Assembly: GCA_902625715.1 (NCBI GenBank)
Contig: CACOCP010000001.1
Coordinates: 186,001-250,000 of the forward strand
Direction of reading: 5' to 3'
From: an uncultured Pelagibacteraceae bacterium
Lineage (GTDB): Bacteria > Pseudomonadota > Alphaproteobacteria > Pelagibacterales > Pelagibacteraceae
DNA: 64,000 nt
Below are positions 1 to 64,000 of the stretch, one piece after another; the stretch's first letter is position 1; each line of letters opens with the position of its first letter. The notes beneath the pieces were generated by a model. That model did not search any database. It was not told the DNA's origin and saw nothing but the letters and a program-made list of their open reading frames with translations. Made by a program: the position numbers and the translations under genes.

Positions 1-569
1 AGAATAATTTTCTTACATTTCTTGTTTATCAGCTGATTAACCGCTGGACGCATCACTTTCTCAGCCTCTTTGACTTTTCCCATTTTTACAAACTTAATAG
101 CTTTGTTTACTGAGTTTTTTTGTATCTGTTTTGTAGGACTTATTAATTTAAACTTTCTATCAAAATATTTATGATAAACCTTTGTCTTTAGAGTTGCCTC
201 TGTACAAAGAATACCAACTTTTGTATTTTTTTTACAGTTTTTCTTTGTGTAGTTAAAAACTTCTTTTGGCATACTTAATAATGGAATATTTATTTTTTTT
301 TGAATGTCCTCATGCCAATAGTGTGCAGTATTACATGGCATTACAATAAACTTACATTTATTTTTTGATAGCATTTTGCAACCTTTAACTAATTCATCGA
401 GGACTTTTTTATAATTTTCAAGATTTTCAGGTCTTTTAGGTGTATCTGACTTATTGTATAGAACAAACATCGGATATTGTTGATCTAACTTACCTCTATA
501 TAGTTTTGCAAGCTTGCTACAAAAATCTAATCCTGCTTGCGTTCCCATCCCTCCAAGTATACCAATCAT
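1..569 (-). CDS. Aspartate/glutamate racemase family protein (3' end outside window)
   Basis: This reading frame is absent from the ORF track because its stop codon lies left of base 1. On the minus strand it starts at ATG 569 with MIGILGGMGTQAG, the glycine-rich N-terminus of the Asp/Glu racemase family. It carries the first catalytic-cysteine motif (MPCNTAHYW) near residue 79 and a second Cys (GILCTEAT) near residue 122. Such enzymes interconvert L- and D-amino acids without PLP, in the cytoplasm. About 189 residues are visible of a family length of roughly 230. It is divergent from the MFS gene with about 80 bp between them. The family is clear; whether the substrate is aspartate, glutamate or another acid is not. 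Confidence 0.85.
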   Translation of the reverse strand, partial: MIGILGGMGTQAGLDFCSKLAKLYRGKLDQQYPMFVLYNKSDTPKRPENLENYKKVLDELVKGCKMLSKNKCKFIVMPCNTAHYWHEDIQKKINIPLLSMPKEVFNYTKKNCKKNTKVGILCTEATLKTKVYHKYFDRKFKLISPTKQIQKNSVNKAIKFVKMGKVKEAEKVMRPAVNQLINKKCKKII

Positions 570-648
570 AAATGATAATTTTCCAATCTATATATTAATA
601 AGTAGAACTATATTTTAATTTAATTTATGCAAGAAATATACATTAGAG

Positions 649-1812
649 ATGAATAGAAACCTTTTCTTACTCGTTTTAAGCCAAGTATTTAGTTTTACAG
701 CTGCCACAGTTACAGTTTTTATAAGTGGTATTATTGGATCACAACTAAGTCCTATAAAGACTTTGTCGACTCTTCCACCATCGATTTATGTTGTTGGTAC
801 TGCTGCAGCTACAATTGTTGCTGCTAAAATAATGAGTTTAATTGGAAGAAGACTTGGATTTATATTCGCTTCTGCTGCTGGTTCAATTTCTTGTTTGATA
901 GGCGCATATGCAATAGTGGTAGAAAATTTTTATATATTTTGTTTCGCCAAATTTATTTTAGGGGCCACAATGGCTTTTACCCATCAATATCGTTTTGCTG
1001 CAGCAGAAAGTGTTGAGAGGGAAAAAGCCCCTAAAGCAATTTCTTCATTATTATTAGCAGGTATTGTTGCAGCTTTTCTCGGTATAAGTTTGTCTAATTA
1101 CACAAAAAATTTTGTAAGTGATTATTTATATGTTGGCTCTTATTTAACTTTAGCAATTCTAACAGTAGTGCCTTCATTTTTATTATTTTTTTTCGAAGAT
1201 ATAAGAGAAGTTTCTTTAGGTTCTAATGAAAATATTAAATCTAGAAATTATTCAGAATTTCTCTCTGATCCAAAGTTTTTACAAGCAATTACCGCAGCTG
1301 CATTTGCATATGCAGTAATGTCTTTTTTAATGACGGCTACCCCAATAAGTATGCATATTGTTCATCATTTGAGTTTAGAAAAAACAGGAATAGTTCTTCA
1401 ATTTCATGTTATGGCAATGTTTTTACCTTCACTAGTTACTGGAAATTTAATCAAGAAGTTTGGTTATAGTAATATGATGTACGTGGGCGTTGTATTTTAT
1501 ATTCTAACAATTTTATTAAGTTTTTTTGAACCTTCTTTTTTAAATTATTTTATAAGTTTAATTTTTCTAGGCATAGGATGGAATTTTTTATTTATATCTG
1601 GCACTAGCTTATTAGTCACAACTTATAAGCCAGATGAGAAATTTAAAGCTCAAGGATTTAATGATTTATTAGTTTTCTCCTCTATGGCTCTAGCAAGCTT
1701 GTTGGCAGGTATACTAATTTCTATTGTCAGCTGGAAAACAGTCAATTTATTTTGTATTCCTTTTTTAATTCTTATTATTTTATCAATAATGAATGCAGAT
1801 AAAAAAAGATGA
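649..1812 (+). CDS. MFS transporter (YbfB/AraJ-like, 12 TM)
   Basis: A 387-residue integral membrane protein with about 12 hydrophobic segments and a short basic central loop, the length and layout of a major facilitator superfamily permease. The segment KIMSLIGRRLGF near residues 60-72 matches the MFS loop 2-3 signature (GxLxDRxGRR-like). The ATG at 649 starts right before the first transmembrane helix (NLFLLVLSQVFSF). Its 3' end overlaps the LysE-type gene by 4 bp (ATGA), so the two are probably co-transcribed and translationally coupled. The substrate cannot be read from the sequence; export of a small metabolite is a guess based on the LysE neighbour. Confidence 0.85.
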   Translation: MNRNLFLLVLSQVFSFTAATVTVFISGIIGSQLSPIKTLSTLPPSIYVVGTAAATIVAAKIMSLIGRRLGFIFASAAGSISCLIGAYAIVVENFYIFCFAKFILGATMAFTHQYRFAAAESVEREKAPKAISSLLLAGIVAAFLGISLSNYTKNFVSDYLYVGSYLTLAILTVVPSFLLFFFEDIREVSLGSNENIKSRNYSEFLSDPKFLQAITAAAFAYAVMSFLMTATPISMHIVHHLSLEKTGIVLQFHVMAMFLPSLVTGNLIKKFGYSNMMYVGVVFYILTILLSFFEPSFLNYFISLIFLGIGWNFLFISGTSLLVTTYKPDEKFKAQGFNDLLVFSSMALASLLAGILISIVSWKTVNLFCIPFLILIILSIMNADKKR

Positions 1813-2426
1813 GTTTTCTAATTTTAGGTTTTTTAACTAGTTTAAGTTTAATATTAGCAATAGGACCACAAAATATCTTTGTAATAGAGCAGGGTATAAA
1901 AAAACAACATATTTTTTTAATATGTTTAATTTGTTCAGTTTCAGATACAATTTTAATTTTTTTAGGAATTTTTCTTTTTCAGTATCTTGGAACATATTTT
2001 AATGAAATAACTGAACTAATTTTCAATATTTTATTATTAATATTTTTAATTTATTTCATTTACACAAAAATTTCTGAAAAATTTAAAAATATAGAAATAG
2101 ACAAAAATCAGAAACATAATGAGAGAAAAAAAATTATATTAAAAACACTCGCTTTTACTTATTTAAATCCACATGTTTATTCTGATACAGTTTTTTTTCT
2201 TGGCAATTTTTCAAAAAATTTTCCGATTCATTATAAAATTTATTTTGGTATTGGAGGTTCTATTGCATCTTTTTTATTTTTCTACTTATTAGGATATTTG
2301 GCAAATTATTTTTCAAAATATCTTAATAATGTGAGGGCTTGGGTTATAGTAAAATGGGTTATTTCTTTAATAATGAGCCTAATTTCAATTTATGTGATTT
2401 TGGAAATTTTAAAATTTTTTAATTAG
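1809..2426 (+). CDS. LysE/RhtB-family amino-acid exporter
   Basis: A 205-residue protein with six predicted transmembrane helices and the N-terminal LysE/ArgO pattern (SLILAIGPQNIFVIEQGIKK, residues 13-32). The loop TYLNPHVYSDTVFFLG near residue 117 corresponds to the conserved NPH motif of this family. LysE/ArgO proteins export basic amino acids such as arginine and lysine across the inner membrane. The ATG overlaps the stop of the MFS gene (ATGA), and the 3' end overlaps the convergent hpsN-like gene by 8 bp. The family assignment is strong; the exported amino acid is inferred. Confidence 0.88.
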   Translation: MSFLILGFLTSLSLILAIGPQNIFVIEQGIKKQHIFLICLICSVSDTILIFLGIFLFQYLGTYFNEITELIFNILLLIFLIYFIYTKISEKFKNIEIDKNQKHNERKKIILKTLAFTYLNPHVYSDTVFFLGNFSKNFPIHYKIYFGIGGSIASFLFFYLLGYLANYFSKYLNNVRAWVIVKWVISLIMSLISIYVILEILKFFN

Positions 2427-3705
2427 AAAATCCGTATTTTCTTAATCTTACATCGCCGGTTCGTGCATGAGCTTCCATACCTTCGTATCGAGAAATTCTA
2501 GCTGCAGCAGCACCCACAAGCTTTGTTGAGCCTTTTGTCATTCTTTGGAAGCTTAGTGTTTTTATAAATTTTCCAACGAATAATCCCCCTGTATATTTGC
2601 CTGCTCCTTTAGTTGGTAAAATATGATTTGTTCCAGAACATTTGTCTCCATAAGCTACAGTTGTTTCTTCACCAACAAATAGAGATCCATAATTTGTTAG
2701 TCTATCATGGAACCATTTTAAATTTTTTGTCTGAACCTCAAGATGCTCTGGAGCATATTCATCGCTTACCTTAACCATTTCATCGTCAGTATCGCAAAGA
2801 ATTACTTCACCATAATCTTTCCATGCAGCCTCAGCACTAGTTCTTGGCAGTTCAGGTAAATCTGAAATTAATTCAGGAACTCTTTTCATCACTTTTTCAG
2901 CAAGCTCTTTACTTGTTGTATACAACCAACAAGGAGAGTTATAACCATGTTCAGCTTGCCCAACTAAGTCTACTGCAACTATCTCAGGATCAGCAGTTTC
3001 GTCAGCAATAATACCAATTTCTGTCGGACCAGCGAATAAATCTATTCCAACCCTTCCAAATAAAATTCTTTTTGCTTCAGCTACAAACTGATTACCAGGA
3101 CCAACTAAAATATCTGCTGGAGCATTACCAAATAAACCATAAGTCATTGCGGCGATTGCAGGAACTCCACCTAAATTTAAAATAATATCTGCACCACATA
3201 AATCAGCAGTATATATAATAGTGGGGTGGGCTCCCACTTCAGCTTTCGGTGGACTACAAGCAATTACATTTTTTACTCCAGCAACTTTTGCAGTGGTCAC
3301 GCTCATAACCGCTGAAGCTATATGCGCATATCTTCCACCTGGAATATAACAACCCGCAGTATTGACAGGAATTAATTTTTGACCAGCATACAAACCATCA
3401 GATAATTCAACTTCGAAATCATTTCCATAGTTTTTAAGTTGAGCCTCAGCAAACTTTCTCACTCTTTCATAAGAAAATTGAATATCATCCTTTATTTTTT
3501 GATCTAAATTTTTTTTTATTTCCTCAATTTTATCTTTGGATACAATTATTTCACCTTCATACTTGTCAAATTTTTTTGTTAATTCTTTACAACCTTCCTC
3601 TTTAGATTTCTCTAGCTCATTAAGTAAATTTTGAACAATATCCCTTGTTTTATTATCATCAGTTGAGGATGTTTTAGGAGATTTTTTAAGGTATTTAATT
3701 GTCAT
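2419..3705 (-). CDS. hpsN: Sulfopropanediol 3-dehydrogenase (HpsN type; histidinol dehydrogenase family)
   Basis: A 428-residue member of the HisD superfamily, normally an NAD- and Zn-dependent four-electron alcohol dehydrogenase. Motifs include GCYIPGGRYAHIASAVMSV (residues 118-136), VGPGNQFVAEAK and DLFAGPTEIGIIADE, followed by the Zn-site region QAEHG. The start MTIKYLKK and the C-terminal DKCSGTNHILPTKGAGKYTGG resemble HpsN, which oxidises (R)-2,3-dihydroxypropane-1-sulfonate (DHPS) to sulfolactate, more than biosynthetic HisD. It follows pta on the same strand 82 bp downstream, in a region full of sulfonate genes. DHPS specificity is inferred from motifs recalled from HpsN and from context. 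A true histidinol dehydrogenase is the alternative. Confidence 0.72.
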   Translation of the reverse strand: MTIKYLKKSPKTSSTDDNKTRDIVQNLLNELEKSKEEGCKELTKKFDKYEGEIIVSKDKIEEIKKNLDQKIKDDIQFSYERVRKFAEAQLKNYGNDFEVELSDGLYAGQKLIPVNTAGCYIPGGRYAHIASAVMSVTTAKVAGVKNVIACSPPKAEVGAHPTIIYTADLCGADIILNLGGVPAIAAMTYGLFGNAPADILVGPGNQFVAEAKRILFGRVGIDLFAGPTEIGIIADETADPEIVAVDLVGQAEHGYNSPCWLYTTSKELAEKVMKRVPELISDLPELPRTSAEAAWKDYGEVILCDTDDEMVKVSDEYAPEHLEVQTKNLKWFHDRLTNYGSLFVGEETTVAYGDKCSGTNHILPTKGAGKYTGGLFVGKFIKTLSFQRMTKGSTKLVGAAAARISRYEGMEAHARTGDVRLRKYGFSN

Positions 3706-3787
3706 TGATGAGTATTTTGATCAAGTTATTTAATGTATTAAAATACTCATTTCAACAAAGATATTTTTTAATTAATTTCTTAATAAT

Positions 3788-4699
3788 TTAATCCAACGCA
3801 ACTACTGCAGCAGCTATTGAGGCTAATCTAGCTGTTGCATCATCTGATCTACTTGTAATTACAACTGGAACTTTACCTCCAACTACGACGCCTGCTGCAC
3901 AGGCTCCCATAAAATAAATCATCATTTTTACAAGCGCATTTCCAGTCTCAACATTTGGAACTAGCAAAACATCCGCATCTCCAGCAACAATATTTTTTAT
4001 ACCTTTAATACCTGCTGACTTTTTAGATATACTATTATCAAAAGCCAAAGGACCAAAAATATCAGCATTAAAAACCTCTTTTGCAGCTAAATTTGTAATC
4101 TCCTTTGCATCAAGAGAACTTTGCATACTATCTAATACTTCTTCAGTTGCTGACAAAATTGATATCTTCGGTTTTGGAATATTTATACGATGACAAAAAT
4201 CTATTACATTTCTTAAGATGTGCATTTTAGTTTTAACATTTGGATTAACATTTAATGCTCCATCTGTAATTATAAGTGGCTTATCATCTTTTTCTAATGT
4301 CATGTGCCATATATGACTAAGCCTTTTTTTACCTAACAAACCATGTTCTCGCTTTAAAACCTCTTTCATCAAAACATCTGTATGAATATGTCCTTTAACA
4401 ATTATTTTAATTTTATCTTCTGAGGCAAGTTTCGCTGCAATCTTGGCAGTATTATTTTCTACTGGTTCGTCTATTATTTCATATTCAGATATATCAAACT
4501 TTATATCATCTGCATTTTTTTTAATTTCAGACTCGTTACCAATTAAAACTGGTACAATCAGTTTTTCTTTTACCGCATCCATTACTGAAATCATCGGCAG
4601 TGTCTTTCCAGCATTTGCTATTGCAACTTTAATACCTTTTTTTTGATGAGCAAGGTCTAGTAGATTGTTTGGACATACTGTTGATTTATCTGAAAGCAT
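3788..4699 (-). CDS. pta: Phosphate acetyl/butyryltransferase (Pta domain)
   Basis: A 303-residue single-domain phosphotransacylase (PTA_PTB family), without the long N-terminal extension of E. coli Pta. Diagnostic stretches are IANAGKTLP near residue 27, a central ITDGALNVNPNV near residue 143, the NIVAGDADVLLVPNVETGN block (residues 235-253) and the glycine-rich C-terminal FMGACAAGVVVGGKVPVV. The enzyme would convert acetyl phosphate plus CoA to acetyl-CoA. In sulfonate degraders this follows Xsc, which releases acetyl phosphate, and xsc is present at 48.7 kb. It lies upstream of the hpsN-like gene on the same strand. A butyryl- or other acyl-phosphate substrate cannot be excluded. Confidence 0.8.
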   Translation of the reverse strand: MLSDKSTVCPNNLLDLAHQKKGIKVAIANAGKTLPMISVMDAVKEKLIVPVLIGNESEIKKNADDIKFDISEYEIIDEPVENNTAKIAAKLASEDKIKIIVKGHIHTDVLMKEVLKREHGLLGKKRLSHIWHMTLEKDDKPLIITDGALNVNPNVKTKMHILRNVIDFCHRINIPKPKISILSATEEVLDSMQSSLDAKEITNLAAKEVFNADIFGPLAFDNSISKKSAGIKGIKNIVAGDADVLLVPNVETGNALVKMMIYFMGACAAGVVVGGKVPVVITSRSDDATARLASIAAAVVALD

Positions 4700-4764
4700 C
4701 TAAAATCTTATATCAAAATTAAAAAAAACTAACATATCATTTATTTTTTGATAATGTCAGAAAT

Positions 4765-5613
4765 ATGGAAGTTGTAACAAAAATTGCTCCAATTGCTCTT
4801 GCATTAATTATGTTAGCGTTGGGCTTAGGTCTGACATTGAGTGATTTTACAAGAGTAATTAAACAACCAAAAGATTTTTTAGTTGGATTGATTTGCCAAG
4901 TAATATTACTTCCCATAATTGCTTTTGTTTTAATAAAAATTTTAAATGTTCAACCAGCATTAGCTTTAGGAGTAATGATAATTGCTGCAGCACCAGGAGG
5001 TGTTACATCTAATATTCTTACAAAATTCGCAAATGGCGATGTAGCTCTCTCTGTTTCATTAACAGCTATAATAAGTTTACTGAGTATTTTGACTGTTCCA
5101 TTTATTGTAATTCAATCTGCCGATCTACTTAATATTAATTACATATCTGGGAAAATTTCTATGAGCGGAATTTCAGTCAAAATGTTCTTGGTAGTAACAC
5201 TACCTGTAATAATTGGAATGTTAATAAGGAAGTTTGCGCAAAATTTTATAATTAAAAAGACAGCTTTAATTGAAAAAATTTCATTAATCCTTTTTATTTT
5301 AGTTTTTATATCAATTTGGTTAGAGGAATGGGAAAATATAATTATGTATATATCAAGAGCTGGAATAATAACTTTAATATTAAATGTGATAATGATGGTT
5401 ATAGGTTTTTATGTTGCTAAAGTTTTCACAAGTGGCATTGAACAAAGAAAATGTATTTCACTAGAATGTGGACTTCAAAATGGAACTTTAGCAGTATTTG
5501 TATCTACACAGTTATTCGATGATATCACTTATTTAATACCAACAGCTTCTTATGCTTTGATCATGTTTGTCACATCAATAATTTTTGTTCTTTTTTTAAA
5601 AAAGATTAATTAG
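4765..5613 (+). CDS. Bile acid:sodium symporter (SBF) family transporter
   Basis: A 282-residue membrane protein with about nine hydrophobic helices. It contains the SBF/BASS landmarks LALGVMIIAAAPGGVTSNIL (residues 66-85) and the late LECGLQNGTLAVFVST (near residue 233), which correspond to the family's crossover and sodium-site motifs. Proteins of this family co-import organic anions with sodium, for example bile acids, pantoate or pyruvate. The gene diverges from pta with 65 bp between starts. In this neighbourhood an organic acid or sulfonate substrate is plausible, but nothing in the sequence decides it. Confidence 0.85.
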   Translation: MEVVTKIAPIALALIMLALGLGLTLSDFTRVIKQPKDFLVGLICQVILLPIIAFVLIKILNVQPALALGVMIIAAAPGGVTSNILTKFANGDVALSVSLTAIISLLSILTVPFIVIQSADLLNINYISGKISMSGISVKMFLVVTLPVIIGMLIRKFAQNFIIKKTALIEKISLILFILVFISIWLEEWENIIMYISRAGIITLILNVIMMVIGFYVAKVFTSGIEQRKCISLECGLQNGTLAVFVSTQLFDDITYLIPTASYALIMFVTSIIFVLFLKKIN

Positions 5614-5733
5614 TATCAAAACAATATATCCCGACCCAAAATGAACAAATTCTGTAAAAAAACCTAATTTGGTGACGTCATAGATTGAGCATCTTAAAAT
5701 TTTCTGACTATAATCAGGTATTAAATAAATTAG

Positions 5734-6012
5734 ATGAGTACTGAAACTTTAACTAAATTAAATCCAAAAATTTTAATCAATTCCAAATTTGACCCCAATG
5801 GATCAGATGCAAACGTTTCTGATCCAAAAAATTTAAATAGTGAGCTAAATAAAGTTGAGTTTATAGACAATAAAAAAAGTAAAAATAAGACTTGTATAAA
5901 TAAACTAAATAACAGACTCAAAATTCAAGAGAAAAATAAAAAAATTGAAAATCGAGTTTTTACTGGTTTATTTATAAGTGTTGTTGCAGTTTTATTTTTT
6001 ATAGCAACTTAA
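5734..6012 (+). CDS. Small tail-anchored hypothetical protein
   Basis: A 92-residue protein of unknown function. Residues 1-70 are hydrophilic and Asn/Lys-rich (KLNPKILINSKFDPNGSD near the start, then a charged KNKKIENR stretch). A single transmembrane segment (FTGLFISVVAVLFFIA) forms the extreme C-terminus, so it would be a tail-anchored inner-membrane protein. The start is preceded by about 120 bp of non-coding DNA and the stop overlaps the convergent Ldh-family gene by 4 bp. An opposite-strand ORF (5730-5921) is better explained as a shadow. I recognise no domain; being a real gene is supported mainly by the clean hydrophilic-then-TM layout. Confidence 0.6.
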   Translation: MSTETLTKLNPKILINSKFDPNGSDANVSDPKNLNSELNKVEFIDNKKSKNKTCINKLNNRLKIQEKNKKIENRVFTGLFISVVAVLFFIAT

Positions 6013-7022
6013 TTTAAGAGTTTCTCAATATCTTTTTTAATATCATCGGTAATTTTAATCTCTTTATTAAAATTTTTTTTATATCTGTTAAACTTATTTT
6101 GTCCTGGATACATAATTTCTTTTACATTTTTAAGTTTTGGTAGTTTTTTAACTATTCTTATGTTTTCTTTAATTCTTGTATTAAAATTTTTAACAAATAA
6201 ATTTGACTTCATAACAATAAATAAATGACCAATGTTTTGAGGACCTGAAAAATCATCAAATGGATCTTTAACTTTTCCTCCATGATTTCCACCTGTAAAA
6301 ACACCACTTAAAATGTCAACCATCCATGCTAAACCTGATCCTCTAAATCCAGCAATAGGCAACTGAACACCTTTTAGAGCTTTCGCTGCATCTGTAGTTG
6401 GTCTTCCGTATTTATCTAATGCAACTCCTTCTGGTATTTTAGATCCTGTTCTTGCTGCAACTCTTATTTTACCTCTATTTATCATTGATACAGATGTATC
6501 TAAAATAAAAGGAACTTTTGAAGAAGTAGGTGTTCCAAAACAAATTGGATTTGTTCCAAACAAAGTTTTTAATGCACCATGTGGGGCTATAGCGGGGGGA
6601 GCATTAGTAAAAATTAATGTTAATAAATTTTTTTTAACTGCTTTTTCTGCGTAGTATCCTGATAACCCATAATGACCACTTCTTTTTATACCAACCAACC
6701 CTAATCCTGTTTTTTTAGCGCTCTCAATTGCTTTTTTAATTCCAATATCAGCAGCTACAAAACCAATACTGTCATCAGCATCAATTTGCATTATGGATTG
6801 AGATATTTTTTTAAATTTAAACTTTGGCTTTGGATTAATTAATTTTTTATTTATTCTTTCACAATACATTTTTAATCTAGAAACACCATGACCAGTGGCG
6901 CCAACCAATTCTGCATTAACTAGTGCATCAGAACAAATCTTTGCATGTGCTTTACTTAATTTATATTTTAGAAATACTTTAGTTAATAATTTTTTTAACT
7001 TTTCTTTTTTCATTAAAACCAT
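6009..7022 (-). CDS. Malate/L-lactate dehydrogenase-family oxidoreductase (Ldh_2; ComC-like)
   Basis: A 337-residue NAD(P)-dependent dehydrogenase of the Ldh_2/YlbC family. Visible family blocks are HGVSRLKMYCERI (residues 60-72), VGIKRSGHYGLSGYYAE (residues 108-124), TNAPPAIAPHGALKTLFGTNPICFG and GFRGSGLAWMVDILSGVF. The family includes malate, ureidoglycolate and (R)-sulfolactate (ComC) dehydrogenases. As the last gene of the tauABC operon, next to an hpsN-like gene, interconversion of sulfolactate and sulfopyruvate is the attractive guess. It overlaps the 74-aa gene. ATG 7022 is used here, but ATG 7013, fused to the upstream stop as TAATG, is equally possible. Confidence 0.82.
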   Translation of the reverse strand: MVLMKKEKLKKLLTKVFLKYKLSKAHAKICSDALVNAELVGATGHGVSRLKMYCERINKKLINPKPKFKFKKISQSIMQIDADDSIGFVAADIGIKKAIESAKKTGLGLVGIKRSGHYGLSGYYAEKAVKKNLLTLIFTNAPPAIAPHGALKTLFGTNPICFGTPTSSKVPFILDTSVSMINRGKIRVAARTGSKIPEGVALDKYGRPTTDAAKALKGVQLPIAGFRGSGLAWMVDILSGVFTGGNHGGKVKDPFDDFSGPQNIGHLFIVMKSNLFVKNFNTRIKENIRIVKKLPKLKNVKEIMYPGQNKFNRYKKNFNKEIKITDDIKKDIEKLLN

Positions 7023-7237
7023 CTAAACATTCCAATGATACCAGCTGTGGCATAAAAAATTTGAAGCAGTAAAATCCCTCTATGATTTCCTAAATATGCC
7101 CACAAACCAATTAAAATTGCAGAAATTAATAATAATGCGAAACCAAGAAATTCAGCTCCAATATTTAAGGCAACTAGTAGTGAATAAACAATAGCAGTTA
7201 TAACGCCCGACCACTCTAATATTTTATTTTTGTTCAT
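7013..7237 (-). CDS. Small membrane protein in the tau operon
   Basis: A 74-residue protein made almost entirely of hydrophobic segments (WSGVITAIVYSLLVALNI, FLGFALLLISAILIGLWAYL, ILLLQIFYATAGIIGM), so two to three transmembrane helices. It starts 18 bp after tauC stops and overlaps the start of the Ldh_2 gene. That places it inside the transporter operon and argues that it is translated. No family was recognised and no function can be stated; an accessory membrane subunit of the transporter is possible but unproven. Confidence 0.68.
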   Translation of the reverse strand: MNKNKILEWSGVITAIVYSLLVALNIGAEFLGFALLLISAILIGLWAYLGNHRGILLLQIFYATAGIIGMFRWF

Positions 7238-7255
7238 TAAGTTTATGATTTGAAA

Positions 7256-9181
7256 TTAACCTTTACCTCTCCAAGGTATAGTTTTATCGATAATTTTTCT
7301 AAGAGTAATATCAAACAAAAGACCTAACATTCCCATTATAAATATTGTGATCCAAATTACCTCATACTGAAAGTACTTTTTAGCAACGTTTTCAACAAAA
7401 CCAATACCTGTTGTACCAGCTAAAAACTCTGCAGCTACCAAAGTACCCCAACACATTCCAACAGCAACTCTTATACCTGTTAATATTTCAGGAAGAGAAT
7501 TAGGAAAAATAACATGTCTTAAAATTTGTTTTTTAGAAGCACCCAAAGAGTGCGCTGCATGAATTTTTGATAACTGGGTACCTGATGCCCCAGCTCTAGC
7601 TGATATTATCATTATCGATAATGAAACCATAAATAATAGAAAAACTTTACCAGTATTATCAATCCCCAAAACTGAAATTATCAAAGGTGCCCAGGCTAAA
7701 GGAGGTACAGGTCTATATAATTCAATTAAGGGATCAAAAAATCCTTTAGCAAATCTGTTTAGCCCCATAAATAAACCTAAAGGCACTCCTATTATAATTC
7801 CAAAAACTAATCCTAAAAATACTCTTAAAAAAGAGTCCCAAATATGTCCGTACGGAACAGGAACTTTAAATAATTTAAAATCACCTGTTACAAGCTTTAA
7901 TACTTTGCTTTTAAAATTTTCCTTTACAATTCCATCTTTGGTGTGAACTGGATACTCTCCAGGTAAAACATCTGCAATCCAATCTGGCAGGATAAAGCCA
8001 ATCATAGAACTAACATCAACCATTTCAATCCAAAGCAATGGAATATTTTTATATCCAACGCTTGGTTTAGACATAAGAATGAATTTGTTAAAGGTATCAG
8101 ATGGCTTAGGTAGCCATCTACCTGAACCTTGTTCAGAGCAACTTGGACCACTCGCAACTATTGTTCCTGCAGGAAACAAAAGTATATCAATTAATCTTAA
8201 TCCACCTTGTTCAGATATTTGAAGATTATCAAATTCAATTATTGCATCTTTCATTTCATTAAGAGCTGTTGGAGGATAGATGCTAGCAAATTCTATTCTT
8301 CTTGCTATTTTTACAATATTTTTTGCATATGTTGATGCTATTTCGTCACTATCATCCAAACTTTTTCTATACGTCTTGATTTCATTTTTTAATTCTTTAA
8401 TTGAAGTTTTAAAATATGAGTTATGATTTCTTAATTTAAAAAATTTGTCACTTATCACTTTAAGTTCTGCTGCTGCAGCATGAAATTTTAAACCTCTATT
8501 TGTTCCTGGAACTAATGGAACTTCAAGTGTATTTTCTATAGAGCCAGTTCCAGTTCTTACAGTAGTAATACCCCATCCACCTTGTTCCGAGACAGCCTTG
8601 AGTCTCTCGTTTTTTTCTTCCTCAGTTTCAAATGGATAATCTTTTTTTTTAAAATTTGAGCTCAAAACTTTAATTTCTTCAGTCATTTCTTTAATCTTAA
8701 TTTTTGTATCCATTTCCATTAAATTATTATTTGTAAGCAAAGGAATGAGCTGGGTAGTTTTATCAATAAAACTAATTAATATCTTTTTTTGCTGATCATT
8801 TAGATCATTTGAATTTTGAATTTCATTAGCTATATTTTTAAGATTTTTATTTTCGATTTTAATAATTGACGTACTTTTGAACTCTCTTTCCTCAATGGGA
8901 AATTGATATTTTAAACCCATCAATGACTCGTTTATTTTTGCAACTTGGCATAACTCATTTGCAGATTTTGGGTAAAACCCTTTTGCTATATCCCAGGAAT
9001 AATACAACCAGACTAACAAGATTGCGCTACTGCCTACAACAATCCAATGTGTGCCACCTTTTGCTCTTTCTGGGTTTCCAAAAACTGCATCAACTTTTTC
9101 AGTTTTTATTAATCTTCTTCCGTAAAGAATACATCCAATTATCGCTACAAATATTAGTATTGTTGCAAATTGGGTTAACAT
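7256..9181 (-). CDS. tauC: ABC transporter permease, TauC/SsuC type with large N-terminal extension
   Basis: The last 230 or so residues form a normal TauC/SsuC-type permease. They include six TM helices and the EAA loop HAAHSLGASKKQILRHVIFP (residues 543-562), which contacts the ATPase. The protein is 641 residues, against about 260-280 for usual TauC. The extra N-terminus has two TM helices (residues 4-20 and 45-62), then about 330 soluble residues rich in charged helical stretches (for example ELKNEIKTYRKSLDDSDE), most likely periplasmic. It directly abuts tauB (stop then ATG) and is followed by the 74-aa gene. Substrate taurine/sulfonate is inferred from context; other nitrate/sulfonate/taurine-family substrates remain possible. 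Confidence 0.85.
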   Translation of the reverse strand: MLTQFATILIFVAIIGCILYGRRLIKTEKVDAVFGNPERAKGGTHWIVVGSSAILLVWLYYSWDIAKGFYPKSANELCQVAKINESLMGLKYQFPIEEREFKSTSIIKIENKNLKNIANEIQNSNDLNDQQKKILISFIDKTTQLIPLLTNNNLMEMDTKIKIKEMTEEIKVLSSNFKKKDYPFETEEEKNERLKAVSEQGGWGITTVRTGTGSIENTLEVPLVPGTNRGLKFHAAAAELKVISDKFFKLRNHNSYFKTSIKELKNEIKTYRKSLDDSDEIASTYAKNIVKIARRIEFASIYPPTALNEMKDAIIEFDNLQISEQGGLRLIDILLFPAGTIVASGPSCSEQGSGRWLPKPSDTFNKFILMSKPSVGYKNIPLLWIEMVDVSSMIGFILPDWIADVLPGEYPVHTKDGIVKENFKSKVLKLVTGDFKLFKVPVPYGHIWDSFLRVFLGLVFGIIIGVPLGLFMGLNRFAKGFFDPLIELYRPVPPLAWAPLIISVLGIDNTGKVFLLFMVSLSIMIISARAGASGTQLSKIHAAHSLGASKKQILRHVIFPNSLPEILTGIRVAVGMCWGTLVAAEFLAGTTGIGFVENVAKKYFQYEVIWITIFIMGMLGLLFDITLRKIIDKTIPWRGKG

Positions 9182-9979
9182 TTAATTATCTTTCCCCATA
9201 ATTTCTTCTTCCATATCCCAAATCATAGATAGAATTTCTTCTCTTTTAGATGAAAAATCCTTGTTTTTTTTAATTTCCCTTAAGTCTTCTTTTAAGCCCA
9301 TCTCTGCAAAGGGAAGATTATACTCTTTGTGTATTCTTCCTGGTCTTGGCGCCATTACATAAAGTCTTTCACCAAGTAACAAGGCCTCTTCAACTGAGTG
9401 AGTAATTAATATAATTGTTTTTCCTGTTTCTTTCCAAATCTTTAAAACTAAAGACTGCATCTTTTCTCGAGTTAATGCATCTAAAGCACCTAAAGGCTCA
9501 TCCATTAAAATTAAATCGGGATCATTTATTAAACATCTTGCTAAGGCAACTCTTTGCTGCATCCCACCTGACAGCTGATAGGTAGGAGTATTTCCAAATC
9601 CTTTTAGACCAACTATATCAAGCCATTCGTCAACTTTCTCTGCAGTAATTTCTGGGTCTTCTTTTTTCATTCTTAACCCAAAGTTCACATTCTCTGCAAC
9701 TGTTAACCATTCAAACAATGCACCTTGTTGAAAAACCATACCTCTTTCAACACCAGGTCCGTCTATTTCATTATTATTTAAAGTTATTTTTCCTGATGTT
9801 GGTCTTAAAAATCCAGCAGTAATATTTAATAAAGTTGTTTTTCCACAACCAGATGGGCCTAAAACAGTAAGAAGTTCTCCTTTTTTAAGAGTAAAACTTA
9901 CATCCTTTAATGCATGAACAGTTTCTCCTTTTGGAGTTTTAAAAATCATATTGAGATTTTCAGAAACTAAATCACTCAT
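9182..9979 (-). CDS. tauB: ABC transporter ATP-binding protein, TauB/SsuB type
   Basis: A 265-residue cytoplasmic ATPase of the nitrate/sulfonate/taurine importer class. The Walker A motif is GPSGCGKTT (residues 42-50), the Q-loop lies in VFQQGALFEWL, the signature is QLSGGMQQR, Walker B is LILMDEPLGALD, and the switch His is in ITHSVEEAL. It sits between tauA and tauC. A hairpin with a U-tract separates it from tauA (see 10006-10043), so its expression may be lower than that of tauA. The family is certain; taurine specificity comes from the neighbouring tpa/ald genes. Confidence 0.9.
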   Translation of the reverse strand: MSDLVSENLNMIFKTPKGETVHALKDVSFTLKKGELLTVLGPSGCGKTTLLNITAGFLRPTSGKITLNNNEIDGPGVERGMVFQQGALFEWLTVAENVNFGLRMKKEDPEITAEKVDEWLDIVGLKGFGNTPTYQLSGGMQQRVALARCLINDPDLILMDEPLGALDALTREKMQSLVLKIWKETGKTIILITHSVEEALLLGERLYVMAPRPGRIHKEYNLPFAEMGLKEDLREIKKNKDFSSKREEILSMIWDMEEEIMGKDN

Positions 9980-10005
9980 TAAATGGCTTTATATTAAAAT
10001 TTTTA

Positions 10006-10043
10006 TCAAAAAAATAGGCACCAATTAAAAATTGGCGCCTATT
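10006..10043 (-). terminator. Intra-operon hairpin terminator between tauA and tauB
   Basis: AATAGGCACCAATT (10013-10026) pairs with AATTGGCGCCTATT (10030-10043). This gives a 14-bp stem with one mismatch and an AAA loop. On the minus strand the stem is followed at once by a run of seven T. It sits between the stop of tauA and the start of tauB, where partial termination would give more binding protein than permease or ATPase. Confidence 0.8.
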
Positions 10044-10063
10044 AAATTTTTTACCCTACAAAA

Positions 10064-11005
10064 TTATAGAGGTAAGAAACTTGTATCTACTGCTCCGTCT
10101 GGTGTTCCCATACCTTTTAAGAAGGCATCAAGATTACCACTTTCCATAGATTGTTTAGTTTCTTCTGGAGTTAAAAATTTGAAACCATCTAAGGTTTCTT
10201 TCATGTCTGCAACTTTCATCTCAGATGCCTTTGACATAGAATTCATATCGCTTTTACCAGCTCTATATCTATCATTAGCTTCATGAGTTACTTCGATAAA
10301 TGTTCTTAACATTCCAGGGTTCTCTTTCATAAATTTATCTGTTACTGACGTGATGTCTATTCCTAAAATACCAGCATCTCTTGCTTCTTGAACAGTTAAA
10401 AGTCTTGATCCAACTGCAGTTGCGGCCTTGATTGAGTTACCACCAAATAAACATGCCATTACAACATCACCACTTACTAAAGCAGCAGCACCTTCTTCAG
10501 GGTCCATTTGAATAATATCCATTTTACCTCTGTCAGCTCCAACAACCTTCATACTTTCATCAAAAACATATTCAGCCATTGTTCCAAGTGGAACAGCAAC
10601 TTTTTTGCCCTCTAGTTCCGTTGCATTTGCTTTTGTAATACCTGAAGCGTTCGATGTTACACATGTAGTTCCACCCATTCCATACTCCATTGCAATATCA
10701 ACAAGCTTAATTGGAGCTTTTGATTTTACGGCATTGATGAAAGGAACTAGTCCTTGTGAATAAGAAATATCAATATCTCCAGCTAACATCGCATCAGTCA
10801 TTGCACCACCGTTAGTGAAGTTTGTCCATTTAACCGGCACTCCAAGAGCTTTTGCAAAATTCTTTTTCTGCATGTCCTCTAAATTAGGACTTGGCCATTC
10901 TAAAAAGTATGCAACTCTAACTACGTTCGCTGCTGAATTAGCGGCAGTAATTGTAAGGTTTAGAGCAAAAATACTTCCTAAAATAAAACTAATTATTTTT
11001 TTCAT
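10064..11005 (-). CDS. tauA: Taurine/sulfonate ABC transporter substrate-binding protein
   Basis: A periplasmic binding protein of the NMT1/TauA class. I start it at ATG 11005 (MKKIISFILGSIFALNLTITAANSAA), which gives a proper signal peptide and has AGGAG just upstream. The track start 16 codons earlier adds a non-signal leader. The mature protein opens with VRVAYFLEWPSPNLEDMQ and contains the lobe-I motif AMLAGDIDISYSQGLVPF. About 313 residues, typical for the family. It is divergent from the tpa-like gene across 192 bp. The sulfonate ligand is inferred from neighbours and not read from binding residues. Confidence 0.87.
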   Translation of the reverse strand: MKKIISFILGSIFALNLTITAANSAANVVRVAYFLEWPSPNLEDMQKKNFAKALGVPVKWTNFTNGGAMTDAMLAGDIDISYSQGLVPFINAVKSKAPIKLVDIAMEYGMGGTTCVTSNASGITKANATELEGKKVAVPLGTMAEYVFDESMKVVGADRGKMDIIQMDPEEGAAALVSGDVVMACLFGGNSIKAATAVGSRLLTVQEARDAGILGIDITSVTDKFMKENPGMLRTFIEVTHEANDRYRAGKSDMNSMSKASEMKVADMKETLDGFKFLTPEETKQSMESGNLDAFLKGMGTPDGAVDTSFLPL

Positions 11006-11108
11006 TATTTCTCCTGTAATTAAATTTAATTTACGTGACATATTTAAGTTCATTATAAGATTGATGTAAATGATGAATTATGCATGAGGGGTGACATTAA
11101 AAACTTAG

Positions 11109-11123
11109 ACAACTTTGAGTTGT
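11109..11123. promoter_or_regulatory. Candidate operator palindrome in the tauA/tpa divergent region
   Basis: ACAACT-TTG-AGTTGT is a perfect 6-3-6 inverted repeat, roughly centred between the divergent tauA and tpa starts (192 bp apart). A regulator site controlling both transcripts would fit here. No regulator gene lies nearby and short palindromes occur by chance, so this is only a candidate. Confidence 0.3.
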
Positions 11124-11197
11124 ATGGTATATTTATTTTCTGTCCAATCAAAATGAATTAGTCTAAGAGGATAAAAACTTACTTTTTTTAAAATTTT

Positions 11198-12541
11198 ATG
11201 AGTTCAGAAAAACCAAATATTCCAAATTCTTTAAATGAACATTGGATGCCATTTACATCCAATAAAGATTTTAAAGAAAATCCAAGATTAATAGTTGAAG
11301 CAAAAGGAGTTTATTTAAAAAATCATCATGGAAAAACTCAAATTGATGCAAGCTCTGGATTATTCTGCAATCCTTTAGGTCATGGGAGACAAGAAATTAT
11401 TGATGCAATAACTAAACAATTAAAAACTGTTGATTACGCTCAACCATTTCAACAAGGTTTTGGAGGTTCATTTGAACTTGCAACAAGAATTGCAAAACAT
11501 ACCCCAGGAAATTTAAATAGAATTTTTTATACAATTTGCGGATCAACTGCAGTTGAAACGGCAATTAAAATTGCGATAGCGTATCATAAGTCTAGAGGAG
11601 AAGGTAACCGTTTTAGATTTGTAGGCAGAGAAAGAGGATACCACGGAATGAATATTGGAGCGACATCTGTTGGTGGTATGATTAACAATGTTAAAACATT
11701 TGCAAGTGTATTAATGCCAGGTGTTGTTCATATGAGGCATACACATTTACCAGATCATAAATTTATTTCAGGTCAGCCAGAAACAGGTGCAGAGTTAGCT
11801 GAAGATTTAGAAAGAATTTGTACAAACTTTGGAGGAGAAAACATTGCTGCATGTATTGTTGAACCAATTGCTGGATCAACTGGAACTTTAGTTCCACCAA
11901 AAGGATACCTACAAAGATTAAGAGAGATTTGCGATAAGCATGGTATAATTTTAATTTTTGACGAGGTCATTACAGGTTGGGGAAGAACAGGTTCGCCATT
12001 TGCATCTCAAGAATATGGCGTAACACCAGATATAATTACAATGGCAAAAGCAACTACGAATGGTATATCGCCACTAGGTGCAGTAGCGTGTAAAGAAGAA
12101 ATTTATGACTCAATAATGGATGGTGCACCAAAAGGAACGATAGAGTTATTCCATGGATATACATACTCTGGAATTCCAATCTCTGTTGCAGCAGGTTTAG
12201 CAGTTCAAGATATATTTGAGAAAGAAGATATATTTAATAGAGCAAAAGAAATGAGTCCTTATTTCCAAGAAGGATTGATGTCTCTTAAAGATTTAGAAGC
12301 AGTAGATAACATTAGAGGATATGGAATGATGGGTGGAATTGATATGAAAATGGATAAGAAGCCCGGAGCTGCTGGATTTACATGTTTTAAACATTGTTAT
12401 GAAGCAGGAGTTAACTTTAAAGCAACTGGGGACTGTTTAATTATCGCTCCAATGTTCATTTGTGAAAAAAAACATATAGATGAAATTATTGAAAAACTCA
12501 GAACTGGAATATCAAACTACGCAAAAAGTAAAAAAAATTAA
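11198..12541 (+). CDS. tpa: Taurine:pyruvate aminotransferase (class-III omega-aminotransferase)
   Basis: A 447-residue PLP-dependent class III aminotransferase. The start SLNEHWMPFTSNKDFKE and the segment DASSGLFCNPLGHGRQEI are typical of omega-amino acid:pyruvate enzymes. Cofactor motifs are CGSTAVETAIKIA (residues 115-127), ILIFDEVITGWGRTG (the PLP-binding Asp) and ITMAKATTNG with the Schiff-base Lys near residue 286. Tpa moves the amino group of taurine to pyruvate, giving sulfoacetaldehyde and alanine. Divergence from tauA, and alanine dehydrogenase 9 bp downstream, support that reading. A beta-alanine or hypotaurine aminotransferase is the main alternative. Confidence 0.83.
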   Translation: MSSEKPNIPNSLNEHWMPFTSNKDFKENPRLIVEAKGVYLKNHHGKTQIDASSGLFCNPLGHGRQEIIDAITKQLKTVDYAQPFQQGFGGSFELATRIAKHTPGNLNRIFYTICGSTAVETAIKIAIAYHKSRGEGNRFRFVGRERGYHGMNIGATSVGGMINNVKTFASVLMPGVVHMRHTHLPDHKFISGQPETGAELAEDLERICTNFGGENIAACIVEPIAGSTGTLVPPKGYLQRLREICDKHGIILIFDEVITGWGRTGSPFASQEYGVTPDIITMAKATTNGISPLGAVACKEEIYDSIMDGAPKGTIELFHGYTYSGIPISVAAGLAVQDIFEKEDIFNRAKEMSPYFQEGLMSLKDLEAVDNIRGYGMMGGIDMKMDKKPGAAGFTCFKHCYEAGVNFKATGDCLIIAPMFICEKKHIDEIIEKLRTGISNYAKSKKN

Positions 12542-12550
12542 TTCCAATTT

Positions 12551-13666
12551 ATGAAAATCGGTGTTCCTAAGGAAATTAAACCGCAAGAAAATCGTATAGG
12601 GCTTACTCCAGAAAGTGTAAAAACTTTAACCTCAAATGGTCATGAGGTATTAATTGAAAATAATGGTGGTTTTGAAGCTGGTTTTGATAATGATCAATAT
12701 AAATCAGCTGGAGGTAGAATAATTGATAAGGCAGAAGATATTTTTAACGACTCTGAAATAATTGTTAAAGTCAAAGAGCCTTTAGCAAATGAGGTAAAAA
12801 TGATTAAAGAAAATCAAATAGTTTTTACTTATTTGCATTTAGCTGCCGCAAAAGAATTAACACAAGGACTAATAAACTCGAAATCAGTTTGTATAGCTTA
12901 TGAAACAGTCACAGATAATAATGGTAGACTTCCATTGCTTGCACCAATGAGTGCGGTTGCAGGTAGAATGTCTGTTCAAGCTGGAGCACATTGTTTAGAA
13001 AAAAATCAAAAAGGAAGAGGAATATTGCTCGGAGGTGCTCCTGGTGGAGAACCTGGTAATGTAGTTATTTTAGGTGGAGGAGTTGTTGGAGAAAATGCTG
13101 CGATTATTGCAACTGGAATGAGAGCAAAAGTTCATATAGTTGATAAATCAGCTAAAAGATTAAAACAATTAACAGAAATGTTTGGTGATAAAATAATTCC
13201 TCAATTAAGCGATGAAACCGATATAGAGAAACTGATTTCAGAATGTGATTTATTAGTTGGTGGAGTTTTAATTCCAGGAGCTGAAGCGCCAAAGTTAGTT
13301 AAAAAAAATATGTTAAAGAACATGAAAAGAGGTTCAGTCATCGTAGATGTTGCAATTGACCAAGGTGGATGTGTTGAAACTAGTAAACCAACAACACATG
13401 CAGAACCAACTTATATTATTGACGATGTCGTTCACTACTGTGTAGCAAATATGCCTGGTGGTGTACCAAGAACATCCACAATAGCATTAAATAATGCAAC
13501 TTTACCTTTTTTATCAAAGCTTGCTCAAGACGGCTATCAAAAAGCTTTAAAAAATGATCCTAATTTTTTAGCTGGGCTAAATATTTACAAAGGACAAGTC
13601 ACTTATAAAGCTGTTGCTGATGTTTTCGGCCATCATTATAAAAGTGCAAATGAAGTGTTAAACTAA
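12551..13666 (+). CDS. ald: Alanine dehydrogenase
   Basis: A 371-residue NAD-dependent alanine dehydrogenase that converts alanine to pyruvate plus ammonium. The N-terminus MKIGVPKEIKPQENRIGLTP is the family signature, TYLHLAAAKELT holds the catalytic His, and the NAD-binding loop is ILGGGVVGENAA (residues 169-180). It lies 9 bp after tpa, so the two likely form an operon: Tpa consumes pyruvate and makes alanine, and Ald regenerates pyruvate and releases the taurine nitrogen. The 3' end overlaps the convergent tesA by 4 bp. Length and motifs are normal. Confidence 0.93.
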   Translation: MKIGVPKEIKPQENRIGLTPESVKTLTSNGHEVLIENNGGFEAGFDNDQYKSAGGRIIDKAEDIFNDSEIIVKVKEPLANEVKMIKENQIVFTYLHLAAAKELTQGLINSKSVCIAYETVTDNNGRLPLLAPMSAVAGRMSVQAGAHCLEKNQKGRGILLGGAPGGEPGNVVILGGGVVGENAAIIATGMRAKVHIVDKSAKRLKQLTEMFGDKIIPQLSDETDIEKLISECDLLVGGVLIPGAEAPKLVKKNMLKNMKRGSVIVDVAIDQGGCVETSKPTTHAEPTYIIDDVVHYCVANMPGGVPRTSTIALNNATLPFLSKLAQDGYQKALKNDPNFLAGLNIYKGQVTYKAVADVFGHHYKSANEVLN

Positions 13667-14274
13667 TTTAATAAAGAAATTAATTTCTCCTCAATAGTTC
13701 TACTAATTATTTTAACACCATTAGGATTTGGATGCATTCCATCTTCAAGATTAAATTCTGGTTTAAAAGCAACACCTTCTAATAAAAAGGGTATGAAAAT
13801 TAAATTATATTTTTTTGAGAGTGATGTATAGATTTCATCAAATTCTTTTTTATATTTTTCGCCATGTGAAGTAGGTGCTACCATTCCAGCTAAGATTAAA
13901 TTAATTTTTTTATTTAAAGTTATTTTAATAATCTTCTCTAAATTTTTTTTTGTTTCTTCAGGTTTAATCCCTCTGAGCATATCATTTGCACCCAATCCTA
14001 AAATTAAAATATCAATATCATTTTCTGATAAAGTCCAATTAATTTTATTTAAACCTCCTGCAGAAGTATCTCCAGATACACTGGCATTAACAATATTTAC
14101 ATTATAACCTTTAATTCTAAGTTCATTTTCTAATATTGTTGATAAGTGGTCTTCTTTTTTCAATCCATAACCAGCCATTAAACTATCACCAAATAAAACT
14201 ATTTTTTCTACCGCACTTGCATTAATAGTCATTAAACAGATTATAAATATTTTAATAATTAAACTTTTGTTCAT
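13663..14274 (-). CDS. tesA: SGNH-family lysophospholipase/thioesterase, TesA type
   Basis: An SGNH hydrolase with block I GDSLMAGYG (near residues 29-37), block II at NASVSGDTSAGG, block III GLGANDMLRG and the catalytic DGMHPNPNG near the C-terminus. I start it at ATG 14274 (MNKSLIIKIFIICLMTINASA), which gives a signal peptide. The track start 20 codons upstream has no support and would run into the divergent gene. It would be a periplasmic esterase/thioesterase. The neighbourhood tesA divergent from a ybbA-ybbP ABC pair is the same as in E. coli. Confidence 0.87.
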   Translation of the reverse strand: MNKSLIIKIFIICLMTINASAVEKIVLFGDSLMAGYGLKKEDHLSTILENELRIKGYNVNIVNASVSGDTSAGGLNKINWTLSENDIDILILGLGANDMLRGIKPEETKKNLEKIIKITLNKKINLILAGMVAPTSHGEKYKKEFDEIYTSLSKKYNLIFIPFLLEGVAFKPEFNLEDGMHPNPNGVKIISRTIEEKLISLLN

Positions 14275-14938
14275 GAGCACTCTTCTTAAATTAAATAAAG
14301 TAAATCTTAAATACCAAACTGGGAAAGATAACATAAGAGTTTTAAAAGATATTAATTTAACTACAAAAAAAAAAGAGACAATCTCTATTGTAGGTGAGAG
14401 TGGATCAGGAAAAACCAGTCTTATAATGTTAATTGGTGGATTAGAAAAAGCAACATCAGGTAAAATTTTTTTTCAAAATCATGAAATTACAAAACTTGAT
14501 GAGGATAAGGTCTCTGAGATAAGAAGAAAAAATATTGGAATAGTATTTCAATCATTTTACTTAATCCCCAATTATACAGCAGTTGAAAATGTTGCTTTAA
14601 CACTCGAGTTAAACAAATTTAAAAATTCTGAAAAAGAGGCAAAAATTTTATTAGATCGGTTTGGACTTAATCACCGTTTTAATAATTTACCCAGCCAATT
14701 ATCTGGAGGTGAGCAGCAAAGAGTTGCGATAGCTAGAGCTATTGCAATGAAACCAGAGTTAATTTTAGCTGATGAACCCACTGGAAATTTAGATACCGAA
14801 AATTCATTAATGATTTCGGATATATTGTTTAATTATGTAAAAGAAGAAGGCTCATCATTAATTATGGTAACTCATGATCCAAAGTTAGCAAAAAAAGCAA
14901 AACGAAAAATAAAAATTAAAGATGGAAAAATTAAATAA
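14273..14938 (+). CDS. ybbA: ABC transporter ATP-binding protein, YbbA/LolD family
   Basis: A MacB/LolD/YbbA-type ATPase of about 221 residues. It has Walker A GESGSGKTS near residue 40, Q-loop VFQSFYLIPNYTAVENV, signature QLSGGEQQRVAIARA and Walker B LILADEPTGNLD. ATG 14273 is preferred over the track's TTG 14267. That ATG overlaps the divergent tesA start as CATG. It overlaps the permease gene by 17 bp, so the pair is translationally coupled. By analogy with YbbA it would energise an FtsX-like permease acting on envelope lipid or lipoprotein substrates; the substrate is unknown. Confidence 0.88.
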   Translation: MSTLLKLNKVNLKYQTGKDNIRVLKDINLTTKKKETISIVGESGSGKTSLIMLIGGLEKATSGKIFFQNHEITKLDEDKVSEIRRKNIGIVFQSFYLIPNYTAVENVALTLELNKFKNSEKEAKILLDRFGLNHRFNNLPSQLSGGEQQRVAIARAIAMKPELILADEPTGNLDTENSLMISDILFNYVKEEGSSLIMVTHDPKLAKKAKRKIKIKDGKIK

Positions 14939-17459
14939 TTCATCAGTGGGATATTTAATTTTTAGATATGCCTTAAAAGATTTAAGTAGGAATTATAAAA
15001 AAATTTCCAGTATCATAGCTACTCTTTTTATAAGTCTTTTCATATTAAGTGCTATTTTCACTATTGAGGATAGTTTGAAAAAAGAACTCAATGATAATGC
15101 TAAAGCATTGTTAGGAGGTGATCTTGAAATTGATTATAATCGTAACAAAGGAAATCTTAAACTTATTAATGAAGTAAAAAAGTTTGCAACTGTATCCCAA
15201 ATGATTGAGTTCAGCACAATGGTCTCAACAATAGATAGAGAAAAAAACAAATCACTTTTTACAAGGATTAAAACTGTTGATACAAACTATCCATTATATG
15301 GTTCTGTTAATTATGAACCTTCCAGGTCGTTTGATAGAATACATAGAGAGCTAAATACTCTTTTAATTAATGAAAGTTTGTCAAAAAATCTCAATGTAAA
15401 AATTAACGATAAAATAAAAGTTCAAAATCAAATTTTTACTGTTATTGGAATAGTAAAATCTGTTCCAGATGTGAGTGGATTTGTAGCCTTTGGTGATTGG
15501 GCACTTGCTGGCGAACAAACATTAGAAACTTTGAAATTAAATGGGATTGGTAGCTTTTTAAATTATGAATATAAAGTAAAATTTAATCAAGGTGATGATA
15601 CTAGAAAAATTGAAAAAAAAATTCAGGATATATTCAAAAATGATGAAAAAGTACAACTTAGATATCCAGAAAATTCTGCAAGTGGTTTAAAACGAATTAT
15701 TAATAATTTTTCGCAGTTTTTATCTTTAGTATCAATAAGTGCGATGTTAATTGCAGGAATTGGTATCGCCAACACTCTTTTATCTTTTGTTAATCAAAAT
15801 AACATGTCTATAGCAGTTAGAAAAGCAGTAGGATTTTATTCAGGAAATATTAAAAACTTATATTACCTACAACTATTAATATTACTTTTAATAATTACCA
15901 CATTGGCTTACTGCTTAAGTTTTTTAATTGTTCCAATCGTAGACAAATATTTGTCAAATGGACTAGGATTGAGCGTATCCCCGGTTTTTTCTATAATAAA
16001 TTTTTTAAAAATATTTTTAGTGGGATTATTAGTACTAGTCATTTTTTCTATTCCCACAATAAATTCTATTGATCAAGTAAAAGCATCAAATTTATTTAGA
16101 AATGTATTTCAAAATTTAGAATTTTACTATTCAAAAAAATCAATTTTTTTAAGTCTAATTTTATTAAGTATTTTAATATTATTATTTAGTGCTGAATCAG
16201 AAAGACCTGTTTATAGTATTGGATATTTCGTAGCTTTTTTTATTTGTTTAATTGTATTTTTTTTACTTTCAAAAATTATTATTCTATTTTTAAAAAAATT
16301 TAAATCTACTTCAAATATTTCATTAAAAGTAACTATTAAAAATATTACTCAAGCTAAAAGTATTACTCCAATAACAATTATGTCTCTTGGATTAGGAGTA
16401 ACATTACTTTTAACACTTGCCTTGGTTGGAATTAATTTTCAAAGAGAAATAGCAAGATCAATACCAAATATTGCACCCGATTACTTTTTTGTTGGAATTC
16501 AAAATGAACAGAAAAATATTTTTAAAAAAAATATAATAAGCATGGATCCTAATGTTAATATTGAAGTGGTGCCTATGGTATCTTCAGGTATTATTAAAAT
16601 TAATGGCGTTAATCCAAGTACCTATATTAAACCAGAAAATGATAGTTACTGGGTGATCGGAAGTGATCGTAGATCTTCCTGGGTAGATGAGGTTCCGAAA
16701 GACAATCCTTTAACTGAAGGTGAGTGGTGGGATCTAACTAAACCTAATAAACTTCAGATTTCTTTAGATGCAAAAGTTGCAGAAGATTTAGATATAAATT
16801 TAGGGGATATATTCACATTAAATATTTACGGTCGAGAAATAGAAGGTGAAATTGTTAACTTTAGGGCAGTAGATTATAGAGATCTAAACATAAATTTTGC
16901 TATGTTGTTTAATCCACAATTTGCAAAAAACATTCCTCATGAATATCTGGCAACAGCAAAATTTGATAATATCGAAAAGTTTGATGAAATTAAAATGCTT
17001 GAAGTTCTTCCAAGTTTATCAATGATTAAAATATCAGATTACTTAAACAAAGTAACAGATGTAATAAATAAAGTATTCATTGCTGTAACTTTAATTTCGG
17101 CAGTAACAATTGTTATTGGTCTTATCGTAATTTCAAGCACCATTATGGTTCAAGGTAAGGTAAAACAATATCAAAACTTAGTTTTCAAAATTTTAGGTTT
17201 TTCAAAAAAGGAAATTATATTTTCCTCAATTATAGAGTTTATAATAAATTTTATTTCTATTATTTTATTTTCAACTTTTTTTGCAGTTATTACATCAAAA
17301 TATATAATCGAGAGTATATTCCAATTAAATTGGGAGTTTGATTTTACAATATTTCTTAATATATCTTTTTCAATTGCATTGGTAACTTTGATGCTAATTA
17401 TATTTGCTAATTTGAAATATTTAAGTCCTAAAGTTTATCCATTAGTTAGAAATGAATAG
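14922..17459 (+). CDS. ybbP: FtsX-like ABC permease, YbbP type
   Basis: An 845-residue permease with two FtsX modules. TM1 lies near residues 28-45, followed by a large periplasmic domain, then three TM helices around residues 265-375. A second set of TM helices begins near residue 400 (SIFLSLILLSILILLF), followed by a second periplasmic domain (about 515-700) and three terminal TM helices. This ten-TM architecture is that of E. coli YbbP and the MacB-like superfamily. It overlaps the ATPase gene by 17 bp and is separated from the convergent thioredoxin gene by 1 bp. Envelope transport is likely; the exact cargo is unknown. Confidence 0.87.
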   Translation: MEKLNNSSVGYLIFRYALKDLSRNYKKISSIIATLFISLFILSAIFTIEDSLKKELNDNAKALLGGDLEIDYNRNKGNLKLINEVKKFATVSQMIEFSTMVSTIDREKNKSLFTRIKTVDTNYPLYGSVNYEPSRSFDRIHRELNTLLINESLSKNLNVKINDKIKVQNQIFTVIGIVKSVPDVSGFVAFGDWALAGEQTLETLKLNGIGSFLNYEYKVKFNQGDDTRKIEKKIQDIFKNDEKVQLRYPENSASGLKRIINNFSQFLSLVSISAMLIAGIGIANTLLSFVNQNNMSIAVRKAVGFYSGNIKNLYYLQLLILLLIITTLAYCLSFLIVPIVDKYLSNGLGLSVSPVFSIINFLKIFLVGLLVLVIFSIPTINSIDQVKASNLFRNVFQNLEFYYSKKSIFLSLILLSILILLFSAESERPVYSIGYFVAFFICLIVFFLLSKIIILFLKKFKSTSNISLKVTIKNITQAKSITPITIMSLGLGVTLLLTLALVGINFQREIARSIPNIAPDYFFVGIQNEQKNIFKKNIISMDPNVNIEVVPMVSSGIIKINGVNPSTYIKPENDSYWVIGSDRRSSWVDEVPKDNPLTEGEWWDLTKPNKLQISLDAKVAEDLDINLGDIFTLNIYGREIEGEIVNFRAVDYRDLNINFAMLFNPQFAKNIPHEYLATAKFDNIEKFDEIKMLEVLPSLSMIKISDYLNKVTDVINKVFIAVTLISAVTIVIGLIVISSTIMVQGKVKQYQNLVFKILGFSKKEIIFSSIIEFIINFISIILFSTFFAVITSKYIIESIFQLNWEFDFTIFLNISFSIALVTLMLIIFANLKYLSPKVYPLVRNE

Positions 17460-17460
17460 T

Positions 17461-17844
17461 TTAAATTCCTTTTTTTAATAAATTATAAATATCATCTTTA
17501 TTATCTAGTCCAATTTCCTTAGCTATTTCTTTGCCATCTTTATAAATCACTATAGTAGTCCAAAACTTTATATTTAGTTTTTCATTAATATTTTTATTTT
17601 TATCATGTTCATAAAAAAGAAACTCAAACTCAGGAAAATCTTTTTTTGCTTGTTTAAAAATAGAACTTTGGGTTGCACAAACTGAACACCATTCATTCCA
17701 AGAATTAATTACAATTGTTTTTCCTTGATTATTTAATTTATCAAATTCGTTCAAGGAAAAATTAGAAGATTTTTCAAAGCTAAAACTTGAAAATGAGTAA
17801 AAAGTAAAACAAATTACAGATAATAAATATTTTAGTTTAGTCAT
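17461..17844 (-). CDS. Exported thioredoxin-like protein
   Basis: A 127-residue protein with an N-terminal signal peptide (YLLSVICFTFYSFSSFSF) and a short thioredoxin fold. The redox motif WCSVC is near residue 52 (INSWNEWCSVCATQ), then the cis-Pro region is replaced by KFWTTIVIYKDGKE. It would act in the periplasm on disulfides or as a redox partner. It overlaps the upstream cytochrome b561 gene by 4 bp, so the pair is probably one operon linked to periplasmic electron transfer. The absence of an obvious cis-proline (TTIV instead of TP) is unusual for a thioredoxin. Confidence 0.8.
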   Translation of the reverse strand: MTKLKYLLSVICFTFYSFSSFSFEKSSNFSLNEFDKLNNQGKTIVINSWNEWCSVCATQSSIFKQAKKDFPEFEFLFYEHDKNKNINEKLNIKFWTTIVIYKDGKEIAKEIGLDNKDDIYNLLKKGI

Positions 17845-18368
17845 GTTATTCTTTTAATAACATTATCTTTAAAAACAAAAGTATGTAACAATGCCGCCAA
17901 GATATGCAAAGATATCAGAGCGATTAAAGTATAATTTGAGTATATATGCACATCATAACTCAAATCAGCATAATCAAAATTTGTTTTTAGTTTGATTTCA
18001 ATGATCCCAAAATTTAATTTTTCACCATTAAACAACTTTTTTAATATCCCAGAAGAAGTGACTGTTAGAAGTGTTAAATATAATAGAAAATGATTTAATT
18101 TTGCAATTATCATTTGACCTGAAAATGCCTCAATTGGATCATCAGGAGATTTAAAAAAAAGTCTGAATAAAAGTCTCAATAAAGTAATGTAAAAAATTAC
18201 AATTCCGATAAATACGTGAATTTCCTCAATTGTTATTCTAAAATCAGAAAATTCTTGTCGCACTAAATAAAAACCAAGAGGTATTTGAATGACTAGACCT
18301 ATGACACTCATCCAATGTAAAAGCTTTGTTGAAATATTATATCTTTGTATAATGTTAACATCTCTCAT
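17841..18368 (-). CDS. Cytochrome b561-family protein
   Basis: A 175-residue four-helix membrane protein of the bacterial cytochrome b561 family. Haem-ligand histidines sit in helix 1 (NISTKLLHWMSVIGLVIQIP), helix 2 (IEEIHVFIGIVIF) and the last helices (HIYSNYTLIALISLHILAALLH). These proteins pass electrons between quinols and periplasmic acceptors such as superoxide or c-type cytochromes. It is divergent from the cytochrome c-prime gene with only 11 bp between start codons, and upstream of the thioredoxin gene. The partner is inferred. Confidence 0.88.
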   Translation of the reverse strand: MRDVNIIQRYNISTKLLHWMSVIGLVIQIPLGFYLVRQEFSDFRITIEEIHVFIGIVIFYITLLRLLFRLFFKSPDDPIEAFSGQMIIAKLNHFLLYLTLLTVTSSGILKKLFNGEKLNFGIIEIKLKTNFDYADLSYDVHIYSNYTLIALISLHILAALLHTFVFKDNVIKRIT

Positions 18369-18379
18369 AATCTATATTT

Positions 18380-18829
18380 ATGAAAAATAAAATTTTATTA
18401 ATTATTTATGTTGTTGCTTCATTTTTTAGCGCCAATTTTATTGCGCATTCTGAGGAAAGTATAGAGCAGATAATTAAAGGCAGAAAAGCACTTTTTAGTA
18501 AAAATTATAAAACTGCAAAAAGAGTAGACATACTATCTAAAGATTTAGAATTTGAGGATGCAAAAAAATTTATGCTCGACATGCAAAAAAATTATATAGA
18601 GCTTTTAAAATATTTTCCTGAAAATACTAAAGAGGGATTTGGCACTCAGTCACTACCGACAATTTGGCAAAATAAAGATGAGTTTAACTTGCTGATGCAA
18701 AAGTCTGCTGATGATTTAATTCAGTTAGCTAGTTTGATCGAAGAAGCTGAAGATATTAGAGGTACTTTAAAAAAATATATGTGGCAAAATTGCAATACAT
18801 GTCATAGCAAGTTCAGAAAACCTCACTAA
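18380..18829 (+). CDS. Cytochrome c-prime (class II cytochrome c)
   Basis: A 149-residue exported protein with signal peptide LLIIYVVASFFSANFIAHS and the haem-binding CNTCH close to the C-terminus (WQNCNTCHSKFRKPH). A C-terminal CxxCH after a four-helix bundle is the hallmark of class II cytochromes c. Such periplasmic proteins bind NO or carry electrons. It starts 11 bp from the divergent b561 gene, suggesting shared control and possibly a b561/c-prime electron path. No further partner is encoded downstream. Confidence 0.85.
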   Translation: MKNKILLIIYVVASFFSANFIAHSEESIEQIIKGRKALFSKNYKTAKRVDILSKDLEFEDAKKFMLDMQKNYIELLKYFPENTKEGFGTQSLPTIWQNKDEFNLLMQKSADDLIQLASLIEEAEDIRGTLKKYMWQNCNTCHSKFRKPH

Positions 18830-18922
18830 ATAATAAATTACAATATAATTAAAATAAACAGTTGTTATTTAAATATTATTAATAATGTATATTTAAATCT
18901 AAATATAAGATTCTAATTAGTC

Positions 18923-19324
18923 ATGATAAAAAAAATAAATAGTTTTTTTGATAACTTTGAAGCCCTTGCATCATTATTTTTAAGGTTTGCAATTGGAATT
19001 GCTTTTATAATTCATGGTTATGGTAAATTCCCATTACCCCCGGAAGGTCTGATAGATTATTTTGGTTTATCACCTTTCATAGCTTCTGTTGTAGCTGTAT
19101 CAGAGCTTAGTTCAGGTATTATTTTAATTTTTAGTGGTTTTTTGAAAAATCCTATTGGGAATATAATCACTCGTTTAATTGGTTTAAATATTGTTATTTT
19201 GATGACAGGTATTTTTATAGTTGCTCATCCAGATTGGTTTATAACCAAAACATTGTTTACTAGTTCTCAGATATTTTTATTCATAGGCGGTTTGTTTTTC
19301 TTAATAAAAGGGAACAGATCATAA
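18923..19324 (+). CDS. DoxX family membrane protein
   Basis: A 133-residue four-TM protein with the DoxX pattern: LASLFLRFAIGIAFIIHGYGK near residues 15-35, a second helix VVAVSELSSGIILIFSGFL, and a C-terminal helix SSQIFLFIGGLFFLIKG. DoxX-family proteins are small inner-membrane proteins, some linked to quinol- or thiosulfate-related redox enzymes and oxidative stress. It lies 3 bp upstream of the DUF4396 gene and is likely co-transcribed with it. The specific role is unknown. Confidence 0.82.
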   Translation: MIKKINSFFDNFEALASLFLRFAIGIAFIIHGYGKFPLPPEGLIDYFGLSPFIASVVAVSELSSGIILIFSGFLKNPIGNIITRLIGLNIVILMTGIFIVAHPDWFITKTLFTSSQIFLFIGGLFFLIKGNRS

Positions 19325-19327
19325 CAA

Positions 19328-19771
19328 ATGAGTTCTGAAAGCGTTGGAATTGTTTGGTCATGCAAACACACATGGCGTCGAAGTGCTGCAAATACTGGGT
19401 GGTGTCTTTTAGGATGTTCAATAGGAGACTTAGGTACAATTTTATTTTTTCAAATAACCCAAATCCCATTTCCTGTTTTATATATAATGCTATTAGCAAT
19501 ATTAAATGGATTGATAACAAGTATAATACTTGAGACTATAATTTTAATCAGACAGAATTTTACTGTTAAAAATGCAATTCAGACTGCATTCGGTATGAGC
19601 TTTATCTCAATGATTAGTATGGAAGTGACAATGAATCTCACAGATTTTTTTCTTACTGGTGGCGCTGTACTAACTTGGTGGGTTGTTCCAATTATGCTTG
19701 TAATGGGTTTTTTAACACCATGGCCTTATAATTATTGGAGATTAAAAAAATATAATATAGCCTGCCATTAG
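19328..19771 (+). CDS. DUF4396-type membrane protein
   Basis: A 147-residue protein with four hydrophobic helices and a conserved-looking N-terminus (SCKHTWRRSAANTGWCLLGC), then GDLGTILFF and the MISMEVTMNLTDFFLTGG segment. This arrangement of Cys/His near the start and four TM helices matches DUF4396 proteins, some of which are suspected of metal or thiol-related roles. It begins 3 bp after the DoxX gene. The function is not known. Confidence 0.78.
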   Translation: MSSESVGIVWSCKHTWRRSAANTGWCLLGCSIGDLGTILFFQITQIPFPVLYIMLLAILNGLITSIILETIILIRQNFTVKNAIQTAFGMSFISMISMEVTMNLTDFFLTGGAVLTWWVVPIMLVMGFLTPWPYNYWRLKKYNIACH

Positions 19772-19869
19772 CTAAACTTAGAAAGCAGATAAAATAAGTA
19801 ATAATAATATTAAATAAACCTTAATTTCTTGTAATAATTCTTTTAACAATTATATATTTTTCAACTTTA

Positions 19870-20805
19870 ATGATTGAAAATCAAATAATAATTAAAAACT
19901 TATCGAAAATTTACAGCAATGGTTTTGAGGCTTTAAAAAAAATTAACTTAAATATTAGAAAAGGAGAAATCCTTGCAATGTTAGGCCCAAATGGTGCAGG
20001 TAAAACTACTTTAATTAGTACCATTTGCGGGATAGTTACTCCTAGTTCAGGAAATGTAACTGTAGATAGTTATGATATTATTGAGCAATACCGTGAAACA
20101 AGATCTAGGATTGGCTTAGTTCCGCAGGAACTTACTCTTGAACAATTTGAAACTGTTTTTAATAATGTTTCGTACTCTAGAGGTTTGTATGGAAAATCTC
20201 CAAATCCAGAGCATATCGAAAAAGTTTTAAGAGATTTAAGTTTATGGGATAAAAAAGATCTTGGATTAAGACAGTTGTCAGGTGGAATGAAAAGGAGAGT
20301 TTTGATTGCCAAAGCATTATCTCATGAACCTTCAATTTTATTTTTAGACGAACCAACCGCAGGAGTAGATGTTGAGCTTAGACAAGATATGTGGAAGGTT
20401 GTAGAAAAATTAAGACAAAGTGGTGTAACAATTATTTTAACAACTCATTATATAGAAGAAGCAGAGGCTATTGCTGATAGAGTTGCAGTAATAAATCAGG
20501 GAGAAATTGTAGTTGTAGAAGACAAAAAGGAGCTACTTAAAAAAATGGGTCATAAGAAACTTTTAATTGAATTACAAGATAAAATTTTCTCAGTCCCTCA
20601 AGAATTATCTAAATATGAATTAGTTTTAGGACAAGATCAAATGTCGTTAATTTATACCTATAGCCTTGAAGCAGAAAGGACTGGAATTACAAATTTACTA
20701 CAAGATTTAAGAGAAGCAGGCTTAAAACTAAGGGACTTAAAAACTGAGCAAAATACATTAGAAAAAATATTTGTAAATTTAGTAAAGGAAAATAATGAAA
20801 TTTAA
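19870..20805 (+). CDS. ABC-2 exporter ATP-binding protein (YadG-like)
   Basis: A 311-residue ATPase of the DrrA/YadG class. It has Walker [10 protein letters not shown] (residues 38-46), Q-loop [15 protein letters not shown], signature [15 protein letters not shown], Walker [13 protein letters not shown] and the H-loop [10 protein letters not shown] 100-residue C-terminal domain, seen in exporters of this class, follows. It overlaps the permease gene by 11 bp. The YadG/YadH pair is widespread in Proteobacteria but its substrate is unknown. Confidence 0.9.
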
Positions 20806-21562
20806 TCTTCATGCTTTAAAAGCAATATATTTTCATGAAATGGATCGTTTTAGAAGAACTCTATATCAATCATTACTTTCTCCTGTTTTGTCCACCTCTC
20901 TTTATTTTATCGTTTTTGGTTCAGTAATTGGGGATTATGTAAAAAATATTGATGGAATTAGCTATGGTTCTTACATAGTACCAGGATTATTAATGTTAAC
21001 TTTGTTAACACAGTCAATCAGCAACACCTCATTTGGAATATTTTTTCCAAAATTTAATGGAACTATTTATGAGATATTGGCAGCACCAATCTCAACTTTT
21101 GAAGTTGTTTTAGCTTTTGTTGGTGCCGGAGCAACTAAAACTTTAATAGTTGGTGTAATTATATTTATCACATCATTATTTTTTGTAGACGTCTCAGTTA
21201 AGTATCCATTTCTTATGATATTTCTACTAGTTCTTGTGGCTTTCACTTTTGCACTATTTGGCTTTTTAATTGGATTGATGAGTTCTAATTTTGAACAAAT
21301 GTCTATAGTCCCAACTCTAGTAATTACACCCATGGTTTTTTTAGGAGGAAGTCTATATTCCCTAGACATGCTACCTCAATTTTGGCAAACAGTAACTTAT
21401 TTTAATCCAGTTGTTTATCTAATTAATGGAATGAGATTTTCTTTTTATGGTGTTTCTGATTTTAATATATGGATAAGTATAACTTGTATGGTTATTTTTC
21501 TTGTTATGTGTGTAACAGCAGTATCTGTTCTACTTAAAAAAGGATATAATATTAAACAATAA
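20795..21562 (+). CDS. ABC-2 type exporter permease (YadH-like)
   Basis: A 255-residue membrane protein with six TM helices and the ABC-2 consensus near [27 protein letters not shown]. The re-entrant helix region [16 protein letters not shown] is followed by the late motif [12 protein letters not shown] typical of YadH/NodJ-like permeases. It overlaps the ATPase gene by 11 bp, so the two form a coupled transporter. It is followed 5 bp later by a very small membrane ORF. The cargo is unknown. Confidence 0.9.
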
Positions 21563-21567
21563 ATAAT

Positions 21568-21738
21568 TTGAATTTAGAACAATTAATACCTGCTATCTCA
21601 CTAATTGCAGTTTTAATATTAGTATTACCAGCATTTATTAAGACAAATTCAAATTTAAAACAATTTTTAAAAAATTTATCAATTTGGATTATAGTAATTT
21701 TACTAGTGAGTCTAATTTCTTATATAATTTTTAACTAG
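21568..21738 (+). CDS. Small two-TM membrane peptide (56 aa, TTG start)
   Basis: Below the track cut-off. Reading from TTG 21568 gives about 56 residues with two hydrophobic stretches (AISLIAVLILVLPAFI and SIWIIVILLVSLISYIIF) separated by a polar Asn/Lys loop. It begins 5 bp after the ABC-2 permease and overlaps the 3' end of the convergent DmdA-like gene by 8 bp. There is no clear Shine-Dalgarno and the start codon is TTG, so the call rests on the sensible two-helix layout and position. Confidence 0.5.
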   Translation: MNLEQLIPAISLIAVLILVLPAFIKTNSNLKQFLKNLSIWIIVILLVSLISYIIFN

Positions 21739-22873
21739 CTACTAAACTTTTTTTTGGATCAAAAAATGGTTTATCGACAATAGTACTATTTATAATTTCA
21801 TTTTCTATCTTTACTTTTAATTTATGGCCAATTGCTGTGTAATGAATATCAATCATTGCAAGTGCAATATTTTTTTTTAGTCTTGGTGAATAAATCGCAG
21901 ATGTAATCTTTCCAATTTTGATATTTTTCTCATTTAAAACTTGCCAGAACTTTGTATTTGGTCCTAAAAGTGGTTCACATTCTAACACTAAACCGACTTG
22001 TTTTCTTGCAACACCAACTTCTTTGATATTTTTTAATGCTTTCTTGCCAATAAAATTTATTTTACTATCTAAATTCACTAATCTATCAAGACCTAATTCG
22101 TAAGGGTTGGTATTAATATCCGCATCAGCATGATAAGATAACATTCCACCTTCAATTCTTCTAATAGAAGATGTATGACCTGGTTTAATTTCAAATTCTT
22201 TTCCAGCTTCCATTATCGTTTCATATAACTCATCACCCTTTGACCCATCTTGTAAATATAATTCATAGCCAAGTTCACTTGACCAACCTGTTCTTGATAC
22301 AATTAATGGGATGCCATTTAAATTATAATTTTTTAACCAATAATATTTTAAATCTTTTATACTTTCGCCAAATAATTTTATCATAATTTTTTTGGAGTTA
22401 GGTCCCTGCAATTGTAAAGGAGAAACATCTGGCTCTAAAATTTTAACATCTAGATTTGAGTACACAGCAACTCCTTGCGCCCATAATAGAATATCACTGT
22501 CTGCTAAAGATAGCCAAAAACGTTTCTCCTCTAATCTCAAAAGAACAGGATCGTTTAAAATACCACCATTACTATTGACTATTAAAATATATTTGCATTG
22601 CCCGACTGAAAGTTTTGACAGATCTCTTGGTGTAAGAATTTGAACAAACTTATAAGCATCTGGTCCTGTTATTTCTACTTGTCTTTCAACAGCTACGTCA
22701 CATAGAATTGCTTTTTCAATCAAATTCCAAAAATTTTGCTCAGGATCTCCAAAATCCCTAGGAATATACATATGATTATATACAGAAAATCCTTTAGCAC
22801 CCCATCTTACCGTAGCATTAAAAAAAGGAGATTTTCTTATTTGTGTACCAAAACCAAAATTTTTATCCATCAT
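21731..22873 (-). CDS. dmdA: DmdA-like GcvT-family methyltransferase
   Basis: A 380-residue folate-binding protein of the GcvT (aminomethyltransferase) family. The N-terminal RKSPFFNATVRWGAKGFSVY and NHMYIPRDFG, the CDVAVERQVEITGPDAYK block and the later GPNSKKIMIKLFGE resemble DMSP demethylase (DmdA) more than the glycine-cleavage T protein. DmdA transfers a methyl group from dimethylsulfoniopropionate to tetrahydrofolate. The gene stands alone, convergent with the small membrane ORF. SAR11 carries several DmdA-like paralogues that are not all DMSP demethylases, so family confidence is high but substrate confidence is moderate. Confidence 0.65.
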   Translation of the reverse strand: MMDKNFGFGTQIRKSPFFNATVRWGAKGFSVYNHMYIPRDFGDPEQNFWNLIEKAILCDVAVERQVEITGPDAYKFVQILTPRDLSKLSVGQCKYILIVNSNGGILNDPVLLRLEEKRFWLSLADSDILLWAQGVAVYSNLDVKILEPDVSPLQLQGPNSKKIMIKLFGESIKDLKYYWLKNYNLNGIPLIVSRTGWSSELGYELYLQDGSKGDELYETIMEAGKEFEIKPGHTSSIRRIEGGMLSYHADADINTNPYELGLDRLVNLDSKINFIGKKALKNIKEVGVARKQVGLVLECEPLLGPNTKFWQVLNEKNIKIGKITSAIYSPRLKKNIALAMIDIHYTAIGHKLKVKIENEIINSTIVDKPFFDPKKSLVAS

Positions 22874-22972
22874 TCCGTGTGATTAACAGATAGTAAGTTG
22901 TATGCAAAGAAATTAATTTTTAAGACTATTTAAACAATTTAAAAATTAATCTTATTGGTTTATTTTGTTTGA

Positions 22973-23137
22973 ATGTTAAAAATTATTATTCCAGTAATTG
23001 CTTTATTACTTTTAGTTATATTTTGGAAAAAAGTTGAGGAATTTTTTTTTAATAAATTTAAAATTAAAATTAATTATATAATTTTAATATTTGTAATAAT
23101 TGCATCATTTATTATTGGAATATTATTATACGATTAA
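22973..23137 (+). CDS. Small two-TM membrane peptide (54 aa)
   Basis: Not in the track. ATG 22973 opens 54 residues, MLKIIIPVIALLLLVIFW, a charged middle (KKVEEFFFNKFKIKI), then a second helix IILIFVIIASFIIGILLY. It lies alone between the DmdA-like gene and the TauE/SafE gene, on the strand of the latter. The hairpin-type two-helix pattern resembles the 56-residue ORF at 21568. No strong ribosome binding site is visible. Likely real but unproven. Confidence 0.45.
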   Translation: MLKIIIPVIALLLLVIFWKKVEEFFFNKFKIKINYIILIFVIIASFIIGILLYD

Positions 23138-23216
23138 ATAAAAAAACAACTTCCTAATTTGAATATTTAAAGATATTTAGAAATAAATTAATGTTTCGTT
23201 CAAAACATCGCAATCA

Positions 23217-23963
23217 ATGGAAATAAACCTACTTTTTTTCATAACTGTAGTTCCAGCTATAATTCTTTTTGGTATTGCTAAATCTGGTTTAGGTGGATCC
23301 ATTGCTTTGATTTCAATTCCGCTAATGACACTCTCAATGTCATTAACAGAGGCACTTGCGATAATTTTACCAATTCTAATATTTTCTGATTTTATTGCCA
23401 TGTATAGATTTAGGAAGGAGTATGATATTGATACATTAAAATTAATAGTTCCATCAGCTGCAGTTGGTATAGTAATTGGATCTTTCACATTCTCATATTT
23501 TTCTGAAGATTTATTAAAATTTATTGTTGCATTGATGGGATTTCTATTTTCTGGTCATTATTTTTTATTCAAAAAAAATAAAATAATACCTAAAAAAAAA
23601 AATTTTTTGAAAGGATCAATATTTACAACAATCGCAGGATTTACATCTTTTTGTGTCCACGCTGGTGGAACTCCTACAAGTATTTATTTATTACCTTTAA
23701 GAATGAAAAAAGAAATTTATGTTGGAACAAGAGTTATCTTTTTTACTTTTGTAAACTTAATTAAACTTCCACTTTACATTCAACTGTCGATGATGAATGT
23801 TAAAACAATAATTAGTTCTATAATTTTATTTCCATTGTCAATTTTAGGAATTTATATTGGTTTTAAGTTATTAAAAATAATAGAGGAAACATTGTTTTAT
23901 AACATAATTTATTGTCTAATCTTTTTAACAAGTACTAAGTTAATGTATGATTTTTTAATTTAA
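23217..23963 (+). CDS. TauE/SafE family transporter
   Basis: A 248-residue membrane protein with seven to eight helices and the TauE/SafE repeat motif. The first half has AKSGLGGSIALISIPLMTLS (residues 22-41), and the second half has an equivalent glycine-rich GFTSFCVHAGGTPTSIYLLP. The family includes sulfite/organosulfonate exporters and many anion carriers. It precedes the TPP riboswitch but is on its own. With a second, longer TauE/SafE gene at 45 kb, this one could export sulfite, sulfoacetate or an unrelated anion. Confidence 0.85.
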   Translation: MEINLLFFITVVPAIILFGIAKSGLGGSIALISIPLMTLSMSLTEALAIILPILIFSDFIAMYRFRKEYDIDTLKLIVPSAAVGIVIGSFTFSYFSEDLLKFIVALMGFLFSGHYFLFKKNKIIPKKKNFLKGSIFTTIAGFTSFCVHAGGTPTSIYLLPLRMKKEIYVGTRVIFFTFVNLIKLPLYIQLSMMNVKTIISSIILFPLSILGIYIGFKLLKIIEETLFYNIIYCLIFLTSTKLMYDFLI

Positions 23964-23995
23964 ATCTTTCAAAAAAAAATAAATTATGTATAAAG

Positions 23996-24063
23996 TTTTT
24001 AGGGGTGTCCATTTGGACTGAGAAATACTCTTTGAACCTGTCCGGTAATTCAGAAAGGGAAAA
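23996..24063 (+). promoter_or_regulatory. TPP (thiamine pyrophosphate) riboswitch
   Basis: The conserved thi-box elements appear in order: AGGGGTGTCC, GGACTGAGA, TTTGAACCTG, TCCGGTAATTC and AGAAAGGGA. A T-run before the aptamer can pair with the A-run after it to form P1. The 3' AAGGGA also serves as the ribosome binding site, 3 bases before the symporter ATG. The likely mechanism is direct sequestration of the ribosome site when TPP is bound, with no separate expression platform. Confidence 0.93.
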
Positions 24064-25494
24064 ATGAATAGTTTATATTTTTTAAGTCAATTATCATCAA
24101 TTTTACTAATTATAGGTATATCAATTTCATTTGTTATAATTGGATTATTTTATTCAAAAAAGTTCAAAGGATTAAATAATTATTTATTAGCTAATCGATC
24201 TGTAGAAACTTTCTCTTTGACATCAAGTTTAGTTGCATCTGCTTTAGGTGCGTGGATATTATTTGGTCCAGCCTCAGCTGCAACTTGGGGCGGGATAGGA
24301 GCAGTTATTGGATATGCTTTAGGAGCAGCTTTCCCATTATTTATTTTAATTTACTTAGGTAACAAATTTAGAGGTATTTATCCAAAAGGCAGAACATTAA
24401 TTGAGGTGATTAGACTAAGATATGGAAAAAGTCTTTTTAAACTTATCTTACTATTATCTATATTTTATATGACAATTTTCTTAATTGCGGAAGTTACTGC
24501 TGTTTCTTTATTGATTAATTACATTTCTGGGACAGATTTGTGGGTTACGGCATTTATAATTATTATTAGCTCATTAATTTATACATTATATGGGGGATTA
24601 AGAGCATCAATTTTCACTGATAATATACAATTTATTATTTTAATTTTATTATTAATAATATCTTTTAATTTCCTTATTAACTTTAATTTAAGTCACTTTA
24701 ATTTTAATTTTATAAAAGAAACAAAACCTCACTTATTATCTTTTGATTATCTCCCTAATTTTACTGCAGGACTAACATTTTTTATAGCTGTAGCGGCTAC
24801 AAATTTGTTTCATCAAGGAAATTGGCAGCGTGTTTATGCTGCAAAAAACAAAAAAGTTTTAACTAAAAGTTTAATAATTTCATTTATAATTATTATTCCT
24901 GTAGTTTTTTTTATGGGATTTTCAGGTTTAGTGGCTATATCTGCAGGTCAAGTTTCAAATCCAGATCTTGCTTTTTTTCAGTTATTACTCAAAGATCAAT
25001 TTTTAAGTATCTCAATAATAATAATATTTTTGGCAGTTTCATTAACTATTAGTAGTATTGATACTATAATCAATGCAATTTCAAGTTTGATAATTGTTGA
25101 TGGTAATAAAATAATTAAAAATAATAATTACGATTTATTATCAAAACAAATTATTATTTTGTTATCTTTAATATCTTTATTCGTTGCATCAAAAGGTTTT
25201 AGTATTTTGTACTTATTTTTATTGGCTGATTTATTTTGTTGTGCAGCTGCACTAAGTATATTTTATGGATTTTATTCAAAATCCTTTTCAGAAAAAAAAG
25301 CTTATGTTTCAATTTTGATTGGTTTATTGGCTGGATTGTTGTTGTTTCCAAGTCCAGATTTTTCTAAATCAATATTAATTGGAATTTTATTTCCTGCAAA
25401 TTTATTTCCAAATTTTTTTTCTCAATCACTGTTATTTTTATCATTTATAACAGCAACATTTGTACCAGCAATAATTTGGAGAATTAAAGATTGA
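24064..25494 (+). CDS. thiV: Sodium:solute symporter under TPP control (ThiV-type pyrimidine precursor importer)
   Basis: A 476-residue SSF-family symporter with about 13 TM helices. It has the core SSF sequences LANRSVETFSLTSSLVASALGAW (residues 40-62) and LYGGLRASIFTDNIQFIIL (near 178). It begins 4 bases after the TPP riboswitch, so it is a thiamine-related transporter. In SAR11 a TPP-riboswitch-linked SSF gene named thiV has been proposed to import the thiamine pyrimidine precursor (HMP/AmMP), for which those cells are auxotrophic. The sequence alone shows the family and riboswitch; the substrate is from that literature. Confidence 0.85.
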   Translation: MNSLYFLSQLSSILLIIGISISFVIIGLFYSKKFKGLNNYLLANRSVETFSLTSSLVASALGAWILFGPASAATWGGIGAVIGYALGAAFPLFILIYLGNKFRGIYPKGRTLIEVIRLRYGKSLFKLILLLSIFYMTIFLIAEVTAVSLLINYISGTDLWVTAFIIIISSLIYTLYGGLRASIFTDNIQFIILILLLIISFNFLINFNLSHFNFNFIKETKPHLLSFDYLPNFTAGLTFFIAVAATNLFHQGNWQRVYAAKNKKVLTKSLIISFIIIIPVVFFMGFSGLVAISAGQVSNPDLAFFQLLLKDQFLSISIIIIFLAVSLTISSIDTIINAISSLIIVDGNKIIKNNNYDLLSKQIIILLSLISLFVASKGFSILYLFLLADLFCCAAALSIFYGFYSKSFSEKKAYVSILIGLLAGLLLFPSPDFSKSILIGILFPANLFPNFFSQSLLFLSFITATFVPAIIWRIKD

Positions 25495-25510
25495 TATTTA
25501 AATAAATTTT

Positions 25511-25900
25511 TTAAATAATTATAATAAGTAGTAGCCCAATTTGTAAGAAATTTATAATTACAGATAGCATGTGTGAGTATTTAAATTTCTTTTCTTGTTT
25601 TTCATCTCTGTATTTATTGATTAGTGGCATTAATACATAATTTGAAATTACAAACAGAACTGTAACACAAGAAATTAAATAAAAATTTAGTTGATACGAT
25701 TTCAATATAATGAATACTAAAGTTAAAATGATACTTAAAAATAAGTTTACGTTGTAATAATACGGGAATATTTTTCTTATAAATTTTCGGGCATTATCTT
25801 CATCAAGTGATGTAAAAGTAACCGGAGCAACAACAAATGAAAAAAAAATCATTATTGCAAGAATTGCTGATGATAAATAAACTACAGCTTGTTCAAACAT
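25511..25900 (-). CDS. DUF4149-type membrane protein
   Basis: A 129-residue protein of four TM helices. It starts with YLSSAILAIMIFFSFVVAPVTFTSLDEDNARKFIRKIFP, the VAP...F motif typical of DUF4149 (TMEM205-like) proteins, and has a charged loop RDEKQEKKFKYSHML before the last helix. It is 4 bp downstream of the ABM-domain gene on the same strand and convergent with the ThiV gene. The function of the family is unknown. Confidence 0.72.
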   Translation of the reverse strand: MFEQAVVYLSSAILAIMIFFSFVVAPVTFTSLDEDNARKFIRKIFPYYYNVNLFLSIILTLVFIILKSYQLNFYLISCVTVLFVISNYVLMPLINKYRDEKQEKKFKYSHMLSVIINFLQIGLLLIIII

Positions 25901-25904
25901 ATTA

Positions 25905-26207
25905 CTAAACTACTACTTCAAAACCTTCAAAATTTGGAGCACCTAAATATAAATCTCTATGCTGTCCTGCGTTTTTATGTGCTAATTTAAATGCCTCAGA
26001 TTTAGTCCAGTTTATAAAATCTTTTTTAGATTTCCATACACTATGCGATGCATATAAAGAATATTCGTCATTCGTCTCACCTTTTACTAAATGAAATTCC
26101 TTGAAGCCCTCTACATTACTCAAATGTGTATCTCTTTCTCTCCAAACTTTTTCAAAGTCTTTTTCTTTTCCAAGTACTATTTTAAATCTATTCATTGCTA
26201 TAAACAT
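25905..26207 (-). CDS. Antibiotic biosynthesis monooxygenase (ABM/HmoA-like) domain protein
   Basis: A 100-residue ferredoxin-like alpha/beta protein with the ABM pattern: MNRFKIVLGKEKDFEKVWRER at the start, LSNVEGFKEFHLVKG in the middle, and HSVWKSKKDFINWTKSEAFKLAH near residue 55-77. This resembles haem-degrading HmoA/IsdG and small quinol monooxygenases. Start at ATG 26207 or at the fifth codon (MNRFK). It is likely co-transcribed with the DUF4149 gene. Whether it acts on haem or a quinol is not decided. Confidence 0.8.
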   Translation of the reverse strand: MFIAMNRFKIVLGKEKDFEKVWRERDTHLSNVEGFKEFHLVKGETNDEYSLYASHSVWKSKKDFINWTKSEAFKLAHKNAGQHRDLYLGAPNFEGFEVVV

Positions 26208-26354
26208 CAGGCTATTTATCTACCTAGAAAATTTAGTATTATCTGCAGATTGTCGCATAATATCAGCTTTAATAATCAACCTAAATAAACCCAATTTAGT
26301 AGACAATTTTTTTGTTTAACTCGCAAAAACTGAAAAAATATCCATATTGATAGT

Positions 26355-27020
26355 ATGGACAACTTAAAAAAACATTATGAAGTCAAAAACTTTAGTGACA
26401 GAGTAGCGTTAGGTTTTACGAAGTTTTTAAGATTTTTAGCTGATACTTTCTTTAAGAAAAGATATGGCCATAGAGCTGTAGTGTTAGAAACTGTTGCAGC
26501 AGTCCCCGGTATGGTTGGAGGTATGCTGTTGCACTTAAAATCTTTAAGAAAAATGGAAGACGATAAAGGTTGGATTAAAATTTTACTAGATGAAGCAGCA
26601 AATGAAAGAATGCACTTAATGACATTTATAGAAGTTGCAAAACCAACTTTATTAGAAAGAGCTATTATTATGATGGCTCAGTTTATTTTTATTATAATGT
26701 ACCTATTTATTTATATTGTATCACCTAAAACTGCACACAGAATTGTTGGTTATTTCGAAGAAGAGGCAGTAGTGAGCTATACAGACTATTTAAATGAATT
26801 AGAAACAGGAAAAATTCAAGATCAACCAGCACCAGAAATTGCAATTAATTATTGGAATCTTCCTTTACATGCTACTTTAAAAGATGTTGTAAGAGTTATA
26901 AGAGATGATGAAGCTGGTCATCGAGACGTTAATCATAGCTTTGCAGACATTCTTGAAAGAAGAAAAGAAACCCAAACAGATAAAACTGTTCCTCAAGAAA
27001 AAAAACTTAGTCAAGAATAA
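26355..27020 (+). CDS. aox: Alternative oxidase (cyanide-insensitive terminal oxidase)
   Basis: A 221-residue diiron quinol oxidase. All ligand motifs are visible: [10 protein letters not shown] (first Glu), [12 protein letters not shown] (ExxH), [13 protein letters not shown] (third Glu) and [14 protein letters not shown] (final ExxH). A hydrophobic hairpin around residues 97-118 anchors it in the inner membrane. It would oxidise quinol and reduce oxygen without proton pumping. It is followed 23 bp later by a flavodoxin gene. Length is a little short of plant AOX, as normal for bacterial forms. Confidence 0.93.
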
Positions 27021-27043
27021 ATATTAGAAAGGGTAATCAAATA

Positions 27044-27484
27044 ATGGCAAATGAAATAAATATACTCTGGGCATCTATGTCTGGAACAGCAGAGGATGTT
27101 GCTAAAAACTTTGAGACTAAAGCATCAGATATGGGATTTCAAACTAATTTATTAGAACTTAATGATGTTTCAATGAATGATCTTGAGAAAATGCAAAATG
27201 TTGCAATTATTACTTCTACTACTGGTGTAGGAGATTTACCTACAAATGGAGATGATTTTTGGCTAGATTTAGAAAAAAGTGATAAAAATTTTTCAAAAGT
27301 AAATTATAGTGTGTGTGCACTAGGAGACAGATCTCATGAGATATTTTGTGGCGCAGGCAATAAGGTAAATAAAAAACTTATAGAATTAGGCGCTAATCAA
27401 ATTATCGAGATTCAAGAATGTGATGGATCTGATGAAGGTTCAGATGAATGGGGAAATAAATTTTTAAATAAAATTAAATCATAA
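27044..27484 (+). CDS. Flavodoxin domain protein (MioC-like)
   Basis: A 146-residue cytoplasmic flavodoxin. The FMN phosphate loop is ASMSGTAEDVA (residues 10-20), then ITSTTGVGDLPTNGDDFW near residue 55-72 and the third loop CALGDRSHEIFCGAGN. MioC/CysJ-type flavodoxin domains carry electrons to biosynthetic enzymes. A clear AGAAAGGG ribosome site precedes it. It lies between AOX and a small secreted protein; a functional link to AOX is not demonstrated. Confidence 0.88.
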   Translation: MANEINILWASMSGTAEDVAKNFETKASDMGFQTNLLELNDVSMNDLEKMQNVAIITSTTGVGDLPTNGDDFWLDLEKSDKNFSKVNYSVCALGDRSHEIFCGAGNKVNKKLIELGANQIIEIQECDGSDEGSDEWGNKFLNKIKS

Positions 27485-27499
27485 AACGAAAGGAAAAAA

Positions 27500-27745
27500 A
27501 TGAAAAAAACAATTATAACACTAATACTTACATTAATGACAAGTTCTGCATTTGCTTATTCTTGTCCAGCGTTGTGGGCAGAATTAGATTATGAAATTAA
27601 AGCAGCGAAAGATGCAAATATGTCTGATGCTAAAATTAAAGCAATACAAAAATTAAGAGATCTAGGAAAAAAAGCACATGATGATGGTAATCATAAAAAT
27701 TCCGAGGACTTGCTTAATATTGGACTAACACTTATCAAAGGATAA
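27500..27745 (+). CDS. Small exported helical protein
   Basis: An 81-residue protein with a clean signal peptide (IITLILTLMTSSAFA, cleavage near residue 19-20). The mature part is about 60 residues of amphipathic helix (LWAELDYEIKAAKDANMSDAKI and IQKLRDLGKKAHDDGNHKNSED), with one Cys near the mature N-terminus. It is 15 bp downstream of the flavodoxin gene with a strong AAAGGA ribosome site. I recognise no family; a periplasmic role is inferred from the signal. Confidence 0.75.
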   Translation: MKKTIITLILTLMTSSAFAYSCPALWAELDYEIKAAKDANMSDAKIKAIQKLRDLGKKAHDDGNHKNSEDLLNIGLTLIKG

Positions 27746-27802
27746 ATTTACTTTTATACAAGTTGCGATATATTCTTTTTTGAATAAGATAATACCTAAA
27801 TT

Positions 27803-28912
27803 ATGTTAACTTACCTTTTGCCATTCTTGGTATTAATTTTAATAGTCGTATTTATTCACGAATATGGTCATTATTATTTTGCTAAAAAATATGGAGTTGG
27901 AGTAACTGATTTTTCTATTGGTTTTGGAAAAGAGATATTTGGCTGGAATGATAAATCTGGTACAAGATGGAAGATTTGTTGGATACCTTTAGGTGGATAT
28001 GTCAAATTTTTTGGAGATAGGAATGTTTTTTCGCAAGCAGATCAAGAAGAACTACTAAAAAAATATAATAAAGAAGATCAAGCTAAATTATTTGTTACAA
28101 AACCATTATATCAACGTGCGTGGATTGTTTTTGGTGGCCCGTTAGCCAACTTTATCTTAGCAATATTAATTTTTCTTTTTATTTACATGTTTATTGGCAA
28201 AGATTTTACTCCAGCCGTAATAGATGAAGTACAAAAAGATAGCCCTGCTGAAATTGCTGGAATGAAGAAAAACGACATTATTTTAGAGATCGACAATAAT
28301 AAGGTAGAAAGCATTTTAGACGTTTCGAAATTTATAGCTATGTCGACATCAGATTTTGTTGATTTTAAAATATCAAGATATGACAAAGAAATTTTATTAA
28401 AAGTAAAACCCAATATTGTAGAAAGTGAGGATAACCTAGGTAATAAATTAAAAAAACGAATGGTTGGAATAAAATTAAGTCCTTATAATAATGAGATAAA
28501 CCATGTAAAATTAGGTCCATTTCAAGCTTTTATGCATTCAATGAATGAAGTTTACTTCGTCACAACTTCATCACTTAAATATTTAGGATCAATGTTTATT
28601 GGCAAAGGTGATACTTCTCAGCTAGGTGGGCCAATAAGAATTGCTAAAATATCGGGACAAGTTGCGGAATTTGGTATTATTCCATTTATTAGTATGATGG
28701 CCTATATCTCAATAAGCCTTGGTTTAATTAACCTATTTCCCATTCCAATGTTAGATGGAGGTCATTTAATGTTTTACGGATTTGAGAAAATCTTGGGACG
28801 TCCCTTAAGCCAAAAAACTCAAGAGGGTTTTTTTCGAATCGGAATGTTTTTGTTGCTTTCATTGATGTTTTTTGTGACATTTAATGACCTTCGAGATTTG
28901 GGCTTATTTTAA
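27803..28912 (+). CDS. rseP: Site-2 membrane metalloprotease RseP
   Basis: A 369-residue intramembrane zinc protease. The catalytic HEYGHYYFAKKYGV is in helix 1 (residues 19-32), one PDZ domain spans about residues 120-215 with the ligand loop VQKDSPAEIAG, and the third-helix Zn-binding region is LINLFPIPMLDGGHLMFYG near residue 308. It would cleave membrane-bound substrates such as anti-sigma factors. Usual RseP has two PDZ domains and about 450 residues. This single-PDZ, shorter form is common in Alphaproteobacteria. Confidence 0.92.
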   Translation: MLTYLLPFLVLILIVVFIHEYGHYYFAKKYGVGVTDFSIGFGKEIFGWNDKSGTRWKICWIPLGGYVKFFGDRNVFSQADQEELLKKYNKEDQAKLFVTKPLYQRAWIVFGGPLANFILAILIFLFIYMFIGKDFTPAVIDEVQKDSPAEIAGMKKNDIILEIDNNKVESILDVSKFIAMSTSDFVDFKISRYDKEILLKVKPNIVESEDNLGNKLKKRMVGIKLSPYNNEINHVKLGPFQAFMHSMNEVYFVTTSSLKYLGSMFIGKGDTSQLGGPIRIAKISGQVAEFGIIPFISMMAYISISLGLINLFPIPMLDGGHLMFYGFEKILGRPLSQKTQEGFFRIGMFLLLSLMFFVTFNDLRDLGLF

Positions 28913-28916
28913 AGGG

Positions 28917-28942
28917 TTTTTTTGTTTAAAAAAACCAATAAA
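28917..28942 (+). terminator. Weak A/T hairpin after rseP
   Basis: GGTTTTTTT, loop GTTT, AAAAAAACC forms a nine-pair, mostly A/T stem just after the rseP stop. It could end rseP transcription but lacks a GC-rich base and a clear trailing T-run. Confidence 0.35.
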
Positions 28943-29058
28943 ATCAAAGGTTTTCTATCACTATATATTGTATAAAATATTTTATCACACACTAAAAAAA
29001 AACTTGAAATATCAACGATTTTGTTAAGTATTAGTCTATTAAACCTGGAGCTAAAAAA

Positions 29059-29334
29059 ATGAATAAAAAACAATTAGTCGCTAAATTAGCTGGTTCTTTA
29101 AACCAAAGTAAAGCTGATGCGGAGCGTACTTTTGATACCATAACAAACACTATATTGGATGCATTGAAGAATGATGATTCAGTAAAAATAGCCGGTTTTG
29201 GTACGTATAAAGTGGCTAAAAGAAAAGCAAGAATTGGAAGAAATCCAAGAACTGGAGAGCAAATCCAAATAGCTGCTTCTCAAAAGGTAAAATTTTTACC
29301 TGCCAAAGCGCTCAAAGAAGTTTTCAATAAGTAA
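29059..29334 (+). CDS. hup: HU-family histone-like DNA-binding protein
   Basis: A 91-residue HU/IHF-fold protein that bends DNA and compacts the nucleoid. It has N-terminal helices MNKKQLVAKLAGSLNQSKAD, the dimerisation core VKIAGFGTYKVAKRKARIGRNPRTGEQIQI with the conserved GRNPRTG in the DNA-binding arm (residues 59-65), and a final helix KALKEVF. It is monocistronic, with 146 bp upstream and a perfect hairpin downstream. HU rather than IHF fits because no specific IHF features are visible. Confidence 0.93.
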   Translation: MNKKQLVAKLAGSLNQSKADAERTFDTITNTILDALKNDDSVKIAGFGTYKVAKRKARIGRNPRTGEQIQIAASQKVKFLPAKALKEVFNK

Positions 29335-29343
29335 ACTTTTTTC

Positions 29344-29383
29344 AAACAGCCTTTATTAAGAAAAAACTTAATAAAGGCTGTTT
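29344..29383. terminator. Perfect 17-bp hairpin after hup
   Basis: AAACAGCCTTTATTAAG (29344-29360) and CTTAATAAAGGCTGTTT (29367-29383) are perfect inverted copies around an AAAAAA loop. The stem starts 10 bp after the hup stop. It is likely the hup terminator. The trailing T-run is short (TTTC). Confidence 0.8.
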
Positions 29384-29478
29384 CTATATGCAAATACTGC
29401 ATACCTATTTTTGAGAACAATCAATAGTTTTTACTTTTTTAAAATTTATAAAAACCTTTTTTAATTAATGGAGGTTTG

Positions 29479-30768
29479 ATGATAAAAATATTAAATAAGA
29501 TTGTTATATTTTCAATAACATTTCTTTCTTTAACAGAGATAGCTTCGGCAGAAGCATTGTCTGCAGAGGGGCAATATATATTCAACTCACTAGCATTTTA
29601 TATTGGTGGAGTTTTGGTAGCTTTTATGGCTGCAGGTTTTTGTATGTTAGAAAGTGGATTAGTGACCACAAAAAGTGTTTCAACAATTGGAGCTAAAAAT
29701 ATAGGAAAATTTGCTATATGTTCAATTATATTTTTTTTCTTTGGTTATAATCTGGCATATGGGATACCTGAAGGTGGTTATATAGGATCTTTTTCCTTGT
29801 GGTCTGATGGATCAGCAATAGACACCGGTTATTCTGATAGTTCCGATTTCTTTTTTCAGGTAATGTTTGTTTGCGCAACTGTATCTATTGTTTCAGGTGC
29901 AGTAGCTGAAAGAATAAAAATATGGCCTTTCTTTATATTTGCAGTCGCAATGTCTGGTTTTATATATCCAGTTTCAATGGGATGGCAATGGGGCGGCGGC
30001 TGGCTAGCTTCATCTGGCTTTTCAGATTTTGCTGGCTCTACTCTTGTACACGCTTGTGGAGGAGCAGCAGCATTAGCAGGTGTTATAGTTTTAGGTGCTC
30101 GAGAGGGTAGATTTGGTGCCAAAGGAGAAAAAAAATCTTTAGTTCCATTTGCAGCTTCAAGTATTCCTTTAGTCACTCTTGGTACTTTCTTATTGTGGTT
30201 TGGATGGTTTGGCTTCAATGGATTTAGTCAACTTGCGATGGGAACTTTTGATGATGTAAATGCTATTAGTAAAATTGCAGTTAATACACACTTAGCTGGT
30301 GCGGCAGGCACTGTAACAGCTGCAATTGTAACAAGACTACTAGGTGGAAAAACAGATATAGTTATGATGCTTAACGGAGCTCTAGCTGGTTTAGTTGCAA
30401 TAACAGCAGAACCTTTAATGCCATCTCCTATACTTGCAATAGTTATTGGCTCAATAGGATCAATAATCATGTACTTTGGAACTAAATTTCTAGAACTTCA
30501 AAGATTAGATGATGTTGTTGGAGCAATTCCAGTTCACATGTTTGCTGGTATATTTGGAACACTAGCAGTTCCTATGAGTAATCCTGATACAAACTTTGGC
30601 ACACAATTTTTGGGAGTAATTTCAGTTTGTGTATTTAGTTTTATTCTTTCTTATGTTGTATTTAAAGTTCTTAAGCAAACTATAGGCTTAAGAATAAGTA
30701 AGGAAGCTGAAAAACTTGGAACAGATAAAGCCGAGGTTGGTGTAATTGCTTACTCAATTAGAGATTAA
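29479..30768 (+). CDS. amtB: Ammonium transporter (Amt family)
   Basis: A 429-residue Amt/MEP ammonium channel. A cleavable signal peptide (IFSITFLSLTEIASAEA) is followed by 11 TM helices, as in exported-topology Amts. Signature motifs are AGFCMLESGLVTTKS near residue 55, GGWLASSGFSDFAGSTLVHACGG (residues 170-192) and NTHLAGAAGT. It would import ammonium when nitrogen is low. I prefer ATG 29479 to the track's TTG 29476 because GGAGGT ends at 29475. No glnK gene follows; a hairpin terminator does. Confidence 0.94.
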   Translation: MIKILNKIVIFSITFLSLTEIASAEALSAEGQYIFNSLAFYIGGVLVAFMAAGFCMLESGLVTTKSVSTIGAKNIGKFAICSIIFFFFGYNLAYGIPEGGYIGSFSLWSDGSAIDTGYSDSSDFFFQVMFVCATVSIVSGAVAERIKIWPFFIFAVAMSGFIYPVSMGWQWGGGWLASSGFSDFAGSTLVHACGGAAALAGVIVLGAREGRFGAKGEKKSLVPFAASSIPLVTLGTFLLWFGWFGFNGFSQLAMGTFDDVNAISKIAVNTHLAGAAGTVTAAIVTRLLGGKTDIVMMLNGALAGLVAITAEPLMPSPILAIVIGSIGSIIMYFGTKFLELQRLDDVVGAIPVHMFAGIFGTLAVPMSNPDTNFGTQFLGVISVCVFSFILSYVVFKVLKQTIGLRISKEAEKLGTDKAEVGVIAYSIRD

Positions 30769-30780
30769 TTTCTCTCTCTA

Positions 30781-30810
30781 AAAATCTGGGGTTAAAATAC
30801 CCCAGATTTT
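30781..30810. terminator. Bidirectional terminator between amt and bcp
   Basis: AAAATCTGGGGT (30781-30792) and ACCCCAGATTTT (30799-30810) are perfect inverted copies with a six-base loop. The GC core and flanking A/T runs on both sides suit termination of both converging genes. Confidence 0.85.
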
Positions 30811-30811
30811 C

Positions 30812-31264
30812 TTAATTATTTTTGATAAATTCTAACACCTCTTTAGCGTGATCTTTTACTTTAACAGACCTCCACTCTTTAATAATTTTATTATTTTTGA
30901 TTACAAAAGTACTTCTTATAACGCCCATAAACTCTTTTCCCATAAACTTCTTTTTTCCCCAAACTTTAAAAGCTTTTAAGGCTTCTTTTTTTTCGTCGGA
31001 TAAAAGGTCAAATTTTACTTTATATTTTTCTTTGAACTTATCATGGCTTTTAATGTCATCTTTTGAAATACCAAATACAGCACAATCTAATTTTTTAAAT
31101 TTAGACAATAAAGCATTAAAATCTTTTGTCTCTAATGTGCAGCCAGGTGTGTCATCTTTCGGATAAAAATATAAAACTGTAAATTTGTTTTTTATTTTTT
31201 TAAGTTCAAATGTTTCACCATTTGTTGATGGAATTTTAAAATTTGGCACTTTTTTTAAATTCAT
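30812..31264 (-). CDS. bcp: Peroxiredoxin, BCP/PrxQ type
   Basis: A 150-residue thiol peroxidase that reduces hydrogen peroxide and organic peroxides in the cytoplasm. The peroxidatic Cys lies in YFYPKDDTPGCTLETKDF (near residue 41). The position five residues later, where E. coli Bcp has its resolving Cys, is Lys here. It therefore acts as a 1-Cys form or uses the distant Cys in KLDCAVFG. A conserved late segment SVIRSTFVI-like (GVIRSTFVI) is present. It is convergent with amt, sharing a terminator. Confidence 0.9.
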   Translation of the reverse strand: MNLKKVPNFKIPSTNGETFELKKIKNKFTVLYFYPKDDTPGCTLETKDFNALLSKFKKLDCAVFGISKDDIKSHDKFKEKYKVKFDLLSDEKKEALKAFKVWGKKKFMGKEFMGVIRSTFVIKNNKIIKEWRSVKVKDHAKEVLEFIKNN

Positions 31265-31316
31265 AATTTTTTATATTGTTAATTGTTTTTTGATTTTTTT
31301 AAGGTAAATAACTTAT

Positions 31317-31703
31317 ATGACAATAAAATCAGCACAAACTTTGGTCGCAGATGCCTTAAGGGAAATTAAAACTATTTCACCTTCAGAGGCTTTGCAAATG
31401 TCAAATGATGGCAAATGTAATCTAATTGATATTAGAGATGTAAGAGAACTTGAGAATTTAGGAAGAATTGAAAATTCTAATCATATTCCAAGAGGTATGT
31501 TGGAATTTTGGATGGATCCAGATAGCCCTTACTTTAAAGAGGGCAAGATAGATATGGACAAAGAAATGGTTCTTTTTTGCGCAGGAGGCTTAAGGTCAGC
31601 TCTTGCAACTAAGTCTTTAAAAGATATGGGTTTTAAAAATATTTGCCATATTGATGGAGGATTTGGAGCAATGAAGAATTCAGGATTTAAAGTTATTAAA
31701 TAA
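31317..31703 (+). CDS. Rhodanese-like sulfurtransferase domain protein
   Basis: A 128-residue single rhodanese domain. The start of the domain is LIDIRDVRELENLGRIENSNHIPRGML (residues 37-63), and the active-site loop is LFCAGGLRSALA, with the catalytic Cys near residue 89 and the CxxGxR form usual for sulfur-carrying proteins. It would carry persulfide sulfur or act on thiosulfate in the cytoplasm. It diverges from bcp with 52 bp between. No sulfur-transfer partner is adjacent. Confidence 0.88.
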   Translation: MTIKSAQTLVADALREIKTISPSEALQMSNDGKCNLIDIRDVRELENLGRIENSNHIPRGMLEFWMDPDSPYFKEGKIDMDKEMVLFCAGGLRSALATKSLKDMGFKNICHIDGGFGAMKNSGFKVIK

Positions 31704-31704
31704 T

Positions 31705-32178
31705 TTAATCAATAAGACCTATTTTTTTTGCATAAAAAATCCTTATTATCCAATACATAATTAGTCCAACTGGACCAATAAAATAAGTTACTAAAAGAGG
31801 GACCAAGATTATATGCTTCGATATCAAAAATTTAAGACTATCTCTTACAATCCAGGCACCACAAAATAAGTTTACTGCCAAAAAATGGGTCCAAAATAAA
31901 ATTAAAAAACTCTCATTCTCAAATAATGAACCAAGATCGAACAAACCTTTGTAAAGATTAAAGTTTTCTAAAAAATCGTAACCAGTAGAAAAATAATAAA
32001 ATATTAAATAACAATACGTAGCCCCAAGTATTAAAAATGGAAATATTGAAGTAACTAATAAGCTACATATTTTTGATTGTGGAAAAAAAATTAATACAAA
32101 CCAAAATGGCAAAACACCTATGTTCAACCATAAATAGATCATTTCTATCGTAAAAAATGCTGCTATTTGTTCTATCAT
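31705..32178 (-). CDS. ABA4-like family membrane protein
   Basis: A 157-residue four-TM protein resembling the ABA4-like (DUF4281) family: an N-terminal helix with MIYLWLNIGVLPFWFVLIFFPQS, then GSLFENESFLILFWTHFLAVNLFCGAWIVRDS (residues 84-115), and a final GPVGLIMYWIIRIF. The plant protein is needed for neoxanthin synthesis; the bacterial role is unknown. Its stop is 1 bp from the convergent rhodanese gene. Confidence 0.75.
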   Translation of the reverse strand: MIEQIAAFFTIEMIYLWLNIGVLPFWFVLIFFPQSKICSLLVTSIFPFLILGATYCYLIFYYFSTGYDFLENFNLYKGLFDLGSLFENESFLILFWTHFLAVNLFCGAWIVRDSLKFLISKHIILVPLLVTYFIGPVGLIMYWIIRIFYAKKIGLID

Positions 32179-32207
32179 AATTTTTTTGCATTATATTAGA
32201 TGAATTA

Positions 32208-32768
32208 ATGATTCCTATAAAAAATAAAAAAAAAACATTAGAGGTTACGGTAGAAGAAATGAGGAATTTTGCATTTAATTATATTGAAAAATTTGCTCCT
32301 TCTAAACAACAATTAAAAACATACTTACTTAAAAAATATCTAAAATCTAAAACTCCTATAAATAGAAGTAATGTCTCAAATTTAATAGATATAGTACTAG
32401 AAGATTTAGAAAAATCTAAATTCATAAACGACAAATTTTATTCAGAGTCTAAAGCAAAAAGTTTAATACAGAGAGGTTCTTCAATAAATAAAATTAGAAA
32501 CTATTTAATTGGAAAAGGTGTAGGAGATAAATATATAAAAAATACAATTGATCAAATTCGCGAGAATAATGAAGATCAAGATTTTTTCTCTGCAATTAAA
32601 ATATGTAAAAAAAAAAGAATTGGGCCCTCAAGACAGGAGGATAATAGACTTTTGTTTTATAAAAAAGATATGGGTGTATTGGCTAGATCAGGATTTGACT
32701 TTGAAGTTTCTAGAAGAGTGATGGATCTTGATAAAGATGAATATATAAAAATAATTAATCTTCTTTAA
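32208..32768 (+). CDS. recX: RecX-family regulator of RecA
   Basis: A 186-residue mostly helical basic protein with RecX three-helix repeats: FAFNYIEKFAPSKQQLKTYLLKKYLKSK at residues 20-47, then LEDLEKSKFINDKFYSESKAKSLIQRG and the third repeat RNYLIGKGVGDKYIKNTIDQI. The C-terminal VLARSGFDFEVSRRVMDLD matches the RecX end. RecX inhibits RecA filament extension. It is not next to recA in this window. Its 3' end overlaps a small opposite-strand ORF. Confidence 0.82.
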   Translation: MIPIKNKKKTLEVTVEEMRNFAFNYIEKFAPSKQQLKTYLLKKYLKSKTPINRSNVSNLIDIVLEDLEKSKFINDKFYSESKAKSLIQRGSSINKIRNYLIGKGVGDKYIKNTIDQIRENNEDQDFFSAIKICKKKRIGPSRQEDNRLLFYKKDMGVLARSGFDFEVSRRVMDLDKDEYIKIINLL

Positions 32769-32901
32769 TTTTCTTATTTTTTTCTTCTAGATAATATTGA
32801 ATTTTATTTTTTATATAATTTTTAACAAACACAAAAACCAACAAACCAAATATTGAAACAGAAACAATTATAATTAAAATTATTCTTAATTGCTCACTCA
32901 T
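32755..32901 (-). CDS. Small single-TM membrane peptide (48 aa)
   Basis: Absent from the track. ATG 32901 opens 48 residues: one TM helix (LRIILIIIVSVSIFGLLVFVFV) followed by a highly charged tail (KNKIQYYLEEKNKKIKED). It starts 3 bp after cysQ stops, on the same strand, and overlaps the recX 3' end by 14 bp. A typical small N-terminally anchored bitopic protein; its function is unknown. Confidence 0.5.
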   Translation of the reverse strand: MSEQLRIILIIIVSVSIFGLLVFVFVKNYIKNKIQYYLEEKNKKIKED

Positions 32902-32904
32902 TTA

Positions 32905-33684
32905 CTAATATTTTAAATCTTCACTTCTTTTAAGAATAAGACTTGGATTTTTAAAATTTTCTTTTCCATACAATATTTCATTACCCTCAAAATCTGTAAT
33001 TGTACCTCCGGCATTTTCAAGTAAAGCATGACCAGCAGCAATATCCCATTCACATGCCCTAGGTTCAGCGACGTATCCATCATACTCTCCTGCGGCTATT
33101 ACACAAAATTTGTATGAACTTTTCATTCTCACAAACTCATTAACTCCTAAAAGATTATGTATTTTTTCAATTTCGGGCTTAATTTTATTTGAGTATGAAA
33201 CTACTTTGATAAATTCTTTTTTGGTCTTTTTTGAACAATCTAACTTAATTTCTTTTCCATTTGTAAGTTCGTAAGCATAATTCTTACCATAGGTGTAAAA
33301 CATTCTATTTTTTGCCGGTGCATTTATAAGTCCAGCAACAGGTTTTTTATTTATTATTAATCCTGCATTAATAGTAAATTCTTCTAAATCATTTATATAA
33401 TCATATGTCCCATCTATTGGATCAACAAGCCAGAAATTTTGTAAATTACTTGAAGATTTGTTATGTGATGTTTCTTCAGATACAATTGGAATATTGGGTG
33501 TAAGTTCTAAAAGTTTTTGAGTAACAATTTTATTTACTTCCAAATCACCATTACTAACCGGAGTATTATCTGATTTAATTTCTTTGGTTAATCCTTCTTC
33601 TCTAAGCTCAAGAGATACTTTACCGGCATATAAAAAGGTATCTATTAAATTTATGATTACGTCTTTAATATTTATATCATTCAT
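32905..33684 (-). CDS. cysQ: 3'(2'),5'-bisphosphate nucleotidase / inositol-phosphatase family
   Basis: A 259-residue Mg-dependent phosphatase. Metal-site motifs are VSEETSH (residues 70-76), [13 protein letters not shown] (near 87-99), and the C-terminal [21 protein letters not shown]. Together they mark the CysQ branch, which removes 3'-phosphate from PAP made during sulfotransferase reactions or assimilatory sulfate reduction. It overlaps the DUF3553 gene upstream by 8 bp. An inositol monophosphatase role cannot be excluded by motifs alone, but the context-free CysQ pattern is good. Confidence 0.87.
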
Positions 33685-33853
33685 TATTGTAAATTTTTTC
33701 TAATTCAATATTTTTACAATTTATTACTTTTTTACCTACGTTTTCAAAATTTACAGTCACTTTTTCTTTTATTATGGATTGAACTTGCCCAATACCCCAG
33801 TTTTTATTACTTGGATTTATTACTTTGTCACCTGGCTCAAAATCTAAAATCAT
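33677..33853 (-). CDS. DUF3553 small protein
   Basis: Below the track cut-off. ATG 33853 opens 58 residues. [20 protein letters not shown], then [20 protein letters not shown], fits the DUF3553 pattern (a CarD/UvrD-tail-like beta domain). The stop overlaps the cysQ start by 8 bp, so the two are coupled. It diverges from mnmA with 41 bp between. The function is unknown; nucleic-acid-related binding is a guess from fold similarity. Confidence 0.75.
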
Positions 33854-33894
33854 TTAACTTAACTTATATTAGAATTAAGTATAAATACCACAAA

Positions 33895-35010
33895 ATGAAT
33901 AATGAAATTAATTCAATTGGCTTAAAAAAAAAACCGTCTGATACAACTGTAGTTGTTGCAATGTCAGGTGGCGTCGACTCTTCTACTGTCGCAGGTATGA
34001 TGAAAAAAGAAGGTTATAAAGTTATAGGTATTACTCTTAAATTATATGATGACGGTAAAGAGACTGTTAATTCAAAACAATGTTGTTCAGGCCAAGATAT
34101 AATGGATGCAAAAAGAGTAGCGCATAAATTAGATATTGAACATAAAATTTTGTACTATCAGAACAAATTTAAACAAGGAGTTATTGATAATTTTGTAGAT
34201 AGCTATCTTAAAGGAGAAACACCTATTCCATGTGTTCAATGCAATCAAACAGTAAAATTTAGAGATTTGTTTGAAGTATCAAAAGAATTAAAAGCTGATG
34301 CTATGATAACAGGTCATTATGTAAAAAGTGTGACCGAGAATGAATCTACAAATATGTATAGAGCAATTGATGAAAATCGAGACCAGAGTTATTTTTTATT
34401 TAATACAACTAGGCAACAATTAAACTATTTAAGGTTTCCTTTAGGGGGAATGCTAAAAGATACCACAAGAGAAATTGCAAAAAAACTTGAACTTAATGTG
34501 GCAGATAAACCTGATAGTCAGGATATTTGCTTTGTTCCAAATGGAGACTATGCATCTGTGATACAAAAATTTCGACCAGATTCATTTCAAAAAGGAAATA
34601 TAAAAAATTTAGATGGAGACGTGGTAGGTGTTCATGATGGTATTATAAATTTTACAATTGGTCAAAGAAGAGGAATAAAGGTTTCTGATAAAGAAGCTTT
34701 ATATGTTATTCAAATAGACTCAAATAAAAATGAAATAATTGTAGGTCCTAAAAAAAAACTTGGAAAAACAACTCTAAAACTGAGAGATATAAATTTATTA
34801 TGTGAGGAAAATGAATTAAACGATAAATTATTTGTAAAAGTAAGATCTACAGGAAGTCTATTGGAGGCTAAAGTAATTTTAAATAAAAACAATCAAGCAG
34901 AAGTAAAATTAGTTAATCCAGAGAATGGCATTTCACCTGGACAAGCCTGTGTTTTTTATAGACATGATAATTATGGTGAAAAAGTTTTAGGTGGAGGTTG
35001 GATAGTTTGA
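33895..35010 (+). CDS. mnmA: tRNA 2-thiouridylase MnmA
   Basis: A 371-residue tRNA-specific 2-thiouridine synthase for U34 of Lys, Glu and Gln tRNAs. The PP-loop [15 protein letters not shown] is near residue 17, the first catalytic Cys is in [13 protein letters not shown], and the second is in [15 protein letters not shown] (near residue 205). The C-terminal segment [12 protein letters not shown] is normal. I start it at ATG 33895 (MNNEINSIG). The track's 28-codon extension runs across the divergent DUF3553 start and is unlikely. The 3' end overlaps a convergent membrane gene by 40 bp. Confidence 0.93.
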
Positions 35011-35651
35011 TGGACTTTGATTGATAAAAAAACTAAAAAAAAATATAATTGAATAAGTAAAAAATAGTTCCAAGAGATAATATTTTTTATACCTGGATAA
35101 TTTTCAATATTCATCAATAAAATTGGCAAAAGCATTAATCCAAAGATAATAATTAATGAGGAAAAATAATATTTAATTTTCAACATTTTTATATAAAAAT
35201 TTTTTCTAAGCAGGTTTGAATTTTTAAACATCAATCTACTCTCAAAATGTTGGCATAATATTACTGATATTATATAAAGATAGATACCTATCTTTTTAAA
35301 AAAAGTATAAAAGTTATTTTCTCCTAAAAATGTGACGTAAAGAGACAAAGAGATAACAGAAAATATTGCTATGCGATATGTGTGTTTACTTCTAATTTTA
35401 TACTCTTTAAGAATTTTAAATAACTGGATCCAATAAAAAAATAAAAAAATACAAAATAAATACATCAATGGTTTAAAAAAATATTTTACTGGTTCATATC
35501 TTCCAACTCTAGATATAGATGTGCATCCTTCAAGATTAGGAATACAAGAAACCACTAAATTAAACTTTATTGATAAAATGTATGAAGAGATTACTGTAAT
35601 GATTGGTAGAGAAAAGCATACTAATGACAATGCTTTAAACTGCTTGGACAT
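34971..35651 (-). CDS. Hypothetical six-TM membrane protein (FRAG1/DRAM-like appearance)
   Basis: A 226-residue membrane protein with about six helices. Helix 1 is followed by a loop holding [23 protein letters not shown] (residues 32-54), a two-Cys, Ser-rich motif reminiscent of FRAG1/DRAM/Sfk1-type proteins, where a similar ISxxG loop occurs. The rest is helices with an internal basic stretch. It overlaps the mnmA 3' end by 40 bp. I cannot assign a function; the family resemblance is by eye only. Confidence 0.65.
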
Positions 35652-35667
35652 TATTAGTCTAAAGTAT

Positions 35668-35751
35668 TTATTTTTTCTTATTTTTTTTTCTTGCTCGTCT
35701 TTTTTTAGAGCCCATTTTTCTTCGACCCCTATGTTTTTTTGGATATCCCAT
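35668..35751 (-). CDS. Tiny, highly basic peptide (27 aa)
   Basis: ATG 35751 opens MGYPKKHRGRRKMGSKKRRA and ends RKKNKKK-stop, with about two thirds Lys/Arg. A good AGGAAG lies 2-8 bases before the ATG. It is on the same strand as, and upstream of, the six-TM gene at 34971. The composition and length resemble very small ribosomal or RNA-binding proteins (THX or mS38/COX24-like), but no firm homology is claimed. It could also be a chance A-rich ORF. Confidence 0.45.
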   Translation of the reverse strand: MGYPKKHRGRRKMGSKKRRARKKNKKK

Positions 35752-35826
35752 AACTTCCTTAGTTCTACTATTTTATTGACTTATTTGGTTGATATAGCAT
35801 TGTCCTTAAAATAATCAAATTTATTT

Positions 35827-37002
35827 ATGAGCAATTCATTTAAAACATTTTTAAAGCATACAGCAAAAGATTTTCATAATCAGTCAGTTAATCCACCAGT
35901 TGTTAGAGCATCAACAATAATCTTTAAGTCAATGCAGGATATTAGAAAAACTCAGTCTAAATTTAGAAAAAATCCAATTGGAGGACATTTTGATTATGGA
36001 AGACAGGGAACTTCAACAACTTACATCTTACAAAAAATATTAAATAAACTAGAGGAAAGTTATCATGTTTTTTTAACACCTACAGGTTTTGGGGCTATTT
36101 TTCTTGCAATTTTTAGCCTTGTAAGACCCGGTGACGAAATTTTGGTTGCAGATCCATCTTACAAACCAACTAGGAGATTAACTCAAGATTTTTTAAAAGA
36201 TTTTAATATTAAAACAATTTTCTATAATCCAAGTGATTTAAATACCCTCCGAAAAAATATATCAAAAAATACAAAACTTATATTTGTAGAAAATCCAGGA
36301 AGCAATACTTTTGACTTTCAAGATTTGTCTAAAATAATTCAAATTGCAAAAAAACATAAAATCTATACCGCAATAGATAATACTTGGGGAACACCATATT
36401 ATCTAAAACCAATAAAATTAGGTTTTGATATGTCCATTGTTTCAGCAACTAAATATTATTCAGGTCATTCTGATGTAATGGGAGGATCTTTAGCAGTAAA
36501 TAAAAGAGTTTTTAGAAAAGTTCAATTAGCAGATAATATTACAGGATTACGTTTAGGACCAGACGATGCTTATTTAATAACAAGAGGATTGAGAACTTTA
36601 GATGTAAGATTAGACAAACACCAAGATAATGCAAAAAAAGTTGCTGCATTTTTATCTAAAAATAAAAAAATTAAATTACTCTATCCGTTTAAGAAAAATT
36701 CTCAAAATTATCAAATGTGGAAAAAATACTATTCAGGATCATCTGGATTAATGGGTTTAAAAATAAAATCAAAAAATAAAAAATCAGTGACAAAATTTGT
36801 TAACTCTTTAAAGCTTTTTGGTTATGGTTATAGCTGGGGTGGATTTGAAAGTTTAGCTTTACATCAAGATAAGTTAGAAATTGGTAATAGAAATTACCTT
36901 AAATTAGCAAAAGACGAACACTTGGTAAGATTACACATAGGATTAGAAGATCCAAAAGATATAATTAATGACATTAAACAGGCACTCAAACATCTTAAAT
37001 GA
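35827..37002 (+). CDS. metC: Cystathionine beta-lyase (Cys/Met metabolism PLP enzyme)
   Basis: A 391-residue gamma-family PLP enzyme. YGRQGTSTTYILQKILNKLE (residues 58-77) is the N-terminal cofactor-phosphate motif, AIDNTWGTPYYLKPIKLG precedes the Schiff-base region MSIVSATKYYSGHSDVMGG with the catalytic Lys near residue 211, and the closing segment GFESLALHQ lies near 338. It would split cystathionine to homocysteine, pyruvate and ammonia. The MetC assignment follows SATKYYSGHSD; gamma-lyase or synthase activity is an alternative. It overlaps the MFS gene by 4 bp. Confidence 0.87.
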   Translation: MSNSFKTFLKHTAKDFHNQSVNPPVVRASTIIFKSMQDIRKTQSKFRKNPIGGHFDYGRQGTSTTYILQKILNKLEESYHVFLTPTGFGAIFLAIFSLVRPGDEILVADPSYKPTRRLTQDFLKDFNIKTIFYNPSDLNTLRKNISKNTKLIFVENPGSNTFDFQDLSKIIQIAKKHKIYTAIDNTWGTPYYLKPIKLGFDMSIVSATKYYSGHSDVMGGSLAVNKRVFRKVQLADNITGLRLGPDDAYLITRGLRTLDVRLDKHQDNAKKVAAFLSKNKKIKLLYPFKKNSQNYQMWKKYYSGSSGLMGLKIKSKNKKSVTKFVNSLKLFGYGYSWGGFESLALHQDKLEIGNRNYLKLAKDEHLVRLHIGLEDPKDIINDIKQALKHLK

Positions 37003-38219
37003 AATCTGAAAAATTTTTTCATTCAAGTAGTGCCTTGATTACCTTAATAGCAGCATGTTTTGTAGTTTTAATATCTTTGGGTGTAAGACAGACTTTTGGA
37101 TTATTTTTTATCGATTTTAATGAAAGTTTAAATATTAGTAATACAGCTTTTGGTTTTGCAATTGGAACTCAAATGTTAATGTGGGGCTTAACTGGTCCTA
37201 TTTTTGGTGCTGTTGCAGATCGATATGGAGGACACATAGCGATCATTTCTGCATTTATATTTTATACATTTGGTATTTATTTTTTGTATTCTGGACCAAA
37301 CACTGGGATATTTTTTCAAATTCATTTAGGATTATTAATAGGAATTGGATTAGGAGGAACGGCTATAAGTATTCCAATGTCAATTGTGGGCAAACACTTC
37401 CCACTTTCAAATAGAACAATAGCTATGAGTATTGTAACCGCAGTAGGTTCATTTGGATATTTTATCTCTCCAATATTTACAAATTACTCACTTATTGAGT
37501 ATGGTTGGAATTATACTTTATTTTTATTTGGGTTATTTTTAATTAGCGGATTAGTTGCAGCTTTTTTTGTGAGATCTCCAAAAGATAATGAAATTATTGA
37601 AAACCAATCTGACCAATCTTTTAAAGATGCACTAAGCGAAGCCTTTAAATCAAAGAGCTATATTTTGCTTGTGTTAGGATTTTTTGTTTGTGGATTTCAT
37701 ATTACATTAGTCGGAACACATGTTCCAAAATATGTAATTGATAGAGGTTTAGAGGACTGGACTGCAGCAGCAATTTTATCCTTGATCGGTTTATTTAATA
37801 TTTTTGGTTCATTATTAAGTGGCTACCTTTCTACGAAAATAAGCAAGAAAGTTCTTTTAAGTGCGATTTATCTATTAAGAGGTTTTTCAATAGTATTTTT
37901 TATATTTACTCCACCAAGTGTTCTTTCTGCATTTATATTTGGTGCAAGTTTTGGTTTTTTATGGTTATCAACCGTACCTGCAACTAGTGGCATTGTTGCT
38001 CACTTATTTGGTACTAAATATTTAGGTCTTCTTTATGGAATTGTATTTTTAAGCCATCAAATTGGTTCATTCTTTGGAGCATATTTAGGAGGATTATTCC
38101 ATGACTTATACGGATCATATGATTACGCATGGTATTTAGCAATTTTACTCTCTATATTTGCAGCAATAATACATTTACCAATTATAGAAAAACCAGTTGA
38201 GAGATTACAAAAAATATAA
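36999..38219 (+). CDS. MFS transporter (oxalate/formate or monocarboxylate-like)
   Basis: A 406-residue 12-TM permease. It has the loop 2-3 signature GAVADRYGGHIAI (residues 71-83), the helix-4 region LLIGIGLGGTAISIPMS, and a second-half match LSGYLSTKISKKV. The first helix (LGVRQTFGLFFIDFNE) resembles the monocarboxylate/oxalate subfamily (NarK/OxlT-like). ATG 36999 overlaps the metC stop, so they are coupled. The substrate is unknown. Confidence 0.85.
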   Translation: MKSEKFFHSSSALITLIAACFVVLISLGVRQTFGLFFIDFNESLNISNTAFGFAIGTQMLMWGLTGPIFGAVADRYGGHIAIISAFIFYTFGIYFLYSGPNTGIFFQIHLGLLIGIGLGGTAISIPMSIVGKHFPLSNRTIAMSIVTAVGSFGYFISPIFTNYSLIEYGWNYTLFLFGLFLISGLVAAFFVRSPKDNEIIENQSDQSFKDALSEAFKSKSYILLVLGFFVCGFHITLVGTHVPKYVIDRGLEDWTAAAILSLIGLFNIFGSLLSGYLSTKISKKVLLSAIYLLRGFSIVFFIFTPPSVLSAFIFGASFGFLWLSTVPATSGIVAHLFGTKYLGLLYGIVFLSHQIGSFFGAYLGGLFHDLYGSYDYAWYLAILLSIFAAIIHLPIIEKPVERLQKI

Positions 38220-39411
38220 ACTAAAATTTAATCCTTATTTAGATAAACTTTATAATTCAAATAAAAGTTTGATTATCTATAAAGTTTCAAATGGTTATAA
38301 TATTTATACAGATTTTTCAAAAAAAATAATTTTAAATAACAATAATATAAATAATTTTTTTAATTTTTTTAATAATAAAAAATATAAAAAAGAAACCGAT
38401 GTTCTCATTGGCTTTTTTGGGTACGAAATACTATGTAATTTAATTGGATTAAAAATTAAAAATCAAAAAAAAATAAATTTTTATAAAGGTATATTTTACA
38501 AACCAGAAACAATAATAAAAATAAGAGATAAAATCAGTATTACTTCAAATATTAAAAAACATAAATTTAAAGATCAATTCAACTCAACTAAAATTCTATC
38601 GCCATTTAAAACCAATATAAATTTTGAAAAATATAAAAAAATATTTGATTTATTTTCAAAGAAAATAAGAAAAGGAGAAACATATCAAATAAAAATTTGC
38701 ACAAAATATAAAAATAAATCTCAAATTAATCCTTTAAATTTCTTTTGGAAATTAATGAAAGTAAACGCCGCTCCTGAATCTTTTATGATAAGAGATAAAA
38801 ACTATTCTATAATTAGTTGCTCACCAGAAACTTTAATTGAAAAAAGAGGGAACAGCATAATTACCAAACCTATAGCAGGTACCTTAAAAAAAAATAAAAA
38901 AACTTCAATAAAATCTGCATATAAATATTTCAAAAATAACATTAAGGAAACTAAAGAACATAATATGATTGTAGATATGGAGAGAAATGATCTATCGCGA
39001 ATATGTAAGCCTGGTTCAGTAAATATTCAAAAAGAAAAGTATGTAGAGGAATATAAGCACCTTTATCATTACGTTACCAGTATTGTAGGAAAAATTAATA
39101 AAAATATTAAAATTAAAGATATTATTAAATCAATGATGCCAGGGGGTTCTGTAATCGGCTGTCCAAAAATTAAAACACTTCAATTACTAAATGAACAAGA
39201 AAATGAAGAAAGGAATATTTTTACAGGGAGTTTTGGATATATTAAATTCAATAAAGACATGAGATTTAATTTAATAATTAGATCTATATTAAATTATAAA
39301 AATTATTCAGAGATTTCAGCAGCATCTGGTGTTGTTTTAGATAGTCAGGCAAAAAAAGAATTTAATGAAAATTACATAAAAGCAAAATCTTTATTAGAAC
39401 TATTTAAATGA
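38197..39411 (+). CDS. pabB: Aminodeoxychorismate/anthranilate synthase component I (PabB-like)
   Basis: A 404-residue chorismate-utilising enzyme. The core includes FSKKIRKGETYQIKICTKY (residues 150-168), SCSPETLIEKRG, the PIAGT loop (residues 227-231), DMERNDLSRICKPGSVN, and GGSVIGCPKIKTLQLL. It lacks the N-terminal LLES tryptophan-inhibition motif of TrpE, and PabA/PabC-like genes follow. PabB is therefore preferred for folate synthesis, although PIAGT carries Ala where many PabB enzymes have catalytic Lys. TTG is the only nearby start and overlaps the MFS gene by 23 bp. The 3' end overlaps pabA by 4 bp. Confidence 0.82.
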   Translation: MRDYKKYKLKFNPYLDKLYNSNKSLIIYKVSNGYNIYTDFSKKIILNNNNINNFFNFFNNKKYKKETDVLIGFFGYEILCNLIGLKIKNQKKINFYKGIFYKPETIIKIRDKISITSNIKKHKFKDQFNSTKILSPFKTNINFEKYKKIFDLFSKKIRKGETYQIKICTKYKNKSQINPLNFFWKLMKVNAAPESFMIRDKNYSIISCSPETLIEKRGNSIITKPIAGTLKKNKKTSIKSAYKYFKNNIKETKEHNMIVDMERNDLSRICKPGSVNIQKEKYVEEYKHLYHYVTSIVGKINKNIKIKDIIKSMMPGGSVIGCPKIKTLQLLNEQENEERNIFTGSFGYIKFNKDMRFNLIIRSILNYKNYSEISAASGVVLDSQAKKEFNENYIKAKSLLELFK

Positions 39412-39974
39412 TTTATATTATCGATCACGAAGATTCTTTTACATGGAATGTTGTTCACCAATTTTCTGCTTTTGATAAAGTTTATTGTTCTAACTATTTT
39501 GAAATTGATGCAAAAAAATTAAATAAAGCAAATACTATTGTATTTTCACCAGGACCAGGATCTCCATCTGATTATCCACTGACCTCAAAAATTTATAAGA
39601 GATATAAAGGAAAAAAAAAAATTATTGGTATATGTTTAGGTTTTCAGCAAATTTTATATAGTGAAAATGCAAAAATTATAAAACAAAACAAGATTTATCA
39701 TGGATATCAGTCTGAAGTAAAAGTTGTTTCCAAAGGATCAATTTTTAGCAAATATAAGAAATTTAAAGTTGGACGTTATCATTCTTTAAAATTAAAAGAG
39801 CCTTTTAAATCAAAAAACTTTCGTATTACAATGAGATCAAAAGAATCTAATGTTGCTATGGCTTTTGAAAATCAAAAAGATGATATATATGGATTTCAAT
39901 TTCATCCAGAATCTTTTTTAACAACAAATGGTAAAATACTTATTAAAAAAATCTTACAATCGCAAAGATCTTAA
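39408..39974 (+). CDS. pabA: Glutamine amidotransferase subunit PabA/TrpG
   Basis: A 188-residue class I glutamine amidotransferase. It has IIDHEDSFTWNVVHQ at the start, the oxyanion region FSPGPGSPSDYP, the nucleophile GICLGFQQIL with Cys near residue 76, and the catalytic FQFHPESFLT near the end (His/Glu). It releases ammonia for PabB. The third helix is short and the protein is a little below usual length. ATG overlaps pabB by 4 bp, and its 3' end overlaps the aminotransferase by 47 bp. Confidence 0.88.
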   Translation: MIYIIDHEDSFTWNVVHQFSAFDKVYCSNYFEIDAKKLNKANTIVFSPGPGSPSDYPLTSKIYKRYKGKKKIIGICLGFQQILYSENAKIIKQNKIYHGYQSEVKVVSKGSIFSKYKKFKVGRYHSLKLKEPFKSKNFRITMRSKESNVAMAFENQKDDIYGFQFHPESFLTTNGKILIKKILQSQRS

Positions 39975-40704
39975 AGAAATAGAATTCAAAGATCTATGGA
40001 ATGCTCATGGTGTTTTTACAACAATGTGGATTTACGGCAAACCTCAAAAAATTCTATTTTTTAAAGAGCATATTACAAATCTTATTAAGTCTACTAAAAC
40101 TTATAAAATTTATGACAAAAATTTAAAAGCAAATATATTAAAAGTGATCAAATCTAATTTAAATAAACAAAAAAAATATAATCATCTGTTAAGGATTGCT
40201 GTAACTAAAAATTTAATATCAATTTCATTAAGAGATAAATTAAAAATAAAAAAAAATCTTGATCTAAAATTAATTAATTATAACAGAACTAATCCTGAGC
40301 ATAAAAATCTTAAATATAAATTTATCTTAAAAAATTTATCAAAAATAGATAATACAAAAGCTGATATTGCACTTTGCTCAAAAGGAAAAATCCTTGAGAC
40401 AGGAACTTCAAATATTATTTTTATTAAAAATAATAAATATTTTTCGCCGATAAATAGATTTTACAAAGGAGTAAACCTTAAGTTTTTTGACAAGCATTTT
40501 AAAATAAATAAAACCGATATTTATATAGATCGTTTAAGTCAGTATGAGGAAATTCTTTTGATTGGATCTGGTAAGGGTGTGTCTACTGTTAGATCCATAA
40601 ATGAAAAAAATTGGAAGAGAAAAAATTATCAATCATTCAAAAACTTTATTAAGAAATATAAAACAAAAATAATGAAACAAAAAATTTTAAGCAATTATTT
40701 ATGA
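39928..40704 (+). CDS. pabC: Class IV aminotransferase / aminodeoxychorismate lyase (PabC-like)
   Basis: A 258-residue PLP enzyme of the branched-chain aminotransferase/ADC lyase fold. WNAHGVFTTMWIYG (residues 24-37) is the usual GxFxT start, NPEHKNLKYKF holds the predicted Schiff-base Lys, and LETGTSNIIFIKNNKYFSP and GKGVSTVRSIN are the C-terminal cofactor motifs. As the third gene after pabB-pabA it should make 4-aminobenzoate from aminodeoxychorismate. The 47-bp overlap with pabA suggests a later start is possible, but no closer ATG precedes the fold. Confidence 0.82.
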   Translation: MVKYLLKKSYNRKDLKEIEFKDLWNAHGVFTTMWIYGKPQKILFFKEHITNLIKSTKTYKIYDKNLKANILKVIKSNLNKQKKYNHLLRIAVTKNLISISLRDKLKIKKNLDLKLINYNRTNPEHKNLKYKFILKNLSKIDNTKADIALCSKGKILETGTSNIIFIKNNKYFSPINRFYKGVNLKFFDKHFKINKTDIYIDRLSQYEEILLIGSGKGVSTVRSINEKNWKRKNYQSFKNFIKKYKTKIMKQKILSNYL

Positions 40705-41099
40705 GAGATCCAAATAATCCATGTATTTTTTGTTTTCCAAAAAAGAAAGAATTTCTTTTTGAAAATGATCTGGCATATGCAACTAAAGATACTTATCCTG
40801 TTTCAAAATTTCACTCACTTATTATTCCTAAAAGATGCGTAAAGAGTTATTTCGATCTAACATTAAAAGAAATTTTAGCATGTAATAAACTGATTAAAAA
40901 ATTAAAAAAAAATATTGAAAAAAAAGATAAATCCGTAAGAGGATTTAATGTTGGCACTAATTCAGGTAAGGCAGCTGGACAATCAATCAATCACTGTCAT
41001 ATACATCTGATTCCAAGACGGTCTAATGATGTAAAAAATCCTCAAGGAGGAGTAAGGGCCGTAATCTCATCAAAACAGCATTATGTAAGAAAAAAGTAA
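40701..41099 (+). CDS. HIT-domain protein
   Basis: A 132-residue histidine-triad nucleotide hydrolase or transferase. The zinc-type CIFC lies near residues 8-11, the substrate-recognition segment is YPVSKFHSLIIPKRC, and the triad is HCHIHLIPRR (near 97-106). It starts 4 bp inside the aminotransferase stop (ATGA), so it belongs to the pab run. HIT proteins hydrolyse phosphoramidates and dinucleotides; the substrate here is unknown. Confidence 0.87.
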   Translation: MRDPNNPCIFCFPKKKEFLFENDLAYATKDTYPVSKFHSLIIPKRCVKSYFDLTLKEILACNKLIKKLKKNIEKKDKSVRGFNVGTNSGKAAGQSINHCHIHLIPRRSNDVKNPQGGVRAVISSKQHYVRKK

Positions 41100-41131
41100 A
41101 CTTTATTAACATTTTTTTCTTTAGATGGGAT

Positions 41132-41158
41132 TATTAGTCAGTTGAACTAATATTTTTT
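41132..41158 (+). terminator. Hairpin terminator after the pab-HIT run
   Basis: TATTAGT, seven-base loop, ACTAATA, then a run of T (41153-41158). It ends transcription before the aprM promoter region. Confidence 0.6.
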
Positions 41159-41207
41159 ATAGATTAAGTACTATTTTTAATATTATATATTTAGCGGAGA
41201 TAATAAT

Positions 41208-42002
41208 ATGTTCACAACCAATCCATTTGCTGTTCTGTCTTCAACAGTTCCCTCTATTGCCTTGCAAGCATTTGTAGTAGTGATGTTAGCTTTAGTAATA
41301 ATTGGAACTATGATGGATATAGTTCATAAAAAGAACGTCAAATATTTTTTTAATAATGCTAAAAAAGCAAAAAAATCTGCTAGCAAAGAATTAAGTTTAG
41401 GAGAAAAAACTGCAATAATTTCAAAAACAGTTGTTCATGATATTGGAACAACATCTGAATTAGGTTTAGGCAAAAGAAGAGTAGCACATGTATTAGGAAT
41501 GTATGGCACAATTTTATTCTGGATTGGATCAGGGGTTATGATATTTGGGTATTCTTCTCCAACTGCAGTCACTCCATCAATATGGCCAATTATTTGGCAT
41601 GTTGGTGCGATTTTAACCTGCATTGGAGCATACTGGTTTTGGTTTTTTTTAAGAGTAGATGTTTCTGCTGAAGCACACTCAGTATTTAGAATTATTAAAG
41701 CAGACTTATTTGTTTTAGCTTTAGTACTTTCATCTACATTTGGTCTGGCATGGTCATATTTTCAATATTCTGGGTCAACAGGCTTGAGTGTTTTATTTTT
41801 AATTTTATTTGCAGTAGCTAACATTGTTTTATTTGGGGGAGTATATTGGTCGAAATTTGCTCATATGTTTTATAAACCTGGTGCAGCAATTCAAAAAAAT
41901 TTAGCTGAAGCAGATGGTTCAAGGGATAATTTACCCCCACCAGCTGATGAACCAGAGCAATTTGGACTTGGAATAAAACGTGAGGCACCAAAACACTATT
42001 AA
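41208..42002 (+). CDS. aprM: AprM membrane anchor of APS reductase
   Basis: A 264-residue membrane protein with five to six helices. The first is at residues 17-37, a second pair begins around IGSGVMIFGYSSPTAVTPSIW (near 105-125), and a stretch HSVFRIIKADLF precedes two more. Its position directly upstream of aprB-aprA, with about 40 bp before aprB, and its size match AprM, the proposed quinone-linked anchor used by some sulfur oxidisers instead of QmoABC. It would pass electrons between AprBA and the quinone pool. Recognition rests on position plus topology. Confidence 0.82.
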   Translation: MFTTNPFAVLSSTVPSIALQAFVVVMLALVIIGTMMDIVHKKNVKYFFNNAKKAKKSASKELSLGEKTAIISKTVVHDIGTTSELGLGKRRVAHVLGMYGTILFWIGSGVMIFGYSSPTAVTPSIWPIIWHVGAILTCIGAYWFWFFLRVDVSAEAHSVFRIIKADLFVLALVLSSTFGLAWSYFQYSGSTGLSVLFLILFAVANIVLFGGVYWSKFAHMFYKPGAAIQKNLAEADGSRDNLPPPADEPEQFGLGIKREAPKHY

Positions 42003-42041
42003 TATGATTGATAAAATTTTTAAGAAAGGTAAAAAATAGAT

Positions 42042-42512
42042 ATGTCAACTTTTGTATACATGACTAGATGTGATGGCTGTGGACATTGTGTAGATATTTG
42101 TCCTTCGGATATAATGCACATAGATGAAACAATCAGAAGAGCAAAAAATATTGAACCAAATTTTTGTTGGGAATGCTATTCTTGCGTCAAAGCATGCCCA
42201 AATCATGCAATAGATGTAAGAGGATATGCAGACTTTGCACCTATGGGTCACAGTGTTAGAGTGAGAAGAGAAGAAGAAAAAGGAACAATCTCTTGGAGAA
42301 TTAAATTTAGAAATGGTACCGAGAAAAATTTTGTTTCACCAATTACTACAAAACCATGGGGAAAATTTATACCAAAGTTAGCAGAGGAAGATACACCTAA
42401 CCAAGGTGAGATAAATTCACAAATTTTATATAATGAACCTCATGGCTTAAATACAAATAAAGAACTCCCAACTTTAGATAAAAGTTCATTTAAGCAAGGA
42501 GTTTATTATTAG
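42042..42512 (+). CDS. aprB: Adenylylsulfate reductase beta subunit
   Basis: A 156-residue iron-sulfur protein. Two [4Fe-4S] clusters are supported by CDGCGHCVDICPSDIMHID (residues 10-28) and NFCWECYSCVKACPNHAID (near 44-62). The C-terminal tail after residue 75, with SWRIKFRNGTEKNF, belongs to AprB and wraps AprA. AprBA interconverts APS with AMP and sulfite. In an aerobic marine bacterium with sulfonate genes it likely oxidises sulfite. Its stop overlaps the aprA GTG start by 1 bp. Confidence 0.93.
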   Translation: MSTFVYMTRCDGCGHCVDICPSDIMHIDETIRRAKNIEPNFCWECYSCVKACPNHAIDVRGYADFAPMGHSVRVRREEEKGTISWRIKFRNGTEKNFVSPITTKPWGKFIPKLAEEDTPNQGEINSQILYNEPHGLNTNKELPTLDKSSFKQGVYY

Positions 42513-44371
42513 TGGCAAATCCTAAAACCATAATAGAAGAGTGTGACGTACTAGTTGTTGGTGGAGGAATGGCCGGAACAGGTGCCACTTTTGAAGCAAG
42601 ACACTGGGGTAGAGATTTAAAAATCATTTGCGTAGAAAAAGCAAACATAGATAGAAGTGGAGCAGTAGCACAAGGGCTTTACGCCATTAACTGTTACATG
42701 GGAATGCAATGGGGTGAAAATATGCCCGAAGACCATGTAAGATATGCACGAAATGATTTGATGGGATTAGTCAGAGAAGATTTAGGCTACGATATGGCTC
42801 GTCATGTAGATTCGACTGTTCATATGTTTGATGAGTGGGGACTTCCAATGATGAAGAATAAAGAGACTGGAAGATATCAAAGAGAAGGTAAATGGCAAAT
42901 AATGATCCATGGTGAAAGTTACAAACCAATAGTAGCTGAAGCTGCAAAAAAATCTGCTGACAAAATTTATAACAGGATAATGATAACTCATTTATTAACT
43001 GATGAAAAAAATCCAAATAGAATAGCAGGTGCTGTAGGATTTAATGTTAGAACAGGAAATTTTCATGTATTTAAGTCAAAAACGGTAGTAGTTGCTGCTG
43101 GTGGAGCTTCGCATATCTTTAAACCTAGAGCAGTAGGTGAAGGCATGGGAAGAACTTGGTACGCTCCTTGGAGTAATGGATCTGCATATGCATTACCAAT
43201 CCAAGCTGGTGCTAAAATGACTCAAATGGAAAACAGAATTGTTTTATGTAGGTTTAAAGATGGATATGGTCCTGTTGGAGCATATTTTTTACATTTAAAA
43301 ACATACACTCAAAATGCCAATGGAGAGAATTACGAAAAGAAATGGTACGATGCTACTAAAAAACTTGTTGGAGAATATATAGATCATCATCCAACTCCAA
43401 CATGTTTAAGAAATCATGCGTTTATCCAAGAAACAGCTGCAGGTGGAGGACCAATTCACATGGTTACAAAAGAGGCATTTCAAGATCCTCATCTAGAGAC
43501 GGTTGGATGGGAAAATTTCCTTGGAATGACTGTAGGTCAAGCTGTTGTTTGGGCATCACAAAATATTGATCCAAAATATACTAATCCAGAACTAACAACA
43601 TCAGAACCATATGTGATGGGATCTCACGCAACATGCTCAGGAGCATGGGTTAGTGGACCAGAGGATATCGCGCCAGATGAGTATTTCTGGGGATATAATA
43701 GAATGATGACTATCGAAGGTTTATTTGGAGCAGGTGATGCTGTAGGTGGCAGTGCTCATAAATTTTCATCAGGATCATTTACTGAAGGAAGATTAGCCTC
43801 AAAAGCTGCTGTAAAATATATCGAGGACAAAAAAGCAGATAATATTGAGGTTTCTGATCAACAACTTGAAAAATTAAAGCAAACAATATTTAAACCCCTT
43901 GAAAATTATACCGTCGGAAGAAATGAAATTACTGGTGGAACAGTTTCACCTAGTTATATACTTCCTATTCAAGGTCTACAGAGACTTCAAAAGATTATGG
44001 ATGAATATTGCGGAGGTTTGACAAATAATTACATGACTAATGATAATCTTCTTAAAAAAGGTATAGAACAATTAGAAATTTTAGAAGAGGACTTAGAAAA
44101 TGTTGGAGCAGAGGATTATCACCAACTAATGCGAGCTTGGGAGCTTAAACACAGAGCTGTGACCTCTCAATGTGTCACTCATCATACTCTGTTTAGAGAG
44201 GAAACACGTTGGCCTGGATATTATTACAGAGGTGATCATATGAAGCTTGATGATGAAAATTGGCATTGTTTAACCGTTTCTAGAAGAGACCCAGAGACAG
44301 GAAAGTTTGAAATGGAGAAGAAGCCAGTTTATCATATAGTTGATGATAAAGAGAAAAAACAAGCATCTTAA
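42512..44371 (+). CDS. aprA: Adenylylsulfate reductase alpha subunit
   Basis: A 619-residue FAD enzyme of the fumarate-reductase-like fold. The FAD motif is VVGGGMAGTGATFEARHWG (residues 14-32), followed by DRSGAVAQGLYAINCYMG and PEDHVRYARNDLMGLVRED, which are AprA features. RGDHMKLDDENWHC lies near the C-terminus. It starts at GTG 42512, overlapping the aprB stop. It binds AMP/APS and transfers electrons through AprB. With AprB and AprM it forms the sulfite-oxidation module that would take sulfite from Xsc and SuyAB. No sat gene lies nearby. Confidence 0.94.
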   Translation: MANPKTIIEECDVLVVGGGMAGTGATFEARHWGRDLKIICVEKANIDRSGAVAQGLYAINCYMGMQWGENMPEDHVRYARNDLMGLVREDLGYDMARHVDSTVHMFDEWGLPMMKNKETGRYQREGKWQIMIHGESYKPIVAEAAKKSADKIYNRIMITHLLTDEKNPNRIAGAVGFNVRTGNFHVFKSKTVVVAAGGASHIFKPRAVGEGMGRTWYAPWSNGSAYALPIQAGAKMTQMENRIVLCRFKDGYGPVGAYFLHLKTYTQNANGENYEKKWYDATKKLVGEYIDHHPTPTCLRNHAFIQETAAGGGPIHMVTKEAFQDPHLETVGWENFLGMTVGQAVVWASQNIDPKYTNPELTTSEPYVMGSHATCSGAWVSGPEDIAPDEYFWGYNRMMTIEGLFGAGDAVGGSAHKFSSGSFTEGRLASKAAVKYIEDKKADNIEVSDQQLEKLKQTIFKPLENYTVGRNEITGGTVSPSYILPIQGLQRLQKIMDEYCGGLTNNYMTNDNLLKKGIEQLEILEEDLENVGAEDYHQLMRAWELKHRAVTSQCVTHHTLFREETRWPGYYYRGDHMKLDDENWHCLTVSRRDPETGKFEMEKKPVYHIVDDKEKKQAS

Positions 44372-44386
44372 TAAAAAATCCTAACA

Positions 44387-44737
44387 ATGAGCATTGTCGA
44401 TAAATCTGATACCGAAATTATAAGTATTGCCGATCCTATTTGGCAAAACCTTGTTAAATCCTCTAATATTAAAGATTATGGTGGTTTTACACGGGATTTG
44501 TCTTCACAAATGCTTTACGGAGCAAACGAAGTTGAGTTAGGCAAACAATGGTCAACTAATAAACTTTTGTCATCATTATCTGAGGGATGTGAGGCTATTG
44601 GATGTCTTAGAAGAGGTAAGTACGTTACCATAGTCTACAAACAGACAAGCACCGAAGTATCAGGAGATTTTTTAGGTAGACTGGTCCTTGGAGACGAGGG
44701 GAATGAAGTCAAAGTATTTGGAGCAACAATTTTTTAA
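44387..44737 (+). CDS. Conserved-looking 116-aa protein, last gene of the apr operon
   Basis: A 116-residue soluble protein that starts 15 bp after aprA. The N-terminal half is helical (DPIWQNLVKSSNIKDYGGFT; LSSLSEGCEAIGCLRRGKY), and the C-terminal half has beta strands (VTIVYKQTSTEVSG; LVLGDEGNEVKVFGATIF). This order is loosely like small alpha/beta cone (NTF2-like) folds. There are two Cys six residues apart (GCEAIGC). I recognise no family. Position alone suggests a role with AprBA, for example in assembly or in sulfite or AMP handling. Confidence 0.75.
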   Translation: MSIVDKSDTEIISIADPIWQNLVKSSNIKDYGGFTRDLSSQMLYGANEVELGKQWSTNKLLSSLSEGCEAIGCLRRGKYVTIVYKQTSTEVSGDFLGRLVLGDEGNEVKVFGATIF

Positions 44738-44980
44738 TTATCACAAATATTTCTTGCAAAGTATTAATCTTGTGATATTTGGCGGATGTGGCCAAGTTAT
44801 TTATAAAAAATAAAAAAAAAATTAAATCAGCCACACTCAATTATTTAATTAATCACTCAAAGTCATTTGTATTTTTTTGGTTTAGGTATATATTGGACGC
44901 TAATTGTTATAACTACGTTTTTAGGGTCTTAATCATAAGCAATTAGTTGACTTTATTTCATTAGAGGAATATCAAAAAGC
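44738..44980. other. Longest intergenic gap in the sulfur block (apr to tauE)
   Basis: About 243 bp with no plausible ORF. It holds a TATCACAA...TTGTGATA inverted repeat (44739-44746 with 44770-44777) just after the apr operon, which could be a weak terminator. A GGCGGATGTGGCCAAGT segment at about 44780 looks like a tRNA 5' end but has no anticodon arm. The last 100 bp should hold the tauE promoter. Confidence 0.5.
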
Positions 44981-46069
44981 ATGGAGTATTTTCTTCCAAT
45001 TGCTCAGGTAGAAATAAACTTACTGTTTATATTCGGATTAAGTCTATCAGTTGGAATTTTATCAGGATTATTTGGCGTAGGTGGAGGTTTTTTAATGACA
45101 CCATTCTTAATATTTCTAGGCATTCCCCCTGCTTACGCAGTTCCTAATGAAGCGAGCAATATTTTAGGAACATCTGTTTCAGGATCTACAACACATTACT
45201 TAAAAGGCACTCTAGATTATAAAATGGGTTTAATGATTGTTGTTGGTGGAACAATTGGAACATTGCTTGGAATTTTAACTTTTTCTTATTTTAAAGATAT
45301 TGGAAAAATTAATATAGTGATATCACTCGCGTACATGTACATTTTAGCAATACTTGGAACATTAATGTTAATTCAAGGTGTATCTGAAATTGATAAGGCA
45401 AGAAAAAAAATTCAAGTAAAAAAGAAATTACATACACACTATTGGATACATGGTCTTCCTTTAAGGATGCGATTTAAAAAATCGAAATTATATGAAAGTG
45501 CATTTACACCAATTATTATTGGATTGGTTGTTGGTTTTATTGCTGCAATTATGGGTGTAGGAGGTGCATTTATTTTAGTTCCTGCCATGATTTATATTAT
45601 TGGAATGCCAACAAAATTAATCCCAGGAACATCTTTATTTGTAACTATATTTGTTAGTGCAATTGTTACTGTTTTACATGCATTTAATTATGGAACAATT
45701 GATTTAGTTTTAGTGTTTGTGCTTATTTTAGGATCAATTATCGGAGTACAACTAGGTCAAAAGTTTGGAGAAAAAGTTGACAGCTCAGAATTTAAAACGA
45801 TTTTAGCAATTCTTCTTTTACTCGTAGGAATTGCAATTGCTTACGATACATTTATTAAAGATGAAAAAATAGTTGAAACAGTAATTAATGGATCAACAAG
45901 TCTTGGAAAAATTGGAGAATTTATTTTAAATTATTCAAAAGATTTACCAGTATTTTATGGTCTGACTTCAGTAATATTAGCTGTAGGTTTAGGTATCGGG
46001 GCTGCAATTATCAGAAACTACTTTTCAAAATGGAATTCTTCGAGAGAGGCAAAGCTTAAGTCATCTTAA
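44981..46069 (+). CDS. TauE/SafE-family sulfite (organosulfonate) exporter, long form
   Basis: A 362-residue membrane protein, longer than the usual 250-270 of the family. It has both TauE/SafE repeats (SGLFGVGGGFLMTPFLIFLG, residues 30-49, and GFIAAIMGVGGAFILVPAMIY, near 186-206), separated by a hydrophilic, Lys-rich loop, with an extra C-terminal helix. The PNEASNILGTSVSG motif is typical. Located between the apr operon and SuyAB-Xsc, export of sulfite or sulfate is the natural guess. It ends 4 bp inside the convergent YeiH gene. Confidence 0.86.
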   Translation: MEYFLPIAQVEINLLFIFGLSLSVGILSGLFGVGGGFLMTPFLIFLGIPPAYAVPNEASNILGTSVSGSTTHYLKGTLDYKMGLMIVVGGTIGTLLGILTFSYFKDIGKINIVISLAYMYILAILGTLMLIQGVSEIDKARKKIQVKKKLHTHYWIHGLPLRMRFKKSKLYESAFTPIIIGLVVGFIAAIMGVGGAFILVPAMIYIIGMPTKLIPGTSLFVTIFVSAIVTVLHAFNYGTIDLVLVFVLILGSIIGVQLGQKFGEKVDSSEFKTILAILLLLVGIAIAYDTFIKDEKIVETVINGSTSLGKIGEFILNYSKDLPVFYGLTSVILAVGLGIGAAIIRNYFSKWNSSREAKLKSS

Positions 46070-47154
46070 TTGAAAAAATTAAAATAAGTATTTAGTATAT
46101 GAATACTTATTATACAAACAATACCAACTGTAACAGCTGAGATAAATCCAACAACAAATGGTTTATAACCCATATCACGTAACTCAGATAAATTTATCGA
46201 TAAACCAACGGCAGCCATCGCCATTGTAAGAAATGTTGTTGCAAGAATTTGAATTACCTCAATAAAGAATATCCATTGTTTTGTGCTATCTCCATTATTA
46301 TAAAAAACTTGATCACCAATATTTCTTAAAAAAATCATACCTATAAAACCAATTACAAAAATTGGAAAAATACCAGATAAAGAATATTTAGATCCATGAT
46401 TTTGTCCTCTATTATATAACAAAGCAAACAAAGGTATTAATATTACTAAAAAAGTATTCCTTATAAGTTTCGTAACTGTTGCAACATCCAGTGTTTCTGG
46501 GCTATTAAATTGTTGATCATATATCAATCCAGCTGCTGCTACTTGAGACGTTTCATGAATAGATGTTCCTAAAAAAAGACCAGTTAAAATCGGATCATTT
46601 TCAAAATAATAGTTTGCAAAATATGGATATAAAAGCATCGCAATAATTCCAAAAAGAGTAATATTTGCAATTGCGTAAGCAACTTCTGTCTTTCTAGCTT
46701 GAACTACAGGAGCGGTAGCAACAATTGCTGTAGCGCCACACACGCTAGTTCCTATTGCAATTAGATAAGACATTTTTGAAGAAATTTTCAGTCTATTGGC
46801 AATTAATTTAACTAAAATTAGAACTGAAGCGATACAAATTAAAATAATTGGAATTGCAATAGATCCAAATCTTATTAATTCCTCAAAACTTAATCTTATT
46901 CCTAAAAATATTATTCCAAGTTTTAATATATACGATTGTGTAAAGTCTAATCCAACCATAAAACCTGGTCTTGGTGTAAATGCGTTTCCTAAAAAAATTC
47001 CTAAAAGTATTGCTATTAAAACTGTAGAGATCGGGCTTTTTTCGGTGCCAAAAATTTCAATTCCAATTAAATTATTTATTCCTTGAGAGAATAAACAAAA
47101 TATTAGCGCTAAGATTACACCTGGAGCTAAAACTTTAATTTTTTCAATTAACAT
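46066..47154 (-). CDS. YeiH/UPF0324-family putative sulfate exporter
   Basis: A 362-residue protein with about ten TM helices. It has the YeiH pattern (VLIAILLGIFLGNAF near 45; FTQSYILKLGIIFLGIRLS at residues 71-89; GTSVCGATAIVATAPVVQA at 134-152; LGTSIHETSQVAAAG at 194-208). The family is annotated as putative sulfate exporters in sulfonate-degrading bacteria. It is downstream of SuyAB by 11 bp on the same strand, likely one transcript, so sulfate or sulfite produced from sulfolactate could leave this way. Confidence 0.85.
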   Translation of the reverse strand: MLIEKIKVLAPGVILALIFCLFSQGINNLIGIEIFGTEKSPISTVLIAILLGIFLGNAFTPRPGFMVGLDFTQSYILKLGIIFLGIRLSFEELIRFGSIAIPIILICIASVLILVKLIANRLKISSKMSYLIAIGTSVCGATAIVATAPVVQARKTEVAYAIANITLFGIIAMLLYPYFANYYFENDPILTGLFLGTSIHETSQVAAAGLIYDQQFNSPETLDVATVTKLIRNTFLVILIPLFALLYNRGQNHGSKYSLSGIFPIFVIGFIGMIFLRNIGDQVFYNNGDSTKQWIFFIEVIQILATTFLTMAMAAVGLSINLSELRDMGYKPFVVGFISAVTVGIVCIISIHILNTYFNFFN

Positions 47155-47165
47155 TTGTGTGGTTA

Positions 47166-48332
47166 TTAAGCGCTACGATAGAGCTTTGTCATAACAAACT
47201 CTTTATGTCCTAACGCTTCCGCACAAGTTAGCCTTCCGTTTGCAACTCTTATAGTTGCTTTAATTAATTCATCTCCCGCTTGATCTAAATTCATTTCTCT
47301 TGAAAGTATTTTTGATACATCCACATCAATATGTTCGCTCATTGTTTTTGCTGTTAATGGATTAGCAGTTAGCTTAATAACAGGTTCAATTGGATTTCCA
47401 ATAATATTCCCTTGTCCTGTTGGAAATAAATGAATATTAAACCCACCTGCTGCTTGCAAAGTTACACATTCAGCGGCAGCTGATGAAGTATCCATAAAAT
47501 ATAAACCAGGTCCCTTAGTGGGCTCTTCAGCAGGTTCCAAAACATCTATAAATTGTCTTGAACCAATTTTTTGAAAATTACCAAATGCTTTTTCCTCAAT
47601 AGTCGTGAGACCACCAGCAATGTTTCCAGCAGTAGGTTGACTTTCAGACAAATCATCCGTTGCTTCTTTTAAAATAAAATCATTGTACGCATTCCAAGTT
47701 TTTTTAAACTTTTCTTGTGCCTCTGGAGTTTTTCCTCTTTTTTCACAGACAGTTTCAGCTCCGGTTAGTTCTGAAGTTTCCCCAAAACACAAATGAACAC
47801 CTAGAGGCTCTAATTTATCCATTAAATTTCCAACCGTAGGGTTTGATGCAAGTCCAGATGTTGTATCTGACTCACCACATTTTACAGAAATCCATAAATC
47901 ACTTATTGGTCTTTCCTCTCTCTGTTTTTCAGATGCCCAGATTGAAAATTCTTGAGCTTTTTTTGAGACTTTCGCAATTGTATCAATATCTCCAACACCT
48001 TCAATACTAAAACCTTCCACTGGTTTTCCAGTTACTGCAATTGCATCTACAATTCTTTTAGTCCATTTAGGTTCAATACCAATAACTATCACTGCTGCAA
48101 CATTTGGATTTCTACCTGTCCCAATCATTGTTCTAAAATGTAATTCTAAATCAGCACCAAATTGCAATCTTCCATAAGAATGAGGTAATGCGATTGTACC
48201 TTTAATATTATTTGCAACTGCTTCTGCACAAGCGTTTGAAATATCATCTACAGGAAGTATTATCACATGGTTTCTTGTTCCAGATCTACCGTCTTCTCTT
48301 TTATAACCTAAAAATGTTTTTGGAATTTCCAT
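47166..48332 (-). CDS. suyB: (R)-Sulfolactate sulfo-lyase large subunit
   Basis: A 388-residue protein of the UxaA/altronate-dehydratase C-terminal family. The start [21 protein letters not shown] and the segments [20 protein letters not shown] (near 150-169) and [25 protein letters not shown] are the iron-dependent dehydratase landmarks. With the adjacent 96-aa small subunit it fits SuyB, which splits sulfolactate to pyruvate and sulfite. Altronate or another sugar-acid dehydratase is possible, but neighbouring xsc, exporters and hpsN favour sulfolactate. One bp separates it from suyA. Confidence 0.85.
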
Positions 48333-48333
48333 C

Positions 48334-48621
48334 CTACCACTTCTTTGTTTTTACATTATGAACATGAACGTGCTCACCTTTTTTAATCGATTTAACTACT
48401 TTACCAATATCGTGTCCATATTTTAAAATTGTATCACCCTCTTTTAAGTCAATCATTGCTATTTTATGACCTAGTGGAATTTCATCCTTTGATTGAATTT
48501 GAACAGATTTATCGTTCTCCATAACCCAACAATTACAATCTTGGCTTGGAGTAATTTTTTCTATGACAACCACGCCTACATTGTCTTTTTCGTCATGAAT
48601 TATTATATCTGTGTTTGCCAT
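48334..48621 (-). CDS. suyA: (R)-Sulfolactate sulfo-lyase small subunit (SAF domain)
   Basis: A small SAF-domain subunit of UxaA/SuyA type. I start it at ATG 48621 ([20 protein letters not shown]). The track's start at 48654 is TTG with an extra 11 codons. Conserved features are [12 protein letters not shown]-like strands, the ELxxG-like [26 protein letters not shown] (residues 47-72), and HVHVHNVKT. It pairs with SuyB. The divergent xsc starts 92 bp away, so the sulfolactate and sulfoacetaldehyde enzymes share a control region. Confidence 0.85.
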
Positions 48622-48713
48622 TGTGACGATTTCTTTGTTTGAAATTTGCAACAACTTATATATTAATCGTGCTCTTTAACAATTAAAAAAAAAGAAACTA
48701 GGACATCATTATT

Positions 48714-50498
48714 ATGACTAAAATGACAACCGAAGAAGCTTTTGTAAAAGTTCTTCAGATGCATGGTATAGAACATGCTTTTGGAATCATTGGATCTGCA
48801 TTCATGCCAATTTCAGATATTTTTCCTTCAGCAGGAATTACTTTCTGGGATGTAGCACACGAAACAAATGGGGGATTGATTGCAGATGGATACACAAGAG
48901 CTACAGGAAAAATGTCAATGGTCATTGCACAAAACGGACCAGGAATAACAGGTTTAGTTACACCGATTAAAACTGCTTATTGGAATCACACACCTTTACT
49001 TTTAGTAACACCACAAGCTGCAAACAAAACCATGGGACAAGGTGGATTTCAAGAAGTCGAACAGATGAATTTATTCAAAGACATGGTATGTTACCAAGAA
49101 GAGGTTAGAGATCCATCTAGAATGGCTGAAGTTTTAAATAGAGTTATTGAAAAAGCATTCAGAGGATCAGCCCCTGCACAAATAAATGTACCAAGAGATT
49201 ACTGGACACAAGTAATTGATATTGAATTACCTCCAATTGTAAGATTTGAAAGACAGGGTGGAGGAAAGGATGCAATTGATAGAGCAGCAAAATTATTATC
49301 AGATGCAAAATTTCCAGTAATATTATCAGGAGCAGGTGTAGTAATTGGTGGAGCTATAGAAGATTGTAAAAAATTAGCTGAAAAATTAGATGCCCCCGTT
49401 TGTAATGGATATCAACATAATGATAGTTTTCCAGGAAGCCATCCTTTAGCAGTTGGACCACTAGGTTATAATGGATCTAAAGCGGCAATGGAATTAATCT
49501 CTAAAGCTGATGTAGTTTTAGCATTAGGCACAAGACTAAATCCATTTTCAACTCTTCCAGGTTATGGAATAGATTATTGGCCAAAAGATGCAACTATAAT
49601 TCAAGTAGACATGAACCCAGATAGAATTGGATTAACAAAAAAAGTTACAGTTGGAATTTGTGGAGATGCAAAACTAGTTTCACAACAAATTTTACAAAAA
49701 CTTTCATCAAACGCTGGCGATAATAATAGGGACGAAAGAAAAAATTTAATACATAAAACAAAATCAGCATGGCTACAAACTCTTACTAGCCTAGATCACG
49801 AGGATGATGATCCAGGAACGGTTTGGAATAAAGAGGCAAGAGAAAGAGATTCAGATCGAATGTCTCCTCGACAAGCATGGAGAGCAATCCAAGTCGGAAT
49901 GCCAGATGATGTAATTATTTCAAGTGATATAGGAAATAATTGTGCAATTGGGAACGCTTATCCAACTTTTGAAAAAGGAAGAAAATATTTAGCACCTGGT
50001 TTATTTGGGCCTTGTGGATATGGTTTTCCGTCAATTTTAGGAGCAAAAATTGGATGTCCTGATACACCAGTAATTGGTTTTGCAGGCGATGGTGCATTTG
50101 GAATATCTATGAACGAGATGAGTTCATGCGCAAGAAAAGAATGGCCAGCAATTACAATGGTAATTTTTAGAAATTATCAGTGGGGTGCAGAAAAAAGAAA
50201 TTCAATATTATGGTTCGATGATAATTTTGTTGGAACAGAACTTGATCCAGAATTAAGTTATGCAAAGGTAGCAACTGCTTGTGGTTTAAAGGGGGTTACT
50301 GTTAAAACAATGGAAGAAACTACAGCAGCAATTAAACAATCTTGTGAAGATCAAAAACAAGGAATTACAACATTTATCGAAGTTATCTTAAATCAAGAAT
50401 TAGGTGAGCCGTTTAGAAGAGATGCAATGAAAAAACCTGTTCGTGTAGCTGGAATTAAAAAAGAGGATATGAAACCTCAAAAATCACTCTCAAATTAA
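48714..50498 (+). CDS. xsc: Sulfoacetaldehyde acetyltransferase
   Basis: A 594-residue thiamine-diphosphate enzyme. The Xsc-typical N-terminus MTTEEAFVKVLQMHGIEHAFGI (residues 4-25) and the runs ANKTMGQGGFQEVEQMNLFK and DMVCYQEEVRDPSRMAEVLN distinguish it from acetolactate synthase. The ThDP motif is GFAGDGAFGISMNEMSSC with NYQWGAEK following. It converts sulfoacetaldehyde and phosphate to acetyl phosphate and sulfite. It diverges from SuyAB and is 35 kb from the matching tpa, ald and pta genes. Confidence 0.93.
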   Translation: MTKMTTEEAFVKVLQMHGIEHAFGIIGSAFMPISDIFPSAGITFWDVAHETNGGLIADGYTRATGKMSMVIAQNGPGITGLVTPIKTAYWNHTPLLLVTPQAANKTMGQGGFQEVEQMNLFKDMVCYQEEVRDPSRMAEVLNRVIEKAFRGSAPAQINVPRDYWTQVIDIELPPIVRFERQGGGKDAIDRAAKLLSDAKFPVILSGAGVVIGGAIEDCKKLAEKLDAPVCNGYQHNDSFPGSHPLAVGPLGYNGSKAAMELISKADVVLALGTRLNPFSTLPGYGIDYWPKDATIIQVDMNPDRIGLTKKVTVGICGDAKLVSQQILQKLSSNAGDNNRDERKNLIHKTKSAWLQTLTSLDHEDDDPGTVWNKEARERDSDRMSPRQAWRAIQVGMPDDVIISSDIGNNCAIGNAYPTFEKGRKYLAPGLFGPCGYGFPSILGAKIGCPDTPVIGFAGDGAFGISMNEMSSCARKEWPAITMVIFRNYQWGAEKRNSILWFDDNFVGTELDPELSYAKVATACGLKGVTVKTMEETTAAIKQSCEDQKQGITTFIEVILNQELGEPFRRDAMKKPVRVAGIKKEDMKPQKSLSN

Positions 50499-50524
50499 TT
50501 AAACAAATTTTATAATCTTAAATT

Positions 50525-51829
50525 TTGAGACTGATTAATGACAATAGCTGTGTTTGGATAAATCAACTTCAAACTAGGAATAACACTAAAACATTATCAG
50601 AAAATTTAGTTTGTGATTATCTTATAGTTGGAGCTGGATATACTGGTTTATCTGCAGCTAGGAAACTTTCTGAAATTAAAAAAACATCAAAAATTATAGT
50701 TGTAGATGCACAATTGGCAGGCGAAGGTGGTAGTGGAAGAAACTCTGGTTATTTAGTGGATACAACATTGAATGATGGATTTACGTCAAATAAAGATATT
50801 TATAATTATAAAATTAAAACAAAAATTTACGATTTAGGTATTAAAACTGTCAAAAAGTATATTAAAGAATTCCAAGTAGATTGTGATTGGAATGAATGCG
50901 GTAAATATTTTGCATCCTCAAATCTAAAAGATGAAAATAAAGCAATATTATTTAGCAAACTTCTAAATGAACTGGGTTTTCTAAATGAAGTATTAGATAA
51001 ATCAAAACTTAAAAATAGATTGGGAACTTCTTTTTACAAAATTGGAGTTTATACAAAAGGCGGAATACTTTTAAATCCTGCAAAATTAGCAAGGTCGATG
51101 ATTGGTACTTTACCAGATAATATTGAATTATATGAAAATACAGAATTATTAAATTGGAAAAAAGTTACAAATAATATTGAGTGCCAATTTGAAAAAAATC
51201 AAATTAAAACAAAAAAAATAATATTTTGTACTAATGGGTTTTTAAAATCACTAAATATAAAAAAAAATTTTAGTTTTCCTATAACTTTAACAGCTAGCAT
51301 GACACGCCCTCTGACAGAAAATGAATTTAAAAAAATAGGGTCTCCAAAGGAGTGGGGCGTTTTACCAATTAGATCAATGGGAGCAACCATTAGAACTACT
51401 AAAGATCGTAGAATTTTAATTAGAAACACTGCTGAAGTTAAAAACCCTTATTCAATGGACATATCAAAATTAAATAAAAGATCTAAATTACACCTTGATG
51501 GAATAAAAAAAAGATTTCCAAATTTACCTGATAATATTATTGAAAATAGCTGGTCTGGTATTGTTTGCAGAAGTGGTAACAGTTCACAAATTTTTGAAAA
51601 AATTGATAATAATATTTATGCTGCAGGTTGTTACAATGGCTCAGGTATTGGTGTTGGAACCTTATTTGGTGAACAAATAGCAATAATGGCTTCAGGCCAA
51701 CAATCAGATGAAATATCTGTTATAGAAGAGAGAAAAAAACCTAATTGGTTGCCACCTCAACCCTTTTTAAATCTAGGAATTTACACTAGATTAGCCTACG
51801 AAAGAATTAGAGCAAGGTCTGATGTTTAA
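50525..51829 (+). CDS. FAD-dependent amine/amino-acid oxidoreductase (DAO fold)
   Basis: A 434-residue protein with the DAO fold. The dinucleotide motif is YLIVGAGYTGLSAARKL (residues 32-48), and AGEGGSGRNSGYLVD follows, as in PuuB and TauY-like oxidases. The C-terminus has the flavin loop AGCYNGSGIGVGTLFG. It begins 26 bp after xsc with a TTG start, so it is likely in the xsc transcript. Taurine dehydrogenase large subunit (TauY) is one candidate, which would also feed sulfoacetaldehyde to Xsc. A glycine/sarcosine-type oxidase is another. Confidence 0.83.
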   Translation: MRLINDNSCVWINQLQTRNNTKTLSENLVCDYLIVGAGYTGLSAARKLSEIKKTSKIIVVDAQLAGEGGSGRNSGYLVDTTLNDGFTSNKDIYNYKIKTKIYDLGIKTVKKYIKEFQVDCDWNECGKYFASSNLKDENKAILFSKLLNELGFLNEVLDKSKLKNRLGTSFYKIGVYTKGGILLNPAKLARSMIGTLPDNIELYENTELLNWKKVTNNIECQFEKNQIKTKKIIFCTNGFLKSLNIKKNFSFPITLTASMTRPLTENEFKKIGSPKEWGVLPIRSMGATIRTTKDRRILIRNTAEVKNPYSMDISKLNKRSKLHLDGIKKRFPNLPDNIIENSWSGIVCRSGNSSQIFEKIDNNIYAAGCYNGSGIGVGTLFGEQIAIMASGQQSDEISVIEERKKPNWLPPQPFLNLGIYTRLAYERIRARSDV

Positions 51830-52031
51830 AATAAATAATAACTTAAAAATTTTTCTACTTATATTAACAGCCTTACTTGTTCTTTTTTTTACAAAAGGAA
51901 AATATGGAGAATTTAGTAAAAGTAAATCTATCCAGTCATGCATGATTGCTCAAAAGAAAATATTAAAAGATAAATCCATAGAGGAAATAAAAGTTTTTTG
52001 CGAAGAAGAGATTAACAAAAATATTAAATAA
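51822..52031 (+). CDS. Small bitopic membrane protein (69 aa)
   Basis: A 69-residue protein with one N-terminal TM helix (LKIFLLILTALLVLFFTKG) and a charged tail with two Cys (SIQSCMIAQKKILKDKSIEE and VFCEEEINK). It overlaps the FAD oxidoreductase by 8 bp, and its stop shares a base with the aminotransferase ATG (TAATG), so it is embedded in an operon. The function is unknown. Its size invites comparison with TauX, the small taurine dehydrogenase subunit, but I see no sequence basis for that. Confidence 0.72.
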   Translation: MFKINNNLKIFLLILTALLVLFFTKGKYGEFSKSKSIQSCMIAQKKILKDKSIEEIKVFCEEEINKNIK

Positions 52032-53176
52032 TGAAAAAATCTAAAAGATCTAATGTGGATCCTTTTATTGTAATGGATGTTATGGAGGCTGCAAGAAAAG
52101 CAGAACAAGCAGGTAAAAAAATTATTCATATGGAAGTGGGACAGCCAGGTACACCCGCTCCAAAGCTTGCAAATGAATATATAACTAAAGAATTAAAAAA
52201 TAATAGTCTTGGATATACAGTTACTTTGGGTCTACCTCAGTTACGATCTAGAATCTCAAAATTGTATGGCGATTGGTACAATATCGACTTAAATCCAGAG
52301 CGAGTTGTCATTACAACAGGTTCCTCTGGAGGATTTATATTATCGTTTGCAACATTATTTGATGCAGGAGAAAGAGTAGGCATAGGTTCTCCAGGATATC
52401 CAAGTTATAGACAAATATTAAAAGCACAAAATTTAATACCGGTAAACATAGAGACAGAACTTAAAAATAAATATCAACCTACAACAGAAGATATTAAAAA
52501 AAATGATTTAAATGGATTGCTAGTTGCTTCACCTGCAAATCCAACTGGATCAATGCTTGATAAAACGTCTCTGACAAATCTTATCGAGTGTTCAAAAGAA
52601 CATAATGTTAGTTTTATAAGTGATGAGATATACCATGGAATAGAGTATGATAAAAAAGCAATCTCGGCATTAGAAATAACTGATAATTGTTATGTGATAA
52701 ATTCTTTCTCAAAATATTTTTCAATGACTGGTTGGAGAGTTGGATGGCTGATTGTTCCAGAGGATCATGTGAGACAAGTTGAAAAAGTTTCTCAAAATTT
52801 ATTTATTTGTCCACCACATGCTAGTCAAATCACCGCTCTTGCTGCATTAGATGCTAAAGAAGAATTAGATCAAAATGTAATCGTTTACAAAAAAAATAGA
52901 GAAATTTTATTAGAGGAGTTACCTAAAGCAGGCTTTACAACTTTTTCACCCCCAGATGGAGCTTTTTATATTTATGTTGATATATCTAAATTTAGTAATG
53001 ATAGCTTAAATTTTTGTAAAAGAGTTTTGCAAGAGGCAGGTGTTGCAATTACCCCAGGTTTGGATTTTGACCAAAACAGAGGCTCAAATACAATCAGATT
53101 TTCCTATGCAAGAAGCACAGAAAACATAATTGAGGGCGCGAGGAGAATTAAAGAATTTATGTTGAAAAATTTCTAA
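52031..53176 (+). CDS. Class I/II aminotransferase (aspartate/alanine-type)
   Basis: A 381-residue PLP aminotransferase. It has MEVGQPGTPAPK (residues 34-45), TTGSSGGFILSF, the cofactor-stacking SPANPTGSML near 168, SDEIYHGIEY, and the Schiff-base SFSKYFSMTGWRVGWLIVP (Lys near 233). The C-terminal RFSYARS has the carboxylate-binding Arg. It starts on the stop of the 69-aa gene (TAATG) in the xsc-FAD oxidoreductase run. A role making alanine or aspartate from pyruvate or oxaloacetate, or from a sulfo-analogue, is possible; it is not more specific. Confidence 0.88.
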   Translation: MKKSKRSNVDPFIVMDVMEAARKAEQAGKKIIHMEVGQPGTPAPKLANEYITKELKNNSLGYTVTLGLPQLRSRISKLYGDWYNIDLNPERVVITTGSSGGFILSFATLFDAGERVGIGSPGYPSYRQILKAQNLIPVNIETELKNKYQPTTEDIKKNDLNGLLVASPANPTGSMLDKTSLTNLIECSKEHNVSFISDEIYHGIEYDKKAISALEITDNCYVINSFSKYFSMTGWRVGWLIVPEDHVRQVEKVSQNLFICPPHASQITALAALDAKEELDQNVIVYKKNREILLEELPKAGFTTFSPPDGAFYIYVDISKFSNDSLNFCKRVLQEAGVAITPGLDFDQNRGSNTIRFSYARSTENIIEGARRIKEFMLKNF

Positions 53177-53223
53177 AGGGGTTCAGCTCTTTTGAGTATA
53201 CACCAAAAGAGCTCCCCTTTTTT
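53175..53223 (+). terminator. Rho-independent terminator
   Basis: AAAGGGG-TTC-AGCTCTTTTG, loop AGTATACAC, CAAAAGAGCT-CCCC then TTTTTT. A 14-pair stem with a three-base bulge and a T-run closes the xsc-to-aminotransferase transcript. Its 5' edge overlaps the aminotransferase stop. Confidence 0.9.
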
Positions 53224-53518
53224 ATGCCTATTTGGCCAAATCCATCAAATGGATTTAATTTTTTGTTTATTTTAATATGTGATATCTCACCAGCTAAGTG
53301 TCAGGTGGCGTTAATTTAGACATTTGCACCTCCATAACATAAAATAATTATTTGTTAGTTTGTATTCAACAAATTTATTTCTATTTTTTATAAATATATT
53401 ATTTGAATACAACCAGACTGTTTAGTAGTATCTCGATGTTCAAATTAGACACATAGACTCATTTACAAATTTAATAACTTTGTTACAGGATAACTAAATT
53501 ATTTAATTATTAAAATAT
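53224..53518. other. Non-coding region with palindromes (aminotransferase to 63-aa gene)
   Basis: Nearly 300 bp without a plausible gene. It contains AAATCCAT-CAA-ATGGATTT (53238-53256) followed by a T-run, preceded by TTTGGCCAAA, possibly a second terminator. A 10-bp inverted repeat TTGTATTCAA (53360-53369) / TTGAATACAA (53403-53412) flanks an AT-rich stretch. No known RNA family was recognised. Confidence 0.5.
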
Positions 53519-53710
53519 ATGAAAACAATATTTGTCATAGGATCAAAAAAACATACTTTAAAATACACAAGAAAAATGCCTGAAGGCGAAGTAAAGAAAA
53601 TGAAATCTTTTGTAACAAATAAAGGTCAGAAATTAGAAAAAACATCTAAATTTAAAATCTTAAATATTTCTGATGACAAAAATCTAAGAACTTTCAAAAT
53701 AAATCTTTAA
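53519..53710 (+). CDS. Small basic protein next to photolyase
   Basis: A 63-residue Lys-rich protein. It is predicted to be mostly beta ([39 protein letters not shown]), with a short basic helix ([15 protein letters not shown]). It starts 8 bp before the photolyase gene and is probably co-transcribed. I recognise no family and assign no function. Confidence 0.6.
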
Positions 53711-53718
53711 TTAAACGG

Positions 53719-55176
53719 ATGAATAAAATCGCGTGGTTTAGGAACGATCTACGTATATTCAACAATGATGCTTTTAATGAAGCCACTAAATCAGGAAATA
53801 TTCTTCCAATTTTTATTTTTGACAAAGAATATTATAAATTACCAACTTCAAGTTCATTTCATTTAGACTTTTTAAAATCGTCACTAAGGGAATTAACTAA
53901 AACGTTAAGTAAGAAATACAACTCTAAACTCAATATATATTATGGCGATACATTAGAAATCTTAAGTCATTTAATTGATAAATTTAAAATAAATGAAATT
54001 TATTCAAATATAATATTTAAAAATATTTACGTAACCAACTTAGACAAAGAGGTTAGTTTTTTATTTAAAGAAAAAAATGTTAATTGGAGAATTTCTAATC
54101 AATTTGGCGTTCAACTAAACCACAGAATTAGAAATAAATGGTCATATAATTGGAATAAATTTATAAATAACGAACCTATAAGCCCATATATTAATTGCGA
54201 ATTTATTAAAGACGACCATGTTCAAGATTTAACGAAAATAGAAACAAATAATATAGAGGATGGAGATATTCAGGCAGGAGGAAGGAAAAATGCAATAGAA
54301 CTTTTAGACACTTTTCTTAATGATAGATCTGAAAATTATCAGCGTGAAATGTCTTCGCCCATAACGGGTGAAGTTTCATGCTCAAGATTAAGTCCACATA
54401 TTGCATTTGGAAACATTTCAATCACAGAAATATTTAAAAAAACAAATGATAAATTAAAATCTCAATTATCATATACAAAAAAGAAATCTTTAATTGCTTT
54501 TAAAAGTAGACTGGCATGGCACTGCCATTTTATTCAAAAATTATATGATGAACCTGAAATAGAATTTAGAAATATGAATAGCGCTTATAATGGAATTAGA
54601 GAAAATGATTTTAATGAAAAATTTAATGTAGCATGGGAAAATGGAAATACCGGCTTTCCATTTGTAGATGCTTGTATGAGATATCTTAAAAAAAATGGTT
54701 GGATTAATTTTAGAATGAGAGCAATGTTAGTTTCATTTGCCTCATACCAATTATGGTTAGATTGGAAAAAAACTTCAAAACATTTAGCAAGATTATTTAC
54801 TGACTACGAGCCTGGAATTCATTATTCTCAATTTCAAATGCAATCTGGGACAACGGGAATAAACTCGATCAGAATTTATAATCCTATAAAACAATCAACC
54901 GATCAGGATCCAAATGGAGATTTTATCAGAAAATGGGTTCCGGAGTTAAAAAATGTTCCAGGGAAATTAATACATGAACCTTGGAAACTTACATATATTG
55001 AGCAAAAAGGTATTAATATAGAAATTGGTAAAGATTATCCATCTCCTATAGTCGATAATCAATTATCAACAAAAATTGCTAGAGATAAAATTTGGAATAT
55101 TAAAAAATCTACAGAAGCTAAAATTATTTCAGCAGAAGTTCTAAAAAAACATGCGAGCCTATCTCAAAGAAGATAG
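53719..55176 (+). CDS. phr: DNA photolyase/cryptochrome family protein
   Basis: A 485-residue photolyase-type flavoprotein. The N-terminal antenna domain starts [19 protein letters not shown] (residues 4-22). The FAD domain has [18 protein letters not shown] (near 213-230), [41 protein letters not shown] (near 312-338), and [18 protein letters not shown]. It would repair UV pyrimidine dimers with light. The motif set is photolyase-like, although subclass (CPD or other cryptochrome group) is unresolved. It is in line with the 63-aa gene upstream and the DUF4174-like gene 17 bp downstream. Confidence 0.9.
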
Positions 55177-55193
55177 AATTTTGTAATAATTGT

Positions 55194-55748
55194 TTGATGA
55201 CTTTTAAAAAATATCTATGGAAATGTAGGTTGCTAGTTTTAAATACACCCAATTATAGTCATTCAGAATATAAGAGATCAAAAGATTTGTATCAAAAATA
55301 CATTATAGGCTTTCATAAAAGATATATAAAATTAATCACAAAATTAGATAAATCAAAAAAATTTAAAGTTATTTTAATTGGTTTTGATGGCAGAAAAAAA
55401 AATGAATTGGATAAAGTGTATACAAAAAAAATCTTTGAAATAGTTGATAAAATGCCAATGAATAAATTAATTAAAGACAAAAATTTTAAACCCTTAAATC
55501 TTTCCTTATTTTCAGATTATAAACCGGAGACAACTTTAAAAGGATTAGGCTTTAAAGATAAAGCAAAAGCGTTATTTACTGTTTCAGCTATAAAAAAAAG
55601 ACCATTAAAATATCAAGTAAATGTTATCGCTACTATGCTAGGTAGAGCCAAAAATCATCCAAATAAAACAAAAGATATGAATGATGCTATAGTTGTTTTT
55701 GATAAATGGATGGAAAATTATAAAATTAATAAAAAAAGTGAAAAATAA
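55194..55748 (+). CDS. DUF4174-like protein with an unassigned C-terminal domain
   Basis: A 184-residue basic protein. Residues 1-95 resemble DUF4174 (WKCRLLVLNTPNYSHSEY near 10-27, FKVILIGFDGRKKNEL, and EIVDKMPMNKL), a thioredoxin-fold-like domain found in Proteobacteria. Residues 110-178 (TTLKGLGFKDKAKALFTVSA; YQVNVIATMLGRAKNHPNK) are helical and not recognised. It could be a fusion. It overlaps the prepilin gene by 11 bp. The function is unknown. Confidence 0.68.
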   Translation: MMTFKKYLWKCRLLVLNTPNYSHSEYKRSKDLYQKYIIGFHKRYIKLITKLDKSKKFKVILIGFDGRKKNELDKVYTKKIFEIVDKMPMNKLIKDKNFKPLNLSLFSDYKPETTLKGLGFKDKAKALFTVSAIKKRPLKYQVNVIATMLGRAKNHPNKTKDMNDAIVVFDKWMENYKINKKSEK

Positions 55749-56226
55749 AGGTTTTACATTAATAGAGCTCTTAGTTGTTGTAGCTATAATAGGAATTTTA
55801 GCAGCAGTAGGAATAGTTGCTTATAGCGGTTACACCTCAAGTGCAAAAAAAAATAGTTATATAAGCCGTCATGATATCATAGTTAAATTTTTTAAAGCTG
55901 AATTTGAAAAATGCAATATTGGTGAAAAAGTTTATTTAGCAAATGATAACTTGACAGATCAATGTGAAAAAATTTTAGATCCCTCTCAAAGAAATTTAAG
56001 ATTATTAAGAGACATTCTTATAAATCACATAAATATTGTTATGAAATATAAGCAAGACAATGGTGATGTTGCGGCAAGAAAAAAAAATATAAATGCTCCT
56101 CTTTGCAACTATCTTGGTGAAATATGCCTAAAAAGGGACACAGCAAATGAGAGAATTGTAATAGTCAGCAATATTGATAATGATCAAAACAATTATCTAA
56201 CCAATTATCTAGATCTAGATTACTAA
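55738..56226 (+). CDS. Type IV prepilin-like protein
   Basis: A 162-residue pilin precursor. Starting at GTG 55738 gives the short leader MKNKG, then GFTLIELLVVVAIIGILAAV, the class III/type IVa N-methylation and cleavage motif with the essential Glu at +5, and a hydrophobic N-terminal helix. The track start at TTG 55693 adds a leader with no support. The C-terminal part has a Cys pair (CNYLGEIC). Prepilins are cleaved at Gly-Phe and assemble in pili or pseudopili. No pilus machinery is encoded nearby. Confidence 0.85.
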   Translation: MKNKGFTLIELLVVVAIIGILAAVGIVAYSGYTSSAKKNSYISRHDIIVKFFKAEFEKCNIGEKVYLANDNLTDQCEKILDPSQRNLRLLRDILINHINIVMKYKQDNGDVAARKKNINAPLCNYLGEICLKRDTANERIVIVSNIDNDQNNYLTNYLDLDY

Positions 56227-56234
56227 TTATTTTT

Positions 56235-56498
56235 TTGATAATATTATTTATGACTTTATTAAATGATAATATAAAAATGATGCCTTGTTCAGATTTTAGA
56301 ATTTTTTTAAAAAAAATGATTAATGATAAAATCGAAAAAGAATGGACAGAAAACTTTGTAGAAAACTTAAACTTTGTGATGGTATCTAGAAATACTATTA
56401 AAAGAAGGTCTGCCAAGACACTAGTTGTTCCTCTTTTTCTCTTTTTTGGCCTTTCTCTTTTCTTTAAGAGTAAGTTTTGGTTTTTTCATAACACTTGA
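56235..56498 (+). other. ORF of 87 codons, C-terminal part created by the inverted duplication
   Basis: Starts 8 bp after the prepilin gene with a hydrophobic and polar N-terminus (MIILFMTLLNDNIKMMPCSD), about 55 codons not explained by the repeat. From codon 56 on (KRRSAKTLVVPLFLFFG) it reads through the left arm of the inverted repeat, that is the complement of gdhA and of the small basic ORF. It is therefore probably a chimeric or truncated frame. The unique N-terminal part could be the remnant of a second minor pilin-associated gene. Confidence 0.3.
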
Positions 56499-56657
56499 AT
56501 TCCAATTCAAACAATAATCTTAATGTCTAAAAGGTACAGTGGTAAGTCATTTAAAGATTCAAGTGTTATGAAAAAACCAAAACTTACTCTTAAAGAAAAG
56601 AGAAAGGCCAAAAAAGAGAAAAAGAGGAACAACTAGTGTCTTGGCAGACCTTCTTTT
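56400..56657. repeat. Perfect 101-bp inverted repeat with 56-bp spacer
   Basis: Left arm 56400-56500 and right arm 56557-56657 are exact reverse complements over 101 bp. I checked by base-by-base pairing: coordinates of paired bases sum to 113057 throughout. The first mismatches are just outside each arm. The right arm holds the last eight sense codons and stop of gdhA (minus strand) and codons 12-37 plus stop of the 37-codon basic ORF (plus strand). The left arm repeats both in inverted order. Confidence 0.95.
56523..56636 (+). CDS. Small highly basic protein (37 aa) inside the inverted repeat
   Basis: ATG 56523 opens MSKRYSGKSFKDSSVMKKPK and continues LTLKEKRKAKKEKKRNN, rich in Lys with no hydrophobic part. 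The start and first 11 codons are in the spacer; the rest is in the right arm. A partial mirror copy (from its internal Met) exists in the left arm, minus strand (56421-56489). Its stop overlaps the convergent gdhA stop within CTAG. The reading frame has coherent basic helix composition and an upstream start, so it is plausibly real, but there is no recognised family. Confidence 0.5.
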   Translation: MSKRYSGKSFKDSSVMKKPKLTLKEKRKAKKEKKRNN

Positions 56658-58033
56658 GTATAAAATTTTCTAAGTTTCTTCAGAGATAAATAATAAGCAC
56701 TTTCTCTAAAAGATTTTTTAATTTGTTTCTTTACACTAAGTATTTCATTAAAAGAATTTCTCATTGAGTCTTCAAGACCTGAGTTAGTTAAATCAATTTC
56801 ATCAGCACCATGAACAATAGTATTTATTAACTCTGGATCTGTTTTTGTATTTGTTGTTTTTTCTATAAGCTTTATTAATTCTAACAGTTTATGCTCTTGA
56901 TATCTTTTTTCCATTCTACCAAATCTAATGTGTGATAAGTTCTTGACCCATTCAAAATATGAGACAACAACTCCACCAGCATTTACATAAATATCAGGAA
57001 GTACTGTTACTCCTTTATTAAATAATATTCTATCACTTGCAGGATCTATTGGCCCATTAGCAGCTTCAACAATTAGTTTTGTTTTGACTTTCTCAACATT
57101 GTCTTTATTGATAACACCCTCAAGTGCAGCTGGGACTAAAATATCACAATCAACTTCAACAATTTCTTTTGGATTTTTAATAAATTTTCCAAGCTCATTA
57201 TTTTCAATAGTTTTTTTGAATAAGACACATTCGATAAGCTTATTAATATTTATTCCTTTTTCGTTATACAAAATTCCATTGTATTCACCAATTGCGATTA
57301 TTTTTGCATTATCTCTATTATAAAGTTCATAAGCTAAATGTCTTCCAACATTTCCAAATCCTTGTATTACAATTCTATTATCTTTTAAATTTCCATTTAA
57401 TTTTGCTTTTTTAACTTCTTCTTTATTTCTAAAAAATTCTCTTATTACCTCTTCAATACCTCTTCCTGTTGCTTCAGTTCTTCCTGCAATTCCTCCTCCA
57501 TGTCTTGGTTTACCAGTAACACATGCTCTATAATTAATATCTTCTGGTCTTAAAGATTTATAAACATCTTTAATCCACCCCATTTCTCTCTCAGAGGTTC
57601 CAACATCAGGCGCTGGAACATTTATTGCTGGAGAAATAAATCCTTTTTTAATTAATTTTGTTGCAAAAGTTTTTGTAATATTTCTTAATTGATTTTCGTT
57701 GTATTCATTTGGATTTATTCTTAATCCACCTTTAGACCCACCATAAGGAATATCAACTATTGCACATTTATAAGTCATTAATGCTGCAAGAGCTTCTGTA
57801 TCATCTTGATCTACTGAATTTGAATATCTTAAACCACCTTTACTTGGCAAAATATGTTCTGAATGAACTGCTCTCCATCCAGTAAAATTTTTTATTCCAC
57901 CATCAATTTCAACTCCGACATTTACTTTAATTAATGAATGTGTCGCTTTAATATGTTCAAGTAAATCTGGAGTAAGATTTAAATTTTTTGCTGATTGTTC
58001 AACGTAATGGTCTACATTCTTTTTAAAAGACAT
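56633..58033 (-). CDS. gdhA: Glutamate dehydrogenase (Glu/Leu/Phe/Val family)
   Basis: A 466-residue amino-acid dehydrogenase. It has VEIDGGIKNFTGWRAVHSEHILPSKGGLRYSN at residues 41-72, MTYKCAIVDIPYGGSKGGLR with catalytic Lys (near 88), PAINVPAPDVGTSEREMGW, and the dinucleotide fold RIVIQGFGNVGRHLA (near 217). It would convert glutamate to 2-oxoglutarate plus ammonium or the reverse. The C-terminus lies in the right arm of the inverted repeat. It stands alone on the minus strand. Cofactor preference is not clear. Confidence 0.92.
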   Translation of the reverse strand: MSFKKNVDHYVEQSAKNLNLTPDLLEHIKATHSLIKVNVGVEIDGGIKNFTGWRAVHSEHILPSKGGLRYSNSVDQDDTEALAALMTYKCAIVDIPYGGSKGGLRINPNEYNENQLRNITKTFATKLIKKGFISPAINVPAPDVGTSEREMGWIKDVYKSLRPEDINYRACVTGKPRHGGGIAGRTEATGRGIEEVIREFFRNKEEVKKAKLNGNLKDNRIVIQGFGNVGRHLAYELYNRDNAKIIAIGEYNGILYNEKGININKLIECVLFKKTIENNELGKFIKNPKEIVEVDCDILVPAALEGVINKDNVEKVKTKLIVEAANGPIDPASDRILFNKGVTVLPDIYVNAGGVVVSYFEWVKNLSHIRFGRMEKRYQEHKLLELIKLIEKTTNTKTDPELINTIVHGADEIDLTNSGLEDSMRNSFNEILSVKKQIKKSFRESAYYLSLKKLRKFYTKEGLPRH

Positions 58034-58169
58034 TTTCTGATTAAACCAATTTTAATTTGTTTATTAAAGAATATTTATGTTCAATTTAGGTTAATGATAA
58101 GCTTATTAATAATGTAATTTATTACAAAAATCTTAGGAAAAAAGTTAATTGAAGAGAAAACCAAAGAAA

Positions 58170-59072
58170 CTAACTTGTTCTAGTTAAAAGCATAATAGAT
58201 ACACCTGAAATAAATATTAATATTCCAAATAATTCAATTTTAGTTAATTTTTCTTTAAATAAATATTTAGACGATGCAAAACTAAAAAGTATTTCAATTT
58301 GTCCAACTGCTCTAACAAATGATGATTGAATAAGTGTGAATGCATAAAACCAGGAAAGAGTAGCTAAAAAACCAGATAGACCGGCAAAACAACATTCTAA
58401 TTTATTATTATATAATTTTTTAAATTCAGATTTTTCAAAAATAACAAGGTATACAGTTATTATAAATGTTTGAATTAGTAATCCAAAAAATAAAGTACTT
58501 AATGCCTTTTCAAAGTTAGATGAAATATTTTCCAATGATAAGGCAGCAGCTCTAAAACAAACAACACTTAAACCTAAGAACAATCCAGTAATAAGTCCAA
58601 TTAAAGTTGTTTTTGAAAATAAATTTTTAACGAAAAAATTTACATCTTTTATTGTCATTATAATAACCCCAGTGGTTGCTATGACTATACCTATTACGCC
58701 AGAACTATTAAGTTTGTCATTTAATATAATGTACTCAAAAATAGCTACTTGTATTACCTCCGTTTTACTTAATGATGTACCAACTACAAAATTTGAAAAT
58801 TTAAATAAATATAATAGGCTAAAAGTAAATAGAATTTGAAAAACAGAACCAAAAAATGTGAAAAGGATAAAATTTGAATGTGATAAAATTACCGAAATTA
58901 TTTGAAAATTTTGAAAGTAAACAAAAAATAATATTGTAGCGAAAGGTAGGGCAAATACAAACCTAACATAACTAGATGCAATTAAAGAAAGATCTTTATT
59001 TAATTTTTTTTGTAGCGTTGATCGCAAATTTTGGAAAAAAGCTCCAAAAACTGTAAATATAATCCAATTCAT
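58170..59072 (-). CDS. EamA/DMT-superfamily transporter
   Basis: A 300-residue protein with ten TM helices in two EamA repeats. The first half includes LIASSYVRFVFALPFATILFF and ends with LNSSGVIGIVIATTGVIIMTIKD; the second ends with LTKIELFGILIFISGVSIMLLT. DMT proteins export amino acids or other metabolites, or import them. It is divergent from the TRAP dctP gene with 72 bp between the chosen starts. The substrate is unknown. Confidence 0.85.
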   Translation of the reverse strand: MNWIIFTVFGAFFQNLRSTLQKKLNKDLSLIASSYVRFVFALPFATILFFVYFQNFQIISVILSHSNFILFTFFGSVFQILFTFSLLYLFKFSNFVVGTSLSKTEVIQVAIFEYIILNDKLNSSGVIGIVIATTGVIIMTIKDVNFFVKNLFSKTTLIGLITGLFLGLSVVCFRAAALSLENISSNFEKALSTLFFGLLIQTFIITVYLVIFEKSEFKKLYNNKLECCFAGLSGFLATLSWFYAFTLIQSSFVRAVGQIEILFSFASSKYLFKEKLTKIELFGILIFISGVSIMLLTRTS

Positions 59073-59144
59073 AGCTGATTATTAATATTGTATTTATTTT
59101 TAAAGTCGACTTTAATAGTTAAAACTAACAAATTAGAGGAAAAA

Positions 59145-60134
59145 ATGAAAATTTTAAAAAAAATAATATTTTCTTTCATCTTTGTTTCAATTGCGAGTGT
59201 AAGTTTTGCTGAAACAAAAATGAGAATAACGCTTCAACTTCCTTTGAAAGCGCATTTAGGTCAAAATCTATTAGTGTTTAAAAAAGAATTAGAGGCTAGA
59301 TCAGATATTAAAGTTGAAATTTACGACTCTGCTCAATTATATAAAGACAAAGAGGTTCCACAAGCAGTCGGGTCAGGAGCCATTGAAGCGGGTGTTGCGT
59401 CAATTACTAGGTTTGCAGGAACAAACCCTGAAGTAGATATATTTTATTTACCTTTTCTGTTCGACTCTGAGGATAAAATTAGGAAAGCAACAAGCGCTGG
59501 ATCGGAAATTAGAACAATTTTAGATCCTGCTATTGCAAATACTGGAGCAGTACCACTTTATTATCAAGCTTATGGATCGGCAATTATGCTTTCAAATGGT
59601 GGACCAATGAAGTCTCCAGCTGATTTTAAAGATAAAAAAATTAGAGTTTTTGGAAAAACACTTGGAGCTTTCGTAACTTCATTAGGTGGTAAACCAGCAC
59701 TGATTTCAGGATCAGAGCAGTATCTCGCATACCAAAGAAAAACAGTTGATGCCGGTATGACTGGTGTATCAGGTGTAAAATCTAGAAAACTTTATCAAGT
59801 TATGGATACATTAACTGTAACAAATCATGGTGACATTGAATTTGTTGTAGTTGCAAATGATAAATGGCTTAATTCTTTGACACAAAAACAAAGAGATGCA
59901 ATTACAGAAGCATCTAAAGTTGCTGAAAAAGCTGTAAGAGATGACATGGCAAATATTGAAGCTGGAGCTTACAAAGAAGCAAAAGAGAACGGAATGAACA
60001 TTGTGAAATTATCTAGTTCTGAAGTCTCTGCACTTAAAAAAGCATCTTCATCTGTTATTGAAGATTATATTTCTAGAACAGGTGGTTCTGGAGGTGTAGG
60101 AGATAAGCTTGTAAAAGCTGCAAATAAACTTTAA
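59145..60134 (+). CDS. dctP: TRAP transporter substrate-binding protein (DctP type)
   Basis: A 329-residue periplasmic binding protein. I start at ATG 59145 (MKILKKIIFSFIFVSIASVSFA), which gives a signal peptide and has AGAGGA upstream; the track's 19 extra codons begin with TTG. The DctP conserved run includes LKAHLGQNLLVFKKELEARS (mature N-terminus), LFDSEDKIRKATSAGSEIR and KIRVFGKTLGAFVTSLGGKP with the carboxylate-binding Arg (near 164). It would bind an organic acid. A strong terminator sits between it and dctQ. Confidence 0.9.
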   Translation: MKILKKIIFSFIFVSIASVSFAETKMRITLQLPLKAHLGQNLLVFKKELEARSDIKVEIYDSAQLYKDKEVPQAVGSGAIEAGVASITRFAGTNPEVDIFYLPFLFDSEDKIRKATSAGSEIRTILDPAIANTGAVPLYYQAYGSAIMLSNGGPMKSPADFKDKKIRVFGKTLGAFVTSLGGKPALISGSEQYLAYQRKTVDAGMTGVSGVKSRKLYQVMDTLTVTNHGDIEFVVVANDKWLNSLTQKQRDAITEASKVAEKAVRDDMANIEAGAYKEAKENGMNIVKLSSSEVSALKKASSSVIEDYISRTGGSGGVGDKLVKAANKL

Positions 60135-60142
60135 GTAAAATT

Positions 60143-60171
60143 AACCCCGCATAGCCTTATGCGGGGTTTTT
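60143..60171 (+). terminator. Intra-operon terminator between dctP and dctQ
   Basis: AACCCCGCATA-GCCT-TATGCGGGGTT followed by TTT is a perfect 11-pair GC-rich stem with a short T-run. It lies just after the dctP stop and 3 bp before dctQ ATG 60175. Partial read-through would give excess binding protein over membrane subunits. Confidence 0.88.
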
Positions 60172-60174
60172 CTC

Positions 60175-60651
60175 ATGGAAATTTACAACAAGGTCATAAA
60201 ATATTCTGGCTATTTAGCTTCAGCTTTATTTATATCTATTGGATTTATAGTTTCTTATGAAGTTATAATGAGATATTTATTTAACTCTCCTACCGTATGG
60301 GTAAATGAGATATCAAGATTTCTTCAAATTTGGGCAACTTACTTAGCTCTTACATATTCATTTCACAAAAAGGAATTTATTAGAATTACAGTAATTTATG
60401 ACAAATTAAATGATGCTGGAAAAAGATTTTTAGATTTTATTAGTGCTATATTTATACTAACGTTTAGTTGTTTTGTGCTATATTTTGGGTGGTTAATAGC
60501 TTACGACTCTTTAAAAGTTGGGAGAACCAGTTCTACAATTTTAGACGTTCCTTCATTCCTCACAGAATTTGCAATACCACTCTGTTTTGGCTTTTTAGTC
60601 ATAAGAGTGTTCTTAGAAATTATTAATTATTTTAGAGATTTGTTTAAATGA
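60175..60651 (+). CDS. dctQ: TRAP transporter small membrane subunit (DctQ)
   Basis: A 158-residue four-TM protein with the DctQ pattern. SGYLASALFISIGFIVSYEVIMRYLFNSPTVWVNEISRF spans residues 11-49, including the VxxRYxFNxxxxWxxE signature, and YLALTYSFHKKEFIRI follows. It pairs with DctM and the dctP-bound ligand to import organic acids with sodium. It overlaps dctM by 4 bp. Length and motifs are normal. Confidence 0.9.
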   Translation: MEIYNKVIKYSGYLASALFISIGFIVSYEVIMRYLFNSPTVWVNEISRFLQIWATYLALTYSFHKKEFIRITVIYDKLNDAGKRFLDFISAIFILTFSCFVLYFGWLIAYDSLKVGRTSSTILDVPSFLTEFAIPLCFGFLVIRVFLEIINYFRDLFK

Positions 60652-61919
60652 CTGTTGCAATAATTTTATTCATATTATTTTTTGTTCTATTTCTAGGAGT
60701 TCCGATTGCCTTTGGATTAGGAACAATAGGATTAGGATTAATGATTTTTGGTGATATTTCACCATTAATGGTACCCCAGACATTTTACAGTGTTGCTGAC
60801 AATTTTATTTTGTTGGCAGTCCCTATGTTTTTAATGATGTCAAATATTTTGCTAAAGGCTGGAGTTGGAGAAGATCTATTTAACTTTGCACAAAGTTGGG
60901 TTGGTAATTTTCCTGGTGGTTTAGCAATAGCCACAATAGTTTCATGTAGTATTTTTGCAGCAATATCAGGATCTTCTGTTGCTACAGCAGCCACTATATC
61001 AACAGTTGCTTTCCCAGCAATGATAAATAGAGGTTACCATAGAAATTTTACTTTAGGAATTCTTGCAGCTGGAGGGACACTTGGTATTTTAATACCCCCA
61101 TCAATTCCAATGATTGTCTATGCTTTCGTGGTAGAAGAATCTGTTTTAAGCATGTTCCTAGCTGGAATTGGCCCTGGTGTTTGCTTGGCATTATTTTTTA
61201 TTTTCTTTTCAGTAATTTATGTAAAATTTTTTAATAAAGAAGTTGTAAATGTTAAAAGTACTTTAGAGGAAAAAATCAAATACACTAAAAGAGGATTACC
61301 AATTTTATTGATGGCGTTTATTATGCTTGGAGGTATCTATGCAGGCATATATACACCAACAGAAGCTGGTGGAATTGGTTTTTTAATATCATTTATTTAT
61401 GTTGTTGCTAAAAAAAGATTGAATTTTAAAGGTTTTATTGAAGCTGGTCTTGAGACAATGAAAACAACAGTAACAATTTTTATCATTATTGCTGGCGCCA
61501 AAATCTTTGGTAAGGCAATTTCACTTTATAGAATTCCACAAGAATTATCATCATTTATAGTAACCAACATTAATGAGCAGGGTTTATTTATTTTAGTTGT
61601 TTGCATTACATTATTAATATTAGGTTTTATTATGGAAACTCTTTCATTGATACTTATTATGATGCCGATATTTTCTATTTCAATTGCAGCAATGAATATA
61701 GATTTAATCTGGTTTGGAATTATTTTTACACTTATGATTGAGTGTGCATTAATTACTCCTCCTGTAGGATTGAATATTTATGTCCTGCAAGCAATTGGAA
61801 AAGCAAAAATGTCAGAGATAGCGAAAGGCGTAATACCTTTTGTAATAATAATGTTATTTACAGTTTTTGTAGTTTACTTATTTCCTGATTTAGCTTTATA
61901 TATACCTTTTAAATTATAA
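60648..61919 (+). CDS. dctM: TRAP transporter large permease subunit (DctM)
   Basis: A 423-residue 12-TM protein of the DctM family. It has VPIAFGLGTIGLGLMIFGD near residue 19 onwards, GGLAIATIVSCSIFAAISGSSVATAATIS (residues 89-117), GILIPPSIPMIVYAFV, and ALITPPVGLNIYVLQ near the end. It drives sodium-coupled uptake together with DctQ and DctP. Its stop is 2 bp before the lyase gene, so both may be co-transcribed. The substrate is not known. Confidence 0.92.
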   Translation: MTVAIILFILFFVLFLGVPIAFGLGTIGLGLMIFGDISPLMVPQTFYSVADNFILLAVPMFLMMSNILLKAGVGEDLFNFAQSWVGNFPGGLAIATIVSCSIFAAISGSSVATAATISTVAFPAMINRGYHRNFTLGILAAGGTLGILIPPSIPMIVYAFVVEESVLSMFLAGIGPGVCLALFFIFFSVIYVKFFNKEVVNVKSTLEEKIKYTKRGLPILLMAFIMLGGIYAGIYTPTEAGGIGFLISFIYVVAKKRLNFKGFIEAGLETMKTTVTIFIIIAGAKIFGKAISLYRIPQELSSFIVTNINEQGLFILVVCITLLILGFIMETLSLILIMMPIFSISIAAMNIDLIWFGIIFTLMIECALITPPVGLNIYVLQAIGKAKMSEIAKGVIPFVIIMLFTVFVVYLFPDLALYIPFKL

Positions 61920-61921
61920 TT

Positions 61922-62797
61922 ATGTTTTCAAAAATAAAATCAAAGGATAAAGCTGCTAAACTTAAAGAGCGTTTAAACAAAAAAGAAATTATAGTAATGC
62001 CAGGATGTTTTGACTCTCTTTCGGCAAAACTAATTGAAAAAGAAGGTTTAGAAATTGGTTTTATGTCTGGTTTTAGTGTTTCGTCTACAAGACTTGGAAT
62101 GCCAGATACTGGCTTAATCTCATTTTCTGAAATGGCTGATCAGGTAAGAAATATTTGTAATTCAACATCTATACCAATTATTTTTGATGGAGATACAGGA
62201 TATGGAAATTCTGTAAATGTATTTAGAACAGTGCGTGGTTATGCGGATGCAGGAGCAGCAGGGGTGATGATTGAAGATCAAAAATGGCCAAAAAAATGTG
62301 GTCACACAAAAGGCAAAGACGTTGTTGACTTAGGTGAAGCTAAATCAAGAATTAAAGCAGCAGTCGATGCTAGCAAATTTGGAGATAAAGATATTTTAAT
62401 TATGGCTCGAACAGATGCAATTGCAACAAGAGGCTTGGATGATGCAATAGAGAGAATGAAAGCTTTTTCAGAAATTGGTGCTGATATTTTATTTATTGAA
62501 GCTGTAAAATCCAAAGATGATATGAAAAGAATAATTAAGGAGGTTCCAGGTCACCATATGATTAATTTAATTGAAGATGGAGATACACCATTGTTAGGAA
62601 TAGATGAGCTAGAAGAAATTGGCTATAAAATAGCAGTGATGCCACTTACTCTAATGAGTGCTTCAGTAAAAACTATGCAGGAATGTTTGAAAAATATGAA
62701 GAATAAAGTTTATAACACAAACGTCTCAAAATTCTCTGAATTAAGAGATATCGTAGGTTTCAATGAATACTATGAGATTGAGGATAAATATAAATAG
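61922..62797 (+). CDS. Isocitrate lyase/PEP-mutase-family enzyme (2-methylisocitrate lyase-like)
   Basis: A 291-residue (beta/alpha)8 enzyme. It has MPGCFDSLSAKLIEKEGLE (residues 26-44), IPIIFDGDTGYGNSVNVFRTV with the metal-binding Asp, GAAGVMIEDQKWPKKCGHTKGK (KKCGH catalytic loop, near 117-121), and ILIMARTDAIATRG. The family includes methylisocitrate lyase, oxaloacetate decarboxylase, dimethylmalate lyase and phosphonopyruvate hydrolase. It follows dctM by 2 bp, so the likely substrate is an imported C4-C7 acid. The precise reaction is not decided. Confidence 0.85.
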   Translation: MFSKIKSKDKAAKLKERLNKKEIIVMPGCFDSLSAKLIEKEGLEIGFMSGFSVSSTRLGMPDTGLISFSEMADQVRNICNSTSIPIIFDGDTGYGNSVNVFRTVRGYADAGAAGVMIEDQKWPKKCGHTKGKDVVDLGEAKSRIKAAVDASKFGDKDILIMARTDAIATRGLDDAIERMKAFSEIGADILFIEAVKSKDDMKRIIKEVPGHHMINLIEDGDTPLLGIDELEEIGYKIAVMPLTLMSASVKTMQECLKNMKNKVYNTNVSKFSELRDIVGFNEYYEIEDKYK

Positions 62798-62809
62798 AGG
62801 TAGTTGTAA

Positions 62810-63397
62810 TTAAAAAATTTCACACAGTTTACTTAAAGCAAACATTCCAGGATCATCAAATTCTTTTGTTTTGTCTTCAAACATTCTTGCTCTACCAATC
62901 AAAATTTTCTTTCCTTTAAAATTTTCTAAAGCTTCTAAACACGCTGATTTAATATCATTATTGTAATTATTACTCTTATTTATTCTGTTTATTATTAAGT
63001 CTAGTGTATCTGCAATTGTTTTATCACCTAAATTTGTTTTACCTCTCTCTAAAATTGTCTTAAGAGCTATTTCAAATAAGCTGATTATATCATCATGATC
63101 ACAATGTGTTTTACCCTGCATTATTTTTGAGATATTCATTAATGAAAACGCTATTAGTGTTCCAAAACTAGATCCTGACCTTTTAACAAAAGCTTTTGAG
63201 CAAACCATAAAATTTACTCCCATATCATTGTTAAAAGAAACCTTATTTTTCTGAATTTCCTCTAATCCATGAAGGATAGTAATACCTAAATCTCCATCTC
63301 CAATTTTAGCATCAGCAGAGTTGAATTCATCGTAATATTTTTTGGATTGGTCAAATAATTTATCCAATATTATTATTAAATTTTCTTTATTTAACAT
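62810..63397 (-). CDS. dhaL: Dihydroxyacetone kinase DhaL-type subunit
   Basis: A 195-residue DAK2/DhaL ADP-binding domain. The metal/ADP site is FNSADAKIGDGDLGITILHGLEE (residues 20-42, Asp-rich), then KRSGSSFGTLIAFSL and the LGDKTIADTLDLI block (near 118-130). In PTS-linked systems DhaL carries ADP; in ATP-dependent kinases it is the C-terminal domain. It starts 1 bp after DhaK stops, convergent with the lyase gene. The substrate dihydroxyacetone or a related triose is inferred from the family. Confidence 0.85.
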   Translation of the reverse strand: MLNKENLIIILDKLFDQSKKYYDEFNSADAKIGDGDLGITILHGLEEIQKNKVSFNNDMGVNFMVCSKAFVKRSGSSFGTLIAFSLMNISKIMQGKTHCDHDDIISLFEIALKTILERGKTNLGDKTIADTLDLIINRINKSNNYNNDIKSACLEALENFKGKKILIGRARMFEDKTKEFDDPGMFALSKLCEIF

Positions 63398-63398
63398 T

Positions 63399-64000
63399 TT
63401 AATTTGTCCAGAATGGACAATTAGTAGGAGCTAATAAATATTCTTTAATAATATTATTAAGCTTTAAAACAGTAACTGACATTCCAGCCATTTCCATCGA
63501 AGTTGCATACCTTCCAACATAGTTTTTAAAAATTTTTATATTTTTTTTATTAAAATTTTCGACAACTCTTCTTGATACAATATAAAGTTCCTCAAGTGGA
63601 GTTGCTCCGAGACTATTTATCATTAATCCTATCTCTTGATCTGATAAATTAAAATCATTTAGTATTCTATTACATATATCGTCTGTTAAATCATTTGCTG
63701 ACTTTAACTTTTCCCTTGAAATGCCGGGCTCACCATGAATACCCATTCCGATTTCTATTTCATCATTATTAATTTCAAAAGTTGGTTTTCCAGCCTCTGG
63801 TAATATACATGGAGAAAGAGCAACACCTAAAGTTCTTATATTTGAGTTAGTTTCACTTGCTATTTTATATACTTCATTCAGAGAAACTCCTGTTTCAGCT
63901 AACGCTCCTGCAACTTTAAAAACAAATATCATACCAGCAATACCTCGTCTTTTTTCTTTTTCTTCAGGTTTTGCACTTGCAATATCATCTGCAACTATAA
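63399..64000 (-). CDS. dhaK: Dihydroxyacetone kinase DhaK-type subunit (5' end outside window)
   Basis: The visible frame runs to the last base of the window without an in-frame stop. It reads ADDIASAKPEEKEKRRGIAGM just inside the right edge, so the track start at 63932 is internal. Family motifs are KVAGALAETGVSLNEV and MGIHGEPGISREK (the conserved GMGIHGEPG). The N-terminal part, with the substrate-binding His, lies outside. With DhaL it would phosphorylate dihydroxyacetone. The operon direction is leftwards. Confidence 0.85.
   Translation of the reverse strand, partial: IVADDIASAKPEEKEKRRGIAGMIFVFKVAGALAETGVSLNEVYKIASETNSNIRTLGVALSPCILPEAGKPTFEINNDEIEIGMGIHGEPGISREKLKSANDLTDDICNRILNDFNLSDQEIGLMINSLGATPLEELYIVSRRVVENFNKKNIKIFKNYVGRYATSMEMAGMSVTVLKLNNIIKEYLLAPTNCPFWTN

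Follow-up and report, generated by a model that had tools for sequence, protein, structure and literature searches.

A perfect 101-bp inverted repeat beside gdhA in a SAR11 genome, read as the footprint of a two-switch template-switch event

The gdhA locus and its inverted repeat

The stretch of DNA analysed here (the window; 64,000 nt from an uncultured member of the Pelagibacteraceae) holds, in order, a small ORF of chimeric composition, a 37-codon micro-ORF and the gdhA gene on the opposite strand, and the two arms of a long inverted repeat run through all three (Table 1). A repeat search of the window found the arms to be complementary at 101 of 101 positions, at the same coordinates as in the first-pass annotation, which had described exact 101-bp reverse-complement arms with 56 bp between them. 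Its account of their content also agreed with ours: the right arm takes in the gdhA stop codon (56633-56635) and the last codons before it, together with most of the micro-ORF.

Table 1. Features of the gdhA 3' region (positions within the window)
Feature	Position	Strand	Remarks
Chimeric ORF, 82 aa	56250..56498	+	N-terminal 53 codons of the orf90 family followed by 29 codons that lie in the inverted stretch and encode the hydrophobic tail SAKTLVVPLFLFFGLSLFFKSKFWFFHNT
Left arm of the inverted repeat (derived copy)	56400..56500	.	Absent from L036, L037 and G208
Microhomology at switch points 1/2, AAAAGAAG, 8 nt	56400..56407	+	Complement partner at 56650-56657; both places present in L036/L037
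Newly reverse-copied tract, 89 nt	56408..56496	+	Replaces a 94-nt ancestral orf90 tract (alignment with L036/L037)
Microhomology at switch points 3/4, GAAT, 4 nt	56497..56500	+	Partner ATTC at 56557-56560; ancestral TTTAGAATTTC in L036/L037
Spacer (hairpin loop), 56 nt	56501..56556	.	Residual orf90 3' end and micro-ORF start
Micro-ORF, 37 codons	56523..56636	+	Conserved, basic, intact; codons 12-37 in right arm
Right arm (source copy, ancestral in relatives)	56557..56657	.	87/101 identical to L037
gdhA, Glu/Leu/Phe/Val dehydrogenase family	56633..58033	-	Intact; 3' end in right arm, stop overlaps micro-ORF stop; Pfam PF00208/PF02812

We scanned for exact inverted repeats with arms within 5 kb of each other, leaving out self-overlapping palindromes. 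The second-longest in 799 kb of the same genome (69% of its length) measured 20 nt, and the longest in 774 kb from 23 fragmented congeners measured 19 nt. There was no second long inverted repeat in the 799 kb, and no fold-back footprint of at least 21 nt elsewhere in either set of sequences. When imperfect repeats were allowed, the best competitors in 2.4 Mb of SAR11 sequence (this genome together with complete and fragmented ones) scored 16-22, versus 101 for the repeat at gdhA. The 101-nt inverted repeat is thus far beyond chance, and AT-rich composition does not account for it. The only other long inverted repeat encountered, in the complete genome G082 (L106:9029-12192), is perfect over 110 nt with its arms 2.9 kb apart; it was rejected as a comparable case because its sequence looks like an inverted pair of tRNA genes.

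The micro-ORF differs from its L037 counterpart mainly at synonymous sites (dN 0.05, dS 1.3; dN/dS ~0.04). Across the genus it appears as a strongly conserved micro-protein (MSKRYSGKSFKDSSVMKKPKL.LKEKRK.KKEKK), with 21 invariant columns in 16 sequences, and its neighbourhoods vary: it lies beside gdhA, between typA- and groL-like genes, or after a fabI-like gene (names assigned by reading the sequences). Pfam, NCBIfam and PHROGs returned no family for the micro-ORF, nor for the orf90 gene described below.

Ancestral arrangement and the replaced tract

A GdhA search identified three close relatives (L035, L036, and L037; 97-98% protein identity, with 97% for L036 and L037), and a further relative, G208, carries orf90, the micro-ORF, and gdhA without the left arm. 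The L036 and L037 sequences are collinear with the window across a photolyase gene, a DUF4174 gene, the micro-ORF, and gdhA. In L036, L037, and G208, an intact 90-aa ORF (orf90) is followed directly by the 37-codon micro-ORF and then by the convergent gdhA. The place of the left arm is occupied in L036 and L037 by the remainder of the orf90 coding sequence. In L035, gdhA is separated from the micro-ORF/orf90 pair by other sequence of about 2.7 kb (L035:4400-7080), which marks the gdhA 3' flank as a variable site. A type IV pilin-like gene with an N-methylation motif (55735-56226) is intact in the window, and L036 and L037 retain a short remnant of it.

The orf90 gene is accessory, being carried by 24 of 200 other congeners, and is open without stops in all of them; the sole short match, in G167, starts 3 bases from a contig end. 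Only in the window genome is orf90 disrupted. There, the chimeric ORF has 85% identity to L037 orf90 over residues 1-53 and none beyond. Purifying selection is still visible in its first 52 codons when compared with L037 (dN 0.06, dS 0.69), as would be expected from a recent loss. A non-coding segment upstream of gdhA (58099-58160) is 81% similar to the 3' half of L037 orf90. We rejected it as the displaced orf90 tract since the same sequence lies upstream of gdhA in L035, L036, and L037; it is perhaps an old duplicate.

In the alignment with L036 and L037, collinearity holds as far as AAAAGAAG and resumes at GAAT. Between these points, 94 nt of orf90 (as counted in L037) have given way to 89 nt that match the window's own right arm in reverse complement, that is, the micro-ORF and gdhA 3' ends. 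The junction sequences pre-exist in the relatives: AAAAGAAG occurs there in orf90, with its complement at the 3' end of gdhA, and GAAT/ATTC likewise at the other junction. Because the outer 8 nt and the inner 4 nt were already in place, the newly copied tract amounts to 89-93 nt. Both arms differ from L037 at the identical 14 of 101 positions, which indicates that the template was the right arm of this lineage itself, already separated from L037. Two junction-spanning words, AATACTATTAAAAGAAGGTCTGCC and CATAACACTTGAATTCCAATTC, are each specific to the derived form.

In the terms of the four-point model of template switching, the switch points fall at 56407 (point 1), 56657 (point 2), 56557 (point 3), and 56497 (point 4), in the order 1-4-3-2, or 3-2-1-4 on the opposite strand. 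The locus shows three features of such mutations: an exact reverse complement 56 nt away, an ancestor that lacks the copy and is collinear outside it, and a permitted switch order. As read from these alignments, one template-switch event with two switches left the inverted repeat as its footprint. A very recent double template switch had been among the options listed by the first-pass annotation, and it fits in all details (ancestral state, two microhomology junctions, and event order). The annotation was also correct in its view that one simple fold-back join cannot explain the locus.

A polymerase copying orf90 would have arrived at AAAAGAAG, where its 3' end would have shifted to the complementary CTTCTTTT near the gdhA end on the other strand. 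About 90 nt would then have been copied in reverse through the 3' part of the micro-ORF before a return to the original template at the second microhomology. Read alternatively from the gdhA side, the nascent strand may have folded back at ATTC/GAAT and copied itself. As a result, 89 nt stand where orf90 had 94 nt, a perfect 101-bp hairpin has arisen whose loop measures 56 nt, and orf90 is truncated and carries a new tail, while gdhA and the micro-ORF are untouched. If the change is real, orf90 would lose its last 37 residues and gain 29 hydrophobic ones, with gdhA and the micro-ORF intact. The tail is rich in Phe and Leu because it is the Lys-rich micro-ORF in antisense (AAA/AAG read backwards gives TTT/CTT).

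Age and origin of the hairpin

The hairpin is unique to this genome among the congeners sampled. A left-junction query against 399 genomes (including this one), and also against 150 relatives, returned ancestral pieces only, and no congener shared the junction. With up to three mismatches allowed, the junction pattern occurred in 0 of 398 congeners, leaving this genome alone among the 399, and there was none in viral contigs. The absence of any difference between the arms points to an event that is either very young or was made in vitro. The gdhA dS values relative to L035-L037 are 0.32-0.38, hence roughly 0.16-0.19 on this branch, and about 15-18 changes would be expected since the split in the unconstrained left arm and about 7 in the right arm, against the 0 observed. 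Barring gene conversion, we infer that the event belongs to roughly the final 13% of the branch (a 95% bound, from 3/23) or is non-biological.

This distribution bears on whether the hairpin could instead be an old functional element (a structured RNA, a bidirectional terminator, or an RNase III substrate) whose arms are held identical by selection or gene conversion. The predicted RNA is very stable (-173 kcal/mol, z -27), and the micro-ORF start codon falls in the predicted loop. However, a terminator scan showed no terminator-like site, and the Rfam matches were to microRNA-precursor families below their gathering scores, of a kind obtainable from any long hairpin. A conserved RNA or terminator would be present in relatives with compensatory changes, and the hairpin is absent from them. 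The first-pass annotation had itself named coding sequence at this place in relatives as evidence against a maintained hairpin, and orf90 is what we found there in L036, L037, and G208. With the junction in no other congener sampled, we consider a functional hairpin very improbable. Of the annotation's three options, the double template switch fits and the hairpin kept by gene conversion or selection finds no support, while an amplification or assembly artefact would have produced an identical footprint. Inverted repeats also flank many mobile elements, and an integration, for example of an element with terminal inverted repeats, might be thought to have placed the left arm. This explanation is scarcely credible: instead of an insertion there is an exchange of 94 nt for 89 nt, the copy derives from the sequence next to it, both junctions show microhomology, and the spacer consists of orf90 and micro-ORF sequence of the host itself.

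More weight has to be given to the question of where the two switches took place. We regard it as more likely than not that they occurred in the cell or its recent ancestors. The assembly is without any unswitched version, and the 799 kb of the same genome hold no further footprint of this kind. An origin in the cell is favoured because the copying must come back to the locus and orientation that it left, whereas amplification chimeras are characterised as joins of two segments (PMC1855051). On the other hand, a switch placed uniformly along the branch would usually leave differences between the arms, and their identity is 100%. About 2.4 Mb of SAR11 sequence showed no older, diverged footprints as large as this one, which implies that natural events on such a scale are rare or soon disappear. 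Alternatively, the same two-switch event could have taken place in vitro, when the whole genome of a single cell was amplified with phi29, and have become the assembled consensus while the cell itself kept the ancestral orf90. Contig number, completeness, and the AG- names of the nearest relatives hint that the window genome may come from a single amplified cell; the three named relatives closest to it all bear such isolate names, in the style of single-amplified-genome collections. Chimeras from this amplification are inverted joins in more than 85% of cases, mostly intramolecular and primed at 2-21 nt of complementarity (PMC1855051). The same signature is seen here, with an inverted join at microhomology within 10 kb at both junctions. 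An in vitro event would always leave the arms without differences, and the benchmark quoted in PMC11247762 for GORG-Tropics single-cell assemblies is 1.5 misassemblies per 100 kb. The chimera signature, this benchmark, and the perfect arm identity are why we keep an artefact as the less likely but still substantial possibility. It would, however, require two switches with a precise return inside about 90 nt, and the chimera would have to outnumber the true copies in the reads. In addition, neither the 799 kb of the same genome nor the 774 kb from the 23 fragmented congeners contain a second fold-back footprint.

If the switch occurred in the cell, the result is probably a young variant that is neutral or mildly harmful. 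In E. coli, SbcCD cleaves long palindromes, and interrupted palindromes survive better (PMC4245961). SbcD, the hairpin nuclease subunit, was not detected in the window genome or in 45 further congeners that are at least 95% complete, in a search that was positive in 13 of 14 control genomes. Tolerance of a long hairpin by this SAR11 lineage may follow from this pattern of gene detection and is plausible. That the hairpin is a natural variant tolerated without SbcCD, and that the membrane-anchor-like tail on this small gene is in addition expressed and kept, we think very improbable.

A natural origin would make this a template switch of unusual size in an uncultured bacterium with a reduced genome, and one that can be reconstructed in full, since the ancestor, the source, the two seeds, and the product can all be seen. 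It would also show how slips of this kind can, in a single step, shorten a gene and create a hydrophobic tail. An in vitro origin would be a caution that amplified single-cell assemblies can hold two-switch chimeras that mimic microevolution and pass completeness and contamination checks.

Comparison with known template switches

The event resembles the short-range template switches described by the four-point model of Loytynoja and Goldman (PMC7954356, PMC8794818), in which a nearby reverse complement replaces a local tract. It shares with them the order 1-4-3-2 / 3-2-1-4 and the making of a perfect inverted repeat in one step. In great apes, these two orders are the majority patterns and generate single inverted repeats, and the copied tracts have a median of 12 nt and a maximum of 128 nt (PMC7954356). 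The tract in the window thus lies near the top of that range and, unlike the great-ape events, was found in SAR11 rather than a primate and in one genome only.

As in the quasipalindrome-associated template switches of E. coli, in the account taken from PMC7202029, a bacterial polymerase would have moved to a nearby inverted template. Those events, as that account describes them, perfect an existing near-perfect inverted repeat, whereas here a new 101-bp repeat arose, the relatives sharing the 8-nt and 4-nt seeds only. The inverted join, short distance, and microhomology within 2-21 nt are also those of amplification chimeras, which are mostly inverted, local, and seeded by such complementarity (PMC1855051). 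In contrast to these two-segment joins, the copy in the window rejoins the original strand, and reading continues.
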